64,000 nucleotides of DNA from assembly GCF_036010485.1 (NCBI RefSeq), contig NZ_CP108568.1, positions 5,728,501 to 5,792,500 on the forward strand, read 5' to 3'. The position numbers were made by a program, and so were the translations under genes. This document shows positions 1 to 64,000 of the stretch, in pieces; positions within the stretch are counted from its first letter, which is position 1; each line of letters begins with the position of its first letter. The notes under the pieces are model-generated. The model saw nothing but the letters and a program-made list of their open reading frames with translations, ran no database searches and had not been told where the DNA came from. This DNA comes from Streptomyces sp. NBC_01198. Lineage in GTDB: Bacteria > Actinomycetota > Actinomycetes > Streptomycetales > Streptomycetaceae.

Positions 1-1940
1 ACACCCTGGCTCCGCAGGGGCTCGGCGGCATCCCGGCGTCCGGGGTGACCGCCGTCGCTTTCTCGCTGATCGCCAAGGGCACCGCGGACGGGAAGCTGAC
101 CGCGTACCCCAGCGGCAGCGCGCTGCCCACGGACACCGTGCTGGACTACCGGGCGAACGAGTTCATCTCCAACATGGTCTTCGGGGAGCTCGGTTCCGAC
201 GGAAAGCTGAAGATCTACAACTCCGGCACCGCGGCCGTCAACGTCTACGTGGACGTCGCCGGCTACTTCGCCGCCCCCGGGACGGCGGCAGCGGGGTCGG
301 CCGCCGTCCCGCTCACGCCGGTACGGACCCTGTCGGCCGCGAGCATCGCCGCCAACGGATCGCTGACCGTCGCACCGCTGGGCAAGGGCGGCGTACCCAC
401 CGCGGGCGTCAGCGCCGTGGGGCTGAACTTCACGACGAAGAGCACCGGCACCGGCAGCCTGCGCGTCTACCCCTCGGGGCAGACCGGCCCGCCCGCGGGC
501 GGATCGATCGACTACCTGGCGACCGACTACTACGCCCAGTACGTCCCGGTGAAGGTGGGGGCCGACGGCAAGATCGTCATCGTCAACACGAGCAGCGTCG
601 CGGTCAGCGTGTGGATCGACACCTACGGGTATTTCGCCGCGCCCAAGGTGCCGGCCGCGCCCGGCGCCGTGTCCGCGACGGCCGGAGACGCACAGGCCAC
701 CGTGAGCTGGACGGCGCCCGCCGACGGCGGCGCCACCCTCACCGGATACCGCGTCACCCCCGCACCGTCCGGCAGCTCGGTGGAGGTCGACGGGACCAGC
801 ACGACCGCGACTGTCCCCGGACTCACCAACGGTCAGGCGTACACCTTCACCGTGACCGCGACCAATGCCGTCGGCAGCGGGCCGCCGTCTGCGGCCTCGG
901 CACCGGTGACACCGCAGTCCGCGAGCGGAGTGACCGCGCGCTTCACCGCCACGTGCGTCGCCGCCACCCGCACCTGCCGTTTCGACGCGTCGGCGTCCGA
1001 TTCCACCCATGGATCGATAACGGGCTACGACTGGAGCTTCGGCGACGGCAGCAGCGGCTCCGGGGCGACCAGTTCGCACACGTACGGCACCGGGGGCACC
1101 TACATCGTGGCGCTGCGGGTGACCGACAACAGGGGGGCGTCCGGTTCGACCGAGCAGACCGAGTCGTTCGACGCACCGCCGACGGCCACCTTCCGGACCT
1201 CCTGCCTCAACGCGACACTCACCTGCACCTTCGACGCGTCGGAATCACAGGCGGCCGACGGCACGTCGGTGACCGGCTTTGCGTGGACCTTCGGGGACGG
1301 TGCCAGTGACACCGGGGAGGAGCCGTCGCACGCCTTCACGGCGGGCACATACACGGTCACGGTAGTGGTCACGGCAAGCAACGGCCTGACGGCGTCGGCC
1401 AGCAGGAGCCTCACGATCGGCACGACCGACGCCGCACCGGCCGCGTCCTTCTCCCCCTCCTGCACGGCCCTCTTCTGCGGTTTCAACGCGTCGGCGTCGA
1501 AGGACCCCGACGGCGACATCGACTCCTACGCGTGGGACTTCGGCGACGGGACGACAGGCTCCGGCGTCTCCGCCTCGCACTCCTACCCGCAGGCGGGCAC
1601 CTACACGGTCAGACTGACCGTGACGGACGACCAGGGCGTAACCGGAACCAAGACCGCCCAGGTACAGGCATCAGCCGGAGGCAACACCGATCTGCAGGCC
1701 CGGTTCTCCTACCTGTGCGTGTTCGCACTCGACTGCGACTACGACGCGACGGACTCCATCGCAGGCGACGCGACGATCACCGCGTACGCCTGGGACTTCG
1801 GCGACGGGACGACAGGCTCCGGACTGACCGTCTCCCACGTGTACCCGGCAGCCGGCACGTACACCGTCACGCTGACGGTCACCGACGACCAGGGGAACAC
1901 GGCGAGCGAGAGCAGCCAGGTGACTCCGCGGTCGGGGTGA
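1..1940 (+). CDS. Secreted FN3/PKD-domain surface protein, 5' end outside window
   Basis: The reading frame is open from base 3, so the true start and any signal peptide lie left of the window; the GTG at 45 is internal. Reading from 45, two beta-rich repeats of about 100-130 residues each end in a short glycine-tyrosine-phenylalanine motif (VAGYFAAP, TYGYFAAP). A fibronectin type III domain follows (about residues 205-292), then four PKD domains (about 295-630), each with the FGDG core. Every PKD domain opens with a closely spaced cysteine pair, which suggests an intradomain disulfide in an oxidising, extracellular location. The protein ends right after the last PKD domain, with no anchor or sorting signal visible. 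PKD and FN3 domains usually act as binding or spacer modules of secreted actinomycete proteins. A catalytic domain could lie upstream, so no enzyme function is claimed. Confidence 0.8.
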   Translation, partial: TLAPQGLGGIPASGVTAVAFSLIAKGTADGKLTAYPSGSALPTDTVLDYRANEFISNMVFGELGSDGKLKIYNSGTAAVNVYVDVAGYFAAPGTAAAGSAAVPLTPVRTLSAASIAANGSLTVAPLGKGGVPTAGVSAVGLNFTTKSTGTGSLRVYPSGQTGPPAGGSIDYLATDYYAQYVPVKVGADGKIVIVNTSSVAVSVWIDTYGYFAAPKVPAAPGAVSATAGDAQATVSWTAPADGGATLTGYRVTPAPSGSSVEVDGTSTTATVPGLTNGQAYTFTVTATNAVGSGPPSAASAPVTPQSASGVTARFTATCVAATRTCRFDASASDSTHGSITGYDWSFGDGSSGSGATSSHTYGTGGTYIVALRVTDNRGASGSTEQTESFDAPPTATFRTSCLNATLTCTFDASESQAADGTSVTGFAWTFGDGASDTGEEPSHAFTAGTYTVTVVVTASNGLTASASRSLTIGTTDAAPAASFSPSCTALFCGFNASASKDPDGDIDSYAWDFGDGTTGSGVSASHSYPQAGTYTVRLTVTDDQGVTGTKTAQVQASAGGNTDLQARFSYLCVFALDCDYDATDSIAGDATITAYAWDFGDGTTGSGLTVSHVYPAAGTYTVTLTVTDDQGNTASESSQVTPRSG

Positions 1941-1975
1941 AAGGGAGGAGCGGGCCGGGCCCTTCGGGCGGCCTT

Positions 1976-2251
1976 TCACGTGGCGGCGGGTGCGCGGTCA
2001 GCGGGCGCCCTCGCCGCCGCGTGATCGACCATGGTGATCAGCACCTTGTTGGCCGACTCGCGCTCCCGCGCGTCGCGGGACCACCGGCCCCGGGGTCGAG
2101 GTCCAGCGCGTCGGTGACCGACTCGGCGACGTGCACCCGGGCGCCGTCGAAGCAGTTCACGGCCGCGAAGGGTATGCTGCGCCGCTCGAACCACGGCGGC
2201 GCCTGCCGGCGCCGCGACGTTCTGTGGAGGCGGTGGGATGTGACGCAGCTG
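1976..2251 (-). pseudogene. Frameshifted C-terminal remnant of an unidentified protein
   Basis: On the minus strand, one frame reads as ordinary protein (PWFERRSIPFAAVNCFDGAR, then RVHVAESVTDALDLD) and then decays. A different frame takes over close by with RDARERESANKVLITMVDHA and runs to a stop at 1976. Together they look like the last 60 or so residues of one protein broken by a frameshift near 2080-2100. The upstream part is missing and is replaced by the left outer end of the IS630-type element at 2252. I do not recognise the family. This is a decayed gene fragment beside a mobile element. Confidence 0.4.
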
Positions 2252-2281
2252 CTAGTGCCGTATCAGCAACGTTCGCCCTGT
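2252..2281 (+). repeat. Outer left terminal repeat of the IS630-type element
   Basis: It starts CTAGTGCCGTA and ends CGCCCTGT, closely matching the reverse complement of the right end at 4117-4147. The TA at 2253-2254 is the likely target dinucleotide. It lies only about 28 bases upstream of the phosphatase start codon. Confidence 0.7.
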
Positions 2282-2308
2282 GTTCGATGTGAGATATGGT
2301 CCTCAGCC

Positions 2309-2875
2309 GTGGGCGAATTGGTGTTGATCAGGCACGGCGAGACCGCATGGAGCCGGACCGGCCAGCATGCTGGCCGCACCGACCTGCCGCTGACCGAGGC
2401 GGGGGAGGACGCGGCGCGTGCGCTCGCACCTCGGCTGGCCGAACGGGAGTTCGCCGCCGTCTACAGCAGCCCGCTGACTCGCGCCGTGCGGACCGCCGAA
2501 CTGGCAGGGCTGAGCGGCGCGGAGCCCGACACCGACCTGATCGAGTGAGACTACGGCCGCTACGAGGGGCTGACCGCCGAGCAAATCCAGGAATCCAAGC
2601 CCGGCTGGCTGTGGCGCGACGGCGTCGACGCCGGCGAGGACCTTGGGCACGTGACGGTGCGGGTTGACGCCTTCCTCGGCCGGGTCCGGCCGCTACTGGA
2701 CAAGGGCGACGTGGCCGTCGTTGCGCACGGCCACCTGTCACGCATACTCACCGCCCGCTGGCTCGGGCTCGACGCGTCGGCCGCGCGGCAGTTCGGGCAC
2801 CCGCATCCGGGGACAATCAACACGCTGAGTTACGAGCACAAGCTGCCAGTCGTGCTCGGGTGGAACGTGCCGTAA
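2309..2875 (+). pseudogene. Histidine phosphatase (phosphoglycerate-mutase-like) interrupted by one in-frame TGA
   Basis: From the GTG at 2309, the protein opens with the phosphohistidine motif LIRHGET (RHG), followed by SSPLTRAVRTAE, both typical of the broad-specificity histidine phosphatase superfamily. At 2546-2548 a TGA sits exactly where relatives have the Trp of LIEWDYGRYEG. The frame then continues unbroken with DYGRYEGLT, a second catalytic-region motif VVAHGHLSR and a normal C-terminus to the TAA at 2873. One TGG-to-TGA change therefore splits an otherwise complete protein of about 188 residues. It could be a real nonsense mutation, readthrough or a sequencing error. The gene lies between two left-end copies of the IS630-type element, so it may be cargo. 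No good ribosome-binding site is seen before the GTG. Confidence 0.8.
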
Positions 2876-2907
2876 TGGCGGCTGTCCATATCCCGTCCAA
2901 GGTGTAG

Positions 2908-2941
2908 CTACTGCCGTGCCATTAGGCGACGTTGGCCCTGT
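2908..2941 (+). repeat. Inner left terminal repeat of the IS630-type element
   Basis: It starts CTACTGCCGTGCC and ends GTTGGCCCTGT. It overlaps the last codons and stop of the transposase, as is usual at the tail end of compact IS630 relatives. It is less similar to the right end than the outer copy is. Confidence 0.6.
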
Positions 2942-4055
2942 CGACGACGGAGCGTAGGCGCCGATCGTCGGCGTGGCGATTTCGCCAGATGATGTAGCGG
3001 CGGATCATGCTGCCCTGCTCCTTGTGGCTGACGTGATCGGTGCCATCGAGGGTGAAGTACCGCAGGGCGGTGAACTGGGCTTCTATGCGGTTGAGCCAGG
3101 AGCTGTTTGTAGGGGTGTAGGCGATCTCGACGTTGTTCGCCGCGGCCCAGGTGCCAACCCGCTGGCACCTCTTCGTGGTCAGGTGCGGGGAGAAATTGTC
3201 ACAGACGATCGCGATACGGACCTCGGGCGGGTAGAGGGTTCGCAGGTAGCGGCAGAACTCCAGGAACTGGGTGCGCTTCTTGACCGGCTTGATGTGGCCA
3301 TAGAGCTTATCCCTGGCCAGGTCCAAGGCGGCGAACAGGTGCCGTACTCCGCCGTAGCGGTTGTAGGTCGCCCGCCGCCTGCGGCGGGGTTCGCGGTCGG
3401 GGTCCTTGTGTTTGCCGGAGCGTTCGGCCCACTGCCGGCCCGGGTGGGGCATCAGGTTGAGCGGCCCGAACTCGTCCATACATAAGACGACTTCGGGCTC
3501 GCCCTCCTCGGGTATGACCTCGCCGTCGGCGATCGCATAAAGGTGTTCGACGCGGGCCTTCTTGGCCGCGTAGTCGGGGTCGCGGGAGGTCTTCCAAGTC
3601 TTCAGGCGTTGAAAGGAGACGCCTTCCTCGCGGAGCAGGATGCGCAGGCCCTCGTGGCTGATGTCGTCGACCACCCCCTCGGCGACCAGGAAGTCCGCCA
3701 GCTTGGTCAGGCTCCAGGTCGAAAAGGGCAGGTCGTGTTCGGTCGGCTTGGACTTCGCGATCTTCTTGATCTCGCGCCGCTCGGGCAGGGTGAACGTCCT
3801 GGGCCGGCCCCCCTTGTACTTCGGATACAGAGAGTCAAAGCCGTCGGCGTTGAAGTTGTGGATCACATCCCGGACCCGGTCCGCGCTGGTGAACGTCACC
3901 TCGGCAATCCTCGCCACCGGCATGCCCTGGGCGGACAGCAGGACCATCTGGGCCCGCCGCCAGGGCACTACCGACCCGGTTCCCCGGCGGATGATCTGAA
4001 GCAGCCGTCTGCCTTCGTCATCATCGATCTCGCGTACACGTACTCGTTCCGCCAC
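2922..4055 (-). CDS. IS630-family transposase, full length
   Basis: A DDE transposase that would cut and join element ends at TA targets. From the GTG at 4055 (MAERVRVREIDDD) it is 377 residues. An N-terminal helix-turn-helix/winged-helix region (about 1-140) includes RRAQMVLLSAQG and a GGRP linker. The catalytic core follows with D194 (CMDEFGP), D286 (VCDNFSPH) and E325 (LNRIEAQF), the D-D-E triad of the family. An upstream in-frame GTG at 4094 is possible, but the shorter start fits the family better. No frameshift or stop interrupts it, so it is potentially active. Its stop codon lies inside the inner terminal repeat. The insertion truncates the CRISPR remnant on its right and a decayed gene on its left. 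Confidence 0.9.
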   Translation of the reverse strand: MAERVRVREIDDDEGRRLLQIIRRGTGSVVPWRRAQMVLLSAQGMPVARIAEVTFTSADRVRDVIHNFNADGFDSLYPKYKGGRPRTFTLPERREIKKIAKSKPTEHDLPFSTWSLTKLADFLVAEGVVDDISHEGLRILLREEGVSFQRLKTWKTSRDPDYAAKKARVEHLYAIADGEVIPEEGEPEVVLCMDEFGPLNLMPHPGRQWAERSGKHKDPDREPRRRRRATYNRYGGVRHLFAALDLARDKLYGHIKPVKKRTQFLEFCRYLRTLYPPEVRIAIVCDNFSPHLTTKRCQRVGTWAAANNVEIAYTPTNSSWLNRIEAQFTALRYFTLDGTDHVSHKEQGSMIRRYIIWRNRHADDRRLRSVVDRANVA

Positions 4056-4116
4056 CCGGACAGAGTGACGACCACGCGCCGCCCGGCACAGCACCGGGAC
4101 GGCGCGTCACATCACA

Positions 4117-4147
4117 ACAGGGCAAACGTTGCTTGCTACGGCACTAG
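4117..4147 (-). repeat. Right terminal repeat of the IS630-type element
   Basis: It starts ACAGGGCAAACGTTGC and ends CGGCACTAG, with TA at 4145-4146. Its reverse complement matches the repeats at 2252-2281 and 2908-2941. The next 22 bases run directly into a CRISPR repeat. Confidence 0.7.
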
Positions 4148-4169
4148 CTTATTGGCGGCCCGCTGGAAT

Positions 4170-4258
4170 GGACCACCCCCGCCTGCGCGGGGAGAACACG
4201 GGACCGCCGCAGGCGGCGGCGGGCGGCCCCGGACCACCCCCGCCTGCGCGGGGAGAAC
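4170..4258 (-). CRISPR. Two-repeat type I-E CRISPR remnant truncated by an IS element
   Basis: Two identical 28-base units at 4170-4197 and 4231-4258 (core CCGCCTGCGCGGGGAGAAC) flank one 33-base spacer at 4198-4230. The 61-base period, the short GC-rich palindrome in the repeat and the repeat sequence match type I-E arrays of Streptomyces. The usual transcription orientation would be leftward. The AT-richer stretch to the right (about 4259-4310, with GCAAATTGC-like sequence read on the minus strand) would then be the leader end. To the left, 22 bases (4148-4169) separate the repeat from the IS end: this is a spacer cut short by the insertion. No cas gene is present, so the array is an orphan. 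Confidence 0.75.
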
Positions 4259-4291
4259 CCCTTTACCAGCTGCAGGTTTGGAGAGGGTTTG

Positions 4292-4478
4292 CAATTTCTT
4301 GACCAGGTCCCGACCGAGCGGCCCGGCGCGCATCGTGTACCACGGGGACTGCCGCGCGACCCGCGACCTCAGCGGGCCCGCCGGCACCGAGCAGGCCCGC
4401 ACTGTCCTCGAGCGCGAACATGTCACGCCGGACCAGGTCTGCACTCCGACCGGCCGCTGCGCACCGCCGCGTAGGTGA
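4292..4478 (+). pseudogene. Possible remnant of a small DUF6233-like protein
   Basis: One plus-strand frame reads ARIVYHGDCRATRDLSG, later VCTPTGRCAPPRR and then a TAG at 4476. The pattern of a His-x-x-Cys segment followed by a C-terminal two-cysteine end vaguely resembles the small actinomycete DUF6233 proteins. No convincing start codon or N-terminal half exists, and the upstream frame runs into the CRISPR repeat and IS. It is a decayed fragment at best, and the family assignment is weak. Confidence 0.25.
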
Positions 4479-4975
4479 CCGCCGGGGCCGGCTCTCAGGC
4501 TCCCGGGAGCCAGATCCGGGCGGAGTCTGATCCAGCGGACGCTGTCTCGCCACCCGCCCCTGGCGACCCGGGAGGTGTCCGCGTTGACTTCTCCGATCGC
4601 CTCGGGCTCCGCGGGGTCGACGGTCAGCAGGTCGCGTGAACCCCGGTCAGCCGAGTCTCTGTCACCTCGTGCGTGTTGAGGCGAGGAGGTGTTTCACCGT
4701 GCAGTGCTTCAGGACCGGTAGGGGTGCGCACGGGCGGCAGCGCGTCGAGCGGGTTCGGGAGCGAGGTGTTGGCCGAGATCATTCTTGCGAACTGATCGTG
4801 GCCTGACGGTGTTGGCGGCGGCTTCGTCGGGTGGGCTATGTTGCGGGCATGACCACCGGGACGGCATGGTGCCACACACGGATTGGTGACCCGGTGCCCG
4901 TCTGAGCGCCGTACGGGCCAGTGCGGGCCCGCTGTTCGAGCGAGGATCGTGCGCTGGCGCGCGGGCTCCGCCTCT
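4479..4975. other. Gene-free stretch of about 500 bp
   Basis: I see no convincing gene here. A tiny frame at 4849-4905 (18 codons, ATG to TGA) could be a leader peptide, but nothing beyond its start and stop supports it. This is probably decayed accessory DNA plus the promoter region of the hydrolase gene. Confidence 0.4.
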
Positions 4976-5012
4976 GTCGTGTTGATCGCAGGTTCGACAC
5001 ATCAACCACGAC
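4976..5012. promoter_or_regulatory. Inverted repeat just upstream of the hydrolase ribosome-binding site
   Basis: GTCGTGTTGAT at 4976-4986 pairs with ATCAACCACGAC at 5001-5012, with one bulged base and a 14-base spacer. The right arm touches the Shine-Dalgarno AGGAGA of the dienelactone hydrolase gene. It could be a repressor operator or an RNA hairpin controlling translation; the sequence does not decide which. Confidence 0.4.
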
Positions 5013-5022
5013 AGGAGAATTC

Positions 5023-5757
5023 ATGGTGACCAAGACGCTGCAGATTCCGACCCCGGACGGCCAGGCCGATGCTTTTGCCGCCTTGCCCGTCCACGGCGGT
5101 CAGCACCCAGGGGTGCTGATGTACGCGGACGGCTTCGGCATTCGGCCCGTGCTGCGAGAAATGGCCCGCGAGCTGGCCGGGCACGGGTACTACGTGCTCG
5201 TCCCCAATGTCTTCTACCGGCATGGTCCGGCACCGGTGATCGAACTTCCCGAGCACATCGGAGAAGAGACCCGGCCCGCGGTCTTCGGTCAGCTGATGCC
5301 CATGATCGAGGCGCACACCGCCGACCGAGTGCTGCGAGACGCTGACGCGTACCTCAGGTTCCTCAGTGCTCAGCCCGAGGCCAGCGCCGGACCGGTCGCG
5401 GTCACCGGCTATTGCATCGGCGGCCTCCTGGCGACGCGGACCGCCGCGGCCCACCCCGGCCGGATAGCCGCCCTCGCCGCATTCCACGGCCCGGTGGGAG
5501 CCGACGGACCCGACAGCCTCTCCAAGCTCTCCGCCGAGGTCCACTTCGGCCATGCGGAGAGCGACTTGTCGCCCGAGGCTCTTGGCGAGCTCAACAAGGC
5601 CCTGGGCGCGGCGGGTGTCGGCTACACCTCCGAGATCTATCCCGGCACCGTTCATGGCTTCACCATGTCTGACACCGATGCCTTCGACCCCGCCGCGCTG
5701 CAGCGCCACTGGGACCGCCTGCTGCCCCTTCTCGGGCGCACCCTGACCAGGGGCTGA
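5023..5757 (+). CDS. Dienelactone hydrolase family protein
   Basis: A 244-residue alpha/beta hydrolase of the dienelactone hydrolase family, predicted cytoplasmic. The nucleophile elbow GYCIGG places Cys131 where the family has its Cys. D181 (GHAESD) and H211 (TVHGFTM) complete the expected Cys-Asp-His triad. Dienelactone hydrolases open lactone intermediates in chlorocatechol breakdown, but most actinomycete members have unknown substrates, so the specific reaction is not assigned. The ATG at 5023 follows AGGAGA at good spacing. The gene stands alone; the inverted repeat at 4976-5012 directly upstream suggests dedicated control. Confidence 0.88.
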   Translation: MVTKTLQIPTPDGQADAFAALPVHGGQHPGVLMYADGFGIRPVLREMARELAGHGYYVLVPNVFYRHGPAPVIELPEHIGEETRPAVFGQLMPMIEAHTADRVLRDADAYLRFLSAQPEASAGPVAVTGYCIGGLLATRTAAAHPGRIAALAAFHGPVGADGPDSLSKLSAEVHFGHAESDLSPEALGELNKALGAAGVGYTSEIYPGTVHGFTMSDTDAFDPAALQRHWDRLLPLLGRTLTRG

Positions 5758-5760
5758 GGC

Positions 5761-6009
5761 GCGGAGAGCCGCCCCGCGCAGCACTGGAGCTGGTCGCACG
5801 TGCCGTCGGGGACGCCGTCGTAGACCGACTCGAGCGTCTTGCCTGTATCGACGTCCCGAAGCCAGGCGCCGGCCCCGTAACCGTCCCCGTTCTTTCTGTC
5901 GCAGACGACGAGCTTGTCTCCCAGGGCAATGAACTGCGCCGACCCGCCGACGTACCCGTCTCCCACGTAGATCGTCGCGATGTCCTTCGAGGCGGCCTGC
6001 GCAGCGACG
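5761..6009 (-). pseudogene. Fragment of a small hypothetical (probably secreted) protein
   Basis: Between the hydrolase and monooxygenase stops, the minus strand encodes ASKDIATIYVGDGYVGGSAQ, then ALGDKLVVCDRKNGDGYGAG and AWLRDVDTGKTLESVYDGVP, ending near a DGTCDQ segment. It reads as real protein with glycine- and aspartate-rich loops and two separated cysteines. It has no N-terminal part: the monooxygenase stop at 6012 immediately precedes it in the same direction. The downstream frame loses sense as it runs into the hydrolase gene. Small secreted Streptomyces proteins have this look, but I cannot name the family. It is most likely a truncated gene 3' part. Confidence 0.4.
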
Positions 6010-6011
6010 TC

Positions 6012-7580
6012 TCAGCCCGGTGTCACCGCACCCGCCGGCAGTCCGAACCACCTTTGCAGCGCCTCCGCCAGCCCGGCCGTCAATGTCGGCGCTTGCGTCC
6101 CCGCGTCAGCCGCCCAGGCCGTGAAGCCGTCCGGGCGGACGAGGACCGCGGCCAGTTCGGGGTGGGACGGGCTGCCGGTCGTCAGGGTGTCGACGCCGGC
6201 GGCGTACTCCGCGGCCAGGGCCCGGAGTTGTGGGTCGTCGGTGAGGTCGAGCAGGAGTGCGCGGCCGGCGTGGAGGTGGTCCGCGAGGCGGGCGCCGTCG
6301 GTGAGTTCGAGGTCCGGGGCGCTGCGGCCGGTCAGCGGGTGCCCGCCCGGCAGGTCGTAGCGCAGGCCGGCGCTGTTGAGCCGGGCGGTGAGGTACGTGG
6401 TGCCCGTGACCGTCTGCGCCAGGTCGCTGACGATCTGGCGCAGTGCCCGGGACTGCGGGTCCGGGCGCATGGCCGCGACCTGGGAACGGGTCCAGTCCAG
6501 GATCTGCGCGCCGACCGGGTGCCGTTCGGTGCCGTAGGTGTCGAGCAGCCCTTCCGGCGCCCGGCCGCCGACCACCGCGGCGAGCTTCCAGCCGAGGTTC
6601 ATCGCGTCGCCGATACCCAGGCTCAGCCCCTGGCTCCCGAACGCGGAGTGCACGTGCGCCGCGTCGCCCGCCAGCAGCACCCGGCCCTTGCGGTACTCGG
6701 CGACCTGGCGGGCGTGGTCGGTGAAGCGGGTCGCGGTCCGCACCTCGGTGATCGTGACGTCCACGCCGGAGACGCGGCGCAGCCTCGCCTGGAGGTCCTC
6801 GGTGGTGACCGGCGCGTCCCGGTCGGCGGGCGGGCCGTCGAACTCCACCGTGACGATGCGGCCCGGCATCGGCCCGTGGGCGTAGACCCCGGTGTCCGTG
6901 GCGGCCCAGCCGACCGCCAGGTCCTCGGCGCCGGTCATCTCCACGATCGCCTGGTGGCAGGTGGTCTCCGGGTCCGTACCGGGGAATTCGAACCCCGCGA
7001 GCTTGCGGACCGTGCTGCGGCCGCCGTCGCAGCCCACGAGCCAGCCGGCGCGTAGGGCCCCGTGGCTGGTCCGTACGGTGACGGCCCGGTCGTCCGCGTC
7101 GAAGCCGGTCAGCTCCACTCCCCGGCGCACCTCGACGCCGAGTTCGGCCGCGCGCCCGCCGAGCAGCCGCTCGATGTCCTGCTGTGCCACGAAAGCGATC
7201 TCGCCGGCGGGTCCGGCGTCGCCGAGGCCCGGCTCCGTACGGTCGACCAGGTCGGCGCGCAGCATGATTCCGGCGAAGTGCCCGACGACCCCGAGCCCTT
7301 GGCCCGCGGCAACGCCGCGGTCGCCGCCGTCGCGTTCGCGCATGAAGGCCCGGAAGCGGTCCATCGCCTGCCGCTGCACCTCGGCCAGCGTGGGCAGCAT
7401 GCCTCGGCGGTAGAGCGCCTCGGCGCTCGGCGTGGTGATCGCCCCGCCCTTGATCGTCGGGTCCACTTCGGTGCGGCGCTCCAGGACGGCCACCCGCGCG
7501 CCTCCGAGCCGGAGCTCGCAGGCCAGCATCAGTCCGACCGGGCCGCCTCCGGCCACCACCACGTCACAGTCAAAGTCCAT
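6012..7580 (-). CDS. FAD-dependent aromatic monooxygenase (group A flavoprotein)
   Basis: A 522-residue hydroxylase of the p-hydroxybenzoate hydroxylase/rifampicin monooxygenase type. The Rossmann motif GGGPVG at residues 11-16 binds the ADP of FAD. CDGGRSTVRK at 184-193 is the DG motif and LLAGDAAH at 303-309 is the GD motif that contacts the ribityl chain. The C-terminal thioredoxin-like extension typical of the longer subgroup (about 390-522) is present. Such enzymes use NAD(P)H and O2 to hydroxylate phenolic compounds or inactivate antibiotics; the substrate is unknown. The start is placed at the ATG at 7580 directly before the FAD fold; upstream in-frame codons to 7673 look non-coding. 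It stands alone, downstream of the LacI gene on the same strand but separated by a gap. Confidence 0.9.
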   Translation of the reverse strand: MDFDCDVVVAGGGPVGLMLACELRLGGARVAVLERRTEVDPTIKGGAITTPSAEALYRRGMLPTLAEVQRQAMDRFRAFMRERDGGDRGVAAGQGLGVVGHFAGIMLRADLVDRTEPGLGDAGPAGEIAFVAQQDIERLLGGRAAELGVEVRRGVELTGFDADDRAVTVRTSHGALRAGWLVGCDGGRSTVRKLAGFEFPGTDPETTCHQAIVEMTGAEDLAVGWAATDTGVYAHGPMPGRIVTVEFDGPPADRDAPVTTEDLQARLRRVSGVDVTITEVRTATRFTDHARQVAEYRKGRVLLAGDAAHVHSAFGSQGLSLGIGDAMNLGWKLAAVVGGRAPEGLLDTYGTERHPVGAQILDWTRSQVAAMRPDPQSRALRQIVSDLAQTVTGTTYLTARLNSAGLRYDLPGGHPLTGRSAPDLELTDGARLADHLHAGRALLLDLTDDPQLRALAAEYAAGVDTLTTGSPSHPELAAVLVRPDGFTAWAADAGTQAPTLTAGLAEALQRWFGLPAGAVTPG

Positions 7581-7685
7581 GGCGGGGACTATGACCGAGG
7601 GTCGGAGAGGCCAAAAAGCCGACGCGGTGTCAAGGGTCCGGGCCCGCGGATCGGCGCTCCGCCGGCCGCCCACCAGCGCCGGTGG

Positions 7686-8756
7686 TCATCTCGGCGGGGG
7701 CGGCGCCGTGCTGTCGCGGATGACCAGGCTGGTCGCGAGTTCGAGCCGGCGCATGCCCGGGTGGCCGCCGCGGCCCAGTTCGAGGACGAGCCGGACCGCG
7801 GCCTCGGCCATGTCGACCAGGGGCTGACGCACCGTGGTCAGCGGGGGGCCCATCCAGGCGGAGATGGGCAGGTCGTCGAAGCCCACGACGCTCAGGTCCT
7901 CCGGGATCCGCAGGCCCAGCTCGCGTGCCGCCTGGTAGACGCCCATGGCCTGGACGTCGTTCCCCGCGAACAGCGCGGTGGGGCGGTCCGCCATGGCCAG
8001 CAGTTCCTTGCCGATGTGGTAGCCGGCGTCGTGCTGGAACGTGCCGTGCCGGACCAGCGCGCTGTCGGGCGTGACGCCGCCGGTCTCCAGGGCGGCACGG
8101 TAACCGTCGATGCGGGCGCGGCTGCACAGCACGCCGGCCGGGCCGCAGATGACGCCGATGCGACGGTGGCCCAGGTCCAGCAGGTGGCGGGTGGCGGTGT
8201 AGCCGCCCTGCCAGTTCGTGGTGCCGATCGAGGGGACGTCGTCAGCCGGGTAGCCGGCCGGGTCCATGACGACGAAGGGGACGTCCCGGCTGTCCAGCAG
8301 CGCCCGCTGCCCGGCGGTCAGATTCGACATGATCAGGATGACGCCGGCCGGGTCGCGGGTGAGGACACCGTCGACCCAGGAAATACCCATCTCCTCGCGG
8401 CCCGCGGATTCGGAGAGCACGAGGGTCAGACCCTCCTGGCGGGCGACATTCTCCGCGCCCCTGATAATCTCCGTCGCCCACAGGCTGATCAGCTCGTGAA
8501 AGACCAATTCGAGCAATCCCGAGGGGCGATTGCGCACGGCACCGCGCTTGCGGCGGTAACCGTGGTCGCGGAGCAGCTCCTCCACTTTGTTCCGGGTCGC
8601 GGGCGCGACATGGGCGCGCCCGTTGAGCACTTTCGAAACGGTGGGTGCGGATACGCCGGCCTGCCGGGCGATTTCGGCGAGCGTCGCGGTACCGGCTGCC
8701 GCCAACTCACCCCGTGCACTCTTGGACTGCCGCTTGGGCGAGGTGGGCACGGTCAC
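7686..8756 (-). CDS. LacI-family transcriptional regulator of the sugar operon
   Basis: 356 residues with the LacI layout: an N-terminal helix-turn-helix (about 25-47, LAEIARQAGVSAPTVSKVLN), a hinge, and a periplasmic-binding-protein-like effector domain ending in VVGFDDLPISAWMGPPLTTV. It should repress target genes until it binds a sugar or derivative. It lies directly downstream of the CUT1 sugar operon (8863-14654) in the same direction but past a terminator hairpin at 8820-8851, so it is probably separately transcribed. Palindromes suitable as its operators lie at 14688-14699 and 14826-14839 upstream of that operon. The start is GTG 8756; a second GTG two codons later is possible. Confidence 0.92.
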   Translation of the reverse strand: MTVPTSPKRQSKSARGELAAAGTATLAEIARQAGVSAPTVSKVLNGRAHVAPATRNKVEELLRDHGYRRKRGAVRNRPSGLLELVFHELISLWATEIIRGAENVARQEGLTLVLSESAGREEMGISWVDGVLTRDPAGVILIMSNLTAGQRALLDSRDVPFVVMDPAGYPADDVPSIGTTNWQGGYTATRHLLDLGHRRIGVICGPAGVLCSRARIDGYRAALETGGVTPDSALVRHGTFQHDAGYHIGKELLAMADRPTALFAGNDVQAMGVYQAARELGLRIPEDLSVVGFDDLPISAWMGPPLTTVRQPLVDMAEAAVRLVLELGRGGHPGMRRLELATSLVIRDSTAPPPPR

Positions 8757-8819
8757 CTTCCCATGCTACCGCGTGGCACCGGGGCGCAGGCAGCCGGGCC
8801 GAGGTCAGCTGCCACGAGC

Positions 8820-8851
8820 GGCCGGTACGGGGGGTGCGCCCCGCACCGGCC
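8820..8851. terminator. Hairpin terminator after the sugar operon
   Basis: GGCCGGTACGGGG (8820-8832) pairs with CCCCGCACCGGCC (8839-8851), 13 base pairs with one mismatch and a 6-base loop, 11 bases past the binding-protein stop. There is no clear U tract, as is common for Streptomyces hairpin terminators. Confidence 0.6.
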
Positions 8852-8862
8852 GCCTGCCGCCG

Positions 8863-10509
8863 TCATTTCAACTGCTTCTCGAATTCGGCGCGTATCTTGT
8901 CGCCGCCCGAGCTGCGCCACTGGTTGACCGCCGAGTCCCAGGAGGAAATCGATTTGCGCCCGGTGAGGATGTCGTTCGCGGCGTCCGCCAGGTGCTGGCC
9001 GAGCACCGCGCCGGACCGCGAGAACGTCTCGGAGAACAGCGAGACGGTGGGGTCCTTCACGGACGTCGGAATGATCGATTTCTGGTAGTCGTAGCAGGCC
9101 TTGGTCGCTCCGGGATTTCCGGGGATGAAGATGGTGTCGGGCGCGTCGGTGATGTAGCGGATGCCGAGAACGGTCTGCGCGAGACCGGCCTGGGTGGGGG
9201 AGGGGCTGTTGTTCTGCATGGTGTAGTCGGTGCCGGGCACGCCGAATTTACGGAAGAGGTACTCCTCGGTGCCGAACGGGGCGGCCAGCCAGTTGGCCAC
9301 CGACAGCAGCTCCTTGATCCGGGACTTGGCGGCCTTCTTCAGCGGGGTGAAGTTGTTGACCGGGGGTGACTGCCACGTGCCGGCGAAGCCCCCGCCGTCG
9401 TACTTCGGCGGCCGCATGCCCGCGACCTTGAACGTCGGGCCGGCCACGTTGTCGGCGTAATACTGCGGCCAGGCGGTGTAACGGTCCTCGCCCATCAGGC
9501 CGTTGCCCGCGTTGAACCACTGCTTCCACGGGGCAGCCGGGTCGAAGCTGTCCGGGTGGATCACCCCCGCCTGGACCATGGTGCGTACCGCGGAGAGCGT
9601 CTGCTTGTACCGCTCGTCCTCGTAGTAGTTGGTGAGCTTGCCGTCCTTCTCGCCCCAGCCGTTGGGCACGCCCAGCATCTGGGCGACGAAGGCGACCGCG
9701 GAGCCGGCGGTGACCAGCGCCCAGCGGCTCTTCTTGGCGTCGGTGACGTCCTTGCAGGTCCGGAAGAACTCGGTGAAGCTGCCCGGGCTCGGATTCGCCC
9801 CGAATTTCTCGAAGAGGTCGGCCCGGTAGAACATCAGGCTGCCGGCCACGCCCCGGGAGACCGGCAGGCCGTAGATGCCGCCGTTGAAGACGCACGAACG
9901 CCACGCGTCGGTGGTGATGTTGGCCAGATAGGGGTATTCCTTCACGGCGTCGCCGGAAAGGAACTCGGTCAGGTCCTGGCACTTGGCGGCGAGGAACTGC
10001 GGGAGGCCGCGGATCCCGGCGAGCGGCGGAAGCGGCGGCACCATGAAGTCGGGCAGGTCGCCGCCGGCGATCAGGGTGGCGAACTTCGTGGTCAGGTCGG
10101 CGGCCGGGACGATGGTGAGGTCCAGGTTCGCACCGACCCGCTTGTTCAGCTGCTGCCAGTAGGGGTTGCTGTTCATGCCGGGAGGGATCGGCGAACCGGT
10201 CTCCACGAAGGCCGAGATGGTCCCGCCGTGCGCGGGCGGCGCGCTGATGGTCCTGGCCGGGTTCGCGGGGTAGCCGGCGAAGCCGTTGAGCAGCCCCTGG
10301 GCGTTGCCCGGGTAGTCGGGACGCACCCCGGCGTAGGGCTGGTAGGTCGGAAGCTTGACGGCGGTGTTGTCGGCGGCGGTGTCGGCCTTCCCGGAGCTCG
10401 ACGTGCTGCACGCGCTCAGCAGGCCGCCGGCCGTGGCGGCGCCCACCGTGGCGAGGGCGGCGCTCTGCAGGAACGCTCTTCTGCCTAGGGGCGCGGGGTT
10501 GCTGGTCAT
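8863..10509 (-). CDS. Extracellular solute-binding lipoprotein of a CUT1 sugar ABC transporter
   Basis: 548 residues. An N-terminal twin-arginine-like export signal (RR at 10-11, RRAFLQ) is followed by a lipobox LSAC with Cys34, so it should be a lipid-anchored binding protein outside the membrane. The mature part is the family 1 extracellular solute-binding fold, of the long subtype seen with LplB/LplC-type permeases for complex polysaccharide-derived sugars. It is the last gene of the leftward operon, after both permeases; no ATPase gene is present, so a shared MsiK-type ATPase is probably used. The substrate cannot be read from sequence. The neighbouring oxidoreductase and DUF6807 genes suggest a modified or plant-derived saccharide. 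Confidence 0.9.
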   Translation of the reverse strand: MTSNPAPLGRRAFLQSAALATVGAATAGGLLSACSTSSSGKADTAADNTAVKLPTYQPYAGVRPDYPGNAQGLLNGFAGYPANPARTISAPPAHGGTISAFVETGSPIPPGMNSNPYWQQLNKRVGANLDLTIVPAADLTTKFATLIAGGDLPDFMVPPLPPLAGIRGLPQFLAAKCQDLTEFLSGDAVKEYPYLANITTDAWRSCVFNGGIYGLPVSRGVAGSLMFYRADLFEKFGANPSPGSFTEFFRTCKDVTDAKKSRWALVTAGSAVAFVAQMLGVPNGWGEKDGKLTNYYEDERYKQTLSAVRTMVQAGVIHPDSFDPAAPWKQWFNAGNGLMGEDRYTAWPQYYADNVAGPTFKVAGMRPPKYDGGGFAGTWQSPPVNNFTPLKKAAKSRIKELLSVANWLAAPFGTEEYLFRKFGVPGTDYTMQNNSPSPTQAGLAQTVLGIRYITDAPDTIFIPGNPGATKACYDYQKSIIPTSVKDPTVSLFSETFSRSGAVLGQHLADAANDILTGRKSISSWDSAVNQWRSSGGDKIRAEFEKQLK

Positions 10510-10641
10510 GGCCTCTCCCTGGGATGCGGGTCTGTGGGGGGTACGGGTCCGCGGTGGTACGGGCCCGCTGACGTACGGGTCCTACGGCTGCGCGGGTCCT
10601 CTGGGCTGTACGGGCTGCGGGCTGCGGGCGGGGGGCCGGCG

Positions 10642-11541
10642 TCAGCCCTTGACGGCGCCGGTGAGCACGCCCTTGCTGAAGTGGCGCTGGACGAACGGGT
10701 AGACGACCAGGACCGGGACGATGGAGATCACCAGGATCGCCATCTGGATGGCGGTCTGCGGCGGGAGCGACGAGCCCGCGGCGCCCACCTGGTCCACGCC
10801 CAGTGAGGTGTTGTTGACGACGTAGGTGCGCAGCACCAGCTGCAAGGGCCACTTGGAGTTGTCGTTGAGGTACAGCAGCGCGCTGAAGAAGGAGTTCCAG
10901 TAGCCGACGGCGTAGAAGAGGCCGATCACCGCGAGCACCGCGCGGCTCAGCGGCAGGACGATCCGCCACAGCACGGTCCAGTCGCCGGCCCCGTCGATGC
11001 GGGCGCTGTCGAGGAGTTCGCGCGGCAGCTCCATGAAGAACGCGCGCACGATCACCACGTTGAAGGCGTTGACCATGGCGGGCAGGATCAGCGACCAGTA
11101 GCTGTCCAGCAGCCCCAACTGCTTGACCACCAGGTAGCTGGGGATGATGCCCGGCGTGAACAGCAGCGCGAAGAGCACGGTCATGAGCAGCGGGCGGTGG
11201 GCCACCGAGTCGGTGCGGCTGAGCCCGTAGGCCAGCAGCGTGGTCGACACCAGCGACAGCGCGGTGCCCACCACGGTGACCAGCAGGCTGATGACCACGG
11301 CCCGGGTGACCACGCCGCCGGACAGCACGGCCCGGTAAGCCGCGAGGTGCACCCCGTGGGGCAGCAGCACGAAGCCGCCGTTGCCGGTGATCTCCGCGCG
11401 GTCGGCGAGGCTGGTGGAGAAGATGCCGACGAAGGGGATCAGCACCGCCGCGCAGCACACGGTGAGGATCACGGTCTTGACGGTCCTGCCGAGCAGGGTG
11501 GGCCGGCCGATGTGTGCCGGGCCGAGCGTGTTGCCGGTCAT
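10642..11541 (-). CDS. Carbohydrate ABC transporter permease (CUT1, LplC/MalG type)
   Basis: 299 residues with six predicted membrane helices and the inner-membrane ABC permease EAA loop (ELPRELLDSARIDGAGDWTV) that docks the ATPase. It should form the heterodimeric channel with the permease encoded just upstream. The two permease genes overlap by four bases (11538-11541), showing translational coupling. A gap of about 130 bp separates it from the binding-protein gene. There is no ATPase gene in the operon. Confidence 0.93.
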   Translation of the reverse strand: MTGNTLGPAHIGRPTLLGRTVKTVILTVCCAAVLIPFVGIFSTSLADRAEITGNGGFVLLPHGVHLAAYRAVLSGGVVTRAVVISLLVTVVGTALSLVSTTLLAYGLSRTDSVAHRPLLMTVLFALLFTPGIIPSYLVVKQLGLLDSYWSLILPAMVNAFNVVIVRAFFMELPRELLDSARIDGAGDWTVLWRIVLPLSRAVLAVIGLFYAVGYWNSFFSALLYLNDNSKWPLQLVLRTYVVNNTSLGVDQVGAAGSSLPPQTAIQMAILVISIVPVLVVYPFVQRHFSKGVLTGAVKG

Positions 11542-12527
11542 CGCTGGTAGATCCCCTGTTCACCGAGCCGGTGGGCGACCTTGTTGGCGCCCAGCACCAG
11601 CAGCAGGCCCACGACGCCCTTGACGAGCCCGACCGCCGCCGAGGCGCCCCAGTCGCCCTGCTGGATGCCGTTGTTGAAGACGTAGGTGTCCAGCACCTCG
11701 CTGGCGCCGATGCCCACTCCGCCCTGCTGGAGCACGATCTGCTCGAAGCCGACGGTCAGGGACTCGCCGAGCCGCAGGATCAGCAGCAGGACGATGATGC
11801 TGCGCAGCCCCGGCAGCGAGACGTGCCATATCCGCCGCCACCGGCTCGCACCGTCCACCGCCGCCGCCTCGTAGAGGCCCGGGTCGATACGGGACAGGGC
11901 CGCGACGAAGAGGATCATGGACCAGCCGGCGTCCTTCCACAGCACCTGCGCGGTGATCATCTCCTTGAACACCGCGGCGTTTCCGACGACATGGACGGTG
12001 CCGATGTCATGGCTGCGCAGGAAGGTGTTGAGCAGACCGGCGTCGCCCAGCATCTGCTGGAAGATCGCGACGACGATGACCCAGGACAGGAAGTGCGGCA
12101 GGTAGAGGATGCTCTGCACGGTGCGCTTGACCCGCTCCGAGACCATGCTCTCCAGCATCAGCGCGAGCCCGACGGGGATCGGGAAGGCCACCAGCACCTG
12201 GAGCAGGGTGATCTCGACCGTGTTCTCCAGGGCGTTGACGAACGCGGGGTCGCCGTTGAAGATCACGTCGAAGTTGCGCAGGCCGGACCAGGGGCTGCCG
12301 TTGGTGCCGAGATAGGGCTGGTAGTCCTTGAAGGCGATGACGTTCCCGAGCAGCGGCAGGTACTGGAAGATCAGCAGCAGGGCGATGCCGGGCACGGTGG
12401 CGATCAGGAGCACCCGGTCGCGCCTGAGCCGCTGGCGCAGGGTCATCCGGCGGGGCTTCGCGGTTGCGTGGATGCGGTCGGTCGCGGGGTCCGCCGGTCT
12501 GGTGCCTGTCGGTCGGGTGGTCTGCAC
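11538..12527 (-). CDS. Carbohydrate ABC transporter permease (CUT1, LplB/MalF type)
   Basis: 329 residues. A cytoplasmic basic N-terminus precedes a first helix (LIATVPGIALLLIFQYLPLL), then further helices and the permease EAA loop (LYEAAAVDGASRWRRIWHVS). This is the partner of the LplC-type permease encoded by the next gene, which it overlaps by four bases. The 5' neighbour (DUF6807 gene) ends 13 bp upstream, consistent with a single operon. Confidence 0.93.
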   Translation of the reverse strand: MQTTRPTGTRPADPATDRIHATAKPRRMTLRQRLRRDRVLLIATVPGIALLLIFQYLPLLGNVIAFKDYQPYLGTNGSPWSGLRNFDVIFNGDPAFVNALENTVEITLLQVLVAFPIPVGLALMLESMVSERVKRTVQSILYLPHFLSWVIVVAIFQQMLGDAGLLNTFLRSHDIGTVHVVGNAAVFKEMITAQVLWKDAGWSMILFVAALSRIDPGLYEAAAVDGASRWRRIWHVSLPGLRSIIVLLLILRLGESLTVGFEQIVLQQGGVGIGASEVLDTYVFNNGIQQGDWGASAAVGLVKGVVGLLLVLGANKVAHRLGEQGIYQR

Positions 12528-12540
12528 GGTGCACGCTCCC

Positions 12541-13530
12541 TCAGCCGGACGGCGTCGTCGCGCCGGCGGCCGCCAGCGACGCCGTCGCGGCCTCGGCCAG
12601 CTTCTCGGTGCCGGCCCGCCCGCGGTCGCCGTCGGCGATGGCGACGGCGTAGCGCCGGGTGAGGGTCTCGCCGTCCTCGACGGTCACTTCGGTGTCGAAG
12701 AAGGGCGCGGGGCACACGCACGCGAAAGGCGTGGCACGGACGAACCACGTGACGTGCTCGCCGCCTGGTTCGTTGCCGGCGGCGTCCACGAAGGCGAGGG
12801 TGGAGGACCGTCCGTGGTCGTCGTGGCGTCCGGTGAAGCCGAGCCAGGGCGCGCGGACGCCCATCAGGTCGTCGCCGCCGGTGGCGTCCGGGGTGTGGAC
12901 GGTGCCGCCGGTGAAGGACCGGGGGCCGCGCCAGAACAGGCCGCCGTAACCGGCGTTCTCCCGGCCCTCGGTGGTCGGGCTGCCGATGACCGTACGGGTG
13001 CCCCGCACGTTGGTGATCGCGGTCTCGAAGACCAGCACCCACGCGTCCTCGTCCGGCAGCACCTCCACGGCGAACCTGCGGGACTCGGTGAACCAGGGCT
13101 GCCCGTGCTCGGTGTGCCAGCGCAGCCGCTCGGCGACCTGCAACCGGCCCCCGGTCAGGGAGAGTTCGTCGAAGCCCTCGTGGTCCATCGACCCGTTGTT
13201 GTCGAACTGCCCGTATCCGGTGCCACGCCGGTAGGTGGCGCCACCCCAGAAGTTCTCGGTCTCCACGTTGGGCAGGGACAGCGAGATCCCCTTGTGCCAG
13301 ATGTGGTCGTGCGGGCGGTAGATGCTGACCAGGTCGCCGCCGAGGGTGCGTAGCGGGTGGAAGTACGGTCGGGGGGACTCCAGTTGGTCGTCCCAGGGCC
13401 GGTATACGTAGCGGGTCAGCGGACGTCCCTCGAAGCTGATCCGCAGCGAGGTGTCGAGTTCGTGGTCGACCGCCAGGCCGGAAGGGGCGGGCTCGGTGCT
13501 GGGCGCGTACGGCCTCTGACGGGCATTCAC
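12541..13530 (-). CDS. PmoA-like protein (DUF6807)
   Basis: 329 residues, beta-sandwich-type protein of the PmoA/DUF6807 family, often found in glycoside-utilisation operons of actinomycetes and Bacteroidetes. Recognisable blocks include YRPHDHIWHKG near residue 70, NFWGGATYRRGTGYG, and a central WRGPRSFTGG. Its biochemical role is unproven; histidine-rich HDHIWH could bind a metal or sugar. The GTG start at 13530 overlaps the stop of the upstream Gfo/Idh gene by four bases (GTGA), so the two are translationally coupled. Together with the oxidoreductase and transporter it suggests processing of an imported, possibly oxidised or modified, carbohydrate. Confidence 0.85.
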   Translation of the reverse strand: MNARQRPYAPSTEPAPSGLAVDHELDTSLRISFEGRPLTRYVYRPWDDQLESPRPYFHPLRTLGGDLVSIYRPHDHIWHKGISLSLPNVETENFWGGATYRRGTGYGQFDNNGSMDHEGFDELSLTGGRLQVAERLRWHTEHGQPWFTESRRFAVEVLPDEDAWVLVFETAITNVRGTRTVIGSPTTEGRENAGYGGLFWRGPRSFTGGTVHTPDATGGDDLMGVRAPWLGFTGRHDDHGRSSTLAFVDAAGNEPGGEHVTWFVRATPFACVCPAPFFDTEVTVEDGETLTRRYAVAIADGDRGRAGTEKLAEAATASLAAAGATTPSG

Positions 13531-14654
13531 AGGGTCGTCTCCTGGACTCGGGCGGCGGGCGGGGCGGACGTCCACGGGGCGCCGCCGCCGTGCATACGCC
13601 GGTAGAAGGGGCTGCCGTCGCCGATCTCGCCGCGCCGCACCGGGCGCCGTTCGAAGGCGGAGGCGTAGGTGGCCGCGACGAATTCGAGCGTGCCGCGGGA
13701 CTGGGGCAGGGTCACCGGCGGCGGTGATCCCGCCTCCAGGGCGTCGAGGACCGCCGCGAACTGGGCGCCGTGGCCGGACGGCCGGCCGCTGGGCCCGGCC
13801 TGCCAGGCGGCCGTGACCGCGTCCTCGTGCCCGGGGGCGGGGTGGACGCGCCAGTCGTCGTCGCCGTAGCCGTAGAGGTGCTCGACCTCGACCGTGGCGT
13901 ACTCGAAGTCGAAGCGCAGATAGCTGGTCTCCCGTGGCGACAGCAGCGAGTTGACCACCGTGGCCACCGCCCCGCCGGCGAAGGTGGCCACGGCGCACGA
14001 CACGTCCTCGGTGGCCGTGGGCCTGGCCAGCCGGGCGGCCACGGCACTGATCTCCTGCCACTCGCCGAGTACGGACAGCAGCAGGTCGAACTGGTGGATG
14101 CCGTGGCCCATGGTCGGCCCGCCGCCCTCGACCTCCCACTTGCCGCGCCACGGCACGGCGAAGTAGTCGTCCGGGCGGTACCACAGCGTGTGGCACACGG
14201 CGACCAGCGGACGGCCGAGCGCTCCGGAGGCCATCGCCGTACGAAGCCGCTCTGCGCCGGAGCCGAAGCGGTGCTGGAAGACGGTGGCGAAGGACGCGCC
14301 GCCGGATTTCTGCGCCGCCGCGATCTCGTCGATCTCGGCCAGGCTGAGGGCCGGCGGCTTCTCGCACAGCACGTGCGCCCCCGCGCCCAGCGCGGTCAGC
14401 GCCTGCTGCCTGTGCAGCCCGGGCGGTGTGCACAGGTGCACCAGGTCCGGACGTGCGTCGGCCAGCAGCGTCTCCAGGTAGCGGTGGCGCCCTGGCACCT
14501 CCCAGCGGTCACAGAAGGCGTCGAGACGTTCCTGGTCGATGTCGGCGGCCGCCACCAGCCGTACGCGGTCGCCGAGCCCCGCGAGATTCTGCGCGTGCAC
14601 CGCTGCGATGCCGCCGGTTCCGACGACGGCCACGCGGAAGGTCCTGCCGGGCAC
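13527..14654 (-). CDS. Gfo/Idh/MocA-family oxidoreductase
   Basis: 375 residues. An N-terminal Rossmann fold with GTGGIA at 12-17 binds NAD(P), and CEKPP at 97-101 carries the conserved catalytic Lys of the family. A C-terminal alpha/beta substrate domain follows, with the His of GHGIHQFD in the expected region. Family members oxidise or reduce sugars, inositols and amino sugars. It is the first gene of the leftward sugar operon. The upstream gap holds two palindromes that are likely LacI-type operators. The specific sugar is unknown. Confidence 0.92.
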   Translation of the reverse strand: MPGRTFRVAVVGTGGIAAVHAQNLAGLGDRVRLVAAADIDQERLDAFCDRWEVPGRHRYLETLLADARPDLVHLCTPPGLHRQQALTALGAGAHVLCEKPPALSLAEIDEIAAAQKSGGASFATVFQHRFGSGAERLRTAMASGALGRPLVAVCHTLWYRPDDYFAVPWRGKWEVEGGGPTMGHGIHQFDLLLSVLGEWQEISAVAARLARPTATEDVSCAVATFAGGAVATVVNSLLSPRETSYLRFDFEYATVEVEHLYGYGDDDWRVHPAPGHEDAVTAAWQAGPSGRPSGHGAQFAAVLDALEAGSPPPVTLPQSRGTLEFVAATYASAFERRPVRRGEIGDGSPFYRRMHGGGAPWTSAPPAARVQETTL

Positions 14655-14687
14655 CCATGCCTCCAGCTCATCCGAGGCGCGTTTCAG

Positions 14688-14699
14688 CGTTTCGAAACG
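14688..14699. promoter_or_regulatory. Candidate LacI-type operator (perfect 12-bp palindrome)
   Basis: CGTTTCGAAACG is a perfect palindrome 33 bp upstream of the first gene of the sugar operon, and it has the central CG typical of LacI-family operators. The LacI gene at the far end of the operon is the obvious candidate to bind it. Confidence 0.6.
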
Positions 14700-14825
14700 G
14701 TCGGAGTTCGATCGGAAACTTTGCTGGCCAGGAAGCTACGTCCGGGCTGTCCCACCGTCAACACCTTGCACACGATCCACCCGACGGGCTCGTGGAACAC
14801 GCAGGTCCGCGCTGTTCCTGGCGTT

Positions 14826-14839
14826 CGGAAAACTTTCCG
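14826..14839. promoter_or_regulatory. Second candidate operator in the divergent sugar/cupin promoter region
   Basis: CGGAAAACTTTCCG has perfect 6-base arms (CGGAAA/TTTCCG) around two central bases. It lies between the leftward operon and the rightward cupin gene. A related half site (CGGAAACTTT) is near 14711. Confidence 0.4.
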
Positions 14840-14914
14840 TGCGGATGCCGACCGATCTGCCGGAACCGGCTACCGTGGTCGACCGGAAGCCGACGAGCGC
14901 GCGAAAGGGATCGC

Positions 14915-15643
14915 ATGACCGAAGTACCGCTGCTGCCCGGGGGTGTCGGGCTGTCCCGGCTACGGGTGTACCCCTGGCCCACCGAGGACGCCCTCCACGG
15001 CGGCACCCCGCACACGCACCTGACCTGCACCGAGTGCTATGTCGTCCGGTCGGGCACCGGGGAACTGCACACCCTGACCGCCTCGGGGCTGCGCCGCACA
15101 CCGCTGAACGCGGGCGACGCGGTCTGGTTCACGCCGGGCACCGTCCACCGGGCGGTGAACACCGGGGATCTGGACGTCGTGGTGATCATGCAGAACGACG
15201 GGCTGCCGGAAGCCGGAGACGCCGTGATGACGTTCCCGCCGGCCCGGCTGGCCGACCCCGACGCCTACCGCGCCGCCGCCTGGCTCGGCGAGGGGACGCC
15301 GGAGGAGCGGGCCCGACGGGCACGCGCCAGACGGGACCTGGCGATCACCGGCTTCCGCCACCTCGTCGCCCAGGTCGAAGCGGGGCACGGCGAGGAGCTC
15401 GACGCCTTCTACGCCGCCGCCGCGGCCCTGGTCGCACCGCGGCTCGACGACTGGGAGCGGGCCTGGCGCGAGCGGGCGGCCGCGGCCGCCGAGCAGACCG
15501 GCCGGCAGATCGCCGCCTTGCGCCGGGGCGACGTCCGCCACCTCCAGGACGCCGCGGTGGCACGGCTGCCCGCGCCACCGCAGGACGTCCTGGGCATGTG
15601 CGGCCGCCTCGCCCCCTACGCCAGGCCCGGCGCCGAGTTGTGA
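14915..15643 (+). CDS. Cupin-domain protein divergent from the sugar operon
   Basis: 242 residues. The N-terminal half is a single cupin barrel with likely metal ligands H33, H35 and E40 (TPHTHLTCTE) and H78 (PGTVHRAVN). The C-terminal half (about 110-242) is alanine/arginine-rich and helical, with no recognised motif. No helix-turn-helix is evident, so this is probably not an AraC-type regulator. Such cupins may bind or isomerise sugars. It starts at ATG 14915 after AAAGGG at good spacing. It shares the 260-bp divergent region with the sugar operon and so is probably co-regulated by the LacI protein. Confidence 0.75.
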   Translation: MTEVPLLPGGVGLSRLRVYPWPTEDALHGGTPHTHLTCTECYVVRSGTGELHTLTASGLRRTPLNAGDAVWFTPGTVHRAVNTGDLDVVVIMQNDGLPEAGDAVMTFPPARLADPDAYRAAAWLGEGTPEERARRARARRDLAITGFRHLVAQVEAGHGEELDAFYAAAAALVAPRLDDWERAWRERAAAAAEQTGRQIAALRRGDVRHLQDAAVARLPAPPQDVLGMCGRLAPYARPGAEL

Positions 15644-16117
15644 GCCGTCCGCCGCCGGGGCCGGCCGTCAGTCGCACCGTCCTGACGGAAACCCGGGCCG
15701 CAGGGCGGACGACGAGGCGCCGACCCCCGGCACCGGCGCCCACCGGCCGCGGTGGGCGCGGCGCGGCGGCGGACCGTACGGCGACTGCCAGGCGGGCCGG
15801 TCGGCCCTGCGGCGGCGGGGTGGAGCGACGTGCAGGAAGGTGGCCAGGGCCACCGGATTCGTTGACACGCAGACACACCGGTTCTCGTGAGAAGACCGCA
15901 GCGGAAAGGAGCGCGGCGCACGGGGGCGACGCGCGACGGATCAGCGCTCGGGGGTTCTCACACGGTGTACAACGGCATGTCCTCGGCAGGGTGGTTGCGG
16001 GCGGGAGCACGGTAACCGCACCCGGGAGCGCGGTTCCACCGGTTTTCCGTGGACTGCAAGTGACTATGCAGGGCAGTCGGTTGGGTGACGGCGACGCCAA
16101 CACCAAGGGGGTCCGAC
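15644..16117. other. Gene-free stretch of about 470 bp
   Basis: No convincing coding frame on either strand. It probably holds the promoter of the small DUF4236 gene; no clear repeats or RNA structures stood out. Confidence 0.4.
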
Positions 16118-16321
16118 ATGCCCGTCACATTTCGTAAGTCCTTCTGGATCTTCCCGGGGGTGCGCCTCAACGTGGGGCGGAACTCCCGTTCCTTCACCTT
16201 CGGGTTCAAGAACCACGGTCCGCACTACACCCGGTCCTCGACCGGCAGGCGGACCACCTCGTGGGACCTGCCCGGGCCGTTCGGTTTCCGGCACTCGAAG
16301 AGCCGTAAGCGCAGGGCCTGA
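16118..16321 (+). CDS. Small DUF4236 protein
   Basis: 67 residues matching the DUF4236 motif: an aromatic/basic start (FRKSFWIFPGVRLNVG), then NSRSFTFGFK and HYTRSSTGRRTTSW. The family is short, basic and beta-rich with unknown function, often next to stress or conflict genes. The ATG at 16118 has AAGGGGG upstream. A hairpin at 16332-16360 closes the transcript. It borders the trypco2/protease/kinase block but points toward it convergently, so any link is only positional. Confidence 0.7.
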   Translation: MPVTFRKSFWIFPGVRLNVGRNSRSFTFGFKNHGPHYTRSSTGRRTTSWDLPGPFGFRHSKSRKRRA

Positions 16322-16331
16322 CACGCCCCGC

Positions 16332-16360
16332 CGCCCCGCCGCCCCCCAGGCGGCGGGGCG
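16332..16360. terminator. GC-rich hairpin between the convergent DUF4236 and trypco2 genes
   Basis: CGCCCCGCCGCC (16332-16343) pairs with GGCGGCGGGGCG (16349-16360), a perfect 12-bp stem with a 5-base loop, 11 bp past the DUF4236 stop. Confidence 0.6.
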
Positions 16361-16437
16361 CAGCTCTGTCCGGTGCCGGCCGGCGGCCCGTGCGCGGCGG
16401 GCCGCACCGGCGGACCGGCCTTGGCATGCGAAGTCCC

Positions 16438-16749
16438 CTAGTGCGCGAAGTCGTCGCGGGAGACGTCGACGGGGCCACGCGGGGTGGTCGTGGTGTGGGG
16501 CTGGAGGTCGACCTGGACCCGGTGTGTGGTGCCCCGGTCGATGGAGCCGCCGAGTTCCGCGGTCACCACGCCGATGCGCAGACCGCCGCCCGCGGTGCCG
16601 GCGCGGTGCACCTGGACGGTGAATTCCAGGCTGACCTTGTCGACCGAGAAGCCGATCCGCTTGCCCGTAGCGGCGGTCTGCGCCTGCTCCAGCTCGCCGC
16701 GTATCTGCTGGATGACCTCGGCCAGGCCGACGAAGGACGGCGGTTCCAC
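16438..16749 (-). CDS. Trypsin-co-occurring (trypco2) domain protein
   Basis: 103 residues. The N-terminal LAEVIQQIRGELEQAQ helix, then RIGFSVDKVSLEFTVQVHR and a C-terminal THRVQVDLQP strand match the trypco2 domain, a small module named for its linkage to trypsin-like proteases in predicted bacterial conflict/immune-like systems. Fittingly, a trypsin-like protease gene starts 93 bp away on the opposite strand. The protein is probably a cytoplasmic adaptor or regulator of the protease. The ATG at 16749 is preceded by a weak ribosome-binding site. It shares a divergent promoter region with the four-gene block that follows. Confidence 0.85.
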   Translation of the reverse strand: MEPPSFVGLAEVIQQIRGELEQAQTAATGKRIGFSVDKVSLEFTVQVHRAGTAGGGLRIGVVTAELGGSIDRGTTHRVQVDLQPHTTTTPRGPVDVSRDDFAH

Positions 16750-16841
16750 GGGTGTTGCCCCCAGGGGTGATCTCGCGAGCGGGGCACAAGTGTAGGACTT
16801 TTAGCGCGACATGACTGGATGTCAGGCGTAAGGTGCACGGC

Positions 16842-18689
16842 ATGGAGGCCGAGGGGGGAGTCGGTATCGGGTCCTCCCTGGCGACGCCGTCCTGGGCGGT
16901 GCGTATCCGGCGGGCCAACGGGACGATCGCGGGCAGCGGGATTCTGCTGAGCCCAGACCGGGTGCTGACCTGCGCACATGTGGTCGGGCGGGACGAAGAG
17001 GTCACCGCGGAGTTCGTCGGTGCGGCCGGCTTCCGGGTGCCTGAGGTGCCCGCCAGGGTCGCGGGGGACGCCTACCGCCCCAAGCAGCGGGACAACAACG
17101 GCGACCCCATCGGCGACGTGGCGCTGCTCGAACTGGACCGGCCGCGGCCGGCCGGCGAGGCGACCTCGCTGCACCGGGTGTCGGCGCCCGGCCGCGAGGT
17201 GCGGATGTACGGCTTCCCCGCCGCGTACAACGGCGGACTGTGGCTGCCCGCCACCATCCTTGGCGGCTGCGGCCGGGACGGCCAGGTGCAGTTGCGGCCG
17301 CCCAGCCCAGCGGAGGTGGCCAGGCCGGGGTTCAGCGGCGGCGGGGTGGTGGACCTGGCTACCGACCGGGTCATCGGCATGGTGGTGGCCAGCGCGCCGG
17401 AGGAGGGCGCCGGCTGGTCGTTCATGAGCCCCGCCGAGACCGTGCTGCGGCACCTGGACGAGGTCGGCGAGTGGACGGTGGGGCCGACCGCGGTCGACGA
17501 GGAACTGCGCTCCGCCGCGTCCGGCGACGACGAGTCGCCGCTCGACCAGCCGTTCGCCGAGCGGCTGGCGCACTGGCTGCGCGGCGACGGCACCGCCCGC
17601 CAGGTCAAGATCAGCCTCGTCCCCGACGACGACGCGGTGCGCGCGGCCACCCTGCGCCGCGCGATCACCCTGGCCGACCGGGAGTTACGCAGCCGCTTCT
17701 CCACCGGGCGCCCGTCGCTCGACGCGCCGGGGACCATACCGGCGGCCGGCGGCCTCGACCTCGCCGTCTACGCGACCGGCCGCACCACCGACCACGTCGC
17801 CGACCGGATCGCCGGGCGGATGGGGCTGTGGCAGCACCCCGAACTGCCCGCCGCGCAGCGCATCGCGGCGGCCAAGGTGACCATCACCCTGGTCGTGGAC
17901 GGTGTGGACGCCGCCGTGGACCCCGGGTCGCTGATCGACCTGCTGGCGCTGCTGGTCGCCCGGGGCAGCCGGGTATTGCTGGTCTTCCGCACGGCCGGCG
18001 ACCATTTCGCCCGCGCCCGGGAGGAGTTGGTGCTGCGCCCGGCGCAGGAGCGCCGCACGCGGCTGTGGGCGCGGCTGGAGCGCATCGCCGGGGCGCCCGC
18101 CAAGGAGCTGGACCACCTGATGGCCCGGGTCTCCGGCGCCGAGGAGCTGACCGACAAGGCTGTCGACGCGCTGGTCCATGTGATCGCCTCCCGCACCGAA
18201 CTGCGGGCAGCCCATGGTGCCTTCGCCGGAGCGCTCGACGAGGGCCCCGACCTGACGCGCTACGAGCGCGTGGCGGCCCGCGCCGAGCAGCACCTGCAGG
18301 CCGCCATCACCGCGCTGCACGAACTGCTGCGCCGCCGCGAGGAGTTGCGCGGGGTCCTCGGCCCGTACCGGCGGCTCTACGAGGAGAGCGCCGCGCGCGG
18401 CGAGAACCTGGAGGCCGACGCCGTCTATGTCGCCGCCTACGAGATGGTGCGCGAGCGGCCCTGCGACGTGCCGGCCGCCGAGGTCGCGGTCCGCCGCTTC
18501 CTCGACCTCGTGGACCGTCCGGACCGGCCGCCCGCCGGCGACACCGGAGCCCCGCCGGAACCGGACCGCCAGCAGGACCGCCAGCAGGACCGCCAGCAGG
18601 ACCGCCAGCAGGACCGGCAGCAGAGCCAGGCCGAGGACCGGGCACATGACCGCGACGGCGACCGCGACGGAGGAGGTACGCCGACATGA
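16842..18689 (+). CDS. Trypsin-like serine protease with large C-terminal effector-type region
   Basis: 615 residues. Residues 15-200 are a trypsin-like peptidase with an intact triad: H46 (TCAHVV), D92 (GDVALLELD) and S165 (PGFSGGG). No signal peptide or membrane segment is seen, so it should act in the cytoplasm, as in trypco-linked conflict systems. Residues 240-400 contain a segment (VTITLVVDGVDAA then GSRVLLVFRT) recalling the Walker B/sensor region of signalling NTPases, but no P-loop is present. Residues about 450-520 are likely coiled coil. The tail (575-594) is five DRQQ repeats encoded by tandem 12-bp units. The last four bases overlap the kinase start (ATGA), so the two are translationally coupled. 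Likely role: signal-controlled cleavage of a partner. Confidence 0.85.
   Translation: MEAEGGVGIGSSLATPSWAVRIRRANGTIAGSGILLSPDRVLTCAHVVGRDEEVTAEFVGAAGFRVPEVPARVAGDAYRPKQRDNNGDPIGDVALLELDRPRPAGEATSLHRVSAPGREVRMYGFPAAYNGGLWLPATILGGCGRDGQVQLRPPSPAEVARPGFSGGGVVDLATDRVIGMVVASAPEEGAGWSFMSPAETVLRHLDEVGEWTVGPTAVDEELRSAASGDDESPLDQPFAERLAHWLRGDGTARQVKISLVPDDDAVRAATLRRAITLADRELRSRFSTGRPSLDAPGTIPAAGGLDLAVYATGRTTDHVADRIAGRMGLWQHPELPAAQRIAAAKVTITLVVDGVDAAVDPGSLIDLLALLVARGSRVLLVFRTAGDHFARAREELVLRPAQERRTRLWARLERIAGAPAKELDHLMARVSGAEELTDKAVDALVHVIASRTELRAAHGAFAGALDEGPDLTRYERVAARAEQHLQAAITALHELLRRREELRGVLGPYRRLYEESAARGENLEADAVYVAAYEMVRERPCDVPAAEVAVRRFLDLVDRPDRPPAGDTGAPPEPDRQQDRQQDRQQDRQQDRQQSQAEDRAHDRDGDRDGGGTPT
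18564..18623 (+). repeat. Five tandem 12-bp repeats encoding DRQQ
   Basis: Unit GACCGCCAGCAG, repeated in frame five times (the last with one base changed), near the end of the protease gene. It encodes a charged, glutamine-rich tail and is a likely site of slippage-based length change in multiples of four residues. Confidence 0.9.
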
Positions 18690-21190
18690 CCGCGCCCGGC
18701 GCCCCCTGCCCGCACTACCCCTGCAAGGGCGCCATCCGCCCCTCCGGTTACTGCGGCACCTGCCACCGCCACCCCTCGACCGCGCCCGGCTCGGCCACCG
18801 CCCCCGCGCGCCGGACCACCGGCCCGGCGACCGTACCGGGCCCGCGTGCCGCGCCGCCGGCGGTGGACGCGCAGGCGGTGCCCCGCCCGACCGCGCCGGT
18901 CGGCGCCCTCGACCCCGACGGCCTGGTCCGGCTGCCCCGCATCCCGCGCCCCGACGACGACGACGTCGTCCGCTCCACCGCCCGCCGCCCCGAGGGCGGC
19001 AGGCGCTGCGGCATGCCGGAGTGCGGCGGCACCATCGGGCTGTCCTACGAGCCCGACGAGCCCGACCCCGACGAGGGCTTCTGCCCGCTCTGCGGCACCC
19101 CCTACTCCTTCCGCCCGCAACTGGGCCCCGGCGACGTGGTCGCCGGGCAGTACAAGGTGCTGGGGTATCTCTCGCCCGGCGGCACCGGCTGGGTCTACCT
19201 CGCTGAGGACCTCGACCTGCCGGGCCAGCGGGTGGTGCTGAAGACGCAGATCAACACCCGGGACGCGGCGGCCCGCCGCAAGGCCGTCGAGGAGCGCCGC
19301 TCGCTGACGACCCTGCACCACCCGGACATCGTCGGGATCATCGCGTCCAAGCAGCACCAGGTCGAGGGCGACACCGAGCCCACCGACTACATCGTCATGG
19401 AGTACGTCGCGGGCCGCCCGCTCGACCAGCTCATGCGCGCCGGCGAGGAGGAGCTGACCGGGCTGTTCGGCGAGCCGTTCGCGTTCGACCACGTCGTCAC
19501 CTACGGCTGCAAGATCCTCGGCGCCCTGGAGTACCTGCACGACCAGGACCTGCTCTACTGCGACATGAAGCCGGAGAACGTCATCCACTACGACCGGCAG
19601 ATCAAGGTCATCGACCTCGGCGCGGTCCGGCGTATCGACGACCGCACCAGCGCCCTGGTCCACACCCCGCGGTTCGCACCGCCCAAGCGGGAGCGCGACG
19701 AGCGCGGATTCCTGGTCGACACCGACCTGTTCACCGTGGGCCGCACGCTGGCGGAGCTCGCCAAGCACGCCAAGGAGCCCGCCGGGCTCGCCGCCCGGTC
19801 CTTCGAGCGGCTGATCGGCCGCGCGACCCATGCCGAGCCCGCGGCCCGCTTCACCTCGGCGCCCCAGATGTCCCGCCAGCTGTGGGAGGTGCTGCGCGAG
19901 CACCGCGCCCTGGACCGGGGCGAGCGCCACCCGGAGCGGTCCACCCGCTTCGAGCCGACCGCCGTCGTCTTCGGCGCCGCGCTGGGCACGGTGCCCGCGC
20001 TCAGCCACTGGACGCTGCGGCCGGTGGGCGCCGCGCCGCCGGACCTGGCCACCGTGGCGCCCGGCCCGCAGGAGACGGCCCGGGCGCTGCCGGGGCCGAT
20101 CGCGGACCCGGACGACCCCGCGGCGGTGCTGCTCGGCGGACTGGCGGGCGACGCGCCGGAACGGACGGCGGAGCGGGTACGCGAGGATCCCACGCTGGGG
20201 ACCGTCGAGGTCGCGCTGTGGCTGTGCCGGTCGTATCTGCTGGCCGGCGAGCCGGGCGCGGCGGGCGAGCCGGCCCGAGCGGAGGCGGAGCGCTGGCTGG
20301 CCGAGGCGGTCCGGATGATGGGCCCCGACGTCGCCGGCTACGACTGGCGGCCGCCGTGGCACCGCGGGCTGCTGCACCTGATGCGCGGCCAGGTCAAGGA
20401 CGCGCAGGGCGAGTTCGCCGTGGTCTACGCGACGGTGCCGGGGGAGTGGGCGCCGAAGCTGGCGCTCGGCTACTGCGCGGAACACCTCGCCAACGCCCTC
20501 GCGGCGCAGGGCCCGGCGGTGGAGCCCGACACGGAGCCGTCGGCGGCGGAGGCGGAGCGGCGGGAGGCCGCCAGACAGGCGGCGCGGGCGGAGGCCGAAG
20601 CGGAGGCCAAGGCGTACTACCTGGCCGTCTGGGAGCGCGACCGCGCTCACACCAGCGCGGCCTTCGGGCTGGCCAGGCTGCGGCTGCTGCACGGCGACCG
20701 GGCCGACGCGGTGCGGGTGCTGGACCAGGTGCCGACGACCTCCCGCAACTACGACCTGGCCCGGATCGCCGCCCTGCGGACCCTCACCGGGTGGGTGGTC
20801 GGCACGGCGCCGTCGGCGGCCGACCTCAGGGCGGCCGCCGACCGGCTGGCGGAAATGCCGCACGACGACGCCCGGGACCGGTTGGTCGCCGAGATCCGGG
20901 AGAACGTGCTGGCCGGCCATCCGGCCACCGACCGCTCCGCCCCCTGGCGCACCCGGCTGGCCCTCGCGGTCACCCCGGGCGGATCCGGTCGCGGCGCCGC
21001 CCCGGCTCCCGGCGAGCCGGACTTCCCGCAGCTGCCGCCGGGGGAGCTGTTCGGGGGTGCGAACAGCCGCCGGGCGCTGGCCCAGTTGCTCTACGGGTCG
21101 CTGCGCACGCTCGTCGGCCGGGCGCCGGAGGGCGAGCGCGCGGAACTGCTGGACCGGGCCTACGCCGTACGCCCGCTGAGCCGATTCTGA
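18686..21190 (+). CDS. PknG-like serine/threonine protein kinase
   Basis: 834 residues with the architecture of mycobacterial PknG. An extra N-terminal four-cysteine cluster (C8, C13, C23, C26) precedes a disordered linker. Next come a rubredoxin-like module (C108, C113, C133, C136), a kinase domain (about 150-400) with K186, E203, catalytic D293 in YCDMKPEN and DLG at 310-312, and a C-terminal TPR region (about 480-790). The C-terminus ends in a VRPLSRF-like motif as in PknG. The APE motif is changed to APP. Mycobacterial PknG controls the TCA cycle and glutamate metabolism through GarA/OdhI and is driven by GlnX-GlnH nutrient sensing. Here it sits between a protease and vWA/membrane sensor genes. 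The start ATG overlaps the protease stop. Confidence 0.92.
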   Translation: MTAPGAPCPHYPCKGAIRPSGYCGTCHRHPSTAPGSATAPARRTTGPATVPGPRAAPPAVDAQAVPRPTAPVGALDPDGLVRLPRIPRPDDDDVVRSTARRPEGGRRCGMPECGGTIGLSYEPDEPDPDEGFCPLCGTPYSFRPQLGPGDVVAGQYKVLGYLSPGGTGWVYLAEDLDLPGQRVVLKTQINTRDAAARRKAVEERRSLTTLHHPDIVGIIASKQHQVEGDTEPTDYIVMEYVAGRPLDQLMRAGEEELTGLFGEPFAFDHVVTYGCKILGALEYLHDQDLLYCDMKPENVIHYDRQIKVIDLGAVRRIDDRTSALVHTPRFAPPKRERDERGFLVDTDLFTVGRTLAELAKHAKEPAGLAARSFERLIGRATHAEPAARFTSAPQMSRQLWEVLREHRALDRGERHPERSTRFEPTAVVFGAALGTVPALSHWTLRPVGAAPPDLATVAPGPQETARALPGPIADPDDPAAVLLGGLAGDAPERTAERVREDPTLGTVEVALWLCRSYLLAGEPGAAGEPARAEAERWLAEAVRMMGPDVAGYDWRPPWHRGLLHLMRGQVKDAQGEFAVVYATVPGEWAPKLALGYCAEHLANALAAQGPAVEPDTEPSAAEAERREAARQAARAEAEAEAKAYYLAVWERDRAHTSAAFGLARLRLLHGDRADAVRVLDQVPTTSRNYDLARIAALRTLTGWVVGTAPSAADLRAAADRLAEMPHDDARDRLVAEIRENVLAGHPATDRSAPWRTRLALAVTPGGSGRGAAPAPGEPDFPQLPPGELFGGANSRRALAQLLYGSLRTLVGRAPEGERAELLDRAYAVRPLSRF

Positions 21191-21273
21191 CCACTCCGAC
21201 CGGCAGGCCCCCTCGACACGCACCACTCGCGGCAACGGCAACAGCAGCTCATCGGAAGGGAGTCACGGGCACC

Positions 21274-22698
21274 GTGGACACCACGATCGGCCTCGCGGTC
21301 AGCCAGCAGAAGTACCTCCCCGCCGGCTCGGGGGAGAAGGAACTGCACGCCATCGTGACCGTCGAGGTCAGTGGCGCGGACGGCGCCACGCCCGGGCCCG
21401 CGCTCTCCGAGGTCCTGGTGGTGGACTGCTCCAGCTCGATGGACCGTCCGGAGGAGAAGTTCCGGGCGGCAAAGAACGCCGCGATCGCCGCGCTGAGACT
21501 GCTGCCCGACGGCACGCCCTTCGCCGTCGTGGCCGGCACGCAGTTCGCCGTCCTCGCGTATCCGCCGCCGAGCGGCGGCCGGACGGCGATGGCGGTGGCC
21601 GACGACCGGACCCGTGCGGAGGCGGAGACCGCGGTACGCCGGCTGGTGGCGGCCGGCGGCACCAGCGTCGGGAACTGGCTGCACCTGGCAGGGCAGCTGC
21701 TCACCGTGCAGGGAGCGCCGATCCAGCACGTGCTGATGCTCACCGACGGGCGCAACGAGCACGACCACTTCCGCCCGCTGGCGGACGTACTGACCGCGGC
21801 GGCGGGGAAGTTCGTCTGCGACGCCTGGGGCATCGGTGAGGACTGGGACGCCCAGCTGCTGCTCGCGGTGGCCCGCGCCCTGCACGGCAGCGCGGACGCC
21901 GTCCACCGCGAGTCCGAACTCGTCGAGGCCTACGAACAGTTGGTACGCGGCCTGCTCGCCAAGGCGGTCCCGGAGCTGACCCTCACCGTGGAGCCCCTGC
22001 CCGGCAGCACGCTGCGTTACGTCCGGCAGACCTTCCCCACCGAGGCGCCGCTGGCGGCGGAGGCCGGCGCACCGGGCACGTACGTCACCCGGGCGTGGGG
22101 CAACGAAGTGCGCCGCTACCACGTCTGCCTCGCGGTGGACCCCGAAGGGCAGTTGCAGGGCGAGGAGTTGCTGGCCGCCGAGATCGGCCTCAGCGCCCCG
22201 CCCGAGGCCGGCCTCCGGCGGCCCGACCCGCTGCCGCTGGTGGTGCACTGGACCGACGACCCGACGCTGTCCGGGATGACCGACCAGCAGGTCGTGCACT
22301 TCCAGCTCTACGAACAGCTCGGCGAGGCCGTGGCCGAAGCCTCGGCCGCCTACCACGGCGGCAGGAAGGAGCTGGCCACGCAGCACCTCGGCATGGCCGT
22401 GGCGCTCGCGCACCAGGCCGGCGCGCGCCGCCAACTCGCGGAACTGCGGCGGCTGGTGGAGATCCACGACCTCGCGAAGGGCGAGGTGTCGCTGCGCGAC
22501 GGCCTCAAGGCGGTGGACTTCGAGCACCTGATCACCGCGGGCAGCCACAGCACCTACGGCCCGGAGCGCGGCGGTGCCGCGGCCGATCCCGGCGTGCAAC
22601 TGGGCGCGGCCCTGACGTCCTGCCCGGCCTGCCACCGGCGGATCCCGGCGAGATCCCGCTTCTGCCCGCGCTGCGGGCGGGCGTTGGGGGAGTCATGA
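21274..22698 (+). CDS. vWA-domain protein with C-terminal zinc ribbon
   Basis: 474 residues. A von Willebrand A domain spans about 40-230 with the metal-site motif DCSSS (51-55) and a later MLTDGRNEHD. A beta-rich middle region follows, then a helical segment (about 345-400). The C-terminal zinc ribbon has C450, C453, C464 and C467 (CPACH, CPRCG). No signal peptide or membrane helix is seen. vWA proteins usually assemble partners through metal-dependent binding, so this is a plausible scaffold linking kinase, protease and membrane sensor. The GTG start at 21274 lies 13 bases after a GAAGGGA site. Its stop overlaps the next start by four bases (ATGA). Confidence 0.85.
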   Translation: MDTTIGLAVSQQKYLPAGSGEKELHAIVTVEVSGADGATPGPALSEVLVVDCSSSMDRPEEKFRAAKNAAIAALRLLPDGTPFAVVAGTQFAVLAYPPPSGGRTAMAVADDRTRAEAETAVRRLVAAGGTSVGNWLHLAGQLLTVQGAPIQHVLMLTDGRNEHDHFRPLADVLTAAAGKFVCDAWGIGEDWDAQLLLAVARALHGSADAVHRESELVEAYEQLVRGLLAKAVPELTLTVEPLPGSTLRYVRQTFPTEAPLAAEAGAPGTYVTRAWGNEVRRYHVCLAVDPEGQLQGEELLAAEIGLSAPPEAGLRRPDPLPLVVHWTDDPTLSGMTDQQVVHFQLYEQLGEAVAEASAAYHGGRKELATQHLGMAVALAHQAGARRQLAELRRLVEIHDLAKGEVSLRDGLKAVDFEHLITAGSHSTYGPERGGAAADPGVQLGAALTSCPACHRRIPARSRFCPRCGRALGES

Positions 22699-24971
22699 GC
22701 GAGAACACCGTCCAGGACGAGGCGACAGCGCCGCCGGCGGCGGGACCGAGCGGGACGCTGCGCGAACTGACCCGGCGCAGGCTGGTGTTGCTGGCCACGG
22801 TGGTGCTGACCACGCTGGCGCTCTTCCACGCCTACCGCGGGGTGCACTCCGACGCGGTGCCGCTGCAGCGCTACAGCGCTCCCGGCGTGCTGGCGGTCGA
22901 CACCGCCATGGACGCGCTGACCAAGGCCCAAGAGGGCCTCGCGCCCGACGAAGGCACCACCAGTGACTTCCACACCCGGATCTCGGTGGCCCACCAGAGC
23001 CTCGCCCGGGCCGCGGCCGCCGACGTCACCGGGCTCAGCGGACGCCAGACGATCCAGACGGTGACCGGCCTGATCGCCACCTACTCCGGCTGGATCGAGG
23101 ACGCCCAGGCCGAGAGCGCCGGCAGCCAGCCCTCGGCGGCCGGGAAGGAGCCGAGTCCGCTGCCCGCGGCCTTCCAGGACTACGCCGGCAGCGTGCTCCA
23201 GGGTGACGCCGACAGCCCCACGGACGCCAGCGTGATCGAAAGGCTCAAGGCGCTGCAGAGCGAGCAGCAGAAGGTGGTGCGCGAGCAGACCGACTTCGGA
23301 CCGCTGCTGTGGCTGGAGTGGGGCGTCGCCCTCGCCCTGGTCCTCGGGCTGCTCGTGCTGCTCGCCGAGGCGCACCGCTTCTCCGGCGCGCGCTTCCGGC
23401 GGCAGTGGAATCCGGCACTGCTGGGCGCGGCGGTGCTGCTCGTCGCGGGCACCGCCGTGCTGGTCGTCTTCACCGTGCTGACGCACTCCGGGCTGGCCGA
23501 CGCCCGCGCCGCGCTGGCGACGTCGCCGACCGGCGACGGGATACCGCGAGCCGGAGCCGAGGTCTCGCGCCGGCTGGCGGGCACCGGCTTCCGCGCGGCG
23601 GCGGCCTACTGGATCCTGGCCGGCGGGCCGCTGCTCGCGGCGTTCGTCGTGCTCGGCCTGCAACCGCGGATCAACGAATACCGCCTCAAGGTCGTCGTAC
23701 TGCGCCGGCCCCGGCCCCGTTCGCTGGGGGTGCTCGCACTGTGCCTGGTGGTGCTGGCCGGCGGCGGCGCCGTCGTCGTGCAGGCCACCGGCTGGAACGG
23801 CTCGGTCACGCTGCTTGCCAACTGGACCGGAGGCGAACAGGAGGAGTTCCAGCGCCTGGTGATCGACAAGTTCGAGCACAAGTACCGGATCCACGTGGTC
23901 TACCAGGGCAGTTCGGCCGAGAGCCAGGTGCTCGCCGCCGACGTCGAGTTCGGCACGCCGCCGGACGTCGCCGTCCTGCCCGGCCCCGGCGAACTCGCCG
24001 GATTCGCCGCCAAGGGCATGCTCACCCCGCTGGACGACCTGGTCCGCGAGGCCGACTTCGGCTCGACCTGGGTCACCCCGGCCATCGGCGCCGACGGGAC
24101 GACGCACGCGTACTGGCTGCCGATCAAGACCGACCTGAAGAGCATGGTCTGGCACCCGCAGGGACAGGACGACACGGAGGTCGAGAAGGCCGCACGGCAG
24201 CCCGGCGCCTGGTGCCTCGGCATGGGCAGCGACGCCACCTCCGGATGGCCGGGCTCCGACTGGATCGAGGACATCCTGCTCCAGCAGACCGACCAGGACA
24301 CCTACACGCAATGGGTGAACGGCGAGGTGCACTGGAAGGACGACCGCGTCCGCACCGCCTGGCAGACCTGGGGCAAGCTCGTCGGTGCCGGCGACCCGAG
24401 ATACACCGTGCGCGCCCTGAAGACGAACTTCGGCGACGCCGCCGAGGGCGCCGGCAGCAAGCCGCCGACCTGCGGTCTTGAACACCAGTCGTCCTTCGCC
24501 CGCGGCAGCGTCGGCTGGCGCGAGGCCGGCGGAGCCGCGTACGTGCACTCCGCCAAGGTCATCCCGGGCGCCTCGGCAGACAGCAACCGCTGGGAGGTCT
24601 CCGGTGACCTCGCCGCCGTCCTGCACAGCACCCCGCAGTCCCGCAAGCTGATCGGCTACCTCGCCTCCGACGAGGCCCAACGCGCTCGAATCGGCACGCA
24701 GACCGGCTTCTCCGTCGAGCACACCGTGCTGGCCGACTACCCGGACACCGGTGTGATCGGCGAGATGGCCGACACCCTGCGCAGCCCGGGCGCGGTCCGC
24801 TGCTACGACGCCTCCGACGCGATGCCGCCCCAGGTCCGGGACGCCTTCGCCCTCGCGGTCCTGCGCTACCTCGCCGATCCCACGACCCTCGACCGCCAGC
24901 TCGCCGAGCTCGACAGGGTCACCGACACCCTCGGCAAAAGGGCGCCCACCTCGGTCTGTTCGCAGGGCTGA
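22695..24971 (+). CDS. Membrane sensor: GlnX-like helices fused to an extracellular solute-binding domain
   Basis: 758 residues. Predicted helices lie at about 30-47, 203-225, 240-263, 301-323 and 343-364. With a cytoplasmic N-terminus this puts a helical region (48-200), a loop (264-300) and the whole C-terminal part outside. Residues about 369-758 are an extracellular solute-binding protein of the sugar type (FDKFEHKY-like start, PPDVAVLPGPGEL, then CLGMGSDATSGWPGSDWIED). There is no lipobox; the domain is tethered by the fifth helix. In mycobacteria, PknG is controlled by separate GlnX (membrane) and GlnH (binding lipoprotein) proteins. Here both functions appear fused in one protein, with a sugar-type rather than amino-acid-type binding domain. 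It overlaps the vWA gene by four bases and ends the operon. Confidence 0.85.
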   Translation: MSENTVQDEATAPPAAGPSGTLRELTRRRLVLLATVVLTTLALFHAYRGVHSDAVPLQRYSAPGVLAVDTAMDALTKAQEGLAPDEGTTSDFHTRISVAHQSLARAAAADVTGLSGRQTIQTVTGLIATYSGWIEDAQAESAGSQPSAAGKEPSPLPAAFQDYAGSVLQGDADSPTDASVIERLKALQSEQQKVVREQTDFGPLLWLEWGVALALVLGLLVLLAEAHRFSGARFRRQWNPALLGAAVLLVAGTAVLVVFTVLTHSGLADARAALATSPTGDGIPRAGAEVSRRLAGTGFRAAAAYWILAGGPLLAAFVVLGLQPRINEYRLKVVVLRRPRPRSLGVLALCLVVLAGGGAVVVQATGWNGSVTLLANWTGGEQEEFQRLVIDKFEHKYRIHVVYQGSSAESQVLAADVEFGTPPDVAVLPGPGELAGFAAKGMLTPLDDLVREADFGSTWVTPAIGADGTTHAYWLPIKTDLKSMVWHPQGQDDTEVEKAARQPGAWCLGMGSDATSGWPGSDWIEDILLQQTDQDTYTQWVNGEVHWKDDRVRTAWQTWGKLVGAGDPRYTVRALKTNFGDAAEGAGSKPPTCGLEHQSSFARGSVGWREAGGAAYVHSAKVIPGASADSNRWEVSGDLAAVLHSTPQSRKLIGYLASDEAQRARIGTQTGFSVEHTVLADYPDTGVIGEMADTLRSPGAVRCYDASDAMPPQVRDAFALAVLRYLADPTTLDRQLAELDRVTDTLGKRAPTSVCSQG

Positions 24972-25002
24972 ACCCCGACCGCCCGAGGCGGCGCCCCCGC
25001 GG

Positions 25003-25431
25003 TCAGACGACGCTCAGCGTGACCGCGATGTTGCCGCGCGTCGCGTTGGAGTAGGGGCAGACCTCGTGGGCCTGCTCCACCAGCGCGGCCGCGGTGTCGC
25101 GGTCGAGATCCGGGATCGCGACGTCCAGCTCGACGGTGAGCCCGAAGCCTCCGGACTCGGCCTTGCCGAGCCCGACCTTCGCGGTCACCCGCGACCCGGT
25201 GATGTCGGCCTTCGCCCGCCGGGCGACGACCGCGAGCGCGCTCTGGAAACACGCGCTGTACCCGGCGGCGAACAGCTGCTCGGGGTTCGTCCCTGCGCCG
25301 GTACCGCCCAGCTCGATCGGCGGGTTGACGATGACGTCGAGCTTGCCGTCGTCGGTGGCGACCCGACCGTCGCGGCCGTTCTCCGCGGTCGCGACGGCGG
25401 TGTAGAGCACGTCGACGTATTGGATGGCCAT
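25003..25431 (-). CDS. ohr: Organic hydroperoxide resistance protein Ohr
   Basis: 142 residues. A thiol peroxidase of the Ohr/OsmC family that reduces organic and fatty-acid hydroperoxides. The two redox cysteines are in place: C61 (GYSACFQSAL) and C125 (HEVCPYSNATRGN). NPEQLFAAGY before the first Cys is the usual family motif. It is transcribed after the CurA-type reductase gene on the same strand (gap about 50 bp), so the two may be co-transcribed under the divergent MarR-type regulator; OhrR, the usual Ohr repressor, is itself a MarR protein. It converges with the membrane-sensor gene. Confidence 0.95.
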   Translation of the reverse strand: MAIQYVDVLYTAVATAENGRDGRVATDDGKLDVIVNPPIELGGTGAGTNPEQLFAAGYSACFQSALAVVARRAKADITGSRVTAKVGLGKAESGGFGLTVELDVAIPDLDRDTAAALVEQAHEVCPYSNATRGNIAVTLSVV

Positions 25432-25479
25432 GAAGAGCTCCTCATCAGCAGATTGCCGGGGCCCTGACCCCGGCGGTGG

Positions 25480-26508
25480 TCATTCCGGGAGGGCGACGAC
25501 GGCCTTCCCGGTGTTCTCTCCGCGCAGCATCCCGAGGAACGCGGAAACGGCCTGATCGATTCCGGTGGTGACCGTCTCGCGGTAGGCCAGCCGACCGTCC
25601 CGCAGCCAGCCGCCGACCTCGCGGACGAAGTCGTCCCTGAGGTCCTGGTGGTCGCCGACCAGGAAGCCGCGCAGGGTGGTCCGCCGGCTCACCAGCAGGC
25701 CGAGGTTGCGCGGGCCGGGCGCGGGCTCGGTGTCGTTGTAGGCCGCGACAGCCCCGCACAGCGCGGCCCGCCCGTGCACCCGCAGCGAGGAGATCGCCGC
25801 CTCCAGGTGCTCGCCGCCGACGTTGTCGAAGTAGACGTCGATGCCGTCCGGCGCCGCGGCCCTCAGCTGCTCGGCCACCGGGCCGTTCTTGTAGTTGAAG
25901 GCGGCGTCGAAGCCGAACTCGTCCACCAGCAGCGCGCACTTCTCGTCGGAGCCGGCGCTGCCGATCACCCGGGCGGCGCCCTTGAGCCTGGCGATCTGGC
26001 CGGCCTGGCTGCCGACCGCACCGGCGGCGCCGGAGACGAACACCGTCTCGCCCGCGCTGAACTCGGCGATACGCAGCAGGCCCGCGTAGGCGGTCAGGCC
26101 GGTCATGCCGAGCACCCCGAGGTAGGCGGACAGCGGTGCCTGCTCGGGGTCGACGACCGCCGCGTGGGCCGCGTCCACCAGGGCGTACTCCCGCCAGCCG
26201 AGCCCGTGCAGCACGTGGGTGCCCACCGCGACGCCGTCGGCGGCGGAGGCCACCACCCGGCCGACCGCGGCGCCGAGCATGGGGCGGTCCAGCTCGTAGG
26301 GCGCCGCGTAGGACTTCCTGTCGTTCATCCGGCCGCGCATGTAGGGGTCGACGGACAGGAAGAGGTTGCGCACCACTATCTGGCCAGGGCCGGGCTCGGG
26401 GACGGGGGCCTCGACCAGGGCGAAGTCCGCCGGCGTCGGCCAGCCGTGCGGCCGGGCCGCCAGCTGCCATTCGCGGCCGGTCGGGGTACTCGGGGTGCTC
26501 GCGGTCAT
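25480..26508 (-). CDS. NADP-dependent medium-chain reductase (CurA/alkenal reductase type)
   Basis: 342 residues of the zinc-independent medium-chain dehydrogenase/reductase family. Motifs include SVDPYMRGRM near the N-terminus, the nucleotide-binding FVSGAAGAVG in the middle and a C-terminal KAVVAL end. Relatives reduce activated double bonds of alkenals, curcumin or prostaglandin-like compounds, often detoxifying lipid-peroxidation products, which fits the Ohr gene next door. The ATG at 26508 is chosen; an upstream in-frame start at 26544 exists, with GGAAGGAGA lying between the two. The promoter region is shared with the divergent MarR-family gene. Confidence 0.9.
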   Translation of the reverse strand: MTASTPSTPTGREWQLAARPHGWPTPADFALVEAPVPEPGPGQIVVRNLFLSVDPYMRGRMNDRKSYAAPYELDRPMLGAAVGRVVASAADGVAVGTHVLHGLGWREYALVDAAHAAVVDPEQAPLSAYLGVLGMTGLTAYAGLLRIAEFSAGETVFVSGAAGAVGSQAGQIARLKGAARVIGSAGSDEKCALLVDEFGFDAAFNYKNGPVAEQLRAAAPDGIDVYFDNVGGEHLEAAISSLRVHGRAALCGAVAAYNDTEPAPGPRNLGLLVSRRTTLRGFLVGDHQDLRDDFVREVGGWLRDGRLAYRETVTTGIDQAVSAFLGMLRGENTGKAVVALPE

Positions 26509-26558
26509 GAGGGGAACCGTCTCCTTCCGCCACAGATTCACCATGGCAAATATTCAGC

Positions 26559-26572
26559 TGGTCAATTAACCA
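26559..26572. promoter_or_regulatory. Candidate MarR-type operator in the divergent promoter
   Basis: TGGTCAATTAACCA is an imperfect palindrome (12 of 14 positions) in an unusually AT-rich gap between the reductase (-) and MarR-family (+) genes. It is the best operator candidate for that regulator. Confidence 0.5.
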
Positions 26573-26619
26573 TGGACCTGGATATTTCATGTTGTCAAGC
26601 ATCGGGGTAGCCTGGTGCC

Positions 26620-27045
26620 ATGAACCGCCGCACCGACCCGCTGACAACCGAGGTCGTCGACCTCATCGCCACCGCGGTGGCCCGTCACCACCAGGACTAC
26701 GAGGCGGCGGCCGCCGGCTTCCAGCTCACCGGTGTGCAGGCGAAGGTGCTGGCGCTGCTGGCGACCGGGCCGATGCCGATGCGCCGCATCGCCGACCGGC
26801 TCAAGTGCGAGCCGTCCAACGTCACCGGGATCGTCGACCGCCTGGAGGCCCAGGGGCTCGCCGAGCGGCGGCCCGACCCGGCCGACCGCCGGGTGAAGCT
26901 CGCCGCGGCCACCGCGGCGGGACTGGCGACCGCGGAAAGGCTCAGGGACGGCCTGGACTTCGCGCGCGAGCCGCTGGCCGCGCTGTCCGAGCAGGACCGC
27001 AGGACCCTGCGCGACCTGCTCAGGCGGATGCTCGGCGAGGACTGA
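26620..27045 (+). CDS. MarR-family transcriptional regulator
   Basis: 141 residues with the MarR winged helix-turn-helix: LTGVQAKVLALLATGPMPMR, recognition helix CEPSNVTGIVDRLEAQGL and the DPADRR wing. It lacks an obvious peroxide-sensing Cys at the N-terminal OhrR position (the cysteine seen is in the recognition region), so the signal is uncertain. It is divergent from the CurA-type reductase/Ohr pair and is their likely repressor through the palindrome at 26559-26572, and it is probably autoregulated. Confidence 0.9.
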   Translation: MNRRTDPLTTEVVDLIATAVARHHQDYEAAAAGFQLTGVQAKVLALLATGPMPMRRIADRLKCEPSNVTGIVDRLEAQGLAERRPDPADRRVKLAAATAAGLATAERLRDGLDFAREPLAALSEQDRRTLRDLLRRMLGED

Positions 27046-27076
27046 GCGCCGGGCCGGTCGGACACGCGCGGCGCCG

Positions 27077-27712
27077 TCACTGGCACCACCACAGCACCTT
27101 CTTGCAGGTCGGCGACGGCGACGGGTGCGCCGAGTGCGTCGGCTTCGGCGTCGAGGACGGCGGCGCGCTGCTCGTGGTGGGCCGCGGGCTGTGGCTGCTG
27201 GGCGGCGGTCCTGTGGTGGCCGGCGCGGTCGGCTTCGCGCTGCTGGTGGTCGGGGTGGCGGTCGGGCTCTGGGTCCGGTGCTGCCCGCCCTTGCCGGCGT
27301 CGCCCTTGTGCGGCTGCGCCGGCCCGGCTGTGTCCGGTGAGGCGGTGCCGGCCGGCGCCCGGGTGGTGTCGGTGACCGGCGGCGGAGCCGGCGCCGTACC
27401 GCCGGAGCCGGCGGCGGACAGCGCGGCCATCGAGAGCATCGCCAGCGCGCCCACGACGGCCACCAGGCCGACCCCGTAGACGGCGACCCGCTGCTGCCGC
27501 CCGCGGTTCCTGCCGCGCTGCCTGCCGCGGGCGCCGGCGCGCCCGCCGCCCGGCAGCGGCGGGCCGTCCGGTGGGTCCTGGCCGTCGACGACCGGCGGCA
27601 GTTGGGCGGTCTCGCCGATCTGCGGCAGTTTGAGCTGGTCGGCGGGCGTGCCGCATCCCGGGCAGGAGAAGGCGCCGTTGAGGTGCCGGCGGCACGCGTA
27701 GCAGTAATCCAT
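27077..27712 (-). CDS. SCO2400-type protein: N-terminal zinc ribbon, one membrane helix, Pro/Thr-rich tail
   Basis: 211 residues. The first 25 carry a zinc ribbon (CYACRRHLNGAFSCPGCG), a signature of an actinomycete-specific SCO2400-like family. A linker with a very basic RGRQRGRNRGRQQR patch precedes a single helix (VAVYGVGLVAVVGALAMLSM). The rest is a long Thr/Pro/Ser-rich extracellular stalk ending in TCKKVLWWCQ, with two cysteines that may form a disulfide. Predicted type II topology has the zinc ribbon inside. Function is unknown. It starts at ATG 27712 and stands alone. Confidence 0.8.
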   Translation of the reverse strand: MDYCYACRRHLNGAFSCPGCGTPADQLKLPQIGETAQLPPVVDGQDPPDGPPLPGGGRAGARGRQRGRNRGRQQRVAVYGVGLVAVVGALAMLSMAALSAAGSGGTAPAPPPVTDTTRAPAGTASPDTAGPAQPHKGDAGKGGQHRTQSPTATPTTSSAKPTAPATTGPPPSSHSPRPTTSSAPPSSTPKPTHSAHPSPSPTCKKVLWWCQ

Positions 27713-27852
27713 GGCGGATGGACCATATGTGACCCGCCTGGCGCGACGAAACCCCGGCCTCCCGCTTGTCCCGGCTTTGCCGGGAAATTCCCCGCCACCC
27801 CAAATCGGCGCAGGTGGGGGCTCTTGACGGCACCCCGGTGTACGGCCTGTAA

Positions 27853-27891
27853 TAAGGCTGCCCTAACCTAAATAAGGCCTGCCTTACCTTA
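27853..27891. promoter_or_regulatory. Two abutting iron boxes (DmdR/IdeR-type) upstream of efeUOB
   Basis: TAAGGCTGCCCTAACCTAA (27853-27871) and TAAGGCCTGCCTTACCTTA (27873-27891) each match the 19-bp actinomycete iron-box pattern (TTAGGTTAGGCTAACCTAA) at most positions and are one base apart. They lie 34-72 bp before efeU, so the operon should be repressed by Fe2+-bound DmdR. Confidence 0.8.
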
Positions 27892-27924
27892 TAGTCGCCC
27901 GCCCCCGGATCCCGAAGGACCCCC

Positions 27925-28758
27925 ATGCTCCCCACGTTCGTCATCGGACTCCGCGAAGGACTGGAGGCTGCCCTCATCGTGGGCATCATCGCCTCCTTCC
28001 TCGCCCAGCAGGGCCGCAGGGACGCGCTGAAGAAGGTGTGGCTGGGCGTCGCCATCGCGGTGGCGATCTGCGTGGCGGTCGCGATCGGACTGCAGATCTA
28101 CTCCAGCGACCTGCCGCAGAAGCAGCAGGAGCAGCTGGAGACGGTCATCGGCGCCATCGCCGTGGTGATGGTCAGCTACATGGTGCTGTGGATGAAGCGG
28201 CACTCCCGCGACCTGCGCAAGGACCTGGAGGGCGCGGCCGGCCGCGCCCTCACCGAGGGCTCGGCCTCCGCGCTGGTGCTGATGGCCTTCCTCGCCGTGC
28301 TGCGGGAGGGCTTCGAGACCTCGGTCTTCCTGCTGGCCACCTTCAACGCCAGCGGCAACGCGAAGTACGGCGGCACCGGTGCCGCGCTGGGCGTCGCGCT
28401 GGCCGCGGTCGTCGGTTACGGCATCTACCGCGGCGGCGTCCGGCTCAACCTCTCGCGGTTCTTCCGCGTCACCGGCCTGGTGCTGATCCTGGTCGCCGCC
28501 GGCCTGGTGTCCACCGCGCTGATGACCGCAGCCGAGGGCGGCTGGCTGGAACAGGGCACCCGGGCCTTCGACCTGACCTGGCTGGTGCACCCCAACACCC
28601 CGACCGCCTCGGTGGTCACCGGCGTGCTCGGCATCCAGCCGTTCCCCGACTGGACGATGGTGATCGGCTGGCTGGTCTACGCGATCCCGATGGCCGCCGT
28701 CGTCCTGTGGCCGGCCCGCCCGCGCAAGGCCCGCGCCCCCCAGCCGGTCACCGGCTGA
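27925..28758 (+). CDS. efeU: Iron permease EfeU (FTR1 family)
   Basis: 277 residues, seven predicted helices. The two REGxE iron-binding motifs of the oxidase-dependent iron transporter family are present: REGLE at 10-14 and REGFE at 127-131. It is the inner-membrane channel of the EfeUOB ferrous/ferric uptake system. First gene of the operon; its ATG lies 34 bp beyond the tandem iron boxes. The EfeO gene follows after about 50 bp. Confidence 0.95.
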   Translation: MLPTFVIGLREGLEAALIVGIIASFLAQQGRRDALKKVWLGVAIAVAICVAVAIGLQIYSSDLPQKQQEQLETVIGAIAVVMVSYMVLWMKRHSRDLRKDLEGAAGRALTEGSASALVLMAFLAVLREGFETSVFLLATFNASGNAKYGGTGAALGVALAAVVGYGIYRGGVRLNLSRFFRVTGLVLILVAAGLVSTALMTAAEGGWLEQGTRAFDLTWLVHPNTPTASVVTGVLGIQPFPDWTMVIGWLVYAIPMAAVVLWPARPRKARAPQPVTG

Positions 28759-28811
28759 CCCGCCGCACGACTTCCCGCCCCCCTTCCGTAAACCCCCAAC
28801 AGGAGCTGACC

Positions 28812-29993
28812 GTGAACCCCCGAGCCACCCGCCGCCGCGCCCTGGCCTGCGCGGCCACCGTGATCACCGCAGGCCTGATGCTGACCGCCTGCGGCGGCGG
28901 CAAGGACGACTCGAAGGGCTCCGCGCCCGCCAACGCCGAGAACGCCGACGCCAAGTCCTCCACCGTCAAGATCGTCATCAGCGACAAGGACTGCGCCCCC
29001 GCCCCGGCGACCGTGCCCGCGGGAACGGTGAAGTTCGACGTCAGCAACAAGGACTCCGGGCGGGTCACCGAGGCCGAACTGCTCGACGGCGGCAAGATCC
29101 TGGGCGAGAAGGAGAACCTGACGCCCGGCCTGTCCGGCGACTTCACCCTCAACCTGGACGCCGGCAAGTACCAGGTCTACTGCCCCGGCGCGAAGACCGA
29201 GAAGACCGCCTTCACCGTCACCGGCACCGCGAAGAAGACCTGGAAGGACGACCCGGCGCTGGTCACCGCCACCCAGCAGTACGCGACCTGGGTCACCGGC
29301 GAGGTCAGGGAACTGGTCAGCGGCACCGACGCGTTCACCGCCGCGGTCAAGGCAGGCAAGACCGACGAGGCCAAGACCCTCTACGGCAAGGCCCGTATCC
29401 ACTACGAGCGCATCGAGCCGACCGCCGAGACCTGGAGCGACATCGACGGCCGGATCGACGGCCGCATCGACGACGCCGCCACCGCCGCCGACTTCACCGG
29501 CTTCCACCGCATCGAGCAGAGCCTGTGGGAGAAGAACTCCACCGACGGACTGGGCAAGCTCGCCGACCAGTTGAGCGCCGACGTGCACGAGCTCTACACC
29601 AAGGTGCAGAGCGTGGAGTACCAGCCGGCCGCGATCGCCAACGGCGCGACCGATCTGGTCAACGAGATCCAGTCCTCCAAGATCACCGGGGAGGAGGAGC
29701 GCTACTCGCACATCGACCTGCTGGACTTCGACGGCAACCTGGCCGGTGCGAACGAGGCGGTCACCGTGCTGCTGCCGGTGCTCAAGGCGAAGGACCCGAC
29801 GCTCGCCACCACCGTCGGCCAGCGCTACCAGGCGACCGCCGACGCGCTCAAGGCGTACGCGGCCACGCCCGGTTACGAGGACAGCGGCTACGTCGACTAC
29901 CGCAAGGTCACCGACGCCCAGCGGCGCGTCCTGGCCCAGGCGGTCGACGCGTACGCCGAGTCGGTGTCCAAGATCGCCGGAAAGATCGCCTGA
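28812..29993 (+). CDS. efeO: EfeO iron-binding lipoprotein with cupredoxin and M75 domains
   Basis: 393 residues. The signal peptide ends in a lipobox (MLTAC, Cys27), so the protein is anchored outside the membrane. A cupredoxin-like domain (about 45-135) is followed by the M75 imelysin-type domain (about 150-393) with the HxxE motif in GFHRIEQSLW, a metal site. EfeO binds and passes iron (and perhaps copper-linked redox equivalents) to EfeU. The GTG start at 28812 follows AGGAGCTGACC. It is the middle gene of the efeUOB operon. Confidence 0.93.
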   Translation: MNPRATRRRALACAATVITAGLMLTACGGGKDDSKGSAPANAENADAKSSTVKIVISDKDCAPAPATVPAGTVKFDVSNKDSGRVTEAELLDGGKILGEKENLTPGLSGDFTLNLDAGKYQVYCPGAKTEKTAFTVTGTAKKTWKDDPALVTATQQYATWVTGEVRELVSGTDAFTAAVKAGKTDEAKTLYGKARIHYERIEPTAETWSDIDGRIDGRIDDAATAADFTGFHRIEQSLWEKNSTDGLGKLADQLSADVHELYTKVQSVEYQPAAIANGATDLVNEIQSSKITGEEERYSHIDLLDFDGNLAGANEAVTVLLPVLKAKDPTLATTVGQRYQATADALKAYAATPGYEDSGYVDYRKVTDAQRRVLAQAVDAYAESVSKIAGKIA

Positions 29994-29996
29994 CTC

Positions 29997-31373
29997 GTGA
30001 CCACCCCCGACGACCCCGCAGAGGGGCCCCAGGAGCCGGCCGCACGGGACACGCGGAGCCAGGACGGCGCCCCCGACATCACCCCGGAGCGGGCCCCGCA
30101 CGCCTCCGGCCCGGCACCCGCTGCCGTCAGCCGGCGGCGGCTGCTCGGCGCGGTCGGCGCGGGGGCGGCGGTCGCCGGTGCCGCCCTCGGTGCGGGCGGC
30201 AGCGCACTGGCCGGCCGCGACAACGGTTCGGGCTCGCACGCCCCGGCCGGCCACCCGGCGGCCGCCACGGTCGACTTCCGCGGCGCCCACCAGGCCGGCA
30301 TCGCCACCCCGTCCCAGGACCGGCTGTGCTTCGCGACCTTCGACGTGGCGCCCAACGCCACCCGCGCCGATCTGGCCGCGCTGCTCACCGCCTGGACCGC
30401 CGCCGCCGAGGCGATGACCCTGGGCCACCCGGTGCCGGGGGACGAGGGCGACCTCAACACCCCGCCGGACGACACCGGCGAGGCGGTCGGCCTGACCCCC
30501 GGCCGGCTCACCGTCACCGTCGGCTATGGCCCGGCGCTCTTCGACGACCGCTTCGGCCTCGCCGGCCGCCGCCCCACCGCCCTCAAGCAGCTGCCGCAGC
30601 TGCCCGGCGAGAACCTGGACCCGTCGGTCACCGGCGGTGACCTGTGCGTCCAGGCCTGCGCCGACGACCCGCAGGTCGCCTTCCACGCGGTACGCAACCT
30701 GCGCAGGCTCGGCTTCGGCACCGTCCTGCCGCGCTGGATGGAGCTGGGCTTCGGGCGTACGTCGTCCACCACCCCGCAACAGGCCACCCCGCGCAACCTG
30801 ATGGGCTTCAAGGACGGCACCCGGAACATCGACGCCCGCGACGAGACGGTCATGGGCCAGCACGTGTGGATCGGCGAGGAGGAGCCGCAGCGCTGGATAC
30901 GCGGCGGCGCCTACCTGGTGAGCCGCAAGATCCGGATGCGGATGGAGCAGTGGGACCGCGACCGGCTCGGCGACCAGCAGGACGTCTTCGGCCGCTACAA
31001 GGGCAGCGGCGCCCCGCTGACCGGGCACGGCGAATTCGACACGCCGGACTTCGCGGCGAAGTCCGGCGGGGAGTACGTCATCCCGGACGACGCCCACATC
31101 AGGCTGGCCTCGCCCGAGAACAACAAGGGCCTGCGCATCCTGCGGCGCGGCTACTCCTACACCGACGGAATCGACAAGGCGACCGGCGACCTGCTGGGCG
31201 GGCTGTTCTTCATCGCGTTCATGAACAGCCCCGACCGCTTCGTCACCCTCCAGCGGGTGCTGGGCGCGCACGACGCGCTCAACGAGTACATCCAGCACAT
31301 CGGCAGCGGCGTCTTCGCCGTGCCGCCCGGCCTCGCCGCCGGGCAGGACTGGGGGCGCCAGCTGTTCGGCTGA
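29997..31373 (+). CDS. efeB: EfeB, Tat-exported dye-decolourising-type haem peroxidase
   Basis: 458 residues. A twin-arginine signal (RRR at 46-48, then LLGAVGAGAAVAG) exports the folded haem protein. The mature part is the DyP-type peroxidase fold with GFKDGTRNI (the catalytic Asp of the GxxDG-like motif) and a distal arginine region. EfeB proteins have peroxidase activity and have been reported to act on haem or to oxidise Fe2+ before uptake by EfeU. The GTG start lies three bases beyond the EfeO stop, so it is coupled. Confidence 0.93.
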   Translation: MTTPDDPAEGPQEPAARDTRSQDGAPDITPERAPHASGPAPAAVSRRRLLGAVGAGAAVAGAALGAGGSALAGRDNGSGSHAPAGHPAAATVDFRGAHQAGIATPSQDRLCFATFDVAPNATRADLAALLTAWTAAAEAMTLGHPVPGDEGDLNTPPDDTGEAVGLTPGRLTVTVGYGPALFDDRFGLAGRRPTALKQLPQLPGENLDPSVTGGDLCVQACADDPQVAFHAVRNLRRLGFGTVLPRWMELGFGRTSSTTPQQATPRNLMGFKDGTRNIDARDETVMGQHVWIGEEEPQRWIRGGAYLVSRKIRMRMEQWDRDRLGDQQDVFGRYKGSGAPLTGHGEFDTPDFAAKSGGEYVIPDDAHIRLASPENNKGLRILRRGYSYTDGIDKATGDLLGGLFFIAFMNSPDRFVTLQRVLGAHDALNEYIQHIGSGVFAVPPGLAAGQDWGRQLFG

Positions 31374-31455
31374 CGCGGCCTTCACGCCCCCGGGCCGCCA
31401 CTTGGGGCGGCACCGACGGTTGCCCTCCCCGGCAGTGCCGGTTCAGCATGGGCGG

Positions 31456-33908
31456 ATGACGGTCGAGACGGGTGACGCCGAGCGTGAGCGGATCGTGCAG
31501 GCCGCGCTGCGCGAACTCGGGCTGGCGGACAGGGCCCGGCTGCTGGCCGGGCAGGACATGTGGTCGCTGCCCGCCCTACCGGCGATCGGGCTGCGCTCGC
31601 TGGTGATGTCGGACGGCCCGGTCGGCGTACGCGGCAGGCGCTGGACGCCCGACGACCCGTCGGTGGCGCTGCCCAGCCCCACCGCGCTGGCCGCGGCCTG
31701 GGACCCGGAACTGGCCCGCAGGGCGGGCAGGCTGCTCGCCCAGGAGGCGCGCCGCAAAGGGTGCACGTGCTGCTCGCGCCGACGGTCAACCTGCACCGCA
31801 GCCCGCTGGGCGGGCGGCACTTCGAGGCGTACAGCGAGGACCCGCTGCTCACCGGGGCGATCGGCACCGGGTACGTGCGCGGGGTGCAGGACGGCGGCGT
31901 CGGCGTCACCGTCAAGCACTTCGTCGGCAACGAGGCCGAGACCGACCGCTTCACCGTCGACAACCGGATCGACCCGCGGCCGTTGCGCGAGCTCTACCTG
32001 GCACCGTTCGAGGCGATCGTCACCGGGGCCCGCCCGTGGGGCGTGATGGCGGCGTACAACGCGGTGAACGGCGTCACCATGACCGAGCACGCCGAGCTCG
32101 TCAACGGCGTGCTGCGCGGCGAATGGGGCTTCGACGGGGTCGTCGTCTCCGACTGGCTGGCCGCCCGCTCCACCGTCGGCGCGATCCGCGGCGGCCTCGA
32201 CCTGGCCATGCCCGGCCCGCACACCGTCTACGGCGAGGCGCTGGCCGCCGCGGTCAGGGCCGGCGAGGTGCCCGAGGAGCTGGTGGCGGACGCGGCACGC
32301 CGGGTGCTGCGGCTGGCGGCCCGCGCCGGGCTGCTGGACGGCGCCCCGCCGGCCGTCGCACCCGAGGACCGGCCCGCGCCCGTCGACGGCGACGCGCTGG
32401 CCCGGGAGATCGCCGGCCGCGGCTGCGTGCTGCTGCGCAACGCCGTACGCGACCAGGCCCCGGTGCTGCCGCTGGACACCGCCGCCGTGCAGGGCGGCAT
32501 CGCGCTGATCGGCGCGGCCGCGCGCGAACCGCGCATCCTGGGCGGCGGATCCGCGGAGGTCTTCCCCGCGCACGTGGTCTCGCTGCTGGACGCCCTGCGG
32601 GAGGCGCTGCCCGCCGGAGTGCCGCTCGGTCACGCGCTCGGCGCCGACCCCAGCGAGGAACTGGCGCCCGCGGCGGGCGGGTTCGTGCTGCGGGCGGTGG
32701 CCCGCGCGGCCGACGGGCGCGAACTGGGCTCCGAGGCCCTGCCGTCGGGCCAGGTGCAGTGGTTCGGCGAGCTGCCGCCCGGCATCGACCACGACGAGCT
32801 GCACACCGTCGAGGTGTGCGGCACCTTCACCCCCGCGGTCGCCGGCGAGCACCGGTTCGGCACCCGCGGGACCGGGGGCTTCGCCCTGACCGTCGCGGGC
32901 CAGGTCCTCTACGAGGGACCGCAGTTCGACCCGCACTCCGATCCCTTCGAGGCCTTCTTCGGCAAGCCGACACAGCGCGGCACGGTGTATCTCGCGGCGG
33001 GCGAGGCGGTGGCGGTGAGCCTGGTCCACGCGCCGCCCAAGGACGTCGAACTGCCGATCGTGGCAGTGGGGTTCGGCCTGCTGCACGGCGAACCCGAACG
33101 GGACGAGGAGGAGTTGCTCACCGAGGCCGTCGCGGCGGCGCGGGCCGCCCACACGGCGGTGGTCGTGGTCGGCACCACGGAGCGCGTCGAGTCGGAGGGC
33201 TTCGACCGGCGGGACCTGCGGCTGCCGGGACGGCAGGACGAACTCGTCGCGCGGGTCGCCGCGGCCAATCCCCGCACGGTCGTGGTCGTCAACGCCGGTG
33301 CTCCGGTGGAGCTGCCCTGGCGCGAGGACGTCGCGGCGGTGCTCGTCTGCTGGTTCCCCGGGCAGGAAGGGGGCGCGGCTCTCGCCGACGTGCTGCTCGG
33401 CGTGGTCGAGCCCGGCGGGCGGCTCCCCACGACCTGGCCGGCCAGGCTCGCCGACGCGCCCGTCACGGAGGTCACCCCGCGCGAGGGCGTGCTGGCCTAC
33501 GAGGAAGGGCTCCACGTCGGCTACCGGGCCTGGCAGCGGCCCGGGGTGGCCGCCCCGGCCTACCCCTTCGGGCACGGGCTCGGCTACACGTCCTGGGCGT
33601 ACGAGGAGCTGACGGCGGTGCCGGGTTCCCTTCCGGAGGAACTGGTCAAGATCACGGTGCGGGTCAGGAACGTCGGCCCCCGGGCCGGGCGGGAGGTCTT
33701 CCAGCTCTACTTCACCGGGTCCGAGGGCGGGCCCGCCACCCTCGCCGGTTTCGCTTCCGTGACCGCGGCCCCGGGCGAGGCGGCCTCTGCGGTCATCTCC
33801 GTCCCCCGCCGAGCCGTTTCCACCTGGGACCAATCCGCTGCCGCGTGGCGCCTCCCCCCGCCCCCCTCCCACCTCTCGACGGGCCCCCTCACGACCCCCC
33901 TCCCCTAG
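31456..33908 (+). pseudogene. GH3 beta-glucosidase gene with a one-base frameshift
   Basis: Residues up to EARRKG (codons to about 31761) read in one frame. From there the family sequence continues (VHVLLAPTVNLHRSPLGGRH) only in the next frame, up to the TAG at 33906. Loss of one G from a run at 31759-31761 (GGGG to GGG) explains it. Reconstructed, it is about 817 residues: GH3 (alpha/beta)8 domain with the nucleophile Asp in VVVSDWLA, the second alpha/beta domain, an inserted PA14-like domain around GTFTPAVAGEHRFGTRG, and a C-terminal FnIII-like domain. No signal peptide is seen, so it would be cytoplasmic. It would hydrolyse beta-glucosides, perhaps glucosylated natural products or oligosaccharides. 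A sequencing error in the G run cannot be excluded. Confidence 0.85.
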
Positions 33909-33918
33909 CCGGGCTGCT

Positions 33919-33990
33919 GGGCGCGCAGTTCTCAACGGGCCGCAGGCGAGACGCCACCGCAAGCGGCAGCCGCCCAGGGCGCGGGGACGG
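33919..33990. repeat. Intergenic repeat family, copy cluster A
   Basis: It contains GCGCGCAGTT (33921-33930) followed by CACCGCAAGCGGCAGC and AGGGCGCGGGG, the same building blocks as clusters near 38.3, 44.4 and 53.15 kb. It is a degenerate copy between the convergent GH3 and MFS genes. Confidence 0.6.
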
Positions 33991-34032
33991 AGCGACAAAG
34001 CCCCCCCGCACCGCGAGGGGTGCGAGGGGGGA

Positions 34033-34068
34033 CCGGGCCCCGCCCGACGGGGAGCGGGCGGGGCCCGG
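34033..34068. terminator. Strong bidirectional hairpin between GH3 and MFS genes
   Basis: CCGGGCCCCGCCCG (34033-34046) pairs perfectly with CGGGCGGGGCCCGG (34055-34068), 14 bp with an 8-base loop, immediately before the stop of the leftward MFS gene. It serves both convergent transcripts. Confidence 0.75.
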
Positions 34069-34071
34069 GGC

Positions 34072-35586
34072 TCAGACGGTGGCCAGCTCGGCCGGGCTCT
34101 TCGCGGAGTCCGGCTCGGAGTGGGCCGCCCGGGGGAGGAAGAAGCCGAGGAGGAAGGCCAGGGCGATCAGCCCACCCGTGCACAGCGAGGTCGTGGACGC
34201 CGCGTCCACCGCCGAGGACGTGTAGCCGGGCGCCCCCGGCGCCCCGGAGCTGAGCACGTTGAAGAAGATCGTGCCGAGCACCGCGATCCCGAGCGTCATC
34301 CCGAGCTGCTGCACCGCCTGCAGCGTCCCCGAGGCGGAGCCGATCTCGTGGGGCTCGACGCCGCCGAGGATGATGTCGAAGAGCGGCACGAAGATCATGC
34401 CCATCCCGGCGCCGCCGACCACCAGCGGAGCGGCCAGTTGCCAGGCGGTCAGGTCCGAGCCGGCCGTCTGGAAGACGGCGTAGAGGCCGAGGACGCCGGC
34501 GCCCATCAGGACCAGGCCGATGTGCAGGACGCGCCGGCCGAGGCGGCCCATGAAGATCCCGCCGGCGGCGGAGCCGAAGAACGCGCCGACCGCCCAGGGC
34601 GCCGTGGCCAGCGCCGAGTGCAGGGCGGTGTAGCCGAGGCCGACCTGGAGGAAGACGCCGAGCGTGAGGATCATGCCGCCCATGGAGGCGGTGAAGGCGA
34701 TGGCGAAGGCGACCCCGGAGACGTAGGACCGCTTGCGGAAGACGCTCGGCTCGACCAGCGGGCTGAGCCCGGCACGGCTGCGCCGGACCTGGTGCAGGGC
34801 GAAGAGGCCGAGCACCGGCAGCGACACGCCGAGCATCGCCAGCGTCCAGGCGGGCCAGCCCAGTTCGCGGCCCTGGACGAGCGGGAAGACCAGCAGGAAG
34901 GCGCCGCCGCCGGCCAGCAGCACGCCGACCGCGTCGAGCCGTACGTCGCGGGCGGCGGGCCTGACGGGCGGCAGGAACCTCCAGCCGACTGTCAGCGCGG
35001 CCAGCCCGATCGGCAGGTTGATGCCGAAGATCATCCGCCAGCCGGAGCCGAAGAGGTCGGCGTGGATGAGCAGTCCGGCCACCACCGGGCCGAGCACCGC
35101 GGACAGGCCCATCATCGGCCCGAAGATGCCCCAGGCCTTCTTCACCTCCTGCGGCGAGAAGATCTCCCGGGGGATGGCGAAGCACTGGGGGATCATCACC
35201 GCGCCGAAGGCGCCCTGCACGAGCCGCGCGGTGATGAGCATGGACGGGCTCTGGGACGCCGCGCAGACCATCGAGCCGACCACGAAGCCGGCCATCCCGG
35301 TGAGCAGCACCCGCTTGCGGCCGAACATGTCGCCGAGGCGACCGCCGATGAGCAGGGCGACCGCCATCGCCAGGGTGTAGCTCGCGGCGATCCACTGCAG
35401 GTCGGCGTAGGAGCCGCCGAGCGACGTACGGATCGAGGGCGCGGCGACGTTCGCGATGGTCGAGTCCAGCAGGTCCATGACGCTGGCGGCGAGCACCGCG
35501 GTGTAGCCGATCCACCGGCCGGGCAGCCCGGCGGCCGAGCCCGGGGTGTCGGAGCGTGCGGGAGCGTGGTCGTTCGTGGTGTCCAT
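34072..35586 (-). CDS. MFS drug-resistance-type exporter (DHA2 family)
   Basis: 504 residues (508 from an upstream GTG at 35595) with about 14 predicted helices, the EmrB/QacA layout. The motif A-like GRLGDMFGRKRVLLTGMAGF after the second helix and motif DSTIANVAAPSIRTSL in helix 1 place it in the proton-coupled DHA2 group that exports drugs, dyes or self-made antibiotics. The substrate is unknown. There is no strong ribosome-binding site before either start; leaderless translation is possible. It stands alone, converging with the GH3 gene. Confidence 0.9.
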   Translation of the reverse strand: MDTTNDHAPARSDTPGSAAGLPGRWIGYTAVLAASVMDLLDSTIANVAAPSIRTSLGGSYADLQWIAASYTLAMAVALLIGGRLGDMFGRKRVLLTGMAGFVVGSMVCAASQSPSMLITARLVQGAFGAVMIPQCFAIPREIFSPQEVKKAWGIFGPMMGLSAVLGPVVAGLLIHADLFGSGWRMIFGINLPIGLAALTVGWRFLPPVRPAARDVRLDAVGVLLAGGGAFLLVFPLVQGRELGWPAWTLAMLGVSLPVLGLFALHQVRRSRAGLSPLVEPSVFRKRSYVSGVAFAIAFTASMGGMILTLGVFLQVGLGYTALHSALATAPWAVGAFFGSAAGGIFMGRLGRRVLHIGLVLMGAGVLGLYAVFQTAGSDLTAWQLAAPLVVGGAGMGMIFVPLFDIILGGVEPHEIGSASGTLQAVQQLGMTLGIAVLGTIFFNVLSSGAPGAPGYTSSAVDAASTTSLCTGGLIALAFLLGFFLPRAAHSEPDSAKSPAELATV

Positions 35587-35644
35587 GAGGAACACGCTAG
35601 AAGTGCACGCGGTCAGCTTCTGTCCGCATGGCAGCGGGGTCGCG

Positions 35645-36553
35645 CTACTGCGGCCGGAAGGCGACCGCGGCCAGCAGCGCCGCCAGTTGCTCCTCGCCCT
35701 TCTCGTTCGGGTGGAACCAGTCCCACGTGCTCAGCTCGTCCGTGCCGAAGCGGTAGGCGAAGACCGCCCCGCCGTCGTCGCGGCAGCGCGCGTACCGCCC
35801 GCAGACCTGTGCGAGGACCTTGTTGTAGGCGACCACCCGGTCGCGGACGGCGGTGCGCCTGGCCGTGGCGGCGGCGCCCAGCGAGTCGGGGTCGCCGAGC
35901 ATCGACGGGCACAGGCCGAGCTTCCACACCTGCTTGCCCAGCACGTTGGACCGGCCCACCGACCACAGCCGCTGCAGGTCGGGGATGCTGGCGACCAGGA
36001 TCTGGGTGGTCGGCAGCGTCTTGTGCAGATAGGCCATGGCCGCGCCGAAGTCGGTGCGGAAGTCCGCGACCGGCGTCATCGTGCCGGGCGACGACGTACA
36101 GGCGTCGTTGGCGCCGATCAGCACCGTCACCATCGCCGGGTGGTACGCGGCCGCCTCCCGCGCCTGGGCCGCCAGGTCGGCGACCCGGGCGCCGGTGTCG
36201 GCGAGGTTCCAGCTGCGGGTGGCGGGCCCGGCCCCGGTCAGCCGGCTGGAGATGCTGTCGACGCCGAGCCGTGAGCCGGTCGCCCAGGACACCTCGGGGC
36301 AGTCGGACAGCGGCTTGCAGGCGTCGAAGCCGCGGGTGATCGAGTCGCCGAGGGCGGCCACCGACGCCGGATGGACGTTCCACGGGCGAACAGGCGCCGC
36401 CGGCGCGGGCCGCGGCGCGGAATGCGAGGTGTGTGCGGTGGGCGACCCGGCCGTGGACGCCCGCCCGCCGTCCGGCGACCCGCCGGAGGAGCATCCGCCC
36501 AGCAGGAGGGCACCACAGGCCAGTGCCAGGCCGCGTCGTAGCAGTGGTCGCAT
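35645..36553 (-). CDS. SGNH/GDSL hydrolase lipoprotein
   Basis: 302 residues. A signal peptide (MRPLLRRGLALACGALLLGG) leads into a lipobox with Cys21, so the enzyme is exported and lipid-anchored. The SGNH blocks are visible: ALGDSITRGF with the nucleophile Ser, a Gly block around NLADTGARV, IGANDA (Asn) and WFHPNEKG with catalytic His preceded by Asp. Such enzymes are esterases/lipases of outer-surface lipids or polysaccharides. The ATG at 36553 is preferred because GGAGGG sits 9 bases before it; ATG 36562 is in frame but touches the Shine-Dalgarno. Confidence 0.88.
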   Translation of the reverse strand: MRPLLRRGLALACGALLLGGCSSGGSPDGGRASTAGSPTAHTSHSAPRPAPAAPVRPWNVHPASVAALGDSITRGFDACKPLSDCPEVSWATGSRLGVDSISSRLTGAGPATRSWNLADTGARVADLAAQAREAAAYHPAMVTVLIGANDACTSSPGTMTPVADFRTDFGAAMAYLHKTLPTTQILVASIPDLQRLWSVGRSNVLGKQVWKLGLCPSMLGDPDSLGAAATARRTAVRDRVVAYNKVLAQVCGRYARCRDDGGAVFAYRFGTDELSTWDWFHPNEKGEEQLAALLAAVAFRPQ

Positions 36554-36684
36554 ACGGGACATCCCTCCGAGGAGTGGGTGACATCGGGTGACAGCCCGAC
36601 GGTACGCCACGCTCTGGGAGACGCCGCAGGGTAGCTTTTTCCCTGACACTCGGATCGATGTGACGGGAGGTCGGCCGCGACCGG

Positions 36685-36718
36685 GCGGCAAACCGTCAGT
36701 AGTTGTCCTGTTTGCCGC
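36685..36718. promoter_or_regulatory. Inverted repeat in the DUF3145 promoter region
   Basis: GCGGCAAAC (36685-36693) and GTTTGCCGC (36710-36718) are perfect 9-base arms 16 bases apart. The spacer and right arm contain a possible -35 (TTGTCC, 36703-36708), with CAGAAT at 36727-36732 as a possible -10 and an 18-bp spacing. It is likely a regulator site, factor unknown. Confidence 0.4.
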
Positions 36719-36816
36719 GAATAGTGCAGAATGTCTCTCATGTTGCCCCCGGAGCAGCCGGTTCGGGTGTTGAGGCCGCTGGGGAAGGCGAACCTCGTCC
36801 CACACTGGAGGTACCG

Positions 36817-37311
36817 GTGACGACACGTGGTGTTCTGTACGTGCACGCCGCACCGCGCGCGCTCTGCCCGCATGTCGAATGGGCCGTCGCGGGCGTCCTC
36901 GGCGTGCGCGTGAGCCTGGACTGGATCAGGCAGCCGGCCGCGCCCGGCACGTGGCGTGCCGAGTTCTCGTGGCAGGGCGAGCCCGGCACGGCCTCCAAGC
37001 TGGCGTCCGCGCTGCGCGGCTGGCACCTGCTGCGCTTCGAGGTCACCGCGGAGCCGTCCGCAGGCGCCGAGGGCGAGCGCTACAGCGCCACGCCGGAGCT
37101 GGGCATCTTCCACGCGGTCATCGGCATGCACGGCGACATCCTGATCCCCGAGGACCGGCTGCGCGCCGCCATGCAGCGGGCCCGCAGCGGCGAGGCCGAC
37201 CTGGAGGTCGAGCTGTCCCGGCTGCTGGGCAAGCCGTGGGACGACGAGCTGGAGCCGTTCCGCTACGCCGGTGAGGGCGCGCCGGTCCGCTGGCTGCACC
37301 AGGTCGTCTGA
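36817..37311 (+). CDS. DUF3145 protein
   Basis: 164 residues, a soluble actinobacterial protein of unknown function. Recognisable blocks are TRGVLYVHAAPRALCPHVEW at the start, GVRVSLDWIRQP, and ATPELGIFHAVIGMHGDILI, all typical of DUF3145. No membrane segment, signal peptide or catalytic motif is evident. The GTG at 36817 is chosen because GGAGG lies just before it; the frame upstream to 36703 looks non-coding. In Streptomyces it commonly lies close to the fatty-acid synthase genes, as here (about 1.3 kb away). Confidence 0.85.
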   Translation: MTTRGVLYVHAAPRALCPHVEWAVAGVLGVRVSLDWIRQPAAPGTWRAEFSWQGEPGTASKLASALRGWHLLRFEVTAEPSAGAEGERYSATPELGIFHAVIGMHGDILIPEDRLRAAMQRARSGEADLEVELSRLLGKPWDDELEPFRYAGEGAPVRWLHQVV

Positions 37312-37374
37312 CACCCGCTCAGCCCGCGGTCCCCGGTGCCCGCGTGACCGGGCCCGGCCGCGTAGCCTGCCGTC

Positions 37375-38250
37375 ATGTCCGACACTCTCACCGTCGCGGT
37401 CCTCGGCACCGGCCTCATGGGCGCCGGGATCGCACGCAACCTGTCCGCCGCGGGCCATGACGTCCGCGCCTGGAACCGCACCCCGTCCCGCGCGGAGCCG
37501 CTGGCCGCCCACGGCGTACGGGTCGTCACCGACCCCGCCGAGGCCGTACGCGACGCCGACGCCGTCGTCACCATGCTGCTCGACGGGCCCGCCACCGCGG
37601 AGGTGATCGGCGACGCCGCCGAGGGCCTGCGCCCCGGCGCGGTCTGGCTGCAGACCGGCACGGTCGGGCCCGAGGCGCAGGCGGGCCTCGCCGCCCTCGC
37701 CGCCGAGCGCGGCCTGCGCTTCGTCGACTCGCCCGTCCTCGGTACGCGCTCGGTCGCCGACGCGGGGGAGCTGACGGTGCTGGCCGCCGGCCCGGACGCC
37801 GTCCGCCCGGTCGCCGACAAGGTCTTCGACGCGATCGGCCGCAGCACCATGTGGCTGCCGGGGGACGCTGCGGACGGGCCTGCCAGCCGGCTCAAGCTGG
37901 TGCTGAACAACTGGGTGCTCGCCCTGACCGCCGCCACCGGCGAGACCCTGGCCCTGGCCAAGGCCCTGGACGTCGACCCCGACCGCTTCTTCCAGGCCAT
38001 CGAGGGCGGCTCCATGGACACGCCCTACCTGCGGATGAAGGCCGCCGCGATCCTCAGCGGCGACTTCACGCCCAACTTCACGGTCACCGGCGCCGCCAAG
38101 GACCTCGACCTGATCGTCGCGGCCGGCGAGTCGGCCGGCGTCCGCATGGACCTCGCAGCGGCCGCAGCCGCCCGCTTCCGCCGCGCGGAGGCCCAGGGCC
38201 ACGGCGCGGGCGACATGGCGGCCGGTTACTTCGCCAGCTGGCCCGAATAA
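37375..38250 (+). CDS. NAD(P)-dependent beta-hydroxyacid dehydrogenase (3-hydroxyisobutyrate dehydrogenase family)
   Basis: 291 residues. The N-terminal Rossmann fold has VLGTGLMGAGIA (GxGxxG) and the WNRTPSRAEPL strand with Asn/Arg that favours NADP. The catalytic Lys lies in RLKLVLNNW, followed by the helical C-terminal domain. Family members oxidise 3-hydroxyisobutyrate, tartronate semialdehyde or similar, or act as imine reductases; the substrate is unknown. The ATG at 37375 has only a weak ribosome-binding site. It stands alone; a repeat-rich gap follows. Confidence 0.9.
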   Translation: MSDTLTVAVLGTGLMGAGIARNLSAAGHDVRAWNRTPSRAEPLAAHGVRVVTDPAEAVRDADAVVTMLLDGPATAEVIGDAAEGLRPGAVWLQTGTVGPEAQAGLAALAAERGLRFVDSPVLGTRSVADAGELTVLAAGPDAVRPVADKVFDAIGRSTMWLPGDAADGPASRLKLVLNNWVLALTAATGETLALAKALDVDPDRFFQAIEGGSMDTPYLRMKAAAILSGDFTPNFTVTGAAKDLDLIVAAGESAGVRMDLAAAAAARFRRAEAQGHGAGDMAAGYFASWPE

Positions 38251-38257
38251 ACGGGTG

Positions 38258-38605
38258 CCCCTGGCGCTGGCCGGTCGACTGCGGCGCCGTCGTGCTTGCG
38301 CGCGCAGTTCCCCGCGCCCCTGGGGTGACTGCCTGCCCCTTGCGGTGGTCTGTCGCACTTGCGGTGCGTGGGGGCTGGGCGCGCAGTTCCCCGCGCCCCT
38401 GGGTGGATACCCCCTGGCGCTGGCCGGTCGACTGCGGCGCCGTCGTGCTTGCGCGCGCAGTTCCCCGCGCCCCTGACAAACGCTCGCCCTCTGCGTAGAG
38501 GGCAAGCCATCAGGGGCGCGGGGAAGTGCGCGACCGGCCACGACGGCGGGGAGGACGCGTTGCCACCGCAAGTGGCAATCACCCCAGGGCGCCGTCGCCG
38601 CAGAG
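38258..38605. repeat. Intergenic repeat family, cluster B, with a perfect 65-bp direct repeat
   Basis: A 65-base unit is present twice without mismatch, 38258-38322 and 38411-38475. Its core CGCGCAGTTCCCCGCGCCCC also occurs a third time at 38380-38400, and again inverted (GGGGCGCGGGGAAGTGCGCG, about 38513-38532). Period is 74-79 bp. The array fills the gap between the convergent dehydrogenase and fabF genes. Confidence 0.9.
38463..38523. terminator. Large nested hairpin between dehydrogenase and fabF
   Basis: CCCCGCGCCCCTGA (38463-38476) pairs perfectly with TCAGGGGCGCGGGG (38510-38523). Inside it a second perfect stem, GCCCTCT/AGAGGGC (38486-38492, 38497-38503), closes a GCGT loop. It is symmetric, so it can serve both convergent transcripts. 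Confidence 0.7.
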
Positions 38606-38606
38606 G

Positions 38607-39875
38607 TCAGCTCTCGAAGCTGCGCAGTGCCAGAACGACGTTGTGGCCGCCGAAGCCGAAGGAGTCGTTCAGGGCTGCGATCGTGCCCTCGGGCAGCGGG
38701 CGGGGCTTGTCGCGGACGATGTCCGCGTCGGCCTCCGGGTCCTGCTCCGCCAGGTTGATCGTCGGCGGGGCCACGCGGTGGTAGAGGGCCAGCACGGAGG
38801 CGACCGTCTCGATACCGCCGGCGCCGCCCAGCAGGTGGCCGGTCATGGACTTGGTGGCGGAGATCGCCATGTGGTCCACGTCGTCGCCGAAGATCCGCCG
38901 CAGCGCCTTGATCTCCGCCACATCACCCTGCGGGGTTGACGTGGCGTGCGCGTTGACGTGCACGATCTCGGCCGGCTTGAGGTCGGAGCCGTCCAGCAGG
39001 TGCTGGAGCGCCGCCGCGATACCGCGGCCGGTCGGCTCCGGCTGGGTGATGTGGTGCGCGTCGGCCGAGATCCCCTGGCCGACCACCTCCGCGTACACCC
39101 GGGCGCCGCGCGCCCTGGCGTGCTCGATCGACTCGAGCACCACCACGCCCGCGCCCTCGCCGAGGACGAAGCCGTCCCGCCCGGCGTCGTACGGCCGCGA
39201 GGCGCCCTGCGGGTCGTCGTTGTTCTTGGACATCGCCATCATGTTGCCGAAGGCGACGATCGGCAGCGGGTGGATCGCCGCCTCGGTGCCGCCGGCCACC
39301 ACGACGTCGGCGCGGCCGGTGCGGATCATCTCGACCGCGTAGCCGATCGCCTCGGCGCCCGAGGCGCACGCGCTGACCGGGGTGTGCACACCGGCGCGCG
39401 CGTTGATGTCGATACCGACGTTCGCGGAGGGGCTGTTGGGCATCAGCATCGGCACGGTGTGCGGCGAGACCTTGCGCACGCCCTGCTCCTTGAGCACGTC
39501 GTACTGCCCCAGCAGCGTGGTGACGCCGCCGATGCCGGAGGCGACGACCGCGCCGAGCCGGTCGGGGTCGACCGCCGGGTCCTCGCCGGCCTTCGCCGTG
39601 TAACCGGCGTCCGCCCACGCCTCACGGGCCGCGATGAGCGCGAACTGCGCGCTGCGGTCCAGCTTGCGGGCCAGCGGCCTGGGCAGGACCTCCAGGGGCT
39701 CCACGGCGATCTGCGCGGCGATCCTTACCGGCAGCTCGGCCGCCCAGTCCTGTTCGAGCGGGCGCACACCTGACCGGCCGGCCAGCAGCGCCTCCCAGGT
39801 CGACGCGCTGTCGCCACCCAGCGGTGTGGTTGCTCCGATACCGGTGACGACCACGGTGCGATTGGTCGGGCTCAC
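38607..39875 (-). CDS. fabF: Beta-ketoacyl-ACP synthase II FabF
   Basis: 422 residues. It condenses malonyl-ACP with acyl-ACP in fatty-acid elongation. The Cys-His-His triad is visible: the active-site Cys in VSACASGAEA, the first His in NAHATSTPQGD and the second in KSMTGHLLGGAGG. The GTG at 39875 (MSPTNRTVVVTG) with GGAGAG upstream is chosen; the frame further up is not conserved. It is the last gene of the fabD-fabH-acpP-fabF operon, about 100 bp after acpP. Confidence 0.95.
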   Translation of the reverse strand: MSPTNRTVVVTGIGATTPLGGDSASTWEALLAGRSGVRPLEQDWAAELPVRIAAQIAVEPLEVLPRPLARKLDRSAQFALIAAREAWADAGYTAKAGEDPAVDPDRLGAVVASGIGGVTTLLGQYDVLKEQGVRKVSPHTVPMLMPNSPSANVGIDINARAGVHTPVSACASGAEAIGYAVEMIRTGRADVVVAGGTEAAIHPLPIVAFGNMMAMSKNNDDPQGASRPYDAGRDGFVLGEGAGVVVLESIEHARARGARVYAEVVGQGISADAHHITQPEPTGRGIAAALQHLLDGSDLKPAEIVHVNAHATSTPQGDVAEIKALRRIFGDDVDHMAISATKSMTGHLLGGAGGIETVASVLALYHRVAPPTINLAEQDPEADADIVRDKPRPLPEGTIAALNDSFGFGGHNVVLALRSFES

Positions 39876-39977
39876 AGGAATTGTCTCTCCACGTCTAGAA
39901 GGGCGGGCGACAGACACGTCGTCCCGGTGGCCGATCCCGCGGGCTACGCGCCGAGGGATCGTTTCGGCCCAGCGGCG

Positions 39978-40226
39978 TCAGGCCTGCTGCGCCTTGAGGA
40001 TGTAGTCGGCGGCGTCGCCGACGGTCTTGAGGTTCTTGACGTCGTCGTCCGGGATCTTCACGCCGAACTGCTCCTCGGCCGCCACCACGACCTCGACCAT
40101 CGACAGCGAGTCGACGTCCAGGTCGTCGGTGAAGGACTTCTCAAGCTTGACGTCCTCGGTGGGGATGCCGGCGATCTCGTTGACGATCTCGGCGAGACCG
40201 GCGACGATCTCTTCCTGGGTGGCCAT
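39978..40226 (-). CDS. acpP: Acyl carrier protein AcpP
   Basis: 82 residues, acidic, four-helix ACP. The phosphopantetheine attachment Ser is S40 in the DVDSLSMVE motif. This is the carrier for the housekeeping fatty-acid synthase, between fabH and fabF as in other streptomycetes. The ATG at 40226 has a GGAGCG-type site. Confidence 0.97.
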   Translation of the reverse strand: MATQEEIVAGLAEIVNEIAGIPTEDVKLEKSFTDDLDVDSLSMVEVVVAAEEQFGVKIPDDDVKNLKTVGDAADYILKAQQA

Positions 40227-40298
40227 TGTTTACGGCGCTCCTTGATGTGTACCGATGGCGCGGCGGGCGGGACTGCGGCGCCGCGAGGGTGTGTGTGA

Positions 40299-41309
40299 CT
40301 AGGGGAGAGTAACCACAGTCGCCGCGTAGACCAGACCCGCCCCGAAGCCGATGACCAGCGCGGTGTCCCCGCTCTTGGCCTGGCCGGTGGCGAGCAGCCG
40401 CTCCATGGCGAGCGGAATGGAGGCGGCGGAGGTGTTACCCGTGGTCTCGACGTCGCGGGCCACGGCGACGTGCTCGGGGAGCTTCAACGCCTTGATCATC
40501 GAGTCGATGATCCGCATGTTCGCCTGGTGCGGGATGAAGGCGTCGAGCTGGTCCGCGGTGATCCCGGCGGCGTCCAGCGCCTCCTGGGCCACCTTCGCCA
40601 TCTCGAAGACCGCCCAGCGGAAGACCGCCTGGCCCTCCTGCGTGATCGACGGAAAACGCACCTGCTCGCCGGGCGTGTCCCGGTAGACCTCCCAGGAGAC
40701 GGTCTGCTTGATCGTCTCCGACTTGTCGCCCTCGGAGCCCCACACCGTCGGGCCTATGGCGGGCACGTTGGACGGGCCGACGATGACCGCGCCCGCGCCG
40801 TCGCCGAACAGGAAGGCCGTCGCGCGGTCCTCCAGGTCCGTCAGGTCGCTCAGCCGCTCGACGCCGATCACCAGCACGTAGCCGGCGGTGCCGTCGGTGA
40901 CCATGCCCTTGGCGAGGGTCAGCCCGTAGGTGAAGCCCGCGCAGCCCGCCGAGATGTCGAACGCGGCCGGCTTGCCCGCACCGATCCGGTGCGCGATGTC
41001 GGTGGCGACCGCGGGGGTCTGCTTGAAGTGCGAGACGGTCGCGACGACGACGGCGTCGATGTCCGAGGCGCTGATCCCGGCGTCGGCGATGGCCTTGCCG
41101 CCGGCCGCCAGCGACATCTCCGCCACCGTCTCGTCCGGGCCCGCCCAGTGCCGGCTGGCGATGCCCGACCGCGACCTGATCCACTCGTCGCTGGAGTCGA
41201 TGTGCTCCAGGATCACCTGGTTGGGCACCACCCGGGTGGGGCGGTAGCCGCCGACGCCGAGGATCCGTGCGTAGGGCGCGCCCTTGCTCGGGCTGATCTT
41301 CGCTGTCAT
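40299..41309 (-). CDS. fabH: Beta-ketoacyl-ACP synthase III FabH
   Basis: 336 residues. It starts fatty-acid synthesis by condensing an acyl-CoA (in streptomycetes often branched) with malonyl-ACP. The triad is in place: C123 (ISAGCAGFTYG), His in IPHQANMRI and Asn in ETTGNTSAAS. ATG 41309 overlaps the fabD stop by four bases (ATGA), indicating coupled translation. acpP follows 72 bp downstream. Confidence 0.95.
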   Translation of the reverse strand: MTAKISPSKGAPYARILGVGGYRPTRVVPNQVILEHIDSSDEWIRSRSGIASRHWAGPDETVAEMSLAAGGKAIADAGISASDIDAVVVATVSHFKQTPAVATDIAHRIGAGKPAAFDISAGCAGFTYGLTLAKGMVTDGTAGYVLVIGVERLSDLTDLEDRATAFLFGDGAGAVIVGPSNVPAIGPTVWGSEGDKSETIKQTVSWEVYRDTPGEQVRFPSITQEGQAVFRWAVFEMAKVAQEALDAAGITADQLDAFIPHQANMRIIDSMIKALKLPEHVAVARDVETTGNTSAASIPLAMERLLATGQAKSGDTALVIGFGAGLVYAATVVTLP

Positions 41310-42274
41310 CGCTGCAACGGCTCCTGTTCGGGTGAGGCTTCGGGTACGGCGTCCGGGGCAGCGGCTTCGGCCGCCGCCTCGGCCACCAGCGCGCGGGCCG
41401 CGTCGAGGTCGTCGGGCGTCTTCAGCGCCAGCGTCCGCACCCCGGGCAGCGCCCGCTTGGCCAGACCCACCAGCGTGCCGCCGGGCGACACCTCGATGAT
41501 CGCGGTGACCCCGCGCTCCTTGAACGTCTCCATGCACAGATCCCAGCGCACCGGATTGGACACCTGGGCGACCAGACGGCGTACGACGTCGGCGCCGTTG
41601 CCGACCGCCTGCCCGTCCGCATTCGAAACATACGGCAGCGCCGGGTCGGAGACGGTGAGGGAGGGCGCCAGCGCCTCGAGCGTCGCGACCGCGGGGGCCA
41701 TGTGGGCGGTGTGGAAGGCGCCGGCGACCTTGAGCGGGATGACCCGGGCCTTCTCCGGCTTGTCCGCGGCGAGCGCGGCCAGTTGCTCCAGGGTGCCCGC
41801 GGCGACGATCTGGCCCGCCCCGTTCACGTTCGCCGGGGTCAGCCCCAGGCCGGTCAGGTGGGCCACCACCGCGTCCGGGTCGCCGCCGAGCACCGCGGAC
41901 ATGCCGGTCGCGGTCACCGCGGCCGCGTCGGCCATCGCGCGGCCGCGGGCCGCCACGAAGGTCATCGCGTCCTGCGCGGACAGCACCCCGGCCAGCACGG
42001 CCGCGGTGATCTCGCCGACGCTGTGCCCGGCGACCAGGTCGGGGGTCAGCCCCAGCTCACCCGCGGACAGCAGGCCCGCGGCGACCAGCAGCGGCTGCGC
42101 GACCTTGGTGTCGCGGATCTCGTCCGCGTCCGCCTTGGTGCCGAAGCGGGCGAGATCCAGCTCCGCCGCGGCGGACCAGCCTGCGAGGCGGTCGGCGGCG
42201 CCGGGGAGTTCGAGCCAGGGGGCGAGGAAGCCGGGCGTCTGTGCGCCCTGGCCGGGAGCGACGAGTACGAGCAC
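41306..42274 (-). CDS. fabD: Malonyl-CoA:ACP transacylase FabD
   Basis: 322 residues. It loads malonyl groups from CoA onto ACP. The GQGAQ loop is at residues 8-12, catalytic S85 is in VAGHSVGEIT and the His is in VAGAFHTAHM. First gene of the operon; the GTG at 42274 (MLVLVAPGQG) is preferred over the GTG at 42280 because the purine-rich GAGAGAG site is better spaced. The fasR gene lies 89 bp upstream in the same direction. Confidence 0.95.
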   Translation of the reverse strand: MLVLVAPGQGAQTPGFLAPWLELPGAADRLAGWSAAAELDLARFGTKADADEIRDTKVAQPLLVAAGLLSAGELGLTPDLVAGHSVGEITAAVLAGVLSAQDAMTFVAARGRAMADAAAVTATGMSAVLGGDPDAVVAHLTGLGLTPANVNGAGQIVAAGTLEQLAALAADKPEKARVIPLKVAGAFHTAHMAPAVATLEALAPSLTVSDPALPYVSNADGQAVGNGADVVRRLVAQVSNPVRWDLCMETFKERGVTAIIEVSPGGTLVGLAKRALPGVRTLALKTPDDLDAARALVAEAAAEAAAPDAVPEASPEQEPLQR

Positions 42275-42363
42275 CCTCACACTCTCTCTCGCGGGCGGGG
42301 ATGACCGCCCGTGGGGACAGGGACCAAGAACTGTCGGGCGATTTGTGGGTGTCCCACAAAGGC

Positions 42364-43569
42364 TCAGCCCGGGCGCTCCGCATCGGAGAGCCTGCCCAGG
42401 ATGAGGGCGATGCGCAGTGTGAACGCCGAACGCACGTCGGAGGGTGACCATCCGGTGACATCGGTCACACGTCGCAGCCGGTAGCGGACGGTATTGGGGT
42501 GCACGAAAAGCATCCGCGCGGCCCCTTCGAGGGACGACGCCTGTTCGAGATAGACACTCAGCGTCTCCAGCAGCGCGGAGCCCGCTTCTTCCAGGGGCCT
42601 GTAGATCTCCTCCACCAACTGCTCACGCGCATGGCGGTCACCCGCCATCGCACGCTCCGGCAGCAGATCGTCGGACGACACCGGCCTCGGCGCGTCGGGC
42701 CACGCGTGGCAGGCCCGCAGCCCGGCCGCGGCGGCCTGCGCGGAGCGCGTCGCCGACAGCAGGTCGCCCACCACGGGACCGGCCACCACCGGGCCCGCCG
42801 CGAACGGGCCGATCAGCGCCTTCGCCACCCGCAGCGGGTCGTCGTCGCCGCCCGCGACCACCACCAGGCGCTCACCGAGCACGCCGGTCAGCACCTGCAG
42901 CTTCGCGTGCCGGGACGCCCGCCGGATCGCCTCGACGGTCAGCTCGCTGTCGCCGCTCGGCGCGGTGCCGAGCACCACGACGATCTTGTCCGGCGAGTTC
43001 CAGCCGAGCGCGGCGGCCCGGGACAGCACGCCCTCGTCGGCCTCGCCCGACAGCACCGCGTTGACGACCAGCGACTCCAGCCGCGCGTCCCACGCGCCGC
43101 GCGCCTCGGCGGCCTGCGCGTACACCTGGGCGGTGGCGAAGGCGATCTCCCGCGCGTAGACCAGCAGCGCCTCGCGCAGCACCGCCTCGTCGCCGGGCGC
43201 GGCGACCTCGTCGATCGCGGCCTCCATCACCTCGATCGTGGTCCGCACCATCTCCACGGTCTGCCGCAGCGAGATCGCCCGGGTCAACTCCCGCGGCGCG
43301 GTGCCGAACACGTCCGTGCTGATCGCCTGCGGCGCCTCGGGGTGCCGGAACCACTCGGTGAACGCGGCGATGCCGGCCTGCGCCACCAGGCCGATCCAGG
43401 AACGGTTCTCCGGCGGCATCGCCCGATACCAGGGCAGTTGCGCGTCCATCCGCGCGATGGCGTTCGCGGCCAGTCGCCCGGCGGACTTCTCCAGCCGGCG
43501 CAGCGTCGCGGAGTGCTCCCCGCGACCGGGTTCGGCGGGGGTTTGCGGTGACTGCGTGGCGTTCGGCAC
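42364..43569 (-). CDS. fasR: FasR, PucR-type activator of the fatty-acid synthase operon
   Basis: 401 residues. The C-terminal helix-turn-helix (about 345-395: ASSLEGAARMLFVHPNTVRY, RLRRVTDVTGW) is of the PucR/CdaR type; the preceding region is a GGDEF-like/CdaR sensor fold. The gene lies immediately upstream of fabD in the same direction, the position of fasR, known in Streptomyces as the activator of fabDHPF transcription. FasR should bind the 89-bp gap before fabD. No membrane or signal segment. Confidence 0.9.
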   Translation of the reverse strand: MPNATQSPQTPAEPGRGEHSATLRRLEKSAGRLAANAIARMDAQLPWYRAMPPENRSWIGLVAQAGIAAFTEWFRHPEAPQAISTDVFGTAPRELTRAISLRQTVEMVRTTIEVMEAAIDEVAAPGDEAVLREALLVYAREIAFATAQVYAQAAEARGAWDARLESLVVNAVLSGEADEGVLSRAAALGWNSPDKIVVVLGTAPSGDSELTVEAIRRASRHAKLQVLTGVLGERLVVVAGGDDDPLRVAKALIGPFAAGPVVAGPVVGDLLSATRSAQAAAAGLRACHAWPDAPRPVSSDDLLPERAMAGDRHAREQLVEEIYRPLEEAGSALLETLSVYLEQASSLEGAARMLFVHPNTVRYRLRRVTDVTGWSPSDVRSAFTLRIALILGRLSDAERPG

Positions 43570-43649
43570 GAAGCCAAGCCTATGGGGTCGGTTTTTCCGG
43601 CTTCCCGCGGCGGCGGGGCGCCGCCGGTCCCGGCGTCTACCGTAGGGGC

Positions 43650-44348
43650 ATGATCGACGTACGCCGGGGCGCCGACCGCTACTCCGGCGGAGAGCCGGAC
43701 GCCGGGATCGACACCCGCCACGCCTTCTCCTTCGCCGGCTTCTACGACCCCGGCAACGTGCGCTTCGGGCCGCTGGTGGCCTGCAACGAGGAGCGGCTCG
43801 CGCCGGGCGCCGGATTCGCCGAACACGCGCACCGTGACACGGAGATCGTCACCTGGGTCATCGAGGGCGAACTCGAACACCGGGACGCCGGCGGGCGGGT
43901 CGCGCGGCTGCTTGCCGGCGACGCGCAGCTGCTGGGCGCGAGGGGCGGGGTGCGGCACGAGGAGCGCAACGCGGGGAGCGGGCCGTTGCGCTTCCTGCAG
44001 ATGTGGCTGGAACCGGACGTCTTCGGGGGGCCGCCCGAATACGCCGCGGTGACCTCGCCGGTCGGGCGGGGGGCGGGGCTCACGCTGCTGGCCTCGGGAG
44101 AGCCAAGCGCTGCGGCGCCGCTGCGGCTGCGCCGCCGGGGTGCCGCCCTGTGGGCCGGCCGCCCCCTCGCCCCCGACCAGGTGGCGCTGCCCCCGGCCCC
44201 CCTGGCCTACCTCCACGTCATCCGCGGCACGGTGCGCCTGGGCGGCGAGCTCCTCCACCCGGGCGACGCGGCCCGGCTGTCCGGCCCGCCGACCCTCCCC
44301 CTCCACACCTCCCCCGCCACGGATTTCCTCCTCTGGTCCCTCCCCTGA
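43650..44348 (+). CDS. Pirin-family protein
   Basis: 232 residues, bicupin pirin. The N-terminal barrel has the metal ligands of FAEHAHRDTEIVTW (two His and Glu) and a later RHEERN. The C-terminal barrel is shorter (RGTVRLGGELLHPGDAARL). Bacterial pirins are iron proteins; some act as quercetinases, others bind partner enzymes such as pyruvate dehydrogenase E1 (reported in Serratia and Streptomyces). aceE is about 5 kb away here. The ATG at 43650 has TAGGGGC upstream. Divergent from fasR. Confidence 0.88.
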   Translation: MIDVRRGADRYSGGEPDAGIDTRHAFSFAGFYDPGNVRFGPLVACNEERLAPGAGFAEHAHRDTEIVTWVIEGELEHRDAGGRVARLLAGDAQLLGARGGVRHEERNAGSGPLRFLQMWLEPDVFGGPPEYAAVTSPVGRGAGLTLLASGEPSAAAPLRLRRRGAALWAGRPLAPDQVALPPAPLAYLHVIRGTVRLGGELLHPGDAARLSGPPTLPLHTSPATDFLLWSLP

Positions 44349-44371
44349 CCCGGGCGGTTGCCCCTGTCTGT

Positions 44372-44642
44372 CGCGCAGTTCCTCGCGCCCCCGGATAACG
44401 CTTGCCCGCTGCGGCAGAAGGGCGAGGCCCCTGGCAGGGGAAAACGCTGGGCGCAGGTGGAACCGCGCCCGAAGGGGCGCGGGGAACTGCGCGCGCAACC
44501 ACCGCGGTGGGAAAGCAGCACGGCCACCGCAAGGGGCAGCCCCCCCAGGGGCGCGGGGAACGGCGCGCCCAGCCGGGACGGTGGGAAAGGAAGCAACGCC
44601 ACCGCAAGTGGCACTCACCTCAGGGGCGCGAGGAACTGCGCG
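44372..44642. repeat. Intergenic repeat family, cluster C
   Basis: One forward core (CGCGCAGTTCCTCGCGCCCC, about 44372-44391) and three inverted copies (AGGGGCGCGGGGAACTGCGC-like at about 44473, 44547 and 44622) with a 74-75-bp period. Between them a CACCGCAAGGGGCAG-like segment repeats. The cluster fills the gap between the convergent pirin and serine-hydrolase genes and can fold into large hairpins, probably also ending transcription. Confidence 0.85.
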
Positions 44643-44695
44643 CTCAGCCGAGACGGCGGGGCGGAGAGGTCGGGTGCAGGCGCAGGCGCAGCCGG

Positions 44696-45508
44696 TTAGG
44701 TGAGGTCGGAGAGGACCGCGTCGGTGAGGGCGGGCCAGAGGGGGATGGCCCAGGGGCCGAAGGGGCGGTCGGTGAGGGCGGCGCACGCCGCACCCGCGGC
44801 GGGGTCGAACCAGAGGAACGTGCCCGCCTGCCCGAAGTGGCCGAAAGTCGTGGGGGCGGACCGCGCCCCGGTCCAGTGCGGCGACTTGTGGCCGCGGATC
44901 TCGAACCCGAGCCCCCAGTCGTTGGGGTTCTGCGGCCCGTACCCGGGCAGCACCCCGCGCAGCCCGGGAAAGGAGACCTCCCTGGCCAGCGCCACGGAGG
45001 ACGCGTCCAGCAGCCGCGGCGCCAGCACCTCCGCCGCGAACCGCCCGAGGTCCTCGGCGGTGGAGACCGCGCCCGCGGCGGGCGAGCCGTCGAGGGTGGT
45101 GTTCGTCATCCCGAGCGGCTGGAGCACCGCCTCCTGGAGGTAGGACGCGAAAGGTATGCCCGCCGCCTTGGCGATCGTGTCGCCGAGGACCTCGAACCCG
45201 GCGTTCGAGTAGATCCGCCGGGTGCCGGGCGCGGCCTGCACCCGGTGCTCGTCGAAGGCCAGCCCCGAGGCGTGCCCGAGCAGGTGCCGCACGGTGGACC
45301 CGGGAGGTCCCGCCGGGTCGTCCAGCTCGAAGACGCCCTCCTCGTACGCGACCAGCGCCGCGTAGGCGACCAGCGGCTTGGTCACCGAGGCGAGCGCGAA
45401 GGAGTGCCCCTGCGGCCCGTACGACCCGGCCAGGGTGCCGTCCCGGCGGACGACGACCGCCGCCGCGTTCGGCACCGGCCACTGATCGATCAACCGTAGG
45501 CTGTCCAT
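44696..45508 (-). CDS. Serine hydrolase of the beta-lactamase/class C family
   Basis: 270 residues. S41-x-x-K44 (ASVTKPL), Y101-x-N103 (IYSNAG) and a late GHFGQAG correspond to the SxxK, YxN and HxG motifs. No signal peptide is present, so it is probably a cytoplasmic esterase/peptidase-like member rather than a secreted beta-lactamase. Substrate unknown. It is slightly short for the family (usual 350 or more) but all motifs are kept. Stands alone. Confidence 0.9.
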   Translation of the reverse strand: MDSLRLIDQWPVPNAAAVVVRRDGTLAGSYGPQGHSFALASVTKPLVAYAALVAYEEGVFELDDPAGPPGSTVRHLLGHASGLAFDEHRVQAAPGTRRIYSNAGFEVLGDTIAKAAGIPFASYLQEAVLQPLGMTNTTLDGSPAAGAVSTAEDLGRFAAEVLAPRLLDASSVALAREVSFPGLRGVLPGYGPQNPNDWGLGFEIRGHKSPHWTGARSAPTTFGHFGQAGTFLWFDPAAGAACAALTDRPFGPWAIPLWPALTDAVLSDLT

Positions 45509-45645
45509 ATGGTGAGCTTAGGGCCTGTCGTGCGGGTCTCCGTTGGGGGGAGGAGCGGCGTCGACCGACGACAACGCGGCAGGTGTGCGTACCGGGCGCC
45601 GCGACGGCGCGGAGATCCACCCGGGCGGGCCCTGATGGCCCGCTC

Positions 45646-45676
45646 TTGCCTGGAGTGCACTCCAAGGTCTTAGCGT
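45646..45676 (+). promoter_or_regulatory. MerR-type promoter with operator palindrome, probable leaderless start
   Basis: -35 TTGCCT (45646-45651) and -10 TAGCGT (45671-45676) are 19 bp apart, the long spacing typical of MerR-activated promoters. The perfect palindrome TGGAGTGCACTCCA (45651-45664) sits between them. Transcription would begin near 45683, at the ATG of the MerR-family gene, so the mRNA is probably leaderless. Confidence 0.7.
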
Positions 45677-45683
45677 GGAGGCC

Positions 45684-46151
45684 ATGACGGTCGTGGAGAT
45701 GGTGAACCAGGAAACCGGCCCGCTGGCGGTGTGCGTCGCGGAGGATCCGCACCCGCGCCCCGACGGCAGGGACCAGTACACGATCAGCGAGGTCGCCGCC
45801 TTCACCGGTATGAGCGCGCACACGCTGCGCTGGTACGAGCGGATCGGGCTGATGCCGCACGTGGACCGTTCGAACACCGGGCAGCGCCGCTTCAGCAACC
45901 GTGACCTCGACTGGCTGGCCTTCGTGGGCAAGCTGCGGCTGACCGGGATGCCGGTCGCCGACATGGTGACGTACGCCGGGCTGGTCAAGGCCGGCAAGCG
46001 CACCGAGCCGCAGCGCAAGGCGCTGCTGGAGGCGACCCGGGCGGACGTGGTGCGGCGGATCGCCGAGCTGCAGGACACCCTCACGGTGCTCGACTACAAG
46101 ATCGGAACGTACGCGGGCGCCGAGCCGGCGCCGGAGAGGACGGGCGCCTGA
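45684..46151 (+). CDS. MerR-family transcriptional regulator
   Basis: 155 residues. The N-terminal winged helix-turn-helix (YTISEVAAFTGMSAHTLRWY then ERIGLMPHVDRS) and the following dimerisation helix are typical of MerR. No cysteines in the C-terminal part suggest a metal sensor, so the effector is probably organic. It is coupled to the aldo/keto reductase (stop and start share one base, TGATG) and is probably autoregulated through the palindrome at 45651-45664. The ATG 45684 is preferred because the promoter predicts a leaderless transcript; GTG 45675 lies inside the -10. Confidence 0.9.
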   Translation: MTVVEMVNQETGPLAVCVAEDPHPRPDGRDQYTISEVAAFTGMSAHTLRWYERIGLMPHVDRSNTGQRRFSNRDLDWLAFVGKLRLTGMPVADMVTYAGLVKAGKRTEPQRKALLEATRADVVRRIAELQDTLTVLDYKIGTYAGAEPAPERTGA

Positions 46152-47167
46152 TGTCGGCCGCACGGATCGGGACGGTACAGCTGGGTACGGACGGGCCGCA
46201 GGTCGGCGTCCAGGGCCTGGGCTGCATGGGGATCAGCGAGTTCTACGGCGCCACCGACGAGGCCGCGGCCCGCGAGACGCTGGAGACGGCGCTGGGCGCC
46301 GGGGTGACGCTCTACGACACCGCGGACATGTACGGCCAGGGCGCCAACGAGGAGTTCCTGGCCCCCTTCGTCAAGGCGCACCGCGACGAGATCACCCTTG
46401 CCACGAAGTTCGCCAACGAGCGCAGGCCGGACGACCCGGCCTACCGGGCGATCCGCAACGACCCGCCCTACATCCGGCAGGCCGTGGACGCCAGCCTGCG
46501 CAGGCTCGGCGTCGAGATCATCGACCTGTACTACATGCACCGGCGCGACCCCGGCGTGCCGCTGGCCGAGTCGGTCGGCGCGATGGGCGAGCTGGTGGCG
46601 GCGGGCAAGGTCCGCCACCTCGGCCTGTCCGAGGTGACCGGCGCCGAGCTGCGCGAGGCGCACGCGGTGCACCCGATCGCCGCGGTCCAGTCCGAGTGGT
46701 CGCTGTTCAGCCGGGACGTGGAGCGGTCCGTGGTGGGCGCGGCGGCCGAGCTGGGCGTCGCCTTCGTGCCGTACTCCCCGCTCGGCCGCGGCTTCCTGAC
46801 CGGTGCCTTCCAGGACGCCGCGAGCGAGCTGGCGGACGGCGACATGCGGCGCCGCCAGCCCCGCTTCACCGGCGAGAACGCCCGGCACAACGCGGACCTG
46901 CTCGCGCCCGTCCGCCGGCTGGCCAAGGCACACGAGGCCACCCTCGGCCAGATCGCGCTGGCCTGGGTCCACCAGCAGGCGCGGGTGCACGGCCTGACCG
47001 TGGTGCCGATCCCGGGCACCCGCAGCTCGGCCCGGGTGCTGGAGAACACCGCGGCGGCCGCGATCACCCTGGACGCGGCGGAGCTGGCCGAGCTGGAGCC
47101 GATCGCGGCGCAGGTCGCCGGCGACCGCTACCCGGACATGAGCACCACGGCGACCGTCCGCGAGTAG
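46151..47167 (+). CDS. Aldo/keto reductase
   Basis: 338 residues, (beta/alpha)8 NADPH-dependent aldo/keto reductase. The tetrad is visible: Asp and Tyr in LYDTADMYGQG, Lys in LATKFAN and His in YYMHRRDP. The late GTRSSARVLENTAA segment binds the NADPH phosphate. It reduces aldehydes or ketones; relatives of this type handle methylglyoxal or antibiotic precursors. Its ATG overlaps the stop of the upstream MerR gene by one base, so it is expressed under that regulator. Confidence 0.92.
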   Translation: MSAARIGTVQLGTDGPQVGVQGLGCMGISEFYGATDEAAARETLETALGAGVTLYDTADMYGQGANEEFLAPFVKAHRDEITLATKFANERRPDDPAYRAIRNDPPYIRQAVDASLRRLGVEIIDLYYMHRRDPGVPLAESVGAMGELVAAGKVRHLGLSEVTGAELREAHAVHPIAAVQSEWSLFSRDVERSVVGAAAELGVAFVPYSPLGRGFLTGAFQDAASELADGDMRRRQPRFTGENARHNADLLAPVRRLAKAHEATLGQIALAWVHQQARVHGLTVVPIPGTRSSARVLENTAAAAITLDAAELAELEPIAAQVAGDRYPDMSTTATVRE

Positions 47168-47170
47168 CCG

Positions 47171-47893
47171 TTACGGCTGCTGCCGCAGGCGGACCGACCG
47201 GATGGCGGCGAGCACGGCCGCCGCGAACGGCAGCGACTCGTGCACCAGCCCGTAGCCGAGGCCGAAGACCACGGCGGTGGGGTCCTGGTCGGGCTCGCCC
47301 GGCTGCTCCCCGCCGCCGTCCCTGCGCAGCAGCCGCAGATAGCCGTGCAGCATCTCCGGGGAGCGCCAGTCGACGCCGCTGAGCTCCTCGACCGGGAAGC
47401 TCTGGTCGCCCGCCTTCCACTTCGCCGTGGACGCGCCGGTCCAGAACCAGCGGAAGCTCACCGTGCGCCCGTCGAAGAGGGCCTTCGCGTCGTAGGCCTT
47501 GAAGGACCGCGGCGCCGCCGGGGCGTCGACCAGGAAGCGGGTCGCCGCCTCACCGGGACCGCCGATCTTCGCGCGTAGCTCGTCGCGGTAGAACTCCGCC
47601 AGGGTGCCCGACTGCTCCGGCAGGACCAGGCGGTACGGGTCGGCGCTGTCCTTCAGCTGGCCCGCGGCCGCCTCGACCAGCGGGTCGGCTCCGGCGCGCG
47701 GCACCGCCCTGAGCACCACATGGCCGCGCCGCCCCTCCGCCAGCTCCACCGACTCCAGTGCGGCGTGCGGCACCCGCCGCTCGCCCAGCGCGTGCAGCAG
47801 CCGCGCTCCCCGTGCCCCCCGGCTGTACCGGATCACGACTGCGTCGGGCTCGAACTCCCATACGGCATTGGTTCCGGCCAGAACATCGCCCAT
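47171..47893 (-). CDS. DUF4429 protein
   Basis: 240 residues, soluble. The sequence shows two beta-rich, PH-like DUF4429 units (about 1-115 and 120-200; RYSRGARGARLLHALGERRV, FDGRTVSFRWFWTGASTAKW). Such domains may bind lipids or partners; function unknown. A C-terminal helix (FAAAVLAAIRSVRLRQQP) closes it. It converges with the aldo/keto reductase gene, 3 bp apart. Confidence 0.8.
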   Translation of the reverse strand: MGDVLAGTNAVWEFEPDAVVIRYSRGARGARLLHALGERRVPHAALESVELAEGRRGHVVLRAVPRAGADPLVEAAAGQLKDSADPYRLVLPEQSGTLAEFYRDELRAKIGGPGEAATRFLVDAPAAPRSFKAYDAKALFDGRTVSFRWFWTGASTAKWKAGDQSFPVEELSGVDWRSPEMLHGYLRLLRRDGGGEQPGEPDQDPTAVVFGLGYGLVHESLPFAAAVLAAIRSVRLRQQP

Positions 47894-47990
47894 ACGCGTC
47901 AGCTTATTGCGCGAAGCGCACTCCGGGCAGGTTTGTGCCCCCGGGCGCCGCGAATCCCCCGCACCCGCGGGACGGGCGTGACTGGCGGGG

Positions 47991-49172
47991 TCAGATGAGA
48001 CCGGATGTGCAGGTCGGAGCCGTGCTGTCGCCGCAGACGACGCCTGCGTAGGAGCCGAGCGCGATGTCGGTGAAGTTGGCCAGGCTGGTGGTGTCCGGCG
48101 CGAAGTACCCGGGGTGGCCGGCGGCGCCCCGCGCGCTGACGACCCGGGCGCCGAACTTCCTGGAGACCGGATCCGTACCGTGGCCGAGGCCGGCGAACTC
48201 CAGGTGCGGGACGTCCTCGATCCAGTCGCTGCTGTCCCGGGCGGCCCACACGTTCGCCGTGGTGTGCAGTTGCGCGGCCCGCCGCACGTGCATGCCCGGG
48301 CTGCCGAAGACGGTGATGTCGGCGATCTGGCCGCCGGCCAGGCCGGGCGCGGCGACCCCGCACAGCACCGAGCCGTAGGAGTGGCAGAACAGCGACACCC
48401 GCTGCCGCCGCGGCAGCGCGCTGAGCAGTGCCTGGAGCCGGGTCGCGCCGTGCTCGGCCAGATTCGCGGTGGACGCGTCGAGACCCACCCCGCTGGGGGT
48501 CACGTAGTCGGCCCAGGCGATCACCGCCGCCTTCGCGCCGGGTTCGGCGGCCTGCTCGCGCCGGTAGAGCGCGCGGGCCATGCCGACCGGCGCCCGATAG
48601 GTCTTGGTCTCCCGCTCGAACGTGAGGATGTTGGTGTCCACCCCGGGCACCACGACCGCGACCCGCGTGGCGGTCGCCAGGTCGCCGAAGACCTCGGCGG
48701 CCCGGCCCGCGCCGCTGGGGTCGAAGGCCAGGATCTGCCGGTGCCCGGCGAGCAGCGAGGTGTAGCGCTCGGCCCGCCGGGCGGCGTCCTTGCGGCCGGC
48801 CGGGGTCAGCGTGTTGCCCGAGGCGCGGGCCCGCTCGCCGGCCCTTGCCCTGGCCAGCTCGTAGCGGTTGGCCCGGTAGCGCAGGGCGGGCGGCACGCCG
48901 TTGAGGTTGCCGACGACCAGCGGGTGCCGGCGGGCCAGGCGCAGCGCCTGCGGGTGGGTGAGCGAGGCGAAGAAGCGGGCGACGGCGCCAGCCGGCGCGC
49001 TGTCCGGGTCCGGCAGCCGGTGGCCGGCGACGGTGGCGCGCATCCACGCCGAGACCGCGGCGGTCCGCAGGTCGGCCGGCCCGTGCGGGCGTACCGCCGT
49101 CCAGCCGGTGGTGCCGAGTATGACGAAGACGACGGCGAGCGCCAGCAGGGCACGCAAGGAGGTGGGGCTCAT
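47991..49172 (-). CDS. Alpha/beta hydrolase (DUF1023 family), N-terminal membrane-anchored
   Basis: 393 residues from ATG 49172 (400 from the GTG at 49193). An N-terminal helix (LRALLALAVVFVILGTTGW) anchors or exports the protein; the rest is outside. The nucleophile is the Ser of CHSYGS, and a catalytic His is likely in GHGTDP or GHPGYF. Two cysteine pairs near the C-terminus (CG..CTSG) may be disulfides. DUF1023 enzymes are actinomycete esterases/peptidases of unknown substrate. Neither start has a strong ribosome-binding site. Confidence 0.85.
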   Translation of the reverse strand: MSPTSLRALLALAVVFVILGTTGWTAVRPHGPADLRTAAVSAWMRATVAGHRLPDPDSAPAGAVARFFASLTHPQALRLARRHPLVVGNLNGVPPALRYRANRYELARARAGERARASGNTLTPAGRKDAARRAERYTSLLAGHRQILAFDPSGAGRAAEVFGDLATATRVAVVVPGVDTNILTFERETKTYRAPVGMARALYRREQAAEPGAKAAVIAWADYVTPSGVGLDASTANLAEHGATRLQALLSALPRRQRVSLFCHSYGSVLCGVAAPGLAGGQIADITVFGSPGMHVRRAAQLHTTANVWAARDSSDWIEDVPHLEFAGLGHGTDPVSRKFGARVVSARGAAGHPGYFAPDTTSLANFTDIALGSYAGVVCGDSTAPTCTSGLI

Positions 49173-49371
49173 ACGCGCTTCGAGGAGGGTCACTCGCGGA
49201 TGCCTCGCGGGGGGAGGGCGGAGCCGGGGAGCCGGGCACGGACGGCCGCCCGTGCCGGGAGCACGGGCGGCCGGGCCAGCGTAGAAGATCGGCGGCGCCC
49301 CGCGGACGCGGAAGGACCCGGATCAGGTTTCGCGGGCGCGTGATCCGGGAGGAAAGGACGGCCGAAAACGC

Positions 49372-49408
49372 CGGAGCCCCGGCCGGCGGGCTGCCGGTCG
49401 GGGCTCCG
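49372..49408. terminator. Hairpin terminator downstream of aceE
   Basis: CGGAGCCCCGGCCGG (49372-49386) pairs with CCGGTCGGGGCTCCG (49394-49408), 15 bp with one wobble pair, 7-base loop, 13 bp beyond the aceE stop. On the minus strand it is followed by a short T-rich CGTTTTCGG. Confidence 0.75.
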
Positions 49409-49420
49409 TGACGGGTGCGG

Positions 49421-52168
49421 TCAGGCGTCGCCGCCGGCCGCGCCGGGGTCGGCCGCGGCCACGTCGAGCAGCTGATAGCGGTCCACGGCCTGCTTGAGCA
49501 CCGACCGGTCGATCTTCCCGTCGCGCGCCAGTTCGGTGAGCACCGCGAGCACGATCGACTGCGCGTCGATGTGGAAGAAACGTCGTGCGGCGCCGCGCGT
49601 GTCGGCGAAGCCGAAGCCGTCCGCGCCGAGCGAGCTGTAGCGACCCGGCACCCAGCGGGCGATCTGGTCGGGCACCGAGCGCATCCAGTCGGAGACCGCC
49701 ACGAACGGCCCCTCGGCCCCGGACAGCTTGCGGGTCACGTACGGGACCTGCTGCTCCTCCTCGGGGTGCAGCAGGTTGTGCTGCTCGACGGCGACGGCGT
49801 CGCGCCGCAGCTCGTTCCATGAGGTCGCGGACCACACGTCGGCGCGTACGTTCCAGTCCGCGGCGAGCAGCTGCTGCGCCTCCAGCGCCCACGGCACCGC
49901 CACGCCGGACGCCATGATCTGCGCCGGGATGGCACCGGACTCGCCGGCCTTGAAGCGGTGGACGCCCTTGAGGATGCCCTCGACGTCGACGTCGGCCGGC
50001 TCCGCCGGGTGCTGGATCGGCTCGTTGTAGACGGTCAGGTAGTAGAAGACGTCCTCGCCCGGCTTGCCGTCCGCGGTGGCGCCGTACATCCGGCGCAGGC
50101 CGTCCTGCACGATGTGCGCGATCTCGAAGCCGTACGCGGGGTCGTAGGCGACGCAGGCCGGGTTGGTGGACGCCAGCAGCTGGGAGTGACCGTCGGCGTG
50201 CTGCAGGCCCTCACCCGTAAGGGTGGTACGCCCCGCGGTGGCGCCCAGCACGAAGCCGCGCGCGAGCTGGTCGGCCATCTGCCAGAACTGGTCGCCGGTG
50301 CGCTGGAAACCGAACATCGAGTAGAAGACGTAGACCGGGATCAGCGGCTCGCCGTGCGTGGCGTACGCCGAACCGGCGGCGATGAGCGACGCCGTACAGC
50401 CCGCCTCGGAGATGCCGTCGTGCAGCATCTGCCCGGTCGGCGACTCCTTGTACGCCAGCAGCAGCTCGCGGTCGACCGACTCGTACTGCTGCCCGAGCGG
50501 GTTGTAGATCTTCGCGCTCGGGAAGAACGCGTCCATGCCGAAGGTGCGGTACTCGTCGGGGGCGATCAGCACGAAGCGCTTGCCGATCTCCTTGTCCCGC
50601 ATCAGGTCCTTGAGGACCCGCACGAAGGCCATGGTGGTGGCGATGGACTGCTGTCCCGAGCCCTTCTTCGCCGTCGCGTAGGCCTTGTCGCCGGGCAGCG
50701 GCAGCGGCTTGGCGCGGACGATCCGGGTCGGCACGTAGCCACCGCAGGCCTTGCGGTGGTCGTGCATGTACTGGATCTCCTCGGAGTCGCGCCCCGGGTG
50801 GTAGTACGGCGGGTAGCCCTCGTCCAGCCGCTGGTCGGTGATCGGCAGGTGCAGCCGGTCGCGGAAGCGCTTGAGGTCGTCGACCGTGAGCTTCTTCATC
50901 TGGTGGGTCGCGTTGCGGCCCTCGAAGTTCGGCCCGAGCGTCCAGCCCTTGATGGTCTGGGCGAGGATCACCGTCGGCTGGCCCTTGTGCGCCAGCGCCG
51001 CGGTGTACGCCGCGAAGATCTTGCGGTGGTCGTGGCCGCCGCGCCCCAGGTGCAGCACCTGCTCGTCGGTCAGGTTCTCGACCATCTTGCGCAGCCGCTG
51101 GTCGTCGCCGAAGAAGTGCTCGCGGATGTACCCGCCGGACTCGGTGGCGTACGTCTGGAACTGGCCGTCGGGGGTGGTGTTCATCTTGTTGACCAGCAGG
51201 CCGTCGCGGTCCTGGGCCAGCAGCGGGTCCCAGGAGCGGTCCCAGACCAGCTTGATCACGTTCCAGCCGGCGCCGCGGAACTGCGACTCGAGCTCCTGGA
51301 TGATCTTGCCGTTGCCGCGCACCGGGCCGTCCAGCCGCTGCAGGTTGCAGTTGACCACGAAGGTCAGGTTGTCCAGGCCCTCGCGGGCGGCGATGGACAG
51401 CTGGCCCAGCGACTCCGGCTCGTCCATCTCGCCGTCGCCGAGGAAGGCCCACACGTGCGAGCCGGAGGTGTCGGCGATGCCGCGCGCCTCCATGTAGCGG
51501 TTCATCCGGGCCTGGTAGATCGCGCCGAGCGGGCCGAGGCCCATGGACACGGTCGGGAACTCCCAGAAGTCCGGCATCAGCCGCGGGTGCGGGTAGCTGG
51601 ACAGCCCGTCGGGCGCCCTGGACTTCTCCTGCCGGAAGCCGTCGAGCTGCGGCTCGCTCAGCCGGTCGAGCAGGAAGGCGCGCGCGTAGATACCAGGGGA
51701 GGCGTGGCCCTGGAAGAAGATCTGGTCGCCGCCGAGGCCGTCGTCCTTGCCGCGGAAGAAGTGGTTGAAGCCCACGTCGTAGAGCGACGCGGACGAGGCG
51801 AAGGTCGCGATGTGGCCGCCGACGCCGATCCCGGGGCGCTGCGCGCGGGAGACCATCACCGCGGCGTTCCACCGGGTCGCGTTCAGGATGCGCCGCTCGA
51901 TCTCCTCGTTGCCGGGGAAGAACGGCTCGTCCTTGGTCGCGATGGTGTTCACATAGTCGGTGCTGCGCATCTCGGGCACCGCGACGCGCTTCTCGCGCGC
52001 GCGTTCGATGAGGCGGAGCATCAGATAACGGGCACGCTCACGGCCGCGCTCGTCGATGGCCGCGTCCAGCGAGTCCAGCCATTCCGCCGTCTCCTCGGGA
52101 TCGAAATCCGGGACCTGGCTAGGAAGGCCGCCAATGATGATCGGGTTGCGATCGGATCCGGAAGCCAC
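49421..52168 (-). CDS. aceE: Pyruvate dehydrogenase E1 component, homodimeric type
   Basis: 915 residues. This thiamine-diphosphate enzyme decarboxylates pyruvate and acetylates the E2 lipoyl group, feeding the TCA cycle. The thiamine-diphosphate motif ([10 protein letters not shown] through VVNCNLQ) lies in the N-terminal half; [19 protein letters not shown] and SHVLAFLGDG-type blocks are typical of AceE. The GTG start at 52168 ([11 protein letters not shown]) follows AAAGGAAAAGC and is better supported than the upstream frame to 52252. E2 and E3 genes are not in the window. Divergent from the DUF3052 gene. Confidence 0.96.
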
Positions 52169-52585
52169 GCTTTTCCTTTGCTGCTCGTCGGTGCTCGGTG
52201 CTCTACTGGGTCGCGTCGCATCCATCGTGTACCGCGCCGCGCGAAACGTCATCTCTACCCAGTGGTAACCGCAGGGCCTGCGGGACGGCGGCTGCGGGAC
52301 CGGTGGTCGCCCCTGCGGCCAAACCTGAACTCTACGCCCAGTCGGACGTACGGCCGACTGGCGGTGCCAATCGTGCGCAACACCGGCAAACCGTCGTGAG
52401 CTGCGTCACCATTGGGGGTACGGGTTGCGGCGACACGGTCGAATCGTCACTGTTTCGGCGGTCTCGTACGCCGGGTACTTGCGCGATCCGCCGCGCCCGT
52501 GTGGACTACCGCCAATAAGTCCGCGTGCGCGCGGGCACACACTGGACTGACACGAACCGACAGTCCCCATGACAGGAGGCAAAGC
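52169..52585. other. Divergent control region between aceE and the DUF3052 gene (about 410 bp)
   Basis: No gene found. It holds two hairpin candidates: AGTCGG/CCGACT (52340-52345, 52354-52359) and GGACTG/CAGTCC (52544-52549, 52561-52566), the latter ending just before the DUF3052 ribosome-binding site. Promoters for both genes should lie here. Confidence 0.5.
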
Positions 52586-53026
52586 GTGAGCGCGACCGCG
52601 GACCACGCGGAGGAGCGGACCAACCCGGCGAGCCGGCTTGGTTTCGAGCCCGGACAGGTGGTCCAGGAGCTCGGGTACGACGAGGACTGCGACCAGGAGC
52701 TTCGCGAGGGGATCGAGGAGCTCACGGGCGAAGAGCTCGCCGATGAGGAATACGACGACGTGCCCGACGCCGTCCTGCTGTGGTTCCGCGAGGACGACGG
52801 CGACCTCACCGACGCGCTGGTCGACGCCACATCGACCGTCGATCCCGGCGCCCCGATCTGGCTGATGACCCCCAAGACGGGCCGCGACGGCCACGTCGAG
52901 CCCAGCGAGATCGGTGAGGCGGCCCAGACGGCCGGTCTCGCACAGACCAGCAGCGTGAACGCTGCCAAGGACTGGACCGGCAGCCGGCTCGTCACCCCCA
53001 AGGCCGCGCGCGCCGGCAAGCGCTAG
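52586..53026 (+). CDS. DUF3052 protein
   Basis: 146 residues, acidic, soluble. The DUF3052 blocks are clear: ADHAEERTNPASRLGFEPGQ, VVQELGYDEDCDQELREGIE, DDVPDAVLLWFREDDGDLTD and a C-terminal TGSRLVTPK. Function is unknown; it is conserved next to aceE in streptomycetes. The GTG start at 52586 is well supported by GGAGG seven bases upstream. A short inverted repeat (52544-52566) just before may affect translation. Confidence 0.9.
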   Translation: MSATADHAEERTNPASRLGFEPGQVVQELGYDEDCDQELREGIEELTGEELADEEYDDVPDAVLLWFREDDGDLTDALVDATSTVDPGAPIWLMTPKTGRDGHVEPSEIGEAAQTAGLAQTSSVNAAKDWTGSRLVTPKAARAGKR

Positions 53027-53147
53027 CCCTTTCCGGCGGGCTTCCCGGCTTCGCGGCCCATCGCCGCGGAGGCGGGGCCCGCGCTTTTTCGGCCCACCGC
53101 CGCCGGGCTCGCGGTGCGCTGCCGACTGCCCCACGTGCGTGGCTGGT

Positions 53148-53226
53148 CGCGCGGTTCCCCGCGCCCCTGTTATGGCTGGTCGACGCGGAAGACGTGCACC
53201 GTCACGGGCGCGGGGAACCGCGCGCG
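53148..53226. repeat. Intergenic repeat family, cluster D, forming one large hairpin
   Basis: CGCGCGGTTCCCCGCGCCC (53148-53166) is inverted as GGGCGCGGGGAACCGCGCG (53207-53225), an almost perfect 19-bp stem. The right-hand copy continues with the GCGCGCAACCACGGCGG and CACCGCACGTGGCAC blocks also seen in cluster C. Confidence 0.8.
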
Positions 53227-53309
53227 CAACCACGGCGGCGGGAAAGCAGGCGACGCCACCGCACGTGGCACTCACCCGAGCCGCGCAGCGAGAAGGCGGG
53301 ACACTCCCC

Positions 53310-53786
53310 ATGGTCGACATCGGCACCCCGGCCCCGGGCTTCGCACTGCCCGACCAGCACGGCCGCACCACCCGCCTCGCAGACTTCCGCGACGCCAAGA
53401 GCGTCGTGCTGGTGTTCTTCCCCTTCGCCTTCACGAGCGTGTGCGCCGGTGAGCTGCAGGCGCTGCAGGCGAACTCCGCCGCCTTCCGGGAGGAGGGCGC
53501 CGAGATCCTCGCCGTCTCCTGCGACTCCATGCACACCCAGCGGGTGTTCGCCGACCAGGAGGGCCTGGAGCTCCCGCTGCTCTCCGACTTCTGGCCGCAC
53601 GGGGCGGCGGCGAGTGCGTACGGGGTGTTCGCCGAGGACAAGGGCTGCGCCCTGCGCGGCACCTTCGTGATCGACCGGGCCGGCATCGTCCGGTGGTCCG
53701 TGGTGAACGGCCTGCCGGACGCCCGGGACCTTCATGAGTACGTAAAGGCGCTGGAAGCGGTGCGGTCGACGGGAACCGGTCACTAA
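53310..53786 (+). CDS. Peroxiredoxin (AhpE/1-Cys type)
   Basis: 158 residues, thioredoxin-fold peroxidase reducing peroxides. The peroxidatic Cys is C45 within FAFTSVCAGEL (T42-x-x-C45); the resolving cysteine expected in 2-Cys types is not obvious, though C82-like SCDSM is present. The pattern FFPFAFTSVCAGEL is that of the AhpE group. The ATG at 53310 follows AGAAGGCGGG. It lies between the DUF3052 gene and the first TerD gene. Confidence 0.92.
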   Translation: MVDIGTPAPGFALPDQHGRTTRLADFRDAKSVVLVFFPFAFTSVCAGELQALQANSAAFREEGAEILAVSCDSMHTQRVFADQEGLELPLLSDFWPHGAAASAYGVFAEDKGCALRGTFVIDRAGIVRWSVVNGLPDARDLHEYVKALEAVRSTGTGH

Positions 53787-53857
53787 GCTCGGCTCGTTGA
53801 TCGGGCAATCGGCCCGGCGGCCATAACGTACACAATCGAACCGATAGGGGAGGACTC

Positions 53858-54433
53858 GTGGGAGTCAGCCTGAGCAAGGGTGGCAACGTCTCGCTGACCA
53901 AGGAGGCCCCCAATCTCACGGCGGTCGTCGTCGGTCTGGGCTGGGACGCGCGGACGACCACCGGATCCGACTTCGACCTCGACGCGAGCGCGCTGCTGAC
54001 CAACGAGACCGGCAAGGTGCTCTCCGACCAGCACTTCGTGTTCTTCAACAACCTGCGCAGCCCGGACGGCTCGGTCGAGCACACCGGCGACAACCTCACC
54101 GGTGAGGGTGAGGGCGACGACGAGGTGATCAACGTCAACCTCGCCGGGGTGCCCGCCGACGTCGTCAAGATCGTCTTCCCGGTGTCGATCTACGAGGCCG
54201 AGTCCCGCCAGCAGAGCTTCGGCCAGGTCCGCAACGCCTACATCCGGGTGCTCAACGCGGCCGACCAGCGCGAACTGGCCCGCTACGACCTGACCGAGGA
54301 CGCCTCGACGGAGACCGCGATGGTCTTCGGCGAGCTCTACCGGCACGGCGGCGAGTGGAAGTTCCGTGCCATCGGCCAGGGATACGCCTCCGGGCTGCGG
54401 GGTATCGCGCAGGACTTCGGCGTCAACGTCTGA
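53858..54433 (+). CDS. TerD-family stress protein (first paralogue)
   Basis: 191 residues, TerD domain: [20 protein letters not shown] start, [40 protein letters not shown] and a C-terminal [20 protein letters not shown]. The acidic DFDLDASA and GEGEGDDE loops bind calcium in characterised TerD proteins. The family is tied to tellurite resistance, phage and envelope stress; here it starts the Ter island. The GTG at 53858 has GGAGGA upstream. A second TerD gene follows after 30 bp. Confidence 0.95.
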
Positions 54434-54463
54434 GCAGCACCCGCCAAGGGGGAAAGGACCACC

Positions 54464-55039
54464 ATGGGCGTCACGCTCGCCAAGGGAGGCAACGTCTCCC
54501 TCTCCAAGGCCGCGCCGAATCTCACCAGGGTGCAGATCGGCCTGGGCTGGAGGGCCCGCTCGACCACCGGGGCCGACTTCGACCTCGACGCCAGCGCGCT
54601 GCTGTGCGGCAACGGCCGGGTGCTGGGGGACGACTTCTTCGTCTTCTACAACAACCTGAAGAGTCCGGAGGGTTCGGTCGAGCACACCGGCGACGACCTG
54701 ACCGGCGGCAGCGGCGGTGACGACGAGACGATCCTGGTGGATCTGACCCTGGTCCCGCCGCAGGTCGACAAGATCGTCTTCCCGGTCTCGATCTACGACG
54801 CCGACTCCCGGGTGCAGACGTTCGGGCAGGTCAGCGAGGCCTACATCCGGGTGCTCAACCAGTCGGACGGCGCCGAACTGGCCCGCTACGACCTGACCGA
54901 GGACGCCTCGACGGAGACCGCGATGATCTTCGGCGAACTCTACCGCTACGGGGGCGAGTGGAAGTTCCGGGCGGTAGGACAGGGGTACGCGTCCGGCCTG
55001 CGCGGAATCGCCCTAGACTTCGGGGTCAACGTTTCGTAA
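54464..55039 (+). CDS. TerD-family stress protein (second paralogue)
   Basis: 191 residues, closely related to the TerD protein encoded just upstream and almost certainly a tandem duplicate (GVTLAKGGNVSLSKAAPNLT start; [20 protein letters not shown] end). The calcium-binding DFDLDASA and the GGSGGDDE loop are kept; the acidic loop is less charged than in the first copy. The ATG at 54464 has GGGGGAAAGG upstream. The DUF475 membrane gene follows 60 bp downstream in the same direction. Confidence 0.95.
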   Translation: MGVTLAKGGNVSLSKAAPNLTRVQIGLGWRARSTTGADFDLDASALLCGNGRVLGDDFFVFYNNLKSPEGSVEHTGDDLTGGSGGDDETILVDLTLVPPQVDKIVFPVSIYDADSRVQTFGQVSEAYIRVLNQSDGAELARYDLTEDASTETAMIFGELYRYGGEWKFRAVGQGYASGLRGIALDFGVNVS

Positions 55040-55099
55040 AGCCGCGTACCGCGCGGGGGACCTCGTGGTCACAGGTCACAAGGATTGGGTGGGAAGCAC

Positions 55100-56290
55100 G
55101 TGCTCCTCAGAACATTCGGCTGGTCGCTGGGCATCACTGCCGCCGGCCTCGCCCTGGCCTTCGCCCTCTGGGGGTGGAACGGGCTCGCGATCGTGGCGAT
55201 CCTCTCCGTCCTGGAGATCTCGCTCTCCTTCGACAACGCCGTCATCAACGCGGGCATCCTGCGCAAGCTGAACGCCTTCTGGCAGAAGATGTTCCTCACC
55301 GTCGGCGTGCTCATCGCGGTCTTCGGCATGCGGCTGATCTTCCCGATCATCATCGTGGCGATCACCGCGAAGCTGAGCCCGTGGGAGGCGGTCAATGTCG
55401 CGATCAACGACCACGACCGCTACGAGAGCCTGGTCACCGGGGCCCACCCGGCCATCGCCGCCTTCGGCGGGATGTTCCTGTTGATGATCTTCCTGGACTT
55501 CATCTTCGAGGAGCGCGAGATCACCTGGCTGGGCTGGCTGGAGAAGCCGCTGGCCCGGCTCGGCAAGCTGGACATGCTCTCGGTGGCGATCGCGCTGATC
55601 GCGCTGGTCATCGTGGCCACCACGGTCGCCACCGGGGTGCCGGTGCACGGGGGGCACGGCACCATCGACAAGGCCGAGACGGTGCTGCTCGCCGGTGTCG
55701 GCGGTCTGATCACCTACCTGGTGGTCGGCGGGGTCTCCGGCTTCTTCGAGGATCGCCTCGAAGAGGACGAGGATGATGACGACGATGACGACGACGCCGG
55801 GGACGACCGCGGCGAGGCCGGGCAGGCCGCGGGGAGCGCGCCGGCCAAGAGCGGTCCCACCGCCGGGCAGGTGGCCGGGCTGGCCGGCAAGGCCGCGTTC
55901 TTCATGTTCCTGTACCTGGAAGTCATCGACGCGTCCTTCTCCTTCGACGGTGTCGTCGGCGCCTTCGCGATCAGCAACGACATCTTCGAGATCGCGCTCG
56001 GCCTCGGCATCGGCGCGATGTACATCAGGTCGCTGACCGTCTACCTGGTCCGCAAGGGCACCCTGGACGACTACGTGTACCTGGAGCACGGGGCGCACTA
56101 CGCGATCGGCGCGCTGTCGATCATCCTGCTGATCACCATCAAGTACGACGTGAGCGAAGTGGTCACCGGCCTGGTCGGCGTGCTGCTGATCGCTGCTTCG
56201 TACTGGTCGTCGGTGGTACGCAACCGCCGTCTCGGGGAAGGATCCCATGAGTCGGACGACGACAAGACGGAAGTGAAGACCGGCGTATGA
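55100..56290 (+). CDS. DUF475/TerC-like membrane protein with acidic cytoplasmic loop
   Basis: 396 residues, about nine helices. Two pseudo-repeats carry the conserved acidic helix motifs E40/SFDNAV (43-48) and E274/SFDGVV (281-286), as in TerC-type metal transporters. The loop at 217-236 is extremely acidic (RLEEDEDDDDDDDD) and could bind divalent metal. Downstream of two calcium-binding TerD genes, it is likely a metal-exporting partner in envelope or metal stress. The GTG at 55100 is preferred (GGGAAG six bases before); a TTG at 55085 is in frame. Confidence 0.85.
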   Translation: MLLRTFGWSLGITAAGLALAFALWGWNGLAIVAILSVLEISLSFDNAVINAGILRKLNAFWQKMFLTVGVLIAVFGMRLIFPIIIVAITAKLSPWEAVNVAINDHDRYESLVTGAHPAIAAFGGMFLLMIFLDFIFEEREITWLGWLEKPLARLGKLDMLSVAIALIALVIVATTVATGVPVHGGHGTIDKAETVLLAGVGGLITYLVVGGVSGFFEDRLEEDEDDDDDDDDAGDDRGEAGQAAGSAPAKSGPTAGQVAGLAGKAAFFMFLYLEVIDASFSFDGVVGAFAISNDIFEIALGLGIGAMYIRSLTVYLVRKGTLDDYVYLEHGAHYAIGALSIILLITIKYDVSEVVTGLVGVLLIAASYWSSVVRNRRLGEGSHESDDDKTEVKTGV

Positions 56291-56374
56291 CCGGTCGCTT
56301 ACGGCGAAACGCTGCCCCCGTCGTCCGGCGGGGGCAGCGGTGTGTGCGGGCAACAAGGGGAGGGGTGGCGGCGG

Positions 56375-57106
56375 ATGGCCTGGTGGGACTTCTTCCGGCC
56401 GAGCGGTGCGGGCCAGTTCGATGTCGCGAACGCGCACACGGTGGAGCTGACCAAGCGCCATCCGGTGGTGTCGCTGACCAAGCAGGGCGCGGCGGTCGGC
56501 AACATGCGGGTCAACCTGTCGTGGTCGATGCGCACCTCCGACACCGGCGGCTGGCACAGCGACCGGCGCGGCTTCCTGCGCCGCCAGTTCGACGTCTTCC
56601 GCCCGCAGGTGGTGCAGGCGGCGGGCCCCGCGATGGTCAACGTCGACCTGGACCTGGCCTGCATGTACGAGCTGGCGGACGGCTCCAAGGGCGTCGTCCA
56701 GCCGCTGGGCAACTTCCTCGGCGACCTCGACGCGCCCCCGTACATCCAGATGAGCGGCGACGACCGCTTCGGCGGCACCTCGGGCGAGACGCTGTACATC
56801 AACTTCGACAAGCGCGAGGAGTTCAAGCGGCTGCTGGTCTTCGTGTACATCTACGACGGCACGCCCGCCTTCGACCGCACGCACGCCAAGGTGGAGATCT
56901 TCCCCGGCTCCGGCCCGCGGATCGAGATACCGCTGACCGAGCGGGAGCCGCAGGCGCGCTCCTGCGCGGTGGTGCTGATCGAGAACGTCAAGGGCGAGCT
57001 GACCGTACGGCGCGAGGTCAGGTACGTCTACGGGTTCCAGGCGGAGATCGACCGGCTGTACGGCTGGGGCCTGCAGTGGGGCCGCGGCTACAAGACCAAG
57101 GTCTGA
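56375..57106 (+). CDS. TerA-like protein (tellurium-resistance family)
   Basis: 243 residues. A short N-terminal segment (MAWWDFFRPSGAGQFDV) precedes one TerD-superfamily beta-sandwich of the TerA type (VSLTKQGAAVGNMRVNLSWS, QPLGNFLGDLDAPPYIQMSG, DDRFGGTSGETLYINFDKRE). It has the acidic calcium-binding SGDDR..G..SGE loop of the group. The ATG at 56375 has AAGGGGAGGGG upstream. It follows the DUF475 gene and ends 20 bp before the convergent proline-rich TerD gene. Confidence 0.85.
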   Translation: MAWWDFFRPSGAGQFDVANAHTVELTKRHPVVSLTKQGAAVGNMRVNLSWSMRTSDTGGWHSDRRGFLRRQFDVFRPQVVQAAGPAMVNVDLDLACMYELADGSKGVVQPLGNFLGDLDAPPYIQMSGDDRFGGTSGETLYINFDKREEFKRLLVFVYIYDGTPAFDRTHAKVEIFPGSGPRIEIPLTEREPQARSCAVVLIENVKGELTVRREVRYVYGFQAEIDRLYGWGLQWGRGYKTKV

Positions 57107-57125
57107 GCCCGCAGGGCCGGACCGC

Positions 57126-58040
57126 TCAGCGCCCCGGCTGGAACTGCGGGCCCTGCGGGGGCAGCGTGAAGGCCGTACCGCCGTTGGCGGCGGCCGCGGC
57201 GCCCACCGGCTGCGGGTAGCCGTACGCCGGATATCCCGGCTGCGGCTGCTGGTGCACCGGCGGGGCGACAGGCGGGCCCACCGGTGGCGGAAGGGGCGCG
57301 GCGACCGGTTGCGGGTAGCCGTAGGCGGGCTGGGCGGGCACATGGCCGCCCGCGGGGGCCGGCAGCGGGTATCCGTAGGCACTGGTGGGCATGGCCTCCT
57401 GCGAGGCCCTGGTGGGCTCCAGCTCCTGGGACTGCGCCGGCGACGGCCCGGCGGCCTGTGGCGGCGGCGTACGGCCTGAGCCGGTCTCCACGTCGTCGAC
57501 CGTGATGCCGAACTCGGTGGCGAGGCCGACCAGGCCGCTGGTGTAGCCCTGGCCGACCGCCCGGAACTTCCAGCCGCCGTCCTTGCGGTACAGCTCGCCG
57601 CAGTTCAGCGCGGTCTCGCCGCCGGTGTCGGGGCGGACCTCGAAGGTGACCAGCGGGGAGTGCCGCGGTCCGGAGGTATCGTAGAGCAGCACGCACAGGT
57701 CGCGGACGAGCCGGAAGGGGCCGCCGTCGCAGGAGGCGGCGATCACCACCCGGTCGACGCCGGGTTCCAGTGCGGCGAGGTCGATCTCCACGGTGTCGGT
57801 CAGGCCCTCGGCCACCCGCTGCTTGGGCAGGTGCCGGGCCCGGCCCGAGGGGTGCCGGGGTTCGTTGTAGAAGACGAAGTCGTCGTCCGAGCGCACCCGG
57901 CCGTCGCGGCCGAGCAGCAGTGCGGAGACGTCGACGTCCGGTGTGCCTGAGCCGGGGCTCCAGCGCAGCACCGCCCGGATGCCCGGGGCGTCGAGGGGGA
58001 CGTTCGAGCCCTTCACCATCACGTGCGTCATGCCGGTCAT
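57126..58040 (-). CDS. TerD-domain protein with proline-rich YGYP-repeat tail
   Basis: 304 residues. Residues about 10-175 are a TerD domain (VMVKGSNVPLDAPGIRAVLR, TPDVDVSALLLG, KFRAVGQGYTSGLVGLATEF). The rest is Pro/Ala/Gln-rich with three copies of AYGYP-x-P and a final Phe-rich QGPQFQPGR. Such tails often mediate assembly or phase separation. The acidic calcium loop is reduced compared with the two TerD genes upstream. It is transcribed opposite to its neighbours and diverges from the HpcH-type gene. The ATG at 58040 has GGAAGGG upstream. Confidence 0.85.
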   Translation of the reverse strand: MTGMTHVMVKGSNVPLDAPGIRAVLRWSPGSGTPDVDVSALLLGRDGRVRSDDDFVFYNEPRHPSGRARHLPKQRVAEGLTDTVEIDLAALEPGVDRVVIAASCDGGPFRLVRDLCVLLYDTSGPRHSPLVTFEVRPDTGGETALNCGELYRKDGGWKFRAVGQGYTSGLVGLATEFGITVDDVETGSGRTPPPQAAGPSPAQSQELEPTRASQEAMPTSAYGYPLPAPAGGHVPAQPAYGYPQPVAAPLPPPVGPPVAPPVHQQPQPGYPAYGYPQPVGAAAAANGGTAFTLPPQGPQFQPGR

Positions 58041-58285
58041 CCTGCCCTTCCCACCGGGCCTCCCACAACGCCGGGCCGGGGTTCCGGCCGGAGATCGCCG
58101 GCCGGGCGACATGTCCGGCGGACCCGCCCGCAAGCGGAGGGACTGCGCTCGGCAGGCGGAAGGTCACATGGTGGACCTGTGTCGGTTACCTGTTTTTCAC
58201 GCGCAAAGGGAACGTGTCTCACAAGCTCACCCGTACGATAATCGGCCAGATGCGCTCAGGGCCCGTATGTTTGAAAGGGGGCGCA

Positions 58286-59458
58286 ATGCGACACTTCGGA
58301 CACCTCGCCGCAGAGACGAGGGAAGAACTGTTCCACCGCGAGCCGCAGGAGTTCACTGCCGACTCGCCGGCGGGCGTGCTCGCGGCCGCCCTCGGCGCCA
58401 CCCTGTACAGCCCTGCCACCCGCGGCACCCTCGCCGACGACGTGCTCAAGCAGGCCGCCCGCGGGGTCGTCTCCATGGTGCTGTGCCTGGAGGACTCCAT
58501 CGACGACCGGGACGTGCCCGCGGGCGAGGCCAACCTCGTCCGGCAGTTCCGCGAGCTGGCCGGCCGCCCCGGCGCGGCCGGCGCGATCCCGCTGCTCTTC
58601 ATCCGGGTCCGCACCCCCGCCCAGATCACCGACCTGGTCCAGCGCCTCGGCGAGACCGTGGCGCTGCTGACCGGCTTCGTGCTGCCGAAGTTCACCGAGG
58701 AGTCCGGCGTCCCCTTCCTGGAGGCGCTCAGCCTCGCCGAGGCCGCCAGCGGCCGCAGGCTCTTCGCCATGCCGGTGCTGGAGTCACCCGAGCTGCTGCA
58801 CCTGGAGAGCCGGGTCGAGACGCTCTACGGGATCTCCCGCACCGTCGACAAGTACCGCGAGCGGGTGCTCGCGCTGCGACTCGGCGTGACCGATTTCTGT
58901 TCCCCCTACGGGCTGCGCCGCGCCCCGGCCATGACCGCCTACGACGTCCAGATCGTCGCCGCGGTGATCGCCGACGTGGTCAACGTGCTCGGCCGCGCCG
59001 ACGGCACCGGCTTCGTGGTGACCGGGCCGGTCTGGGAGTACTTCCGCCACCAGGAGCGGATGTTCAAGCCGCAGCTGCGCCGCAGCCCCTTCAGCCCCGA
59101 GGCCGAGGACCTGCGTGAGGCCCTGCTGGAGCGCGACATGGACGGGCTGCTGCGCGAGATCGAGCTGGACCGCGCCAACGGGCTGCAGGGCAAGACCTGC
59201 ATCCACCCCACCCATGTGCCGGTGGTGCACGCGCTCAGCGTCGTCACCCACGAGGAATACACCGACGCCGCCGACATCCTGCACCAGGACCGCAGCGGCG
59301 GCGGCGTCCTGCGCTCGGCGTACACGAACAAGATGAACGAGGTCAAGCCGCACCGGGCCTGGGCCGAGCGCACCCTGCGCAGGGCCGAGCTGTTCGGGGT
59401 CGCCCGCGAGGGCATCAGCTTCGTCGAGCTGCTCGCGGCCAGCCTGCCGCCGAGCTGA
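58286..59458 (+). CDS. HpcH/HpaI-type aldolase/citrate-lyase-family enzyme
   Basis: 390 residues, TIM-barrel lyase of the citrate-lyase beta/HpcH group. Blocks include VVSMVLCLEDSIDDRDV (metal-binding Glu/Asp), LRLGVTDFCSPYGLRR and LQGKTCIHPTHVPVVHALSV. In Ter-associated gene sets such an enzyme is predicted to build the carbon part of a nucleoside-like metabolite together with the phosphoribosyltransferase encoded next. The ATG at 58286 has AAAGGGGG upstream. Its stop is 21 bp before that gene, so they form an operon. Confidence 0.88.
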   Translation: MRHFGHLAAETREELFHREPQEFTADSPAGVLAAALGATLYSPATRGTLADDVLKQAARGVVSMVLCLEDSIDDRDVPAGEANLVRQFRELAGRPGAAGAIPLLFIRVRTPAQITDLVQRLGETVALLTGFVLPKFTEESGVPFLEALSLAEAASGRRLFAMPVLESPELLHLESRVETLYGISRTVDKYRERVLALRLGVTDFCSPYGLRRAPAMTAYDVQIVAAVIADVVNVLGRADGTGFVVTGPVWEYFRHQERMFKPQLRRSPFSPEAEDLREALLERDMDGLLREIELDRANGLQGKTCIHPTHVPVVHALSVVTHEEYTDAADILHQDRSGGGVLRSAYTNKMNEVKPHRAWAERTLRRAELFGVAREGISFVELLAASLPPS

Positions 59459-59479
59459 CCAGGCATCCTTGTAGTAGTC

Positions 59480-61930
59480 ATGGAATCCACGGAAGAAGAC
59501 CGCCACCGCATGCTGACCACACCGACCTGGTCCGGACAGTGGGTCGCCGACCGCCTCGGCATCGCCGTGCACGGCGAGGGCCTGCGGGACCTGCTGGGCC
59601 TGGCCCTGCGGCGCAACCCCAAGCGGGCCCACCTGCTGGTCTCGCACGTGCTCGGCAAGCACGTCCCGCAGCGCCCCGGCACGGTCTACCGGCACGCGTA
59701 CGACCTCGGCCTGCGGGTCCGCGCCCTGCTGGGCGAGCAGGAGGCGGCCGCGGCCGTCGTCGTCGGCTACGCCGAGACCGCCACCGGGCTCGGCCACGCG
59801 GTCGCCGACGGCGTCGGCGCGGCGGCCTACCTGCACTCCACCCGCCGGGAAGTGCCCGGCATGGCCTCCGGCGGCGCCTTCCAGGAGGAGCACAGCCACG
59901 CCACCGGCCATCTGCTGCTGCCCGAGGACCCCACCCTGCTCACCGGCACCGGACCGCTGGTGCTGGTGGACGACGAGTTCTCCACCGGGCAGACCGTGCT
60001 CAACACCGTCCGTGACCTGCACCGCCGCCACCCGCGCGACCGCTACGTCGTGGTCGCCCTCACCGACATGCGCTCCCCGGCCGACCACGCCAGGCTGGCC
60101 GCCTTCGCCGCCGACCTCGGCGCCCGGGTGGACATACTGTCGCTGGCCGCGGGCACGGTCTCCCTCCCGGCCGACGTGCTCACCCGCGCGCAGGCCCTGG
60201 TGGCGTCCTTCCCCGCCGCCGACGACCCGCGGGCTCCCGCGGCGCCGGCGGACCGGGTCGAGCTCGGCTGGCCGGCCGGGATACCCGACGGGGGCAGGCA
60301 CGGCTTCCTGCCCGCGCACCGCGAGCGCCTGGCAGCCGCGCTGCCCGCGATGGGCGCCAGGATCGCCGCCGCACTGCCCCCCGGCGCCCGCCGGGTGCTG
60401 GTCCTCGGCAACGAGGAGCTGATGTACGCGCCGCTACGGCTCGCGCAGGCGCTGGAGGCGCACACCGGCGACGGCGTGCAGGCGTACTTCTCCACCACCA
60501 CCCGGTCACCCGTGCTCGCCGTGGACGACCCCGGCTACGCCATCCGCAGCCGCCTGGTCTTCCCCGCGCACGACGACCCCACCGACGGCGGATCGCCCGA
60601 GAGGTACGCCTACAACGTCGCGGGCGGCGGCTTCGACGCGGTGCTCTGCGTCGTCGACTCCGCGGGCGACACCCCCGCGCTGCACGCCCCCGGCGGGCTG
60701 CTCGCCCAGCTGGCCCCGCACACCGGCACGGTGCTGCTCGCTGTCGTGCCCTCCTACCGACCGAACGGAAACCCCGGCCTCATGAGTGCATCCCCCCGGC
60801 CGCTGCGCGGCCCCGCCTTCGGATCGTACGCGGCGGACGAGGTGGGCTGGCTGCTCAAGGACCTGTCCGACGTGCGGCTCGAAGCCCCCACCGAGGAGCG
60901 CGAGGAGGCCATACAGAGCGGCGGCGCCCACTACGCGGAGTCCCTGCCGGTCGAGTACCAGCCGAGCCCCGAGTACCAGCAGCTCTTCAAGGCCGCGCTC
61001 GCCACCTCCGCCGAGCGGATCGCCCGCGCCGTCGGCGCCGTCACCGAACTCGTGCTGGCCGAACGCGGCCCGGACGCCGTCCTGGTGTCGCTGGCCAGGG
61101 CCGGCACCCCGGTCGGCGTGCTGATGCGCCGCTGGGCCCGGCACGCCCACGGGCTGGAACTGCCGCACTACGCCGTCTCGATCGTCCGCGGCCGCGGCAT
61201 CGACCCGGCCGCGCTCCGCTGGCTCGCCGCCCACCACGACCCGGCCGACGCGGTCTTCGTCGACGGCTGGACCGGCAAGGGCGCCATCACCCGCGAACTC
61301 GCCGACGCCATGGCCGACTTCCCCGGCTTCCGGCCGGAGATCGCGGTGCTTGCAGACCCCGGCGGCTGCGTGTCCACCTACGGCACCCGCGACGACTTCC
61401 TGATCCCCTCGGCGTGCCTCAACTCCACGGTGTCCGGGCTGGTCTCGCGTACGGTGCTGCGCGCCGACCTGATCGGGCCCGGCGAATTCCACGGCGCCAA
61501 GTTCTACCGCGACCTCGCGGGCTCCGACGTCTCCGGCCTCTTCCTCGACACCGTCGCCGCCGCCTTCGACACGGTCGGCGACGCCGTCACCGAGGACGTC
61601 AAGTCGCTGCGCTCCCAGGACCGTTCGCCCACCTGGGCCGGCTGGGCCGCGGTGGAGCGGATCAGCGAGGAGTACGGCATCGGGGACATCAACCTCGTCA
61701 AGCCGGGCGTCGGCGAGACCACCAGGGTGCTGCTGCGCCGCGTGCCGTGGAAGATCCTCGCCCAGCGCGGCGCCGGCGCCGACCTGGACCACGTACGCCT
61801 GCTCGCCGCCCAGCGCGGCGTTCCGGTCGAGGAGACCGACGGGCTGCCCTACTCGTGCGTCGGACTCATCCACCCCCGCTACACCCGCGGCGCCACCGGC
61901 ACCGACGGCAAGGCGGTGGCCGGCCAGTGA
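59480..61930 (+). CDS. Phosphoribosyltransferase-TRSP-StiP-PELOTA fusion
   Basis: 816 residues joining modules that are often separate. Residues about 20-250 are a phosphoribosyltransferase with the PRPP loop LVDDEFSTGQT (162-172). About 265-480 correspond to the TRSP region (VLVLGNEELMYAPLRLAQAL, YAADEVGWLLKDLSDV). About 483-700 are the StiP-type domain (GGAHYAESLPVEYQPSPEYQ; AVFVDGWTGKGAIT at 591-604 resembles a second PRPP-type loop). About 735-805 look like a PELOTA/L7Ae-like RNA-binding end (LRRVPWKILAQ, YSCVGLIHPRY). In Ter-linked operons this set is predicted to make a nucleoside-like metabolite. The ATG at 59480 has no clear ribosome-binding site; ATG 59510, after GGAAGAAG, is an alternative. 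Coupled to the HAD gene (GTGA). Confidence 0.85.
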   Translation: MESTEEDRHRMLTTPTWSGQWVADRLGIAVHGEGLRDLLGLALRRNPKRAHLLVSHVLGKHVPQRPGTVYRHAYDLGLRVRALLGEQEAAAAVVVGYAETATGLGHAVADGVGAAAYLHSTRREVPGMASGGAFQEEHSHATGHLLLPEDPTLLTGTGPLVLVDDEFSTGQTVLNTVRDLHRRHPRDRYVVVALTDMRSPADHARLAAFAADLGARVDILSLAAGTVSLPADVLTRAQALVASFPAADDPRAPAAPADRVELGWPAGIPDGGRHGFLPAHRERLAAALPAMGARIAAALPPGARRVLVLGNEELMYAPLRLAQALEAHTGDGVQAYFSTTTRSPVLAVDDPGYAIRSRLVFPAHDDPTDGGSPERYAYNVAGGGFDAVLCVVDSAGDTPALHAPGGLLAQLAPHTGTVLLAVVPSYRPNGNPGLMSASPRPLRGPAFGSYAADEVGWLLKDLSDVRLEAPTEEREEAIQSGGAHYAESLPVEYQPSPEYQQLFKAALATSAERIARAVGAVTELVLAERGPDAVLVSLARAGTPVGVLMRRWARHAHGLELPHYAVSIVRGRGIDPAALRWLAAHHDPADAVFVDGWTGKGAITRELADAMADFPGFRPEIAVLADPGGCVSTYGTRDDFLIPSACLNSTVSGLVSRTVLRADLIGPGEFHGAKFYRDLAGSDVSGLFLDTVAAAFDTVGDAVTEDVKSLRSQDRSPTWAGWAAVERISEEYGIGDINLVKPGVGETTRVLLRRVPWKILAQRGAGADLDHVRLLAAQRGVPVEETDGLPYSCVGLIHPRYTRGATGTDGKAVAGQ

Positions 61931-62763
61931 ACCGCACCCACAGCCGGACGATCGTCGCCAGCGACCTCGACCGCACCCTCATCTACTCCGCCGCCGCGCT
62001 CGCCCTGTCCATGCCCGACGAGGACGCGCCCCGGCTGCTCACCGTCGAGGTCCACGAGGCGAAGCCGCTCTCCTACATGACGGAGACGGCGGGCCGGATA
62101 CTGGTCGAACTCGCCGACGCCGTACGCTTCGTGCCCGCCACCACACGAACCCGCAAGCAGTACCGGCGGATCAGCCTGCCCGGACCGCAGCCCGGTTACG
62201 CGATCTGCGCCAACGGCGGGCACCTGCTGGTCGCCGGGCGCACCGACCACGACTGGAACGCCGAGATGCGGCGGCGGCTCGCGGAGGGGTCCGCGCCGCT
62301 CGCCGAGGTCCGCGAGCACCTGGCCGCGACCGCGGACCCCGAGTGGCTGCGCAAGGAGCGGATCGCGGAGGACCTCTTCGCCTACCTGGTGGTCGACCGG
62401 GACCGCCTGCCCGCCGGCTGGGTCAAGGAACTCGCCGCCTGGGCCGAGCCGTTGGGCTGGACCGTGTCCCTCCAGGGCCGCAAGATCTACGCCGTGCCCA
62501 AGCCGCTGTCCAAGAGCGCGGCGCTCGCGGAGGTCGTCCGCCGCACCGGCGCCGACCGGGTCCTGGCGGCCGGCGACTCCCTCCTCGACGCGGACCTCCT
62601 GCTGGCCGCGGACATCGGCTTCACCCCGGCCCACGGCGAACTCGCCGACTCCGGCTGGACGGCCCCCCACGTCACCGCCCTCCCGATCGGCGGCGTGGCA
62701 GCCGGCGAACAGATCCTGCGAAGCTTCCTGTCCACCACGACCTCCGGCGGTACGCCGGGGTGA
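61927..62763 (+). CDS. HAD-family phosphatase of the Ter-linked operon
   Basis: 278 residues, HAD hydrolase with nucleophile D13 and acid/base D15 (ASDLDRTLIYS), Thr/Ser region in FVPATTRT, Lys in LSKSAALAEV and the metal Asp in LAAGDSLLDADLL. HAD proteins of this type accompany the phosphoribosyltransferase and aldolase in Ter-associated operons and probably remove a phosphate from the product. Its GTG overlaps the upstream stop by four bases, the strongest coupling in the island. A small hairpin follows (62765-62781). Confidence 0.9.
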   Translation: MNRTHSRTIVASDLDRTLIYSAAALALSMPDEDAPRLLTVEVHEAKPLSYMTETAGRILVELADAVRFVPATTRTRKQYRRISLPGPQPGYAICANGGHLLVAGRTDHDWNAEMRRRLAEGSAPLAEVREHLAATADPEWLRKERIAEDLFAYLVVDRDRLPAGWVKELAAWAEPLGWTVSLQGRKIYAVPKPLSKSAALAEVVRRTGADRVLAAGDSLLDADLLLAADIGFTPAHGELADSGWTAPHVTALPIGGVAAGEQILRSFLSTTTSGGTPG

Positions 62764-62764
62764 C

Positions 62765-62781
62765 TGCCACGCGCGGTGGCA
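62765..62781. terminator. Short hairpin between the HAD and kinase genes
   Basis: TGCCAC (62765-62770) pairs with GTGGCA (62776-62781) across a 5-base loop, directly after the HAD stop and before the convergent kinase stop. Short, so a weak candidate. Confidence 0.35.
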
Positions 62782-62795
62782 CCCCACCCCCCTGG

Positions 62796-63425
62796 CTAGG
62801 GGTCGCGGGGGGTGACCACGCGCGTACAGTGCGAGCGCGTCCGTTCGATGCGCGCGGCGTTCGACCGCTCGCTGGACGCGATGAACGCGCGAGCCTCGTG
62901 TTCGCTGCGCCCGCCGCGCACGTGCCGCCGCAGCAGGCGACGTTCCCGCAGCCGCCGTGGGGTCTCGACGTACCACAGCTCGTCGAGCAGGTCGCGGACC
63001 TGCGCCCAGCCGCTCCCGTCGTCGGCGAGGTAGTTGCCCTCGGTCACCACGAGCGCCGTGCCGGGCGGGACGACGAGCCCCGCCGCGACGGGCTCGTCGA
63101 GCCGCCGGTCGAAGTCCGGCGCGTAGACGGGGGAGGACCGCTCCGTGCGGAGCCGCCGCAGCAGCACCACGTAGCCGTCCACGTCGAAGGTCTCCGGCGC
63201 GCCCTTGTGGTCGCGCAGCCGCAGCCGGTCCAACTGGGCGTTGGACAGGTGGAACCCGTCCATCGGGACATACGCGGCGGTGCCCTCGCCGAGCCGGTCG
63301 TTCACGCCCGCCACCAGCCGCCGTGCCAGCGTCGACTTGCCGGCCGCGGGCGCCCCCGCCAGGCCCAGCAGGGCGCGACGGCCTGGGATGCTGGGTACCA
63401 GGGCGACCGCGTCATCGACAAGCAT
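62796..63425 (-). CDS. Nucleoside/nucleotide kinase family protein (uridine-kinase-like)
   Basis: 209 residues, P-loop kinase. The Walker A is GAPAAGKST (24-32), followed by the MDGFHLSNAQLDRL substrate block, DVDGYVVLLRRLR and the LID-type RERRLLRRHV. This is the pattern of uridine kinase/phosphoribulokinase relatives annotated as nucleoside-triphosphate hydrolase or fructose kinase-like; substrate unknown, possibly a sugar or pantothenate. It diverges from the O-methyltransferase gene; the gap is only 36 bp. Confidence 0.88.
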   Translation of the reverse strand: MLVDDAVALVPSIPGRRALLGLAGAPAAGKSTLARRLVAGVNDRLGEGTAAYVPMDGFHLSNAQLDRLRLRDHKGAPETFDVDGYVVLLRRLRTERSSPVYAPDFDRRLDEPVAAGLVVPPGTALVVTEGNYLADDGSGWAQVRDLLDELWYVETPRRLRERRLLRRHVRGGRSEHEARAFIASSERSNAARIERTRSHCTRVVTPRDP

Positions 63426-63461
63426 CCCGTCACCCTAAGCGCCACACATCGGAGCAGACCC

Positions 63462-64000
63462 TTGTACGAAACGAAGAACCCGCAGCTCACGCCCGAGCTG
63501 TACGGATACGTCCTCGACCACAACCCGCCGCTTGACCCCGTCCAGCGCGAACTGGTCGACACCACGCACCGCCGCCTCGCCCACGCGGCCGGCATGCAGA
63601 CCGCCGAGGAACAGGGCCCGCTGCTGGCCTTCCTGGTCCGGCTGACCGGCGCCCGGCAGATCGTGGAGGTGGGCACCTTCACCGGCTTCTCGACGCTGTC
63701 GATGGCGCAGGCGCTGCCCGCCGGCGGGCAGTTGATCGCCTGTGACGTCTCCGAGGAGTGGACCGCGGTGGGCCGCGAGGCCTGGGCGAAGGCGGGCGTC
63801 GCCGACCGGATCGACCTGCGGCTCGCCCCGGCGATCGAGACGCTGCGGGCGCTGCCCGGCGGCAGCTGGATCGACCTGGTCTTCCTCGACGCCGACAAGG
63901 AGTCGTACATCGACTACTGGGAGGAACTGGTGCCGCGGATGAACCCCGGCGGCCTGCTGGTGGTCGACAACACCCTCTACCACGGCGACGTCGCCGATCC
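63462..64000 (+). CDS. O-methyltransferase (caffeoyl-CoA-type), 3' end outside window
   Basis: 179 codons present. SAM-dependent class I O-methyltransferase: motif I VEVGTFTGFSTLSMA (SAM binding), acidic CDVSEEWT, metal-binding LDADKE and DNTLYHGDV at the window edge. Relatives methylate catechol-type phenols in secondary metabolism. The start is TTG at 63462, supported by GGAG seven bases upstream and by homology from the second residue (YETKNPQLTPELYGYV). It is easily missed by start-codon rules that ignore TTG. The gene continues past 64000. Confidence 0.88.
   Translation, partial: MYETKNPQLTPELYGYVLDHNPPLDPVQRELVDTTHRRLAHAAGMQTAEEQGPLLAFLVRLTGARQIVEVGTFTGFSTLSMAQALPAGGQLIACDVSEEWTAVGREAWAKAGVADRIDLRLAPAIETLRALPGGSWIDLVFLDADKESYIDYWEELVPRMNPGGLLVVDNTLYHGDVAD

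What the first reader, a model, noticed from the sequence alone, without database searches (positions are those of the whole stretch)
22695..24971. Membrane helices fused to a sugar-type binding domain: GlnX and GlnH functions in one protein
In mycobacteria GlnX (membrane) and GlnH (lipoprotein) are separate and sense amino acids for PknG. Here one 758-residue protein has five helices followed by an outside binding domain, and that domain resembles sugar-type (family 1) binding proteins rather than the glutamine type. It should directly couple a different ligand class to the kinase. The binding domain has no lipobox, so its tether is the fifth helix.
Basis: partly seen in the sequence, partly recalled or inferred. 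Interest (0 to 1): 0.7.

Follow-up and report, generated by a model that had tools for sequence, protein, structure and literature searches.

The report
Membrane sensor fused to sugar-type receptor
In this soil bacterium the membrane relay that in relatives passes a signal from a separate outside binding protein to a protein kinase has become one protein with a sugar-type binding domain of its own, a fusion that related bacteria appear to have made several times independently.

Summary
ORF 22695-24971 (+) encodes 758 aa: a GlnX-like half (four helices, one outside bundle), a fifth helix, and an outside family-1 (sugar-type) solute-binding fold (AlphaFold pLDDT 91.7; nearest solved fold the galactose receptor AcbH, Z 36.5). 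It is the last gene of a protease / PknG-like kinase / vWA / GlnX-SBP operon. Ligand class and kinase coupling remain inference. A new variant of a known kind.

The parts
22695..24971 (+). GlnX-like/SBP fusion protein, 758 aa
22779..22835 (+). transmembrane helix 1 (residues 29-47)
   Evidence: helix 20-51 in the model
22836..23303 (+). outside helical bundle P1 (residues 48-203), part of the stretch that matches GlnX
23304..23360 (+). transmembrane helix 2 (204-222)
23415..23471 (+). transmembrane helix 3 (241-259)
23472..23597 (+). 42-residue outside loop in place of GlnX's second bundle (about 153 aa in C. glutamicum)
23598..23654 (+). transmembrane helix 4 (302-320)
23664..23684 (+). PRINEYR motif (324-330); its counterpart RLxEYR is the C-terminus of canonical GlnX; here an inner loop
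23685..23696 (+). fusion point; close split relatives have a [AG]TGA stop/start overlap near here
23724..23780 (+). [quoted passage not shown]
23796..24968 (+). family-1 solute-binding domain (368-758)
21262..22698 (+). vWA protein with C-terminal zinc ribbon, same operon (start codon assumed)
18686..21190 (+). PknG-like Ser/Thr kinase (rubredoxin, kinase, TPR), paralogue of the canonical PknG
16833..18689 (+). trypsin-like protease; C-terminal region without a Pfam match

Best explanation
A one-piece transmembrane receptor of a second, PknG-type signalling operon. The outside SBP domain closes on a small ligand, most likely a carbohydrate. Because it is covalently held by helix 5 next to the single helical bundle P1, closure shifts P1 and the four GlnX-type helices, and the inner loops, above all the one with PRINEYR, change the activity or recruitment of the PknG-like kinase of the same operon through its TPR domain. 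Shown by computation: architecture, predicted topology, homology to GlnX, SBP fold, operon, and the mix of split and fused relatives. Inferred: direction split-to-fused, sugar as ligand, closure-driven signalling, the PRINEYR loop as contact to the kinase, and the kinase as output.
For: GlnX homology: profile-profile 99.5%, E 2.4e-22 over the bundle and helices 2-3. SBP fold: model pLDDT 91.7, pTM 0.87; best PDB chain AcbH, Z 36.5, rmsd 2.7 over 358 residues; a sequence profile of the domain also puts AcbH first, E 6e-12. Positive-inside rule puts the SBP outside. PknG-like kinase found upstream in 94 of 111 fetched loci, including 13 of 13 fused ones; order protease-kinase-vWA-GlnX-SBP in 76 of 76 loci where all five were found. 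GlnX and SBP distances correlate, Spearman 0.79 over 108 loci. Fusion arose repeatedly: five changes on the tree, a single origin rejected. In published models GlnX is the relay from GlnH to PknG (PMC9769921, PMC6069109, passages).
Against: No ligand, topology or kinase assay exists for this protein. NCBIfam's GlnX model gives 52 bits against a cut-off of 250; plain BLASTP to the genome's own GlnX finds nothing significant. The bundle that holds the docking site proposed for GlnH in C. glutamicum is absent here. The same fold also binds non-sugars: a dinucleotide-binding protein is among the matches. The kinase's APE motif reads APPK in the window and varies among relatives. The GlnX-SBP correlation may reflect shared ancestry alone. 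Among 96 split relatives 44 lack the EYR motif by the pattern used. Fold search with the GlnX half alone gave no match at E <= 0.001.
Confidence: 0.67

Rival explanations
1. The fusion exists only at translation: a signal peptidase cuts after helix 5 and the two halves work as separate proteins, as in the split relatives.
For: Residues after helix 5 read VVVQA-T, a possible type I signal peptidase site (my reading; no predictor was run). The possible fusion L117 still carries a lipobox-like SVYAC after its fifth helix.
Against: Helix 5 is a strongly hydrophobic 19-residue stretch, the highest of the five at 2.66, more like an anchor than a cleaved signal; the close split relatives also lack a lipobox; repeated fusion suggests that covalent linkage is tolerated or useful (inference).
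Confidence: 0.15
2. The SBP domain no longer binds a small ligand and serves as a structural or protein-docking module.
For: The operon itself has no permease gene, so transport does not explain the domain's upkeep.
Against: The fold is predicted intact, and motifs such as GWPG[ST]DW and C-x-DASDAM are conserved in relatives of about 40-60% identity; this fits a kept binding site, but also a kept fold core.
Confidence: 0.12
3. Ordinary ABC-transporter receptor that happens to be joined to a membrane protein; its job is uptake.
For: The domain is closest to transporter receptors.
Against: In 94 of 111 loci a PknG-like kinase gene lies upstream; the attached half matches the GlnX relay, and Pfam finds no permease domain in it.
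Confidence: 0.06

Closest known systems
GlnX (NCBIfam NF058618; C. glutamicum and mycobacteria)
   Same: four helices with N-terminus inside (predicted here), first outside helical bundle, EYR motif after helix 4, operon with a PknG-type kinase
   Different: second bundle missing, extra fifth helix, binding domain attached, 52 bits against a cut-off of 250
GlnH (SBP family 3 lipoprotein)
   Same: outside solute-binding domain tied to a GlnX-type relay
   Different: family-1 fold, no lipobox, fused; the genome's family-3 GlnH lies in another locus
AcbH (galactose) and other sugar SBPs of family 1
   Same: fold, Z 36.5 over 358 residues for AcbH
   Different: 10-18% identity to the matches listed, membrane-fused, in a kinase operon
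Single-chain SBP-kinases such as MSMEG_1200, and SBP-linked Streptomyces kinases SCO1468 and SGR_4432 (named in PMC6069109, passage)
   Same: SBP proposed as sensor for a Ser/Thr kinase
   Different: there SBP and kinase share a chain or are neighbours; here the SBP is joined to the relay and the kinase is a separate gene. I did not test whether SCO1468 or SGR_4432 belong to this cassette.
Actinobacterial GAP1-N2 systems (PMC7159879, passages)
   Different: no GAP1-N2 or PP2C gene was seen among the four cassette genes; the passages name neither PknG nor solute-binding proteins. Kinship not tested.

Membership tests
GlnX (NF058618) | score over the curated cut-off of 250 bits | tested here: not met
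   52.2 bits, residues 86-274
GlnX (NF058618) | homology by profile comparison with canonical GlnX | tested here: met
   99.5%, E 2.4e-22, residues 53-268
GlnX (NF058618) | four helices, N-terminus and tail after helix 4 inside | tested here: met
   prediction only; published topology from passages
GlnX (NF058618) | two outside four-helix bundles | tested here: not met
   second outside segment is 42 residues
GlnX (NF058618) | RLxEYR tail (noted here, not a published definition) | tested here: inconclusive
   8 of 8 canonical loci end in it; window has RINEYR, with Ile for Leu and internal
GlnX (NF058618) | transmits to PknG | not testable with these tools
   operon linkage only
GlnH | SBP_bac_3 domain | tested here: not met
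   of Pfam SBP families only SBP_bac_1 exceeds its cut-off; SBP_bac_3 is not listed at E 0.1
GlnH | lipobox | tested here: not met
   none seen in or after helix 5
SBP family 1 (PF01547) | Pfam score over cut-off and SBP fold | tested here: met
   42 bits against 26
SBP family 1 (PF01547) | binds a carbohydrate | not testable with these tools
   fold and sequence similarity only
PknG (operon kinase 18686-21190) | rubredoxin, kinase and PknG_TPR domains over cut-off | tested here: met
   40.0/28.5, 78.9/31.7, 142.3/27 bits

The most novel reading that the evidence does not exclude
The cassette is not a nutrient circuit but a separate actinobacterial signalling or conflict system: an outside carbohydrate-type signal is read by a GlnX-SBP receptor and passed through a PknG-derived kinase to an inside protease and vWA protein. 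The repeated GlnX-SBP fusions then fix the receptor at one SBP per GlnX and show that P1 alone suffices as the SBP partner, while the conserved RLxEYR tail is the unknown contact of GlnX with PknG.
Probability: 0.2. Interest if true: 0.75.

Novelty: new variant of a known kind. Interest (0 to 1): 0.52.

Why it matters
How GlnX hears GlnH and how it speaks to PknG are open; PMC9769921 calls the mode of interaction with PknG 'still elusive' (passage). A natural fusion fixes the partner, the stoichiometry and the geometry on the outside, and the lack of the second bundle together with the kept EYR motif narrows which parts can matter on each side. It would also show that PknG-type signalling is not confined to amino acids.

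Tried and rejected
Chance or wrong frame: rejected (open antisense frame noted; third-position G+C and homologues decide). Assembly error: unlikely, because full-length homologues in one frame occur in eight other genomes of the genus. One origin of all fusions: rejected by AU test; the test for the nine fused rows of the genus was set up after seeing the tree, so its p value is only indicative. The tree is a quick IQ-TREE with SH-aLRT support, no bootstrap. The first automatic lipobox rule took mid-helix Cys for lipoboxes and was replaced; L106 was then still miscalled and was set to lipoprotein by eye (counts). L125 and L126 were dropped from the tree (odd or partial SBP). L117 counts as fused by frame only. 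Some fetched loci end at a contig end (for instance L021, L027, L058, L105, L111, L117), so a gene 'not found' upstream there may be cut off. Defence system: PADLOC matches of the kinase cover its kinase domain only, those of the protease are weak (best E 1e-6); none for the fusion or vWA protein. VMAP-type conflict systems (PMC7159879, passages): Pfam lists no VMAP, MoxR or EAD domain in the four proteins at E 0.1. Fold search with the GlnX half: no match at E <= 0.001, inconclusive. Phylum search with the SBP profile hit 83 of 396 genomes, too general to be used. Print: the searches listed no paper whose title or abstract start names a GlnX-SBP fusion or this cassette; apart from the papers named below I saw listings only, so this is no proof of absence. 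Passages were seen in PMC9769921, PMC6069109, PMC8546545, PMC7159879 and PMC12321487, plus section 13 of PMC9769921; no paper was read whole.
Full report
What is there. The frame 22695-24971 (+) encodes 758 residues and begins in the stop codon of a vWA gene (ATGA). The operon on the + strand is: trypsin-like protease 16833-18689, PknG-like kinase 18686-21190, vWA plus zinc ribbon 21262-22698, fusion protein 22695-24971. The first two genes and the last two overlap by four bases. Third-position G+C stays at 0.90-0.98 along the whole fusion frame. The genus is probably Actinacidiphila: two same-genus contigs have the exact lengths of contigs named A. paucisporea (676636) and A. bryophytorum (753629).

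Anatomy. Helices at 29-47, 204-222, 241-259, 302-320 and 344-362. AlphaFold2 with 113 rows gives pLDDT 91.7 and pTM 0.87; the one segment of three or more residues under 50 is 334-340, the fusion linker. By the positive-inside rule the outside segments are 48-203 (a helical bundle), 260-301 (short) and 363-758 (binding domain). Of the domain's cysteines, 507, 703 and 755 are invariant and 593 nearly so in alignment A1; in the wider A3, 507 is invariant, 593 and 703 nearly, 755 not. This would fit disulphides outside.

The GlnX half. NCBIfam GlnX matches at E 5e-14 but far under its cut-off. A profile of 67 window-type halves matches a profile of nine GlnX proteins at 99.5%, E 2.4e-22, over residues 53-268, that is the first bundle and helices 2-3. 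C. glutamicum GlnX has four helices and two outside bundles of about 156 and 153 residues, supported by PhoA/LacZ fusions (PMC9769921, passages; section 13). The window protein keeps the first and has only 42 residues for the second. A short GlnX goes with the kinase cassette: in split relatives the GlnX part, from the start of the model match to the stop, measures 269-369 residues in the 82 loci where at least one of protease, kinase and vWA was found upstream, and 406-452 in the 14 without any. Three of those 14 (L021, L105, L111) are cut short by a contig end.

A conserved GlnX tail. In one search, 8 of 149 sampled genomes had a GlnX at E <= 1e-60; each of these eight proteins, the window genome's own among them, ends in [PR]RLxEYR, and a further GlnX-like gene of the window's genome does too (L128). 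Among 96 split relatives with a GlnX part, 43 have E[YF]R within the last 25 residues, 9 a near form, 44 neither by this pattern. The window protein has PRINEYR at 324-330, right after helix 4, followed by the linker and helix 5. In C. glutamicum the tail is inside. I propose it as the kinase contact; this is inference.

The binding half. SBP_bac_1 at 42 bits; best structural matches are AcbH (Z 36.5), glucose/galactose and xylo-oligosaccharide receptors. A profile search of PDB sequences also puts AcbH first, E 6e-12. Dinucleotide-binding proteins of the same fold are on the list, so the ligand class is not settled.

A second system. All 35 held genomes of the genus have a GlnX over the cut-off, and 34 a PknG TPR. 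The window's genome has GlnX (449 bits), GlnH (SBP_bac_3, 2e-26) and PknG (TPR 1.5e-85) within C1:5480500-5492500. The window cassette is a paralogue. In an alignment of 94 cassette kinases, window included, the catalytic Lys is kept in 93 and the catalytic Asp, Asn and DFG-type Asp in 94; the APE motif is variable, APPK in the window. In 71 aligned proteases His, Asp and Ser of the active site are each kept in 64. A GarA-like FHA protein with an ETTS motif exists elsewhere in the genome; none lies in this operon.

Split and fused relatives. At E <= 1e-30, 112 of 394 genomes of the family match. I fetched 111 loci outside the window. The kinase was found in 94, and in 76 of 76 loci with all five parts the order is protease-kinase-vWA-GlnX-SBP. 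In the tree of 110 SBP domains (109 loci plus the window) 57 are lipoproteins, 39 carry an N-terminal helix without lipobox, 14 are fused. Fused needs five changes, and well supported branches force five: the window's clade of eight, L026, L053/L054, L090/L107 and L117. L117 still has a lipobox-like site and is doubtful, which would leave four. One clade for all fused rows is rejected (p 1e-60); one clade for the nine of the genus is rejected too (p 0.004). Direction cannot be read from an unrooted tree; the split state is that of the published GlnX/GlnH and of 96 of 110 rows, so fusion is the simpler reading. In a separate scan of named genomes (80 loci kept of 532 relatives) 9 are fused: Actinacidiphila paucisporea, A. 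bryophytorum, A. cocklensis, Streptomyces albireticuli, S. olivoreticuli, S. klenkii, S. guryensis, 'Streptosporangium' nondiastaticum and Streptomyces sp. UNOC14_S4. Some of these are the same genomes as in the first set.

How the fusion looks in the window's clade. In six split relatives of the genus the GlnX stop and SBP start overlap, five as ATGA and one as GTGA. Six of the clade's eight fused sequences could be aligned there: five (window, L027, L030, L031, L032) are one base longer than the split ones, which brings the two frames together; L028 has a larger change; L029 and L033 did not match the search pattern. L026, a separate fusion on the tree, has a larger change. In L031 and L032 the old TGA can still be read, out of frame.

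Function. Published work proposes a chain GlnH to GlnX to PknG to OdhI/GarA for aspartate and glutamate (PMC6069109, PMC9769921, PMC8546545, passages). By analogy the fusion would be a receptor with a built-in, sugar-type sensor for its own kinase. No experiment bears on it. PMC6069109 already notes that SBP-linked and SBP-fused Ser/Thr kinases exist (passage), so the principle is known; the relay-SBP fusion, its repetition, and its coexistence with the canonical system I found in none of the listings.

Noticed in passing
L209-L216, L127, L128; window 23664-23684: Each of the 8 canonical GlnX loci examined ends in RLxEYR, a candidate kinase-docking tail; the term EYR does not occur in PMC9769921.
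   Followed up: partly
L128 4643-6046 (own genome C1:7244765-7246042): A third GlnX-like gene (183 bits, under the cut-off), far from both PknG loci, ending in PRLAEYR.
   Followed up: no
window 16833-18689: Trypsin-like protease with conserved catalytic residues and a C-terminal region without a Pfam match; first gene of the cassette.
   Followed up: partly
window 18686-21190: Kinase paralogue with variable APE motif (APPK here) although the other catalytic residues are kept.
   Followed up: partly
L021, L022, L077, L081, L091-L093, L097, L104, L105, L109, L111, L114, L126: Longer (two-bundle-sized) GlnX next to a family-1 SBP with a lipobox, without a detected kinase, vWA or protease upstream: a possible kinase-free form; L021, L105 and L111 are cut by contig ends.
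   Followed up: no
L117 (G345): GlnX and SBP share a frame yet a lipobox-like site remains after helix 5.
   Followed up: partly
window 27925-31373: FTR1 iron permease, imelysin/cupredoxin protein and a Tat-type, DyP-peroxidase-like protein: looks like an Efe iron-uptake operon (last gene and operon named from recall).
   Followed up: no
window 10642-14735 (-): Two genes that look like ABC sugar-type permeases (from recall, not searched) and a GFO/IDH/MocA oxidoreductase on the opposite strand.
   Followed up: no
L158: A record named Streptosporangium nondiastaticum carries a fusion very like that of Streptomyces klenkii (L159) at the junction; its name may not reflect its kinship.
   Followed up: no
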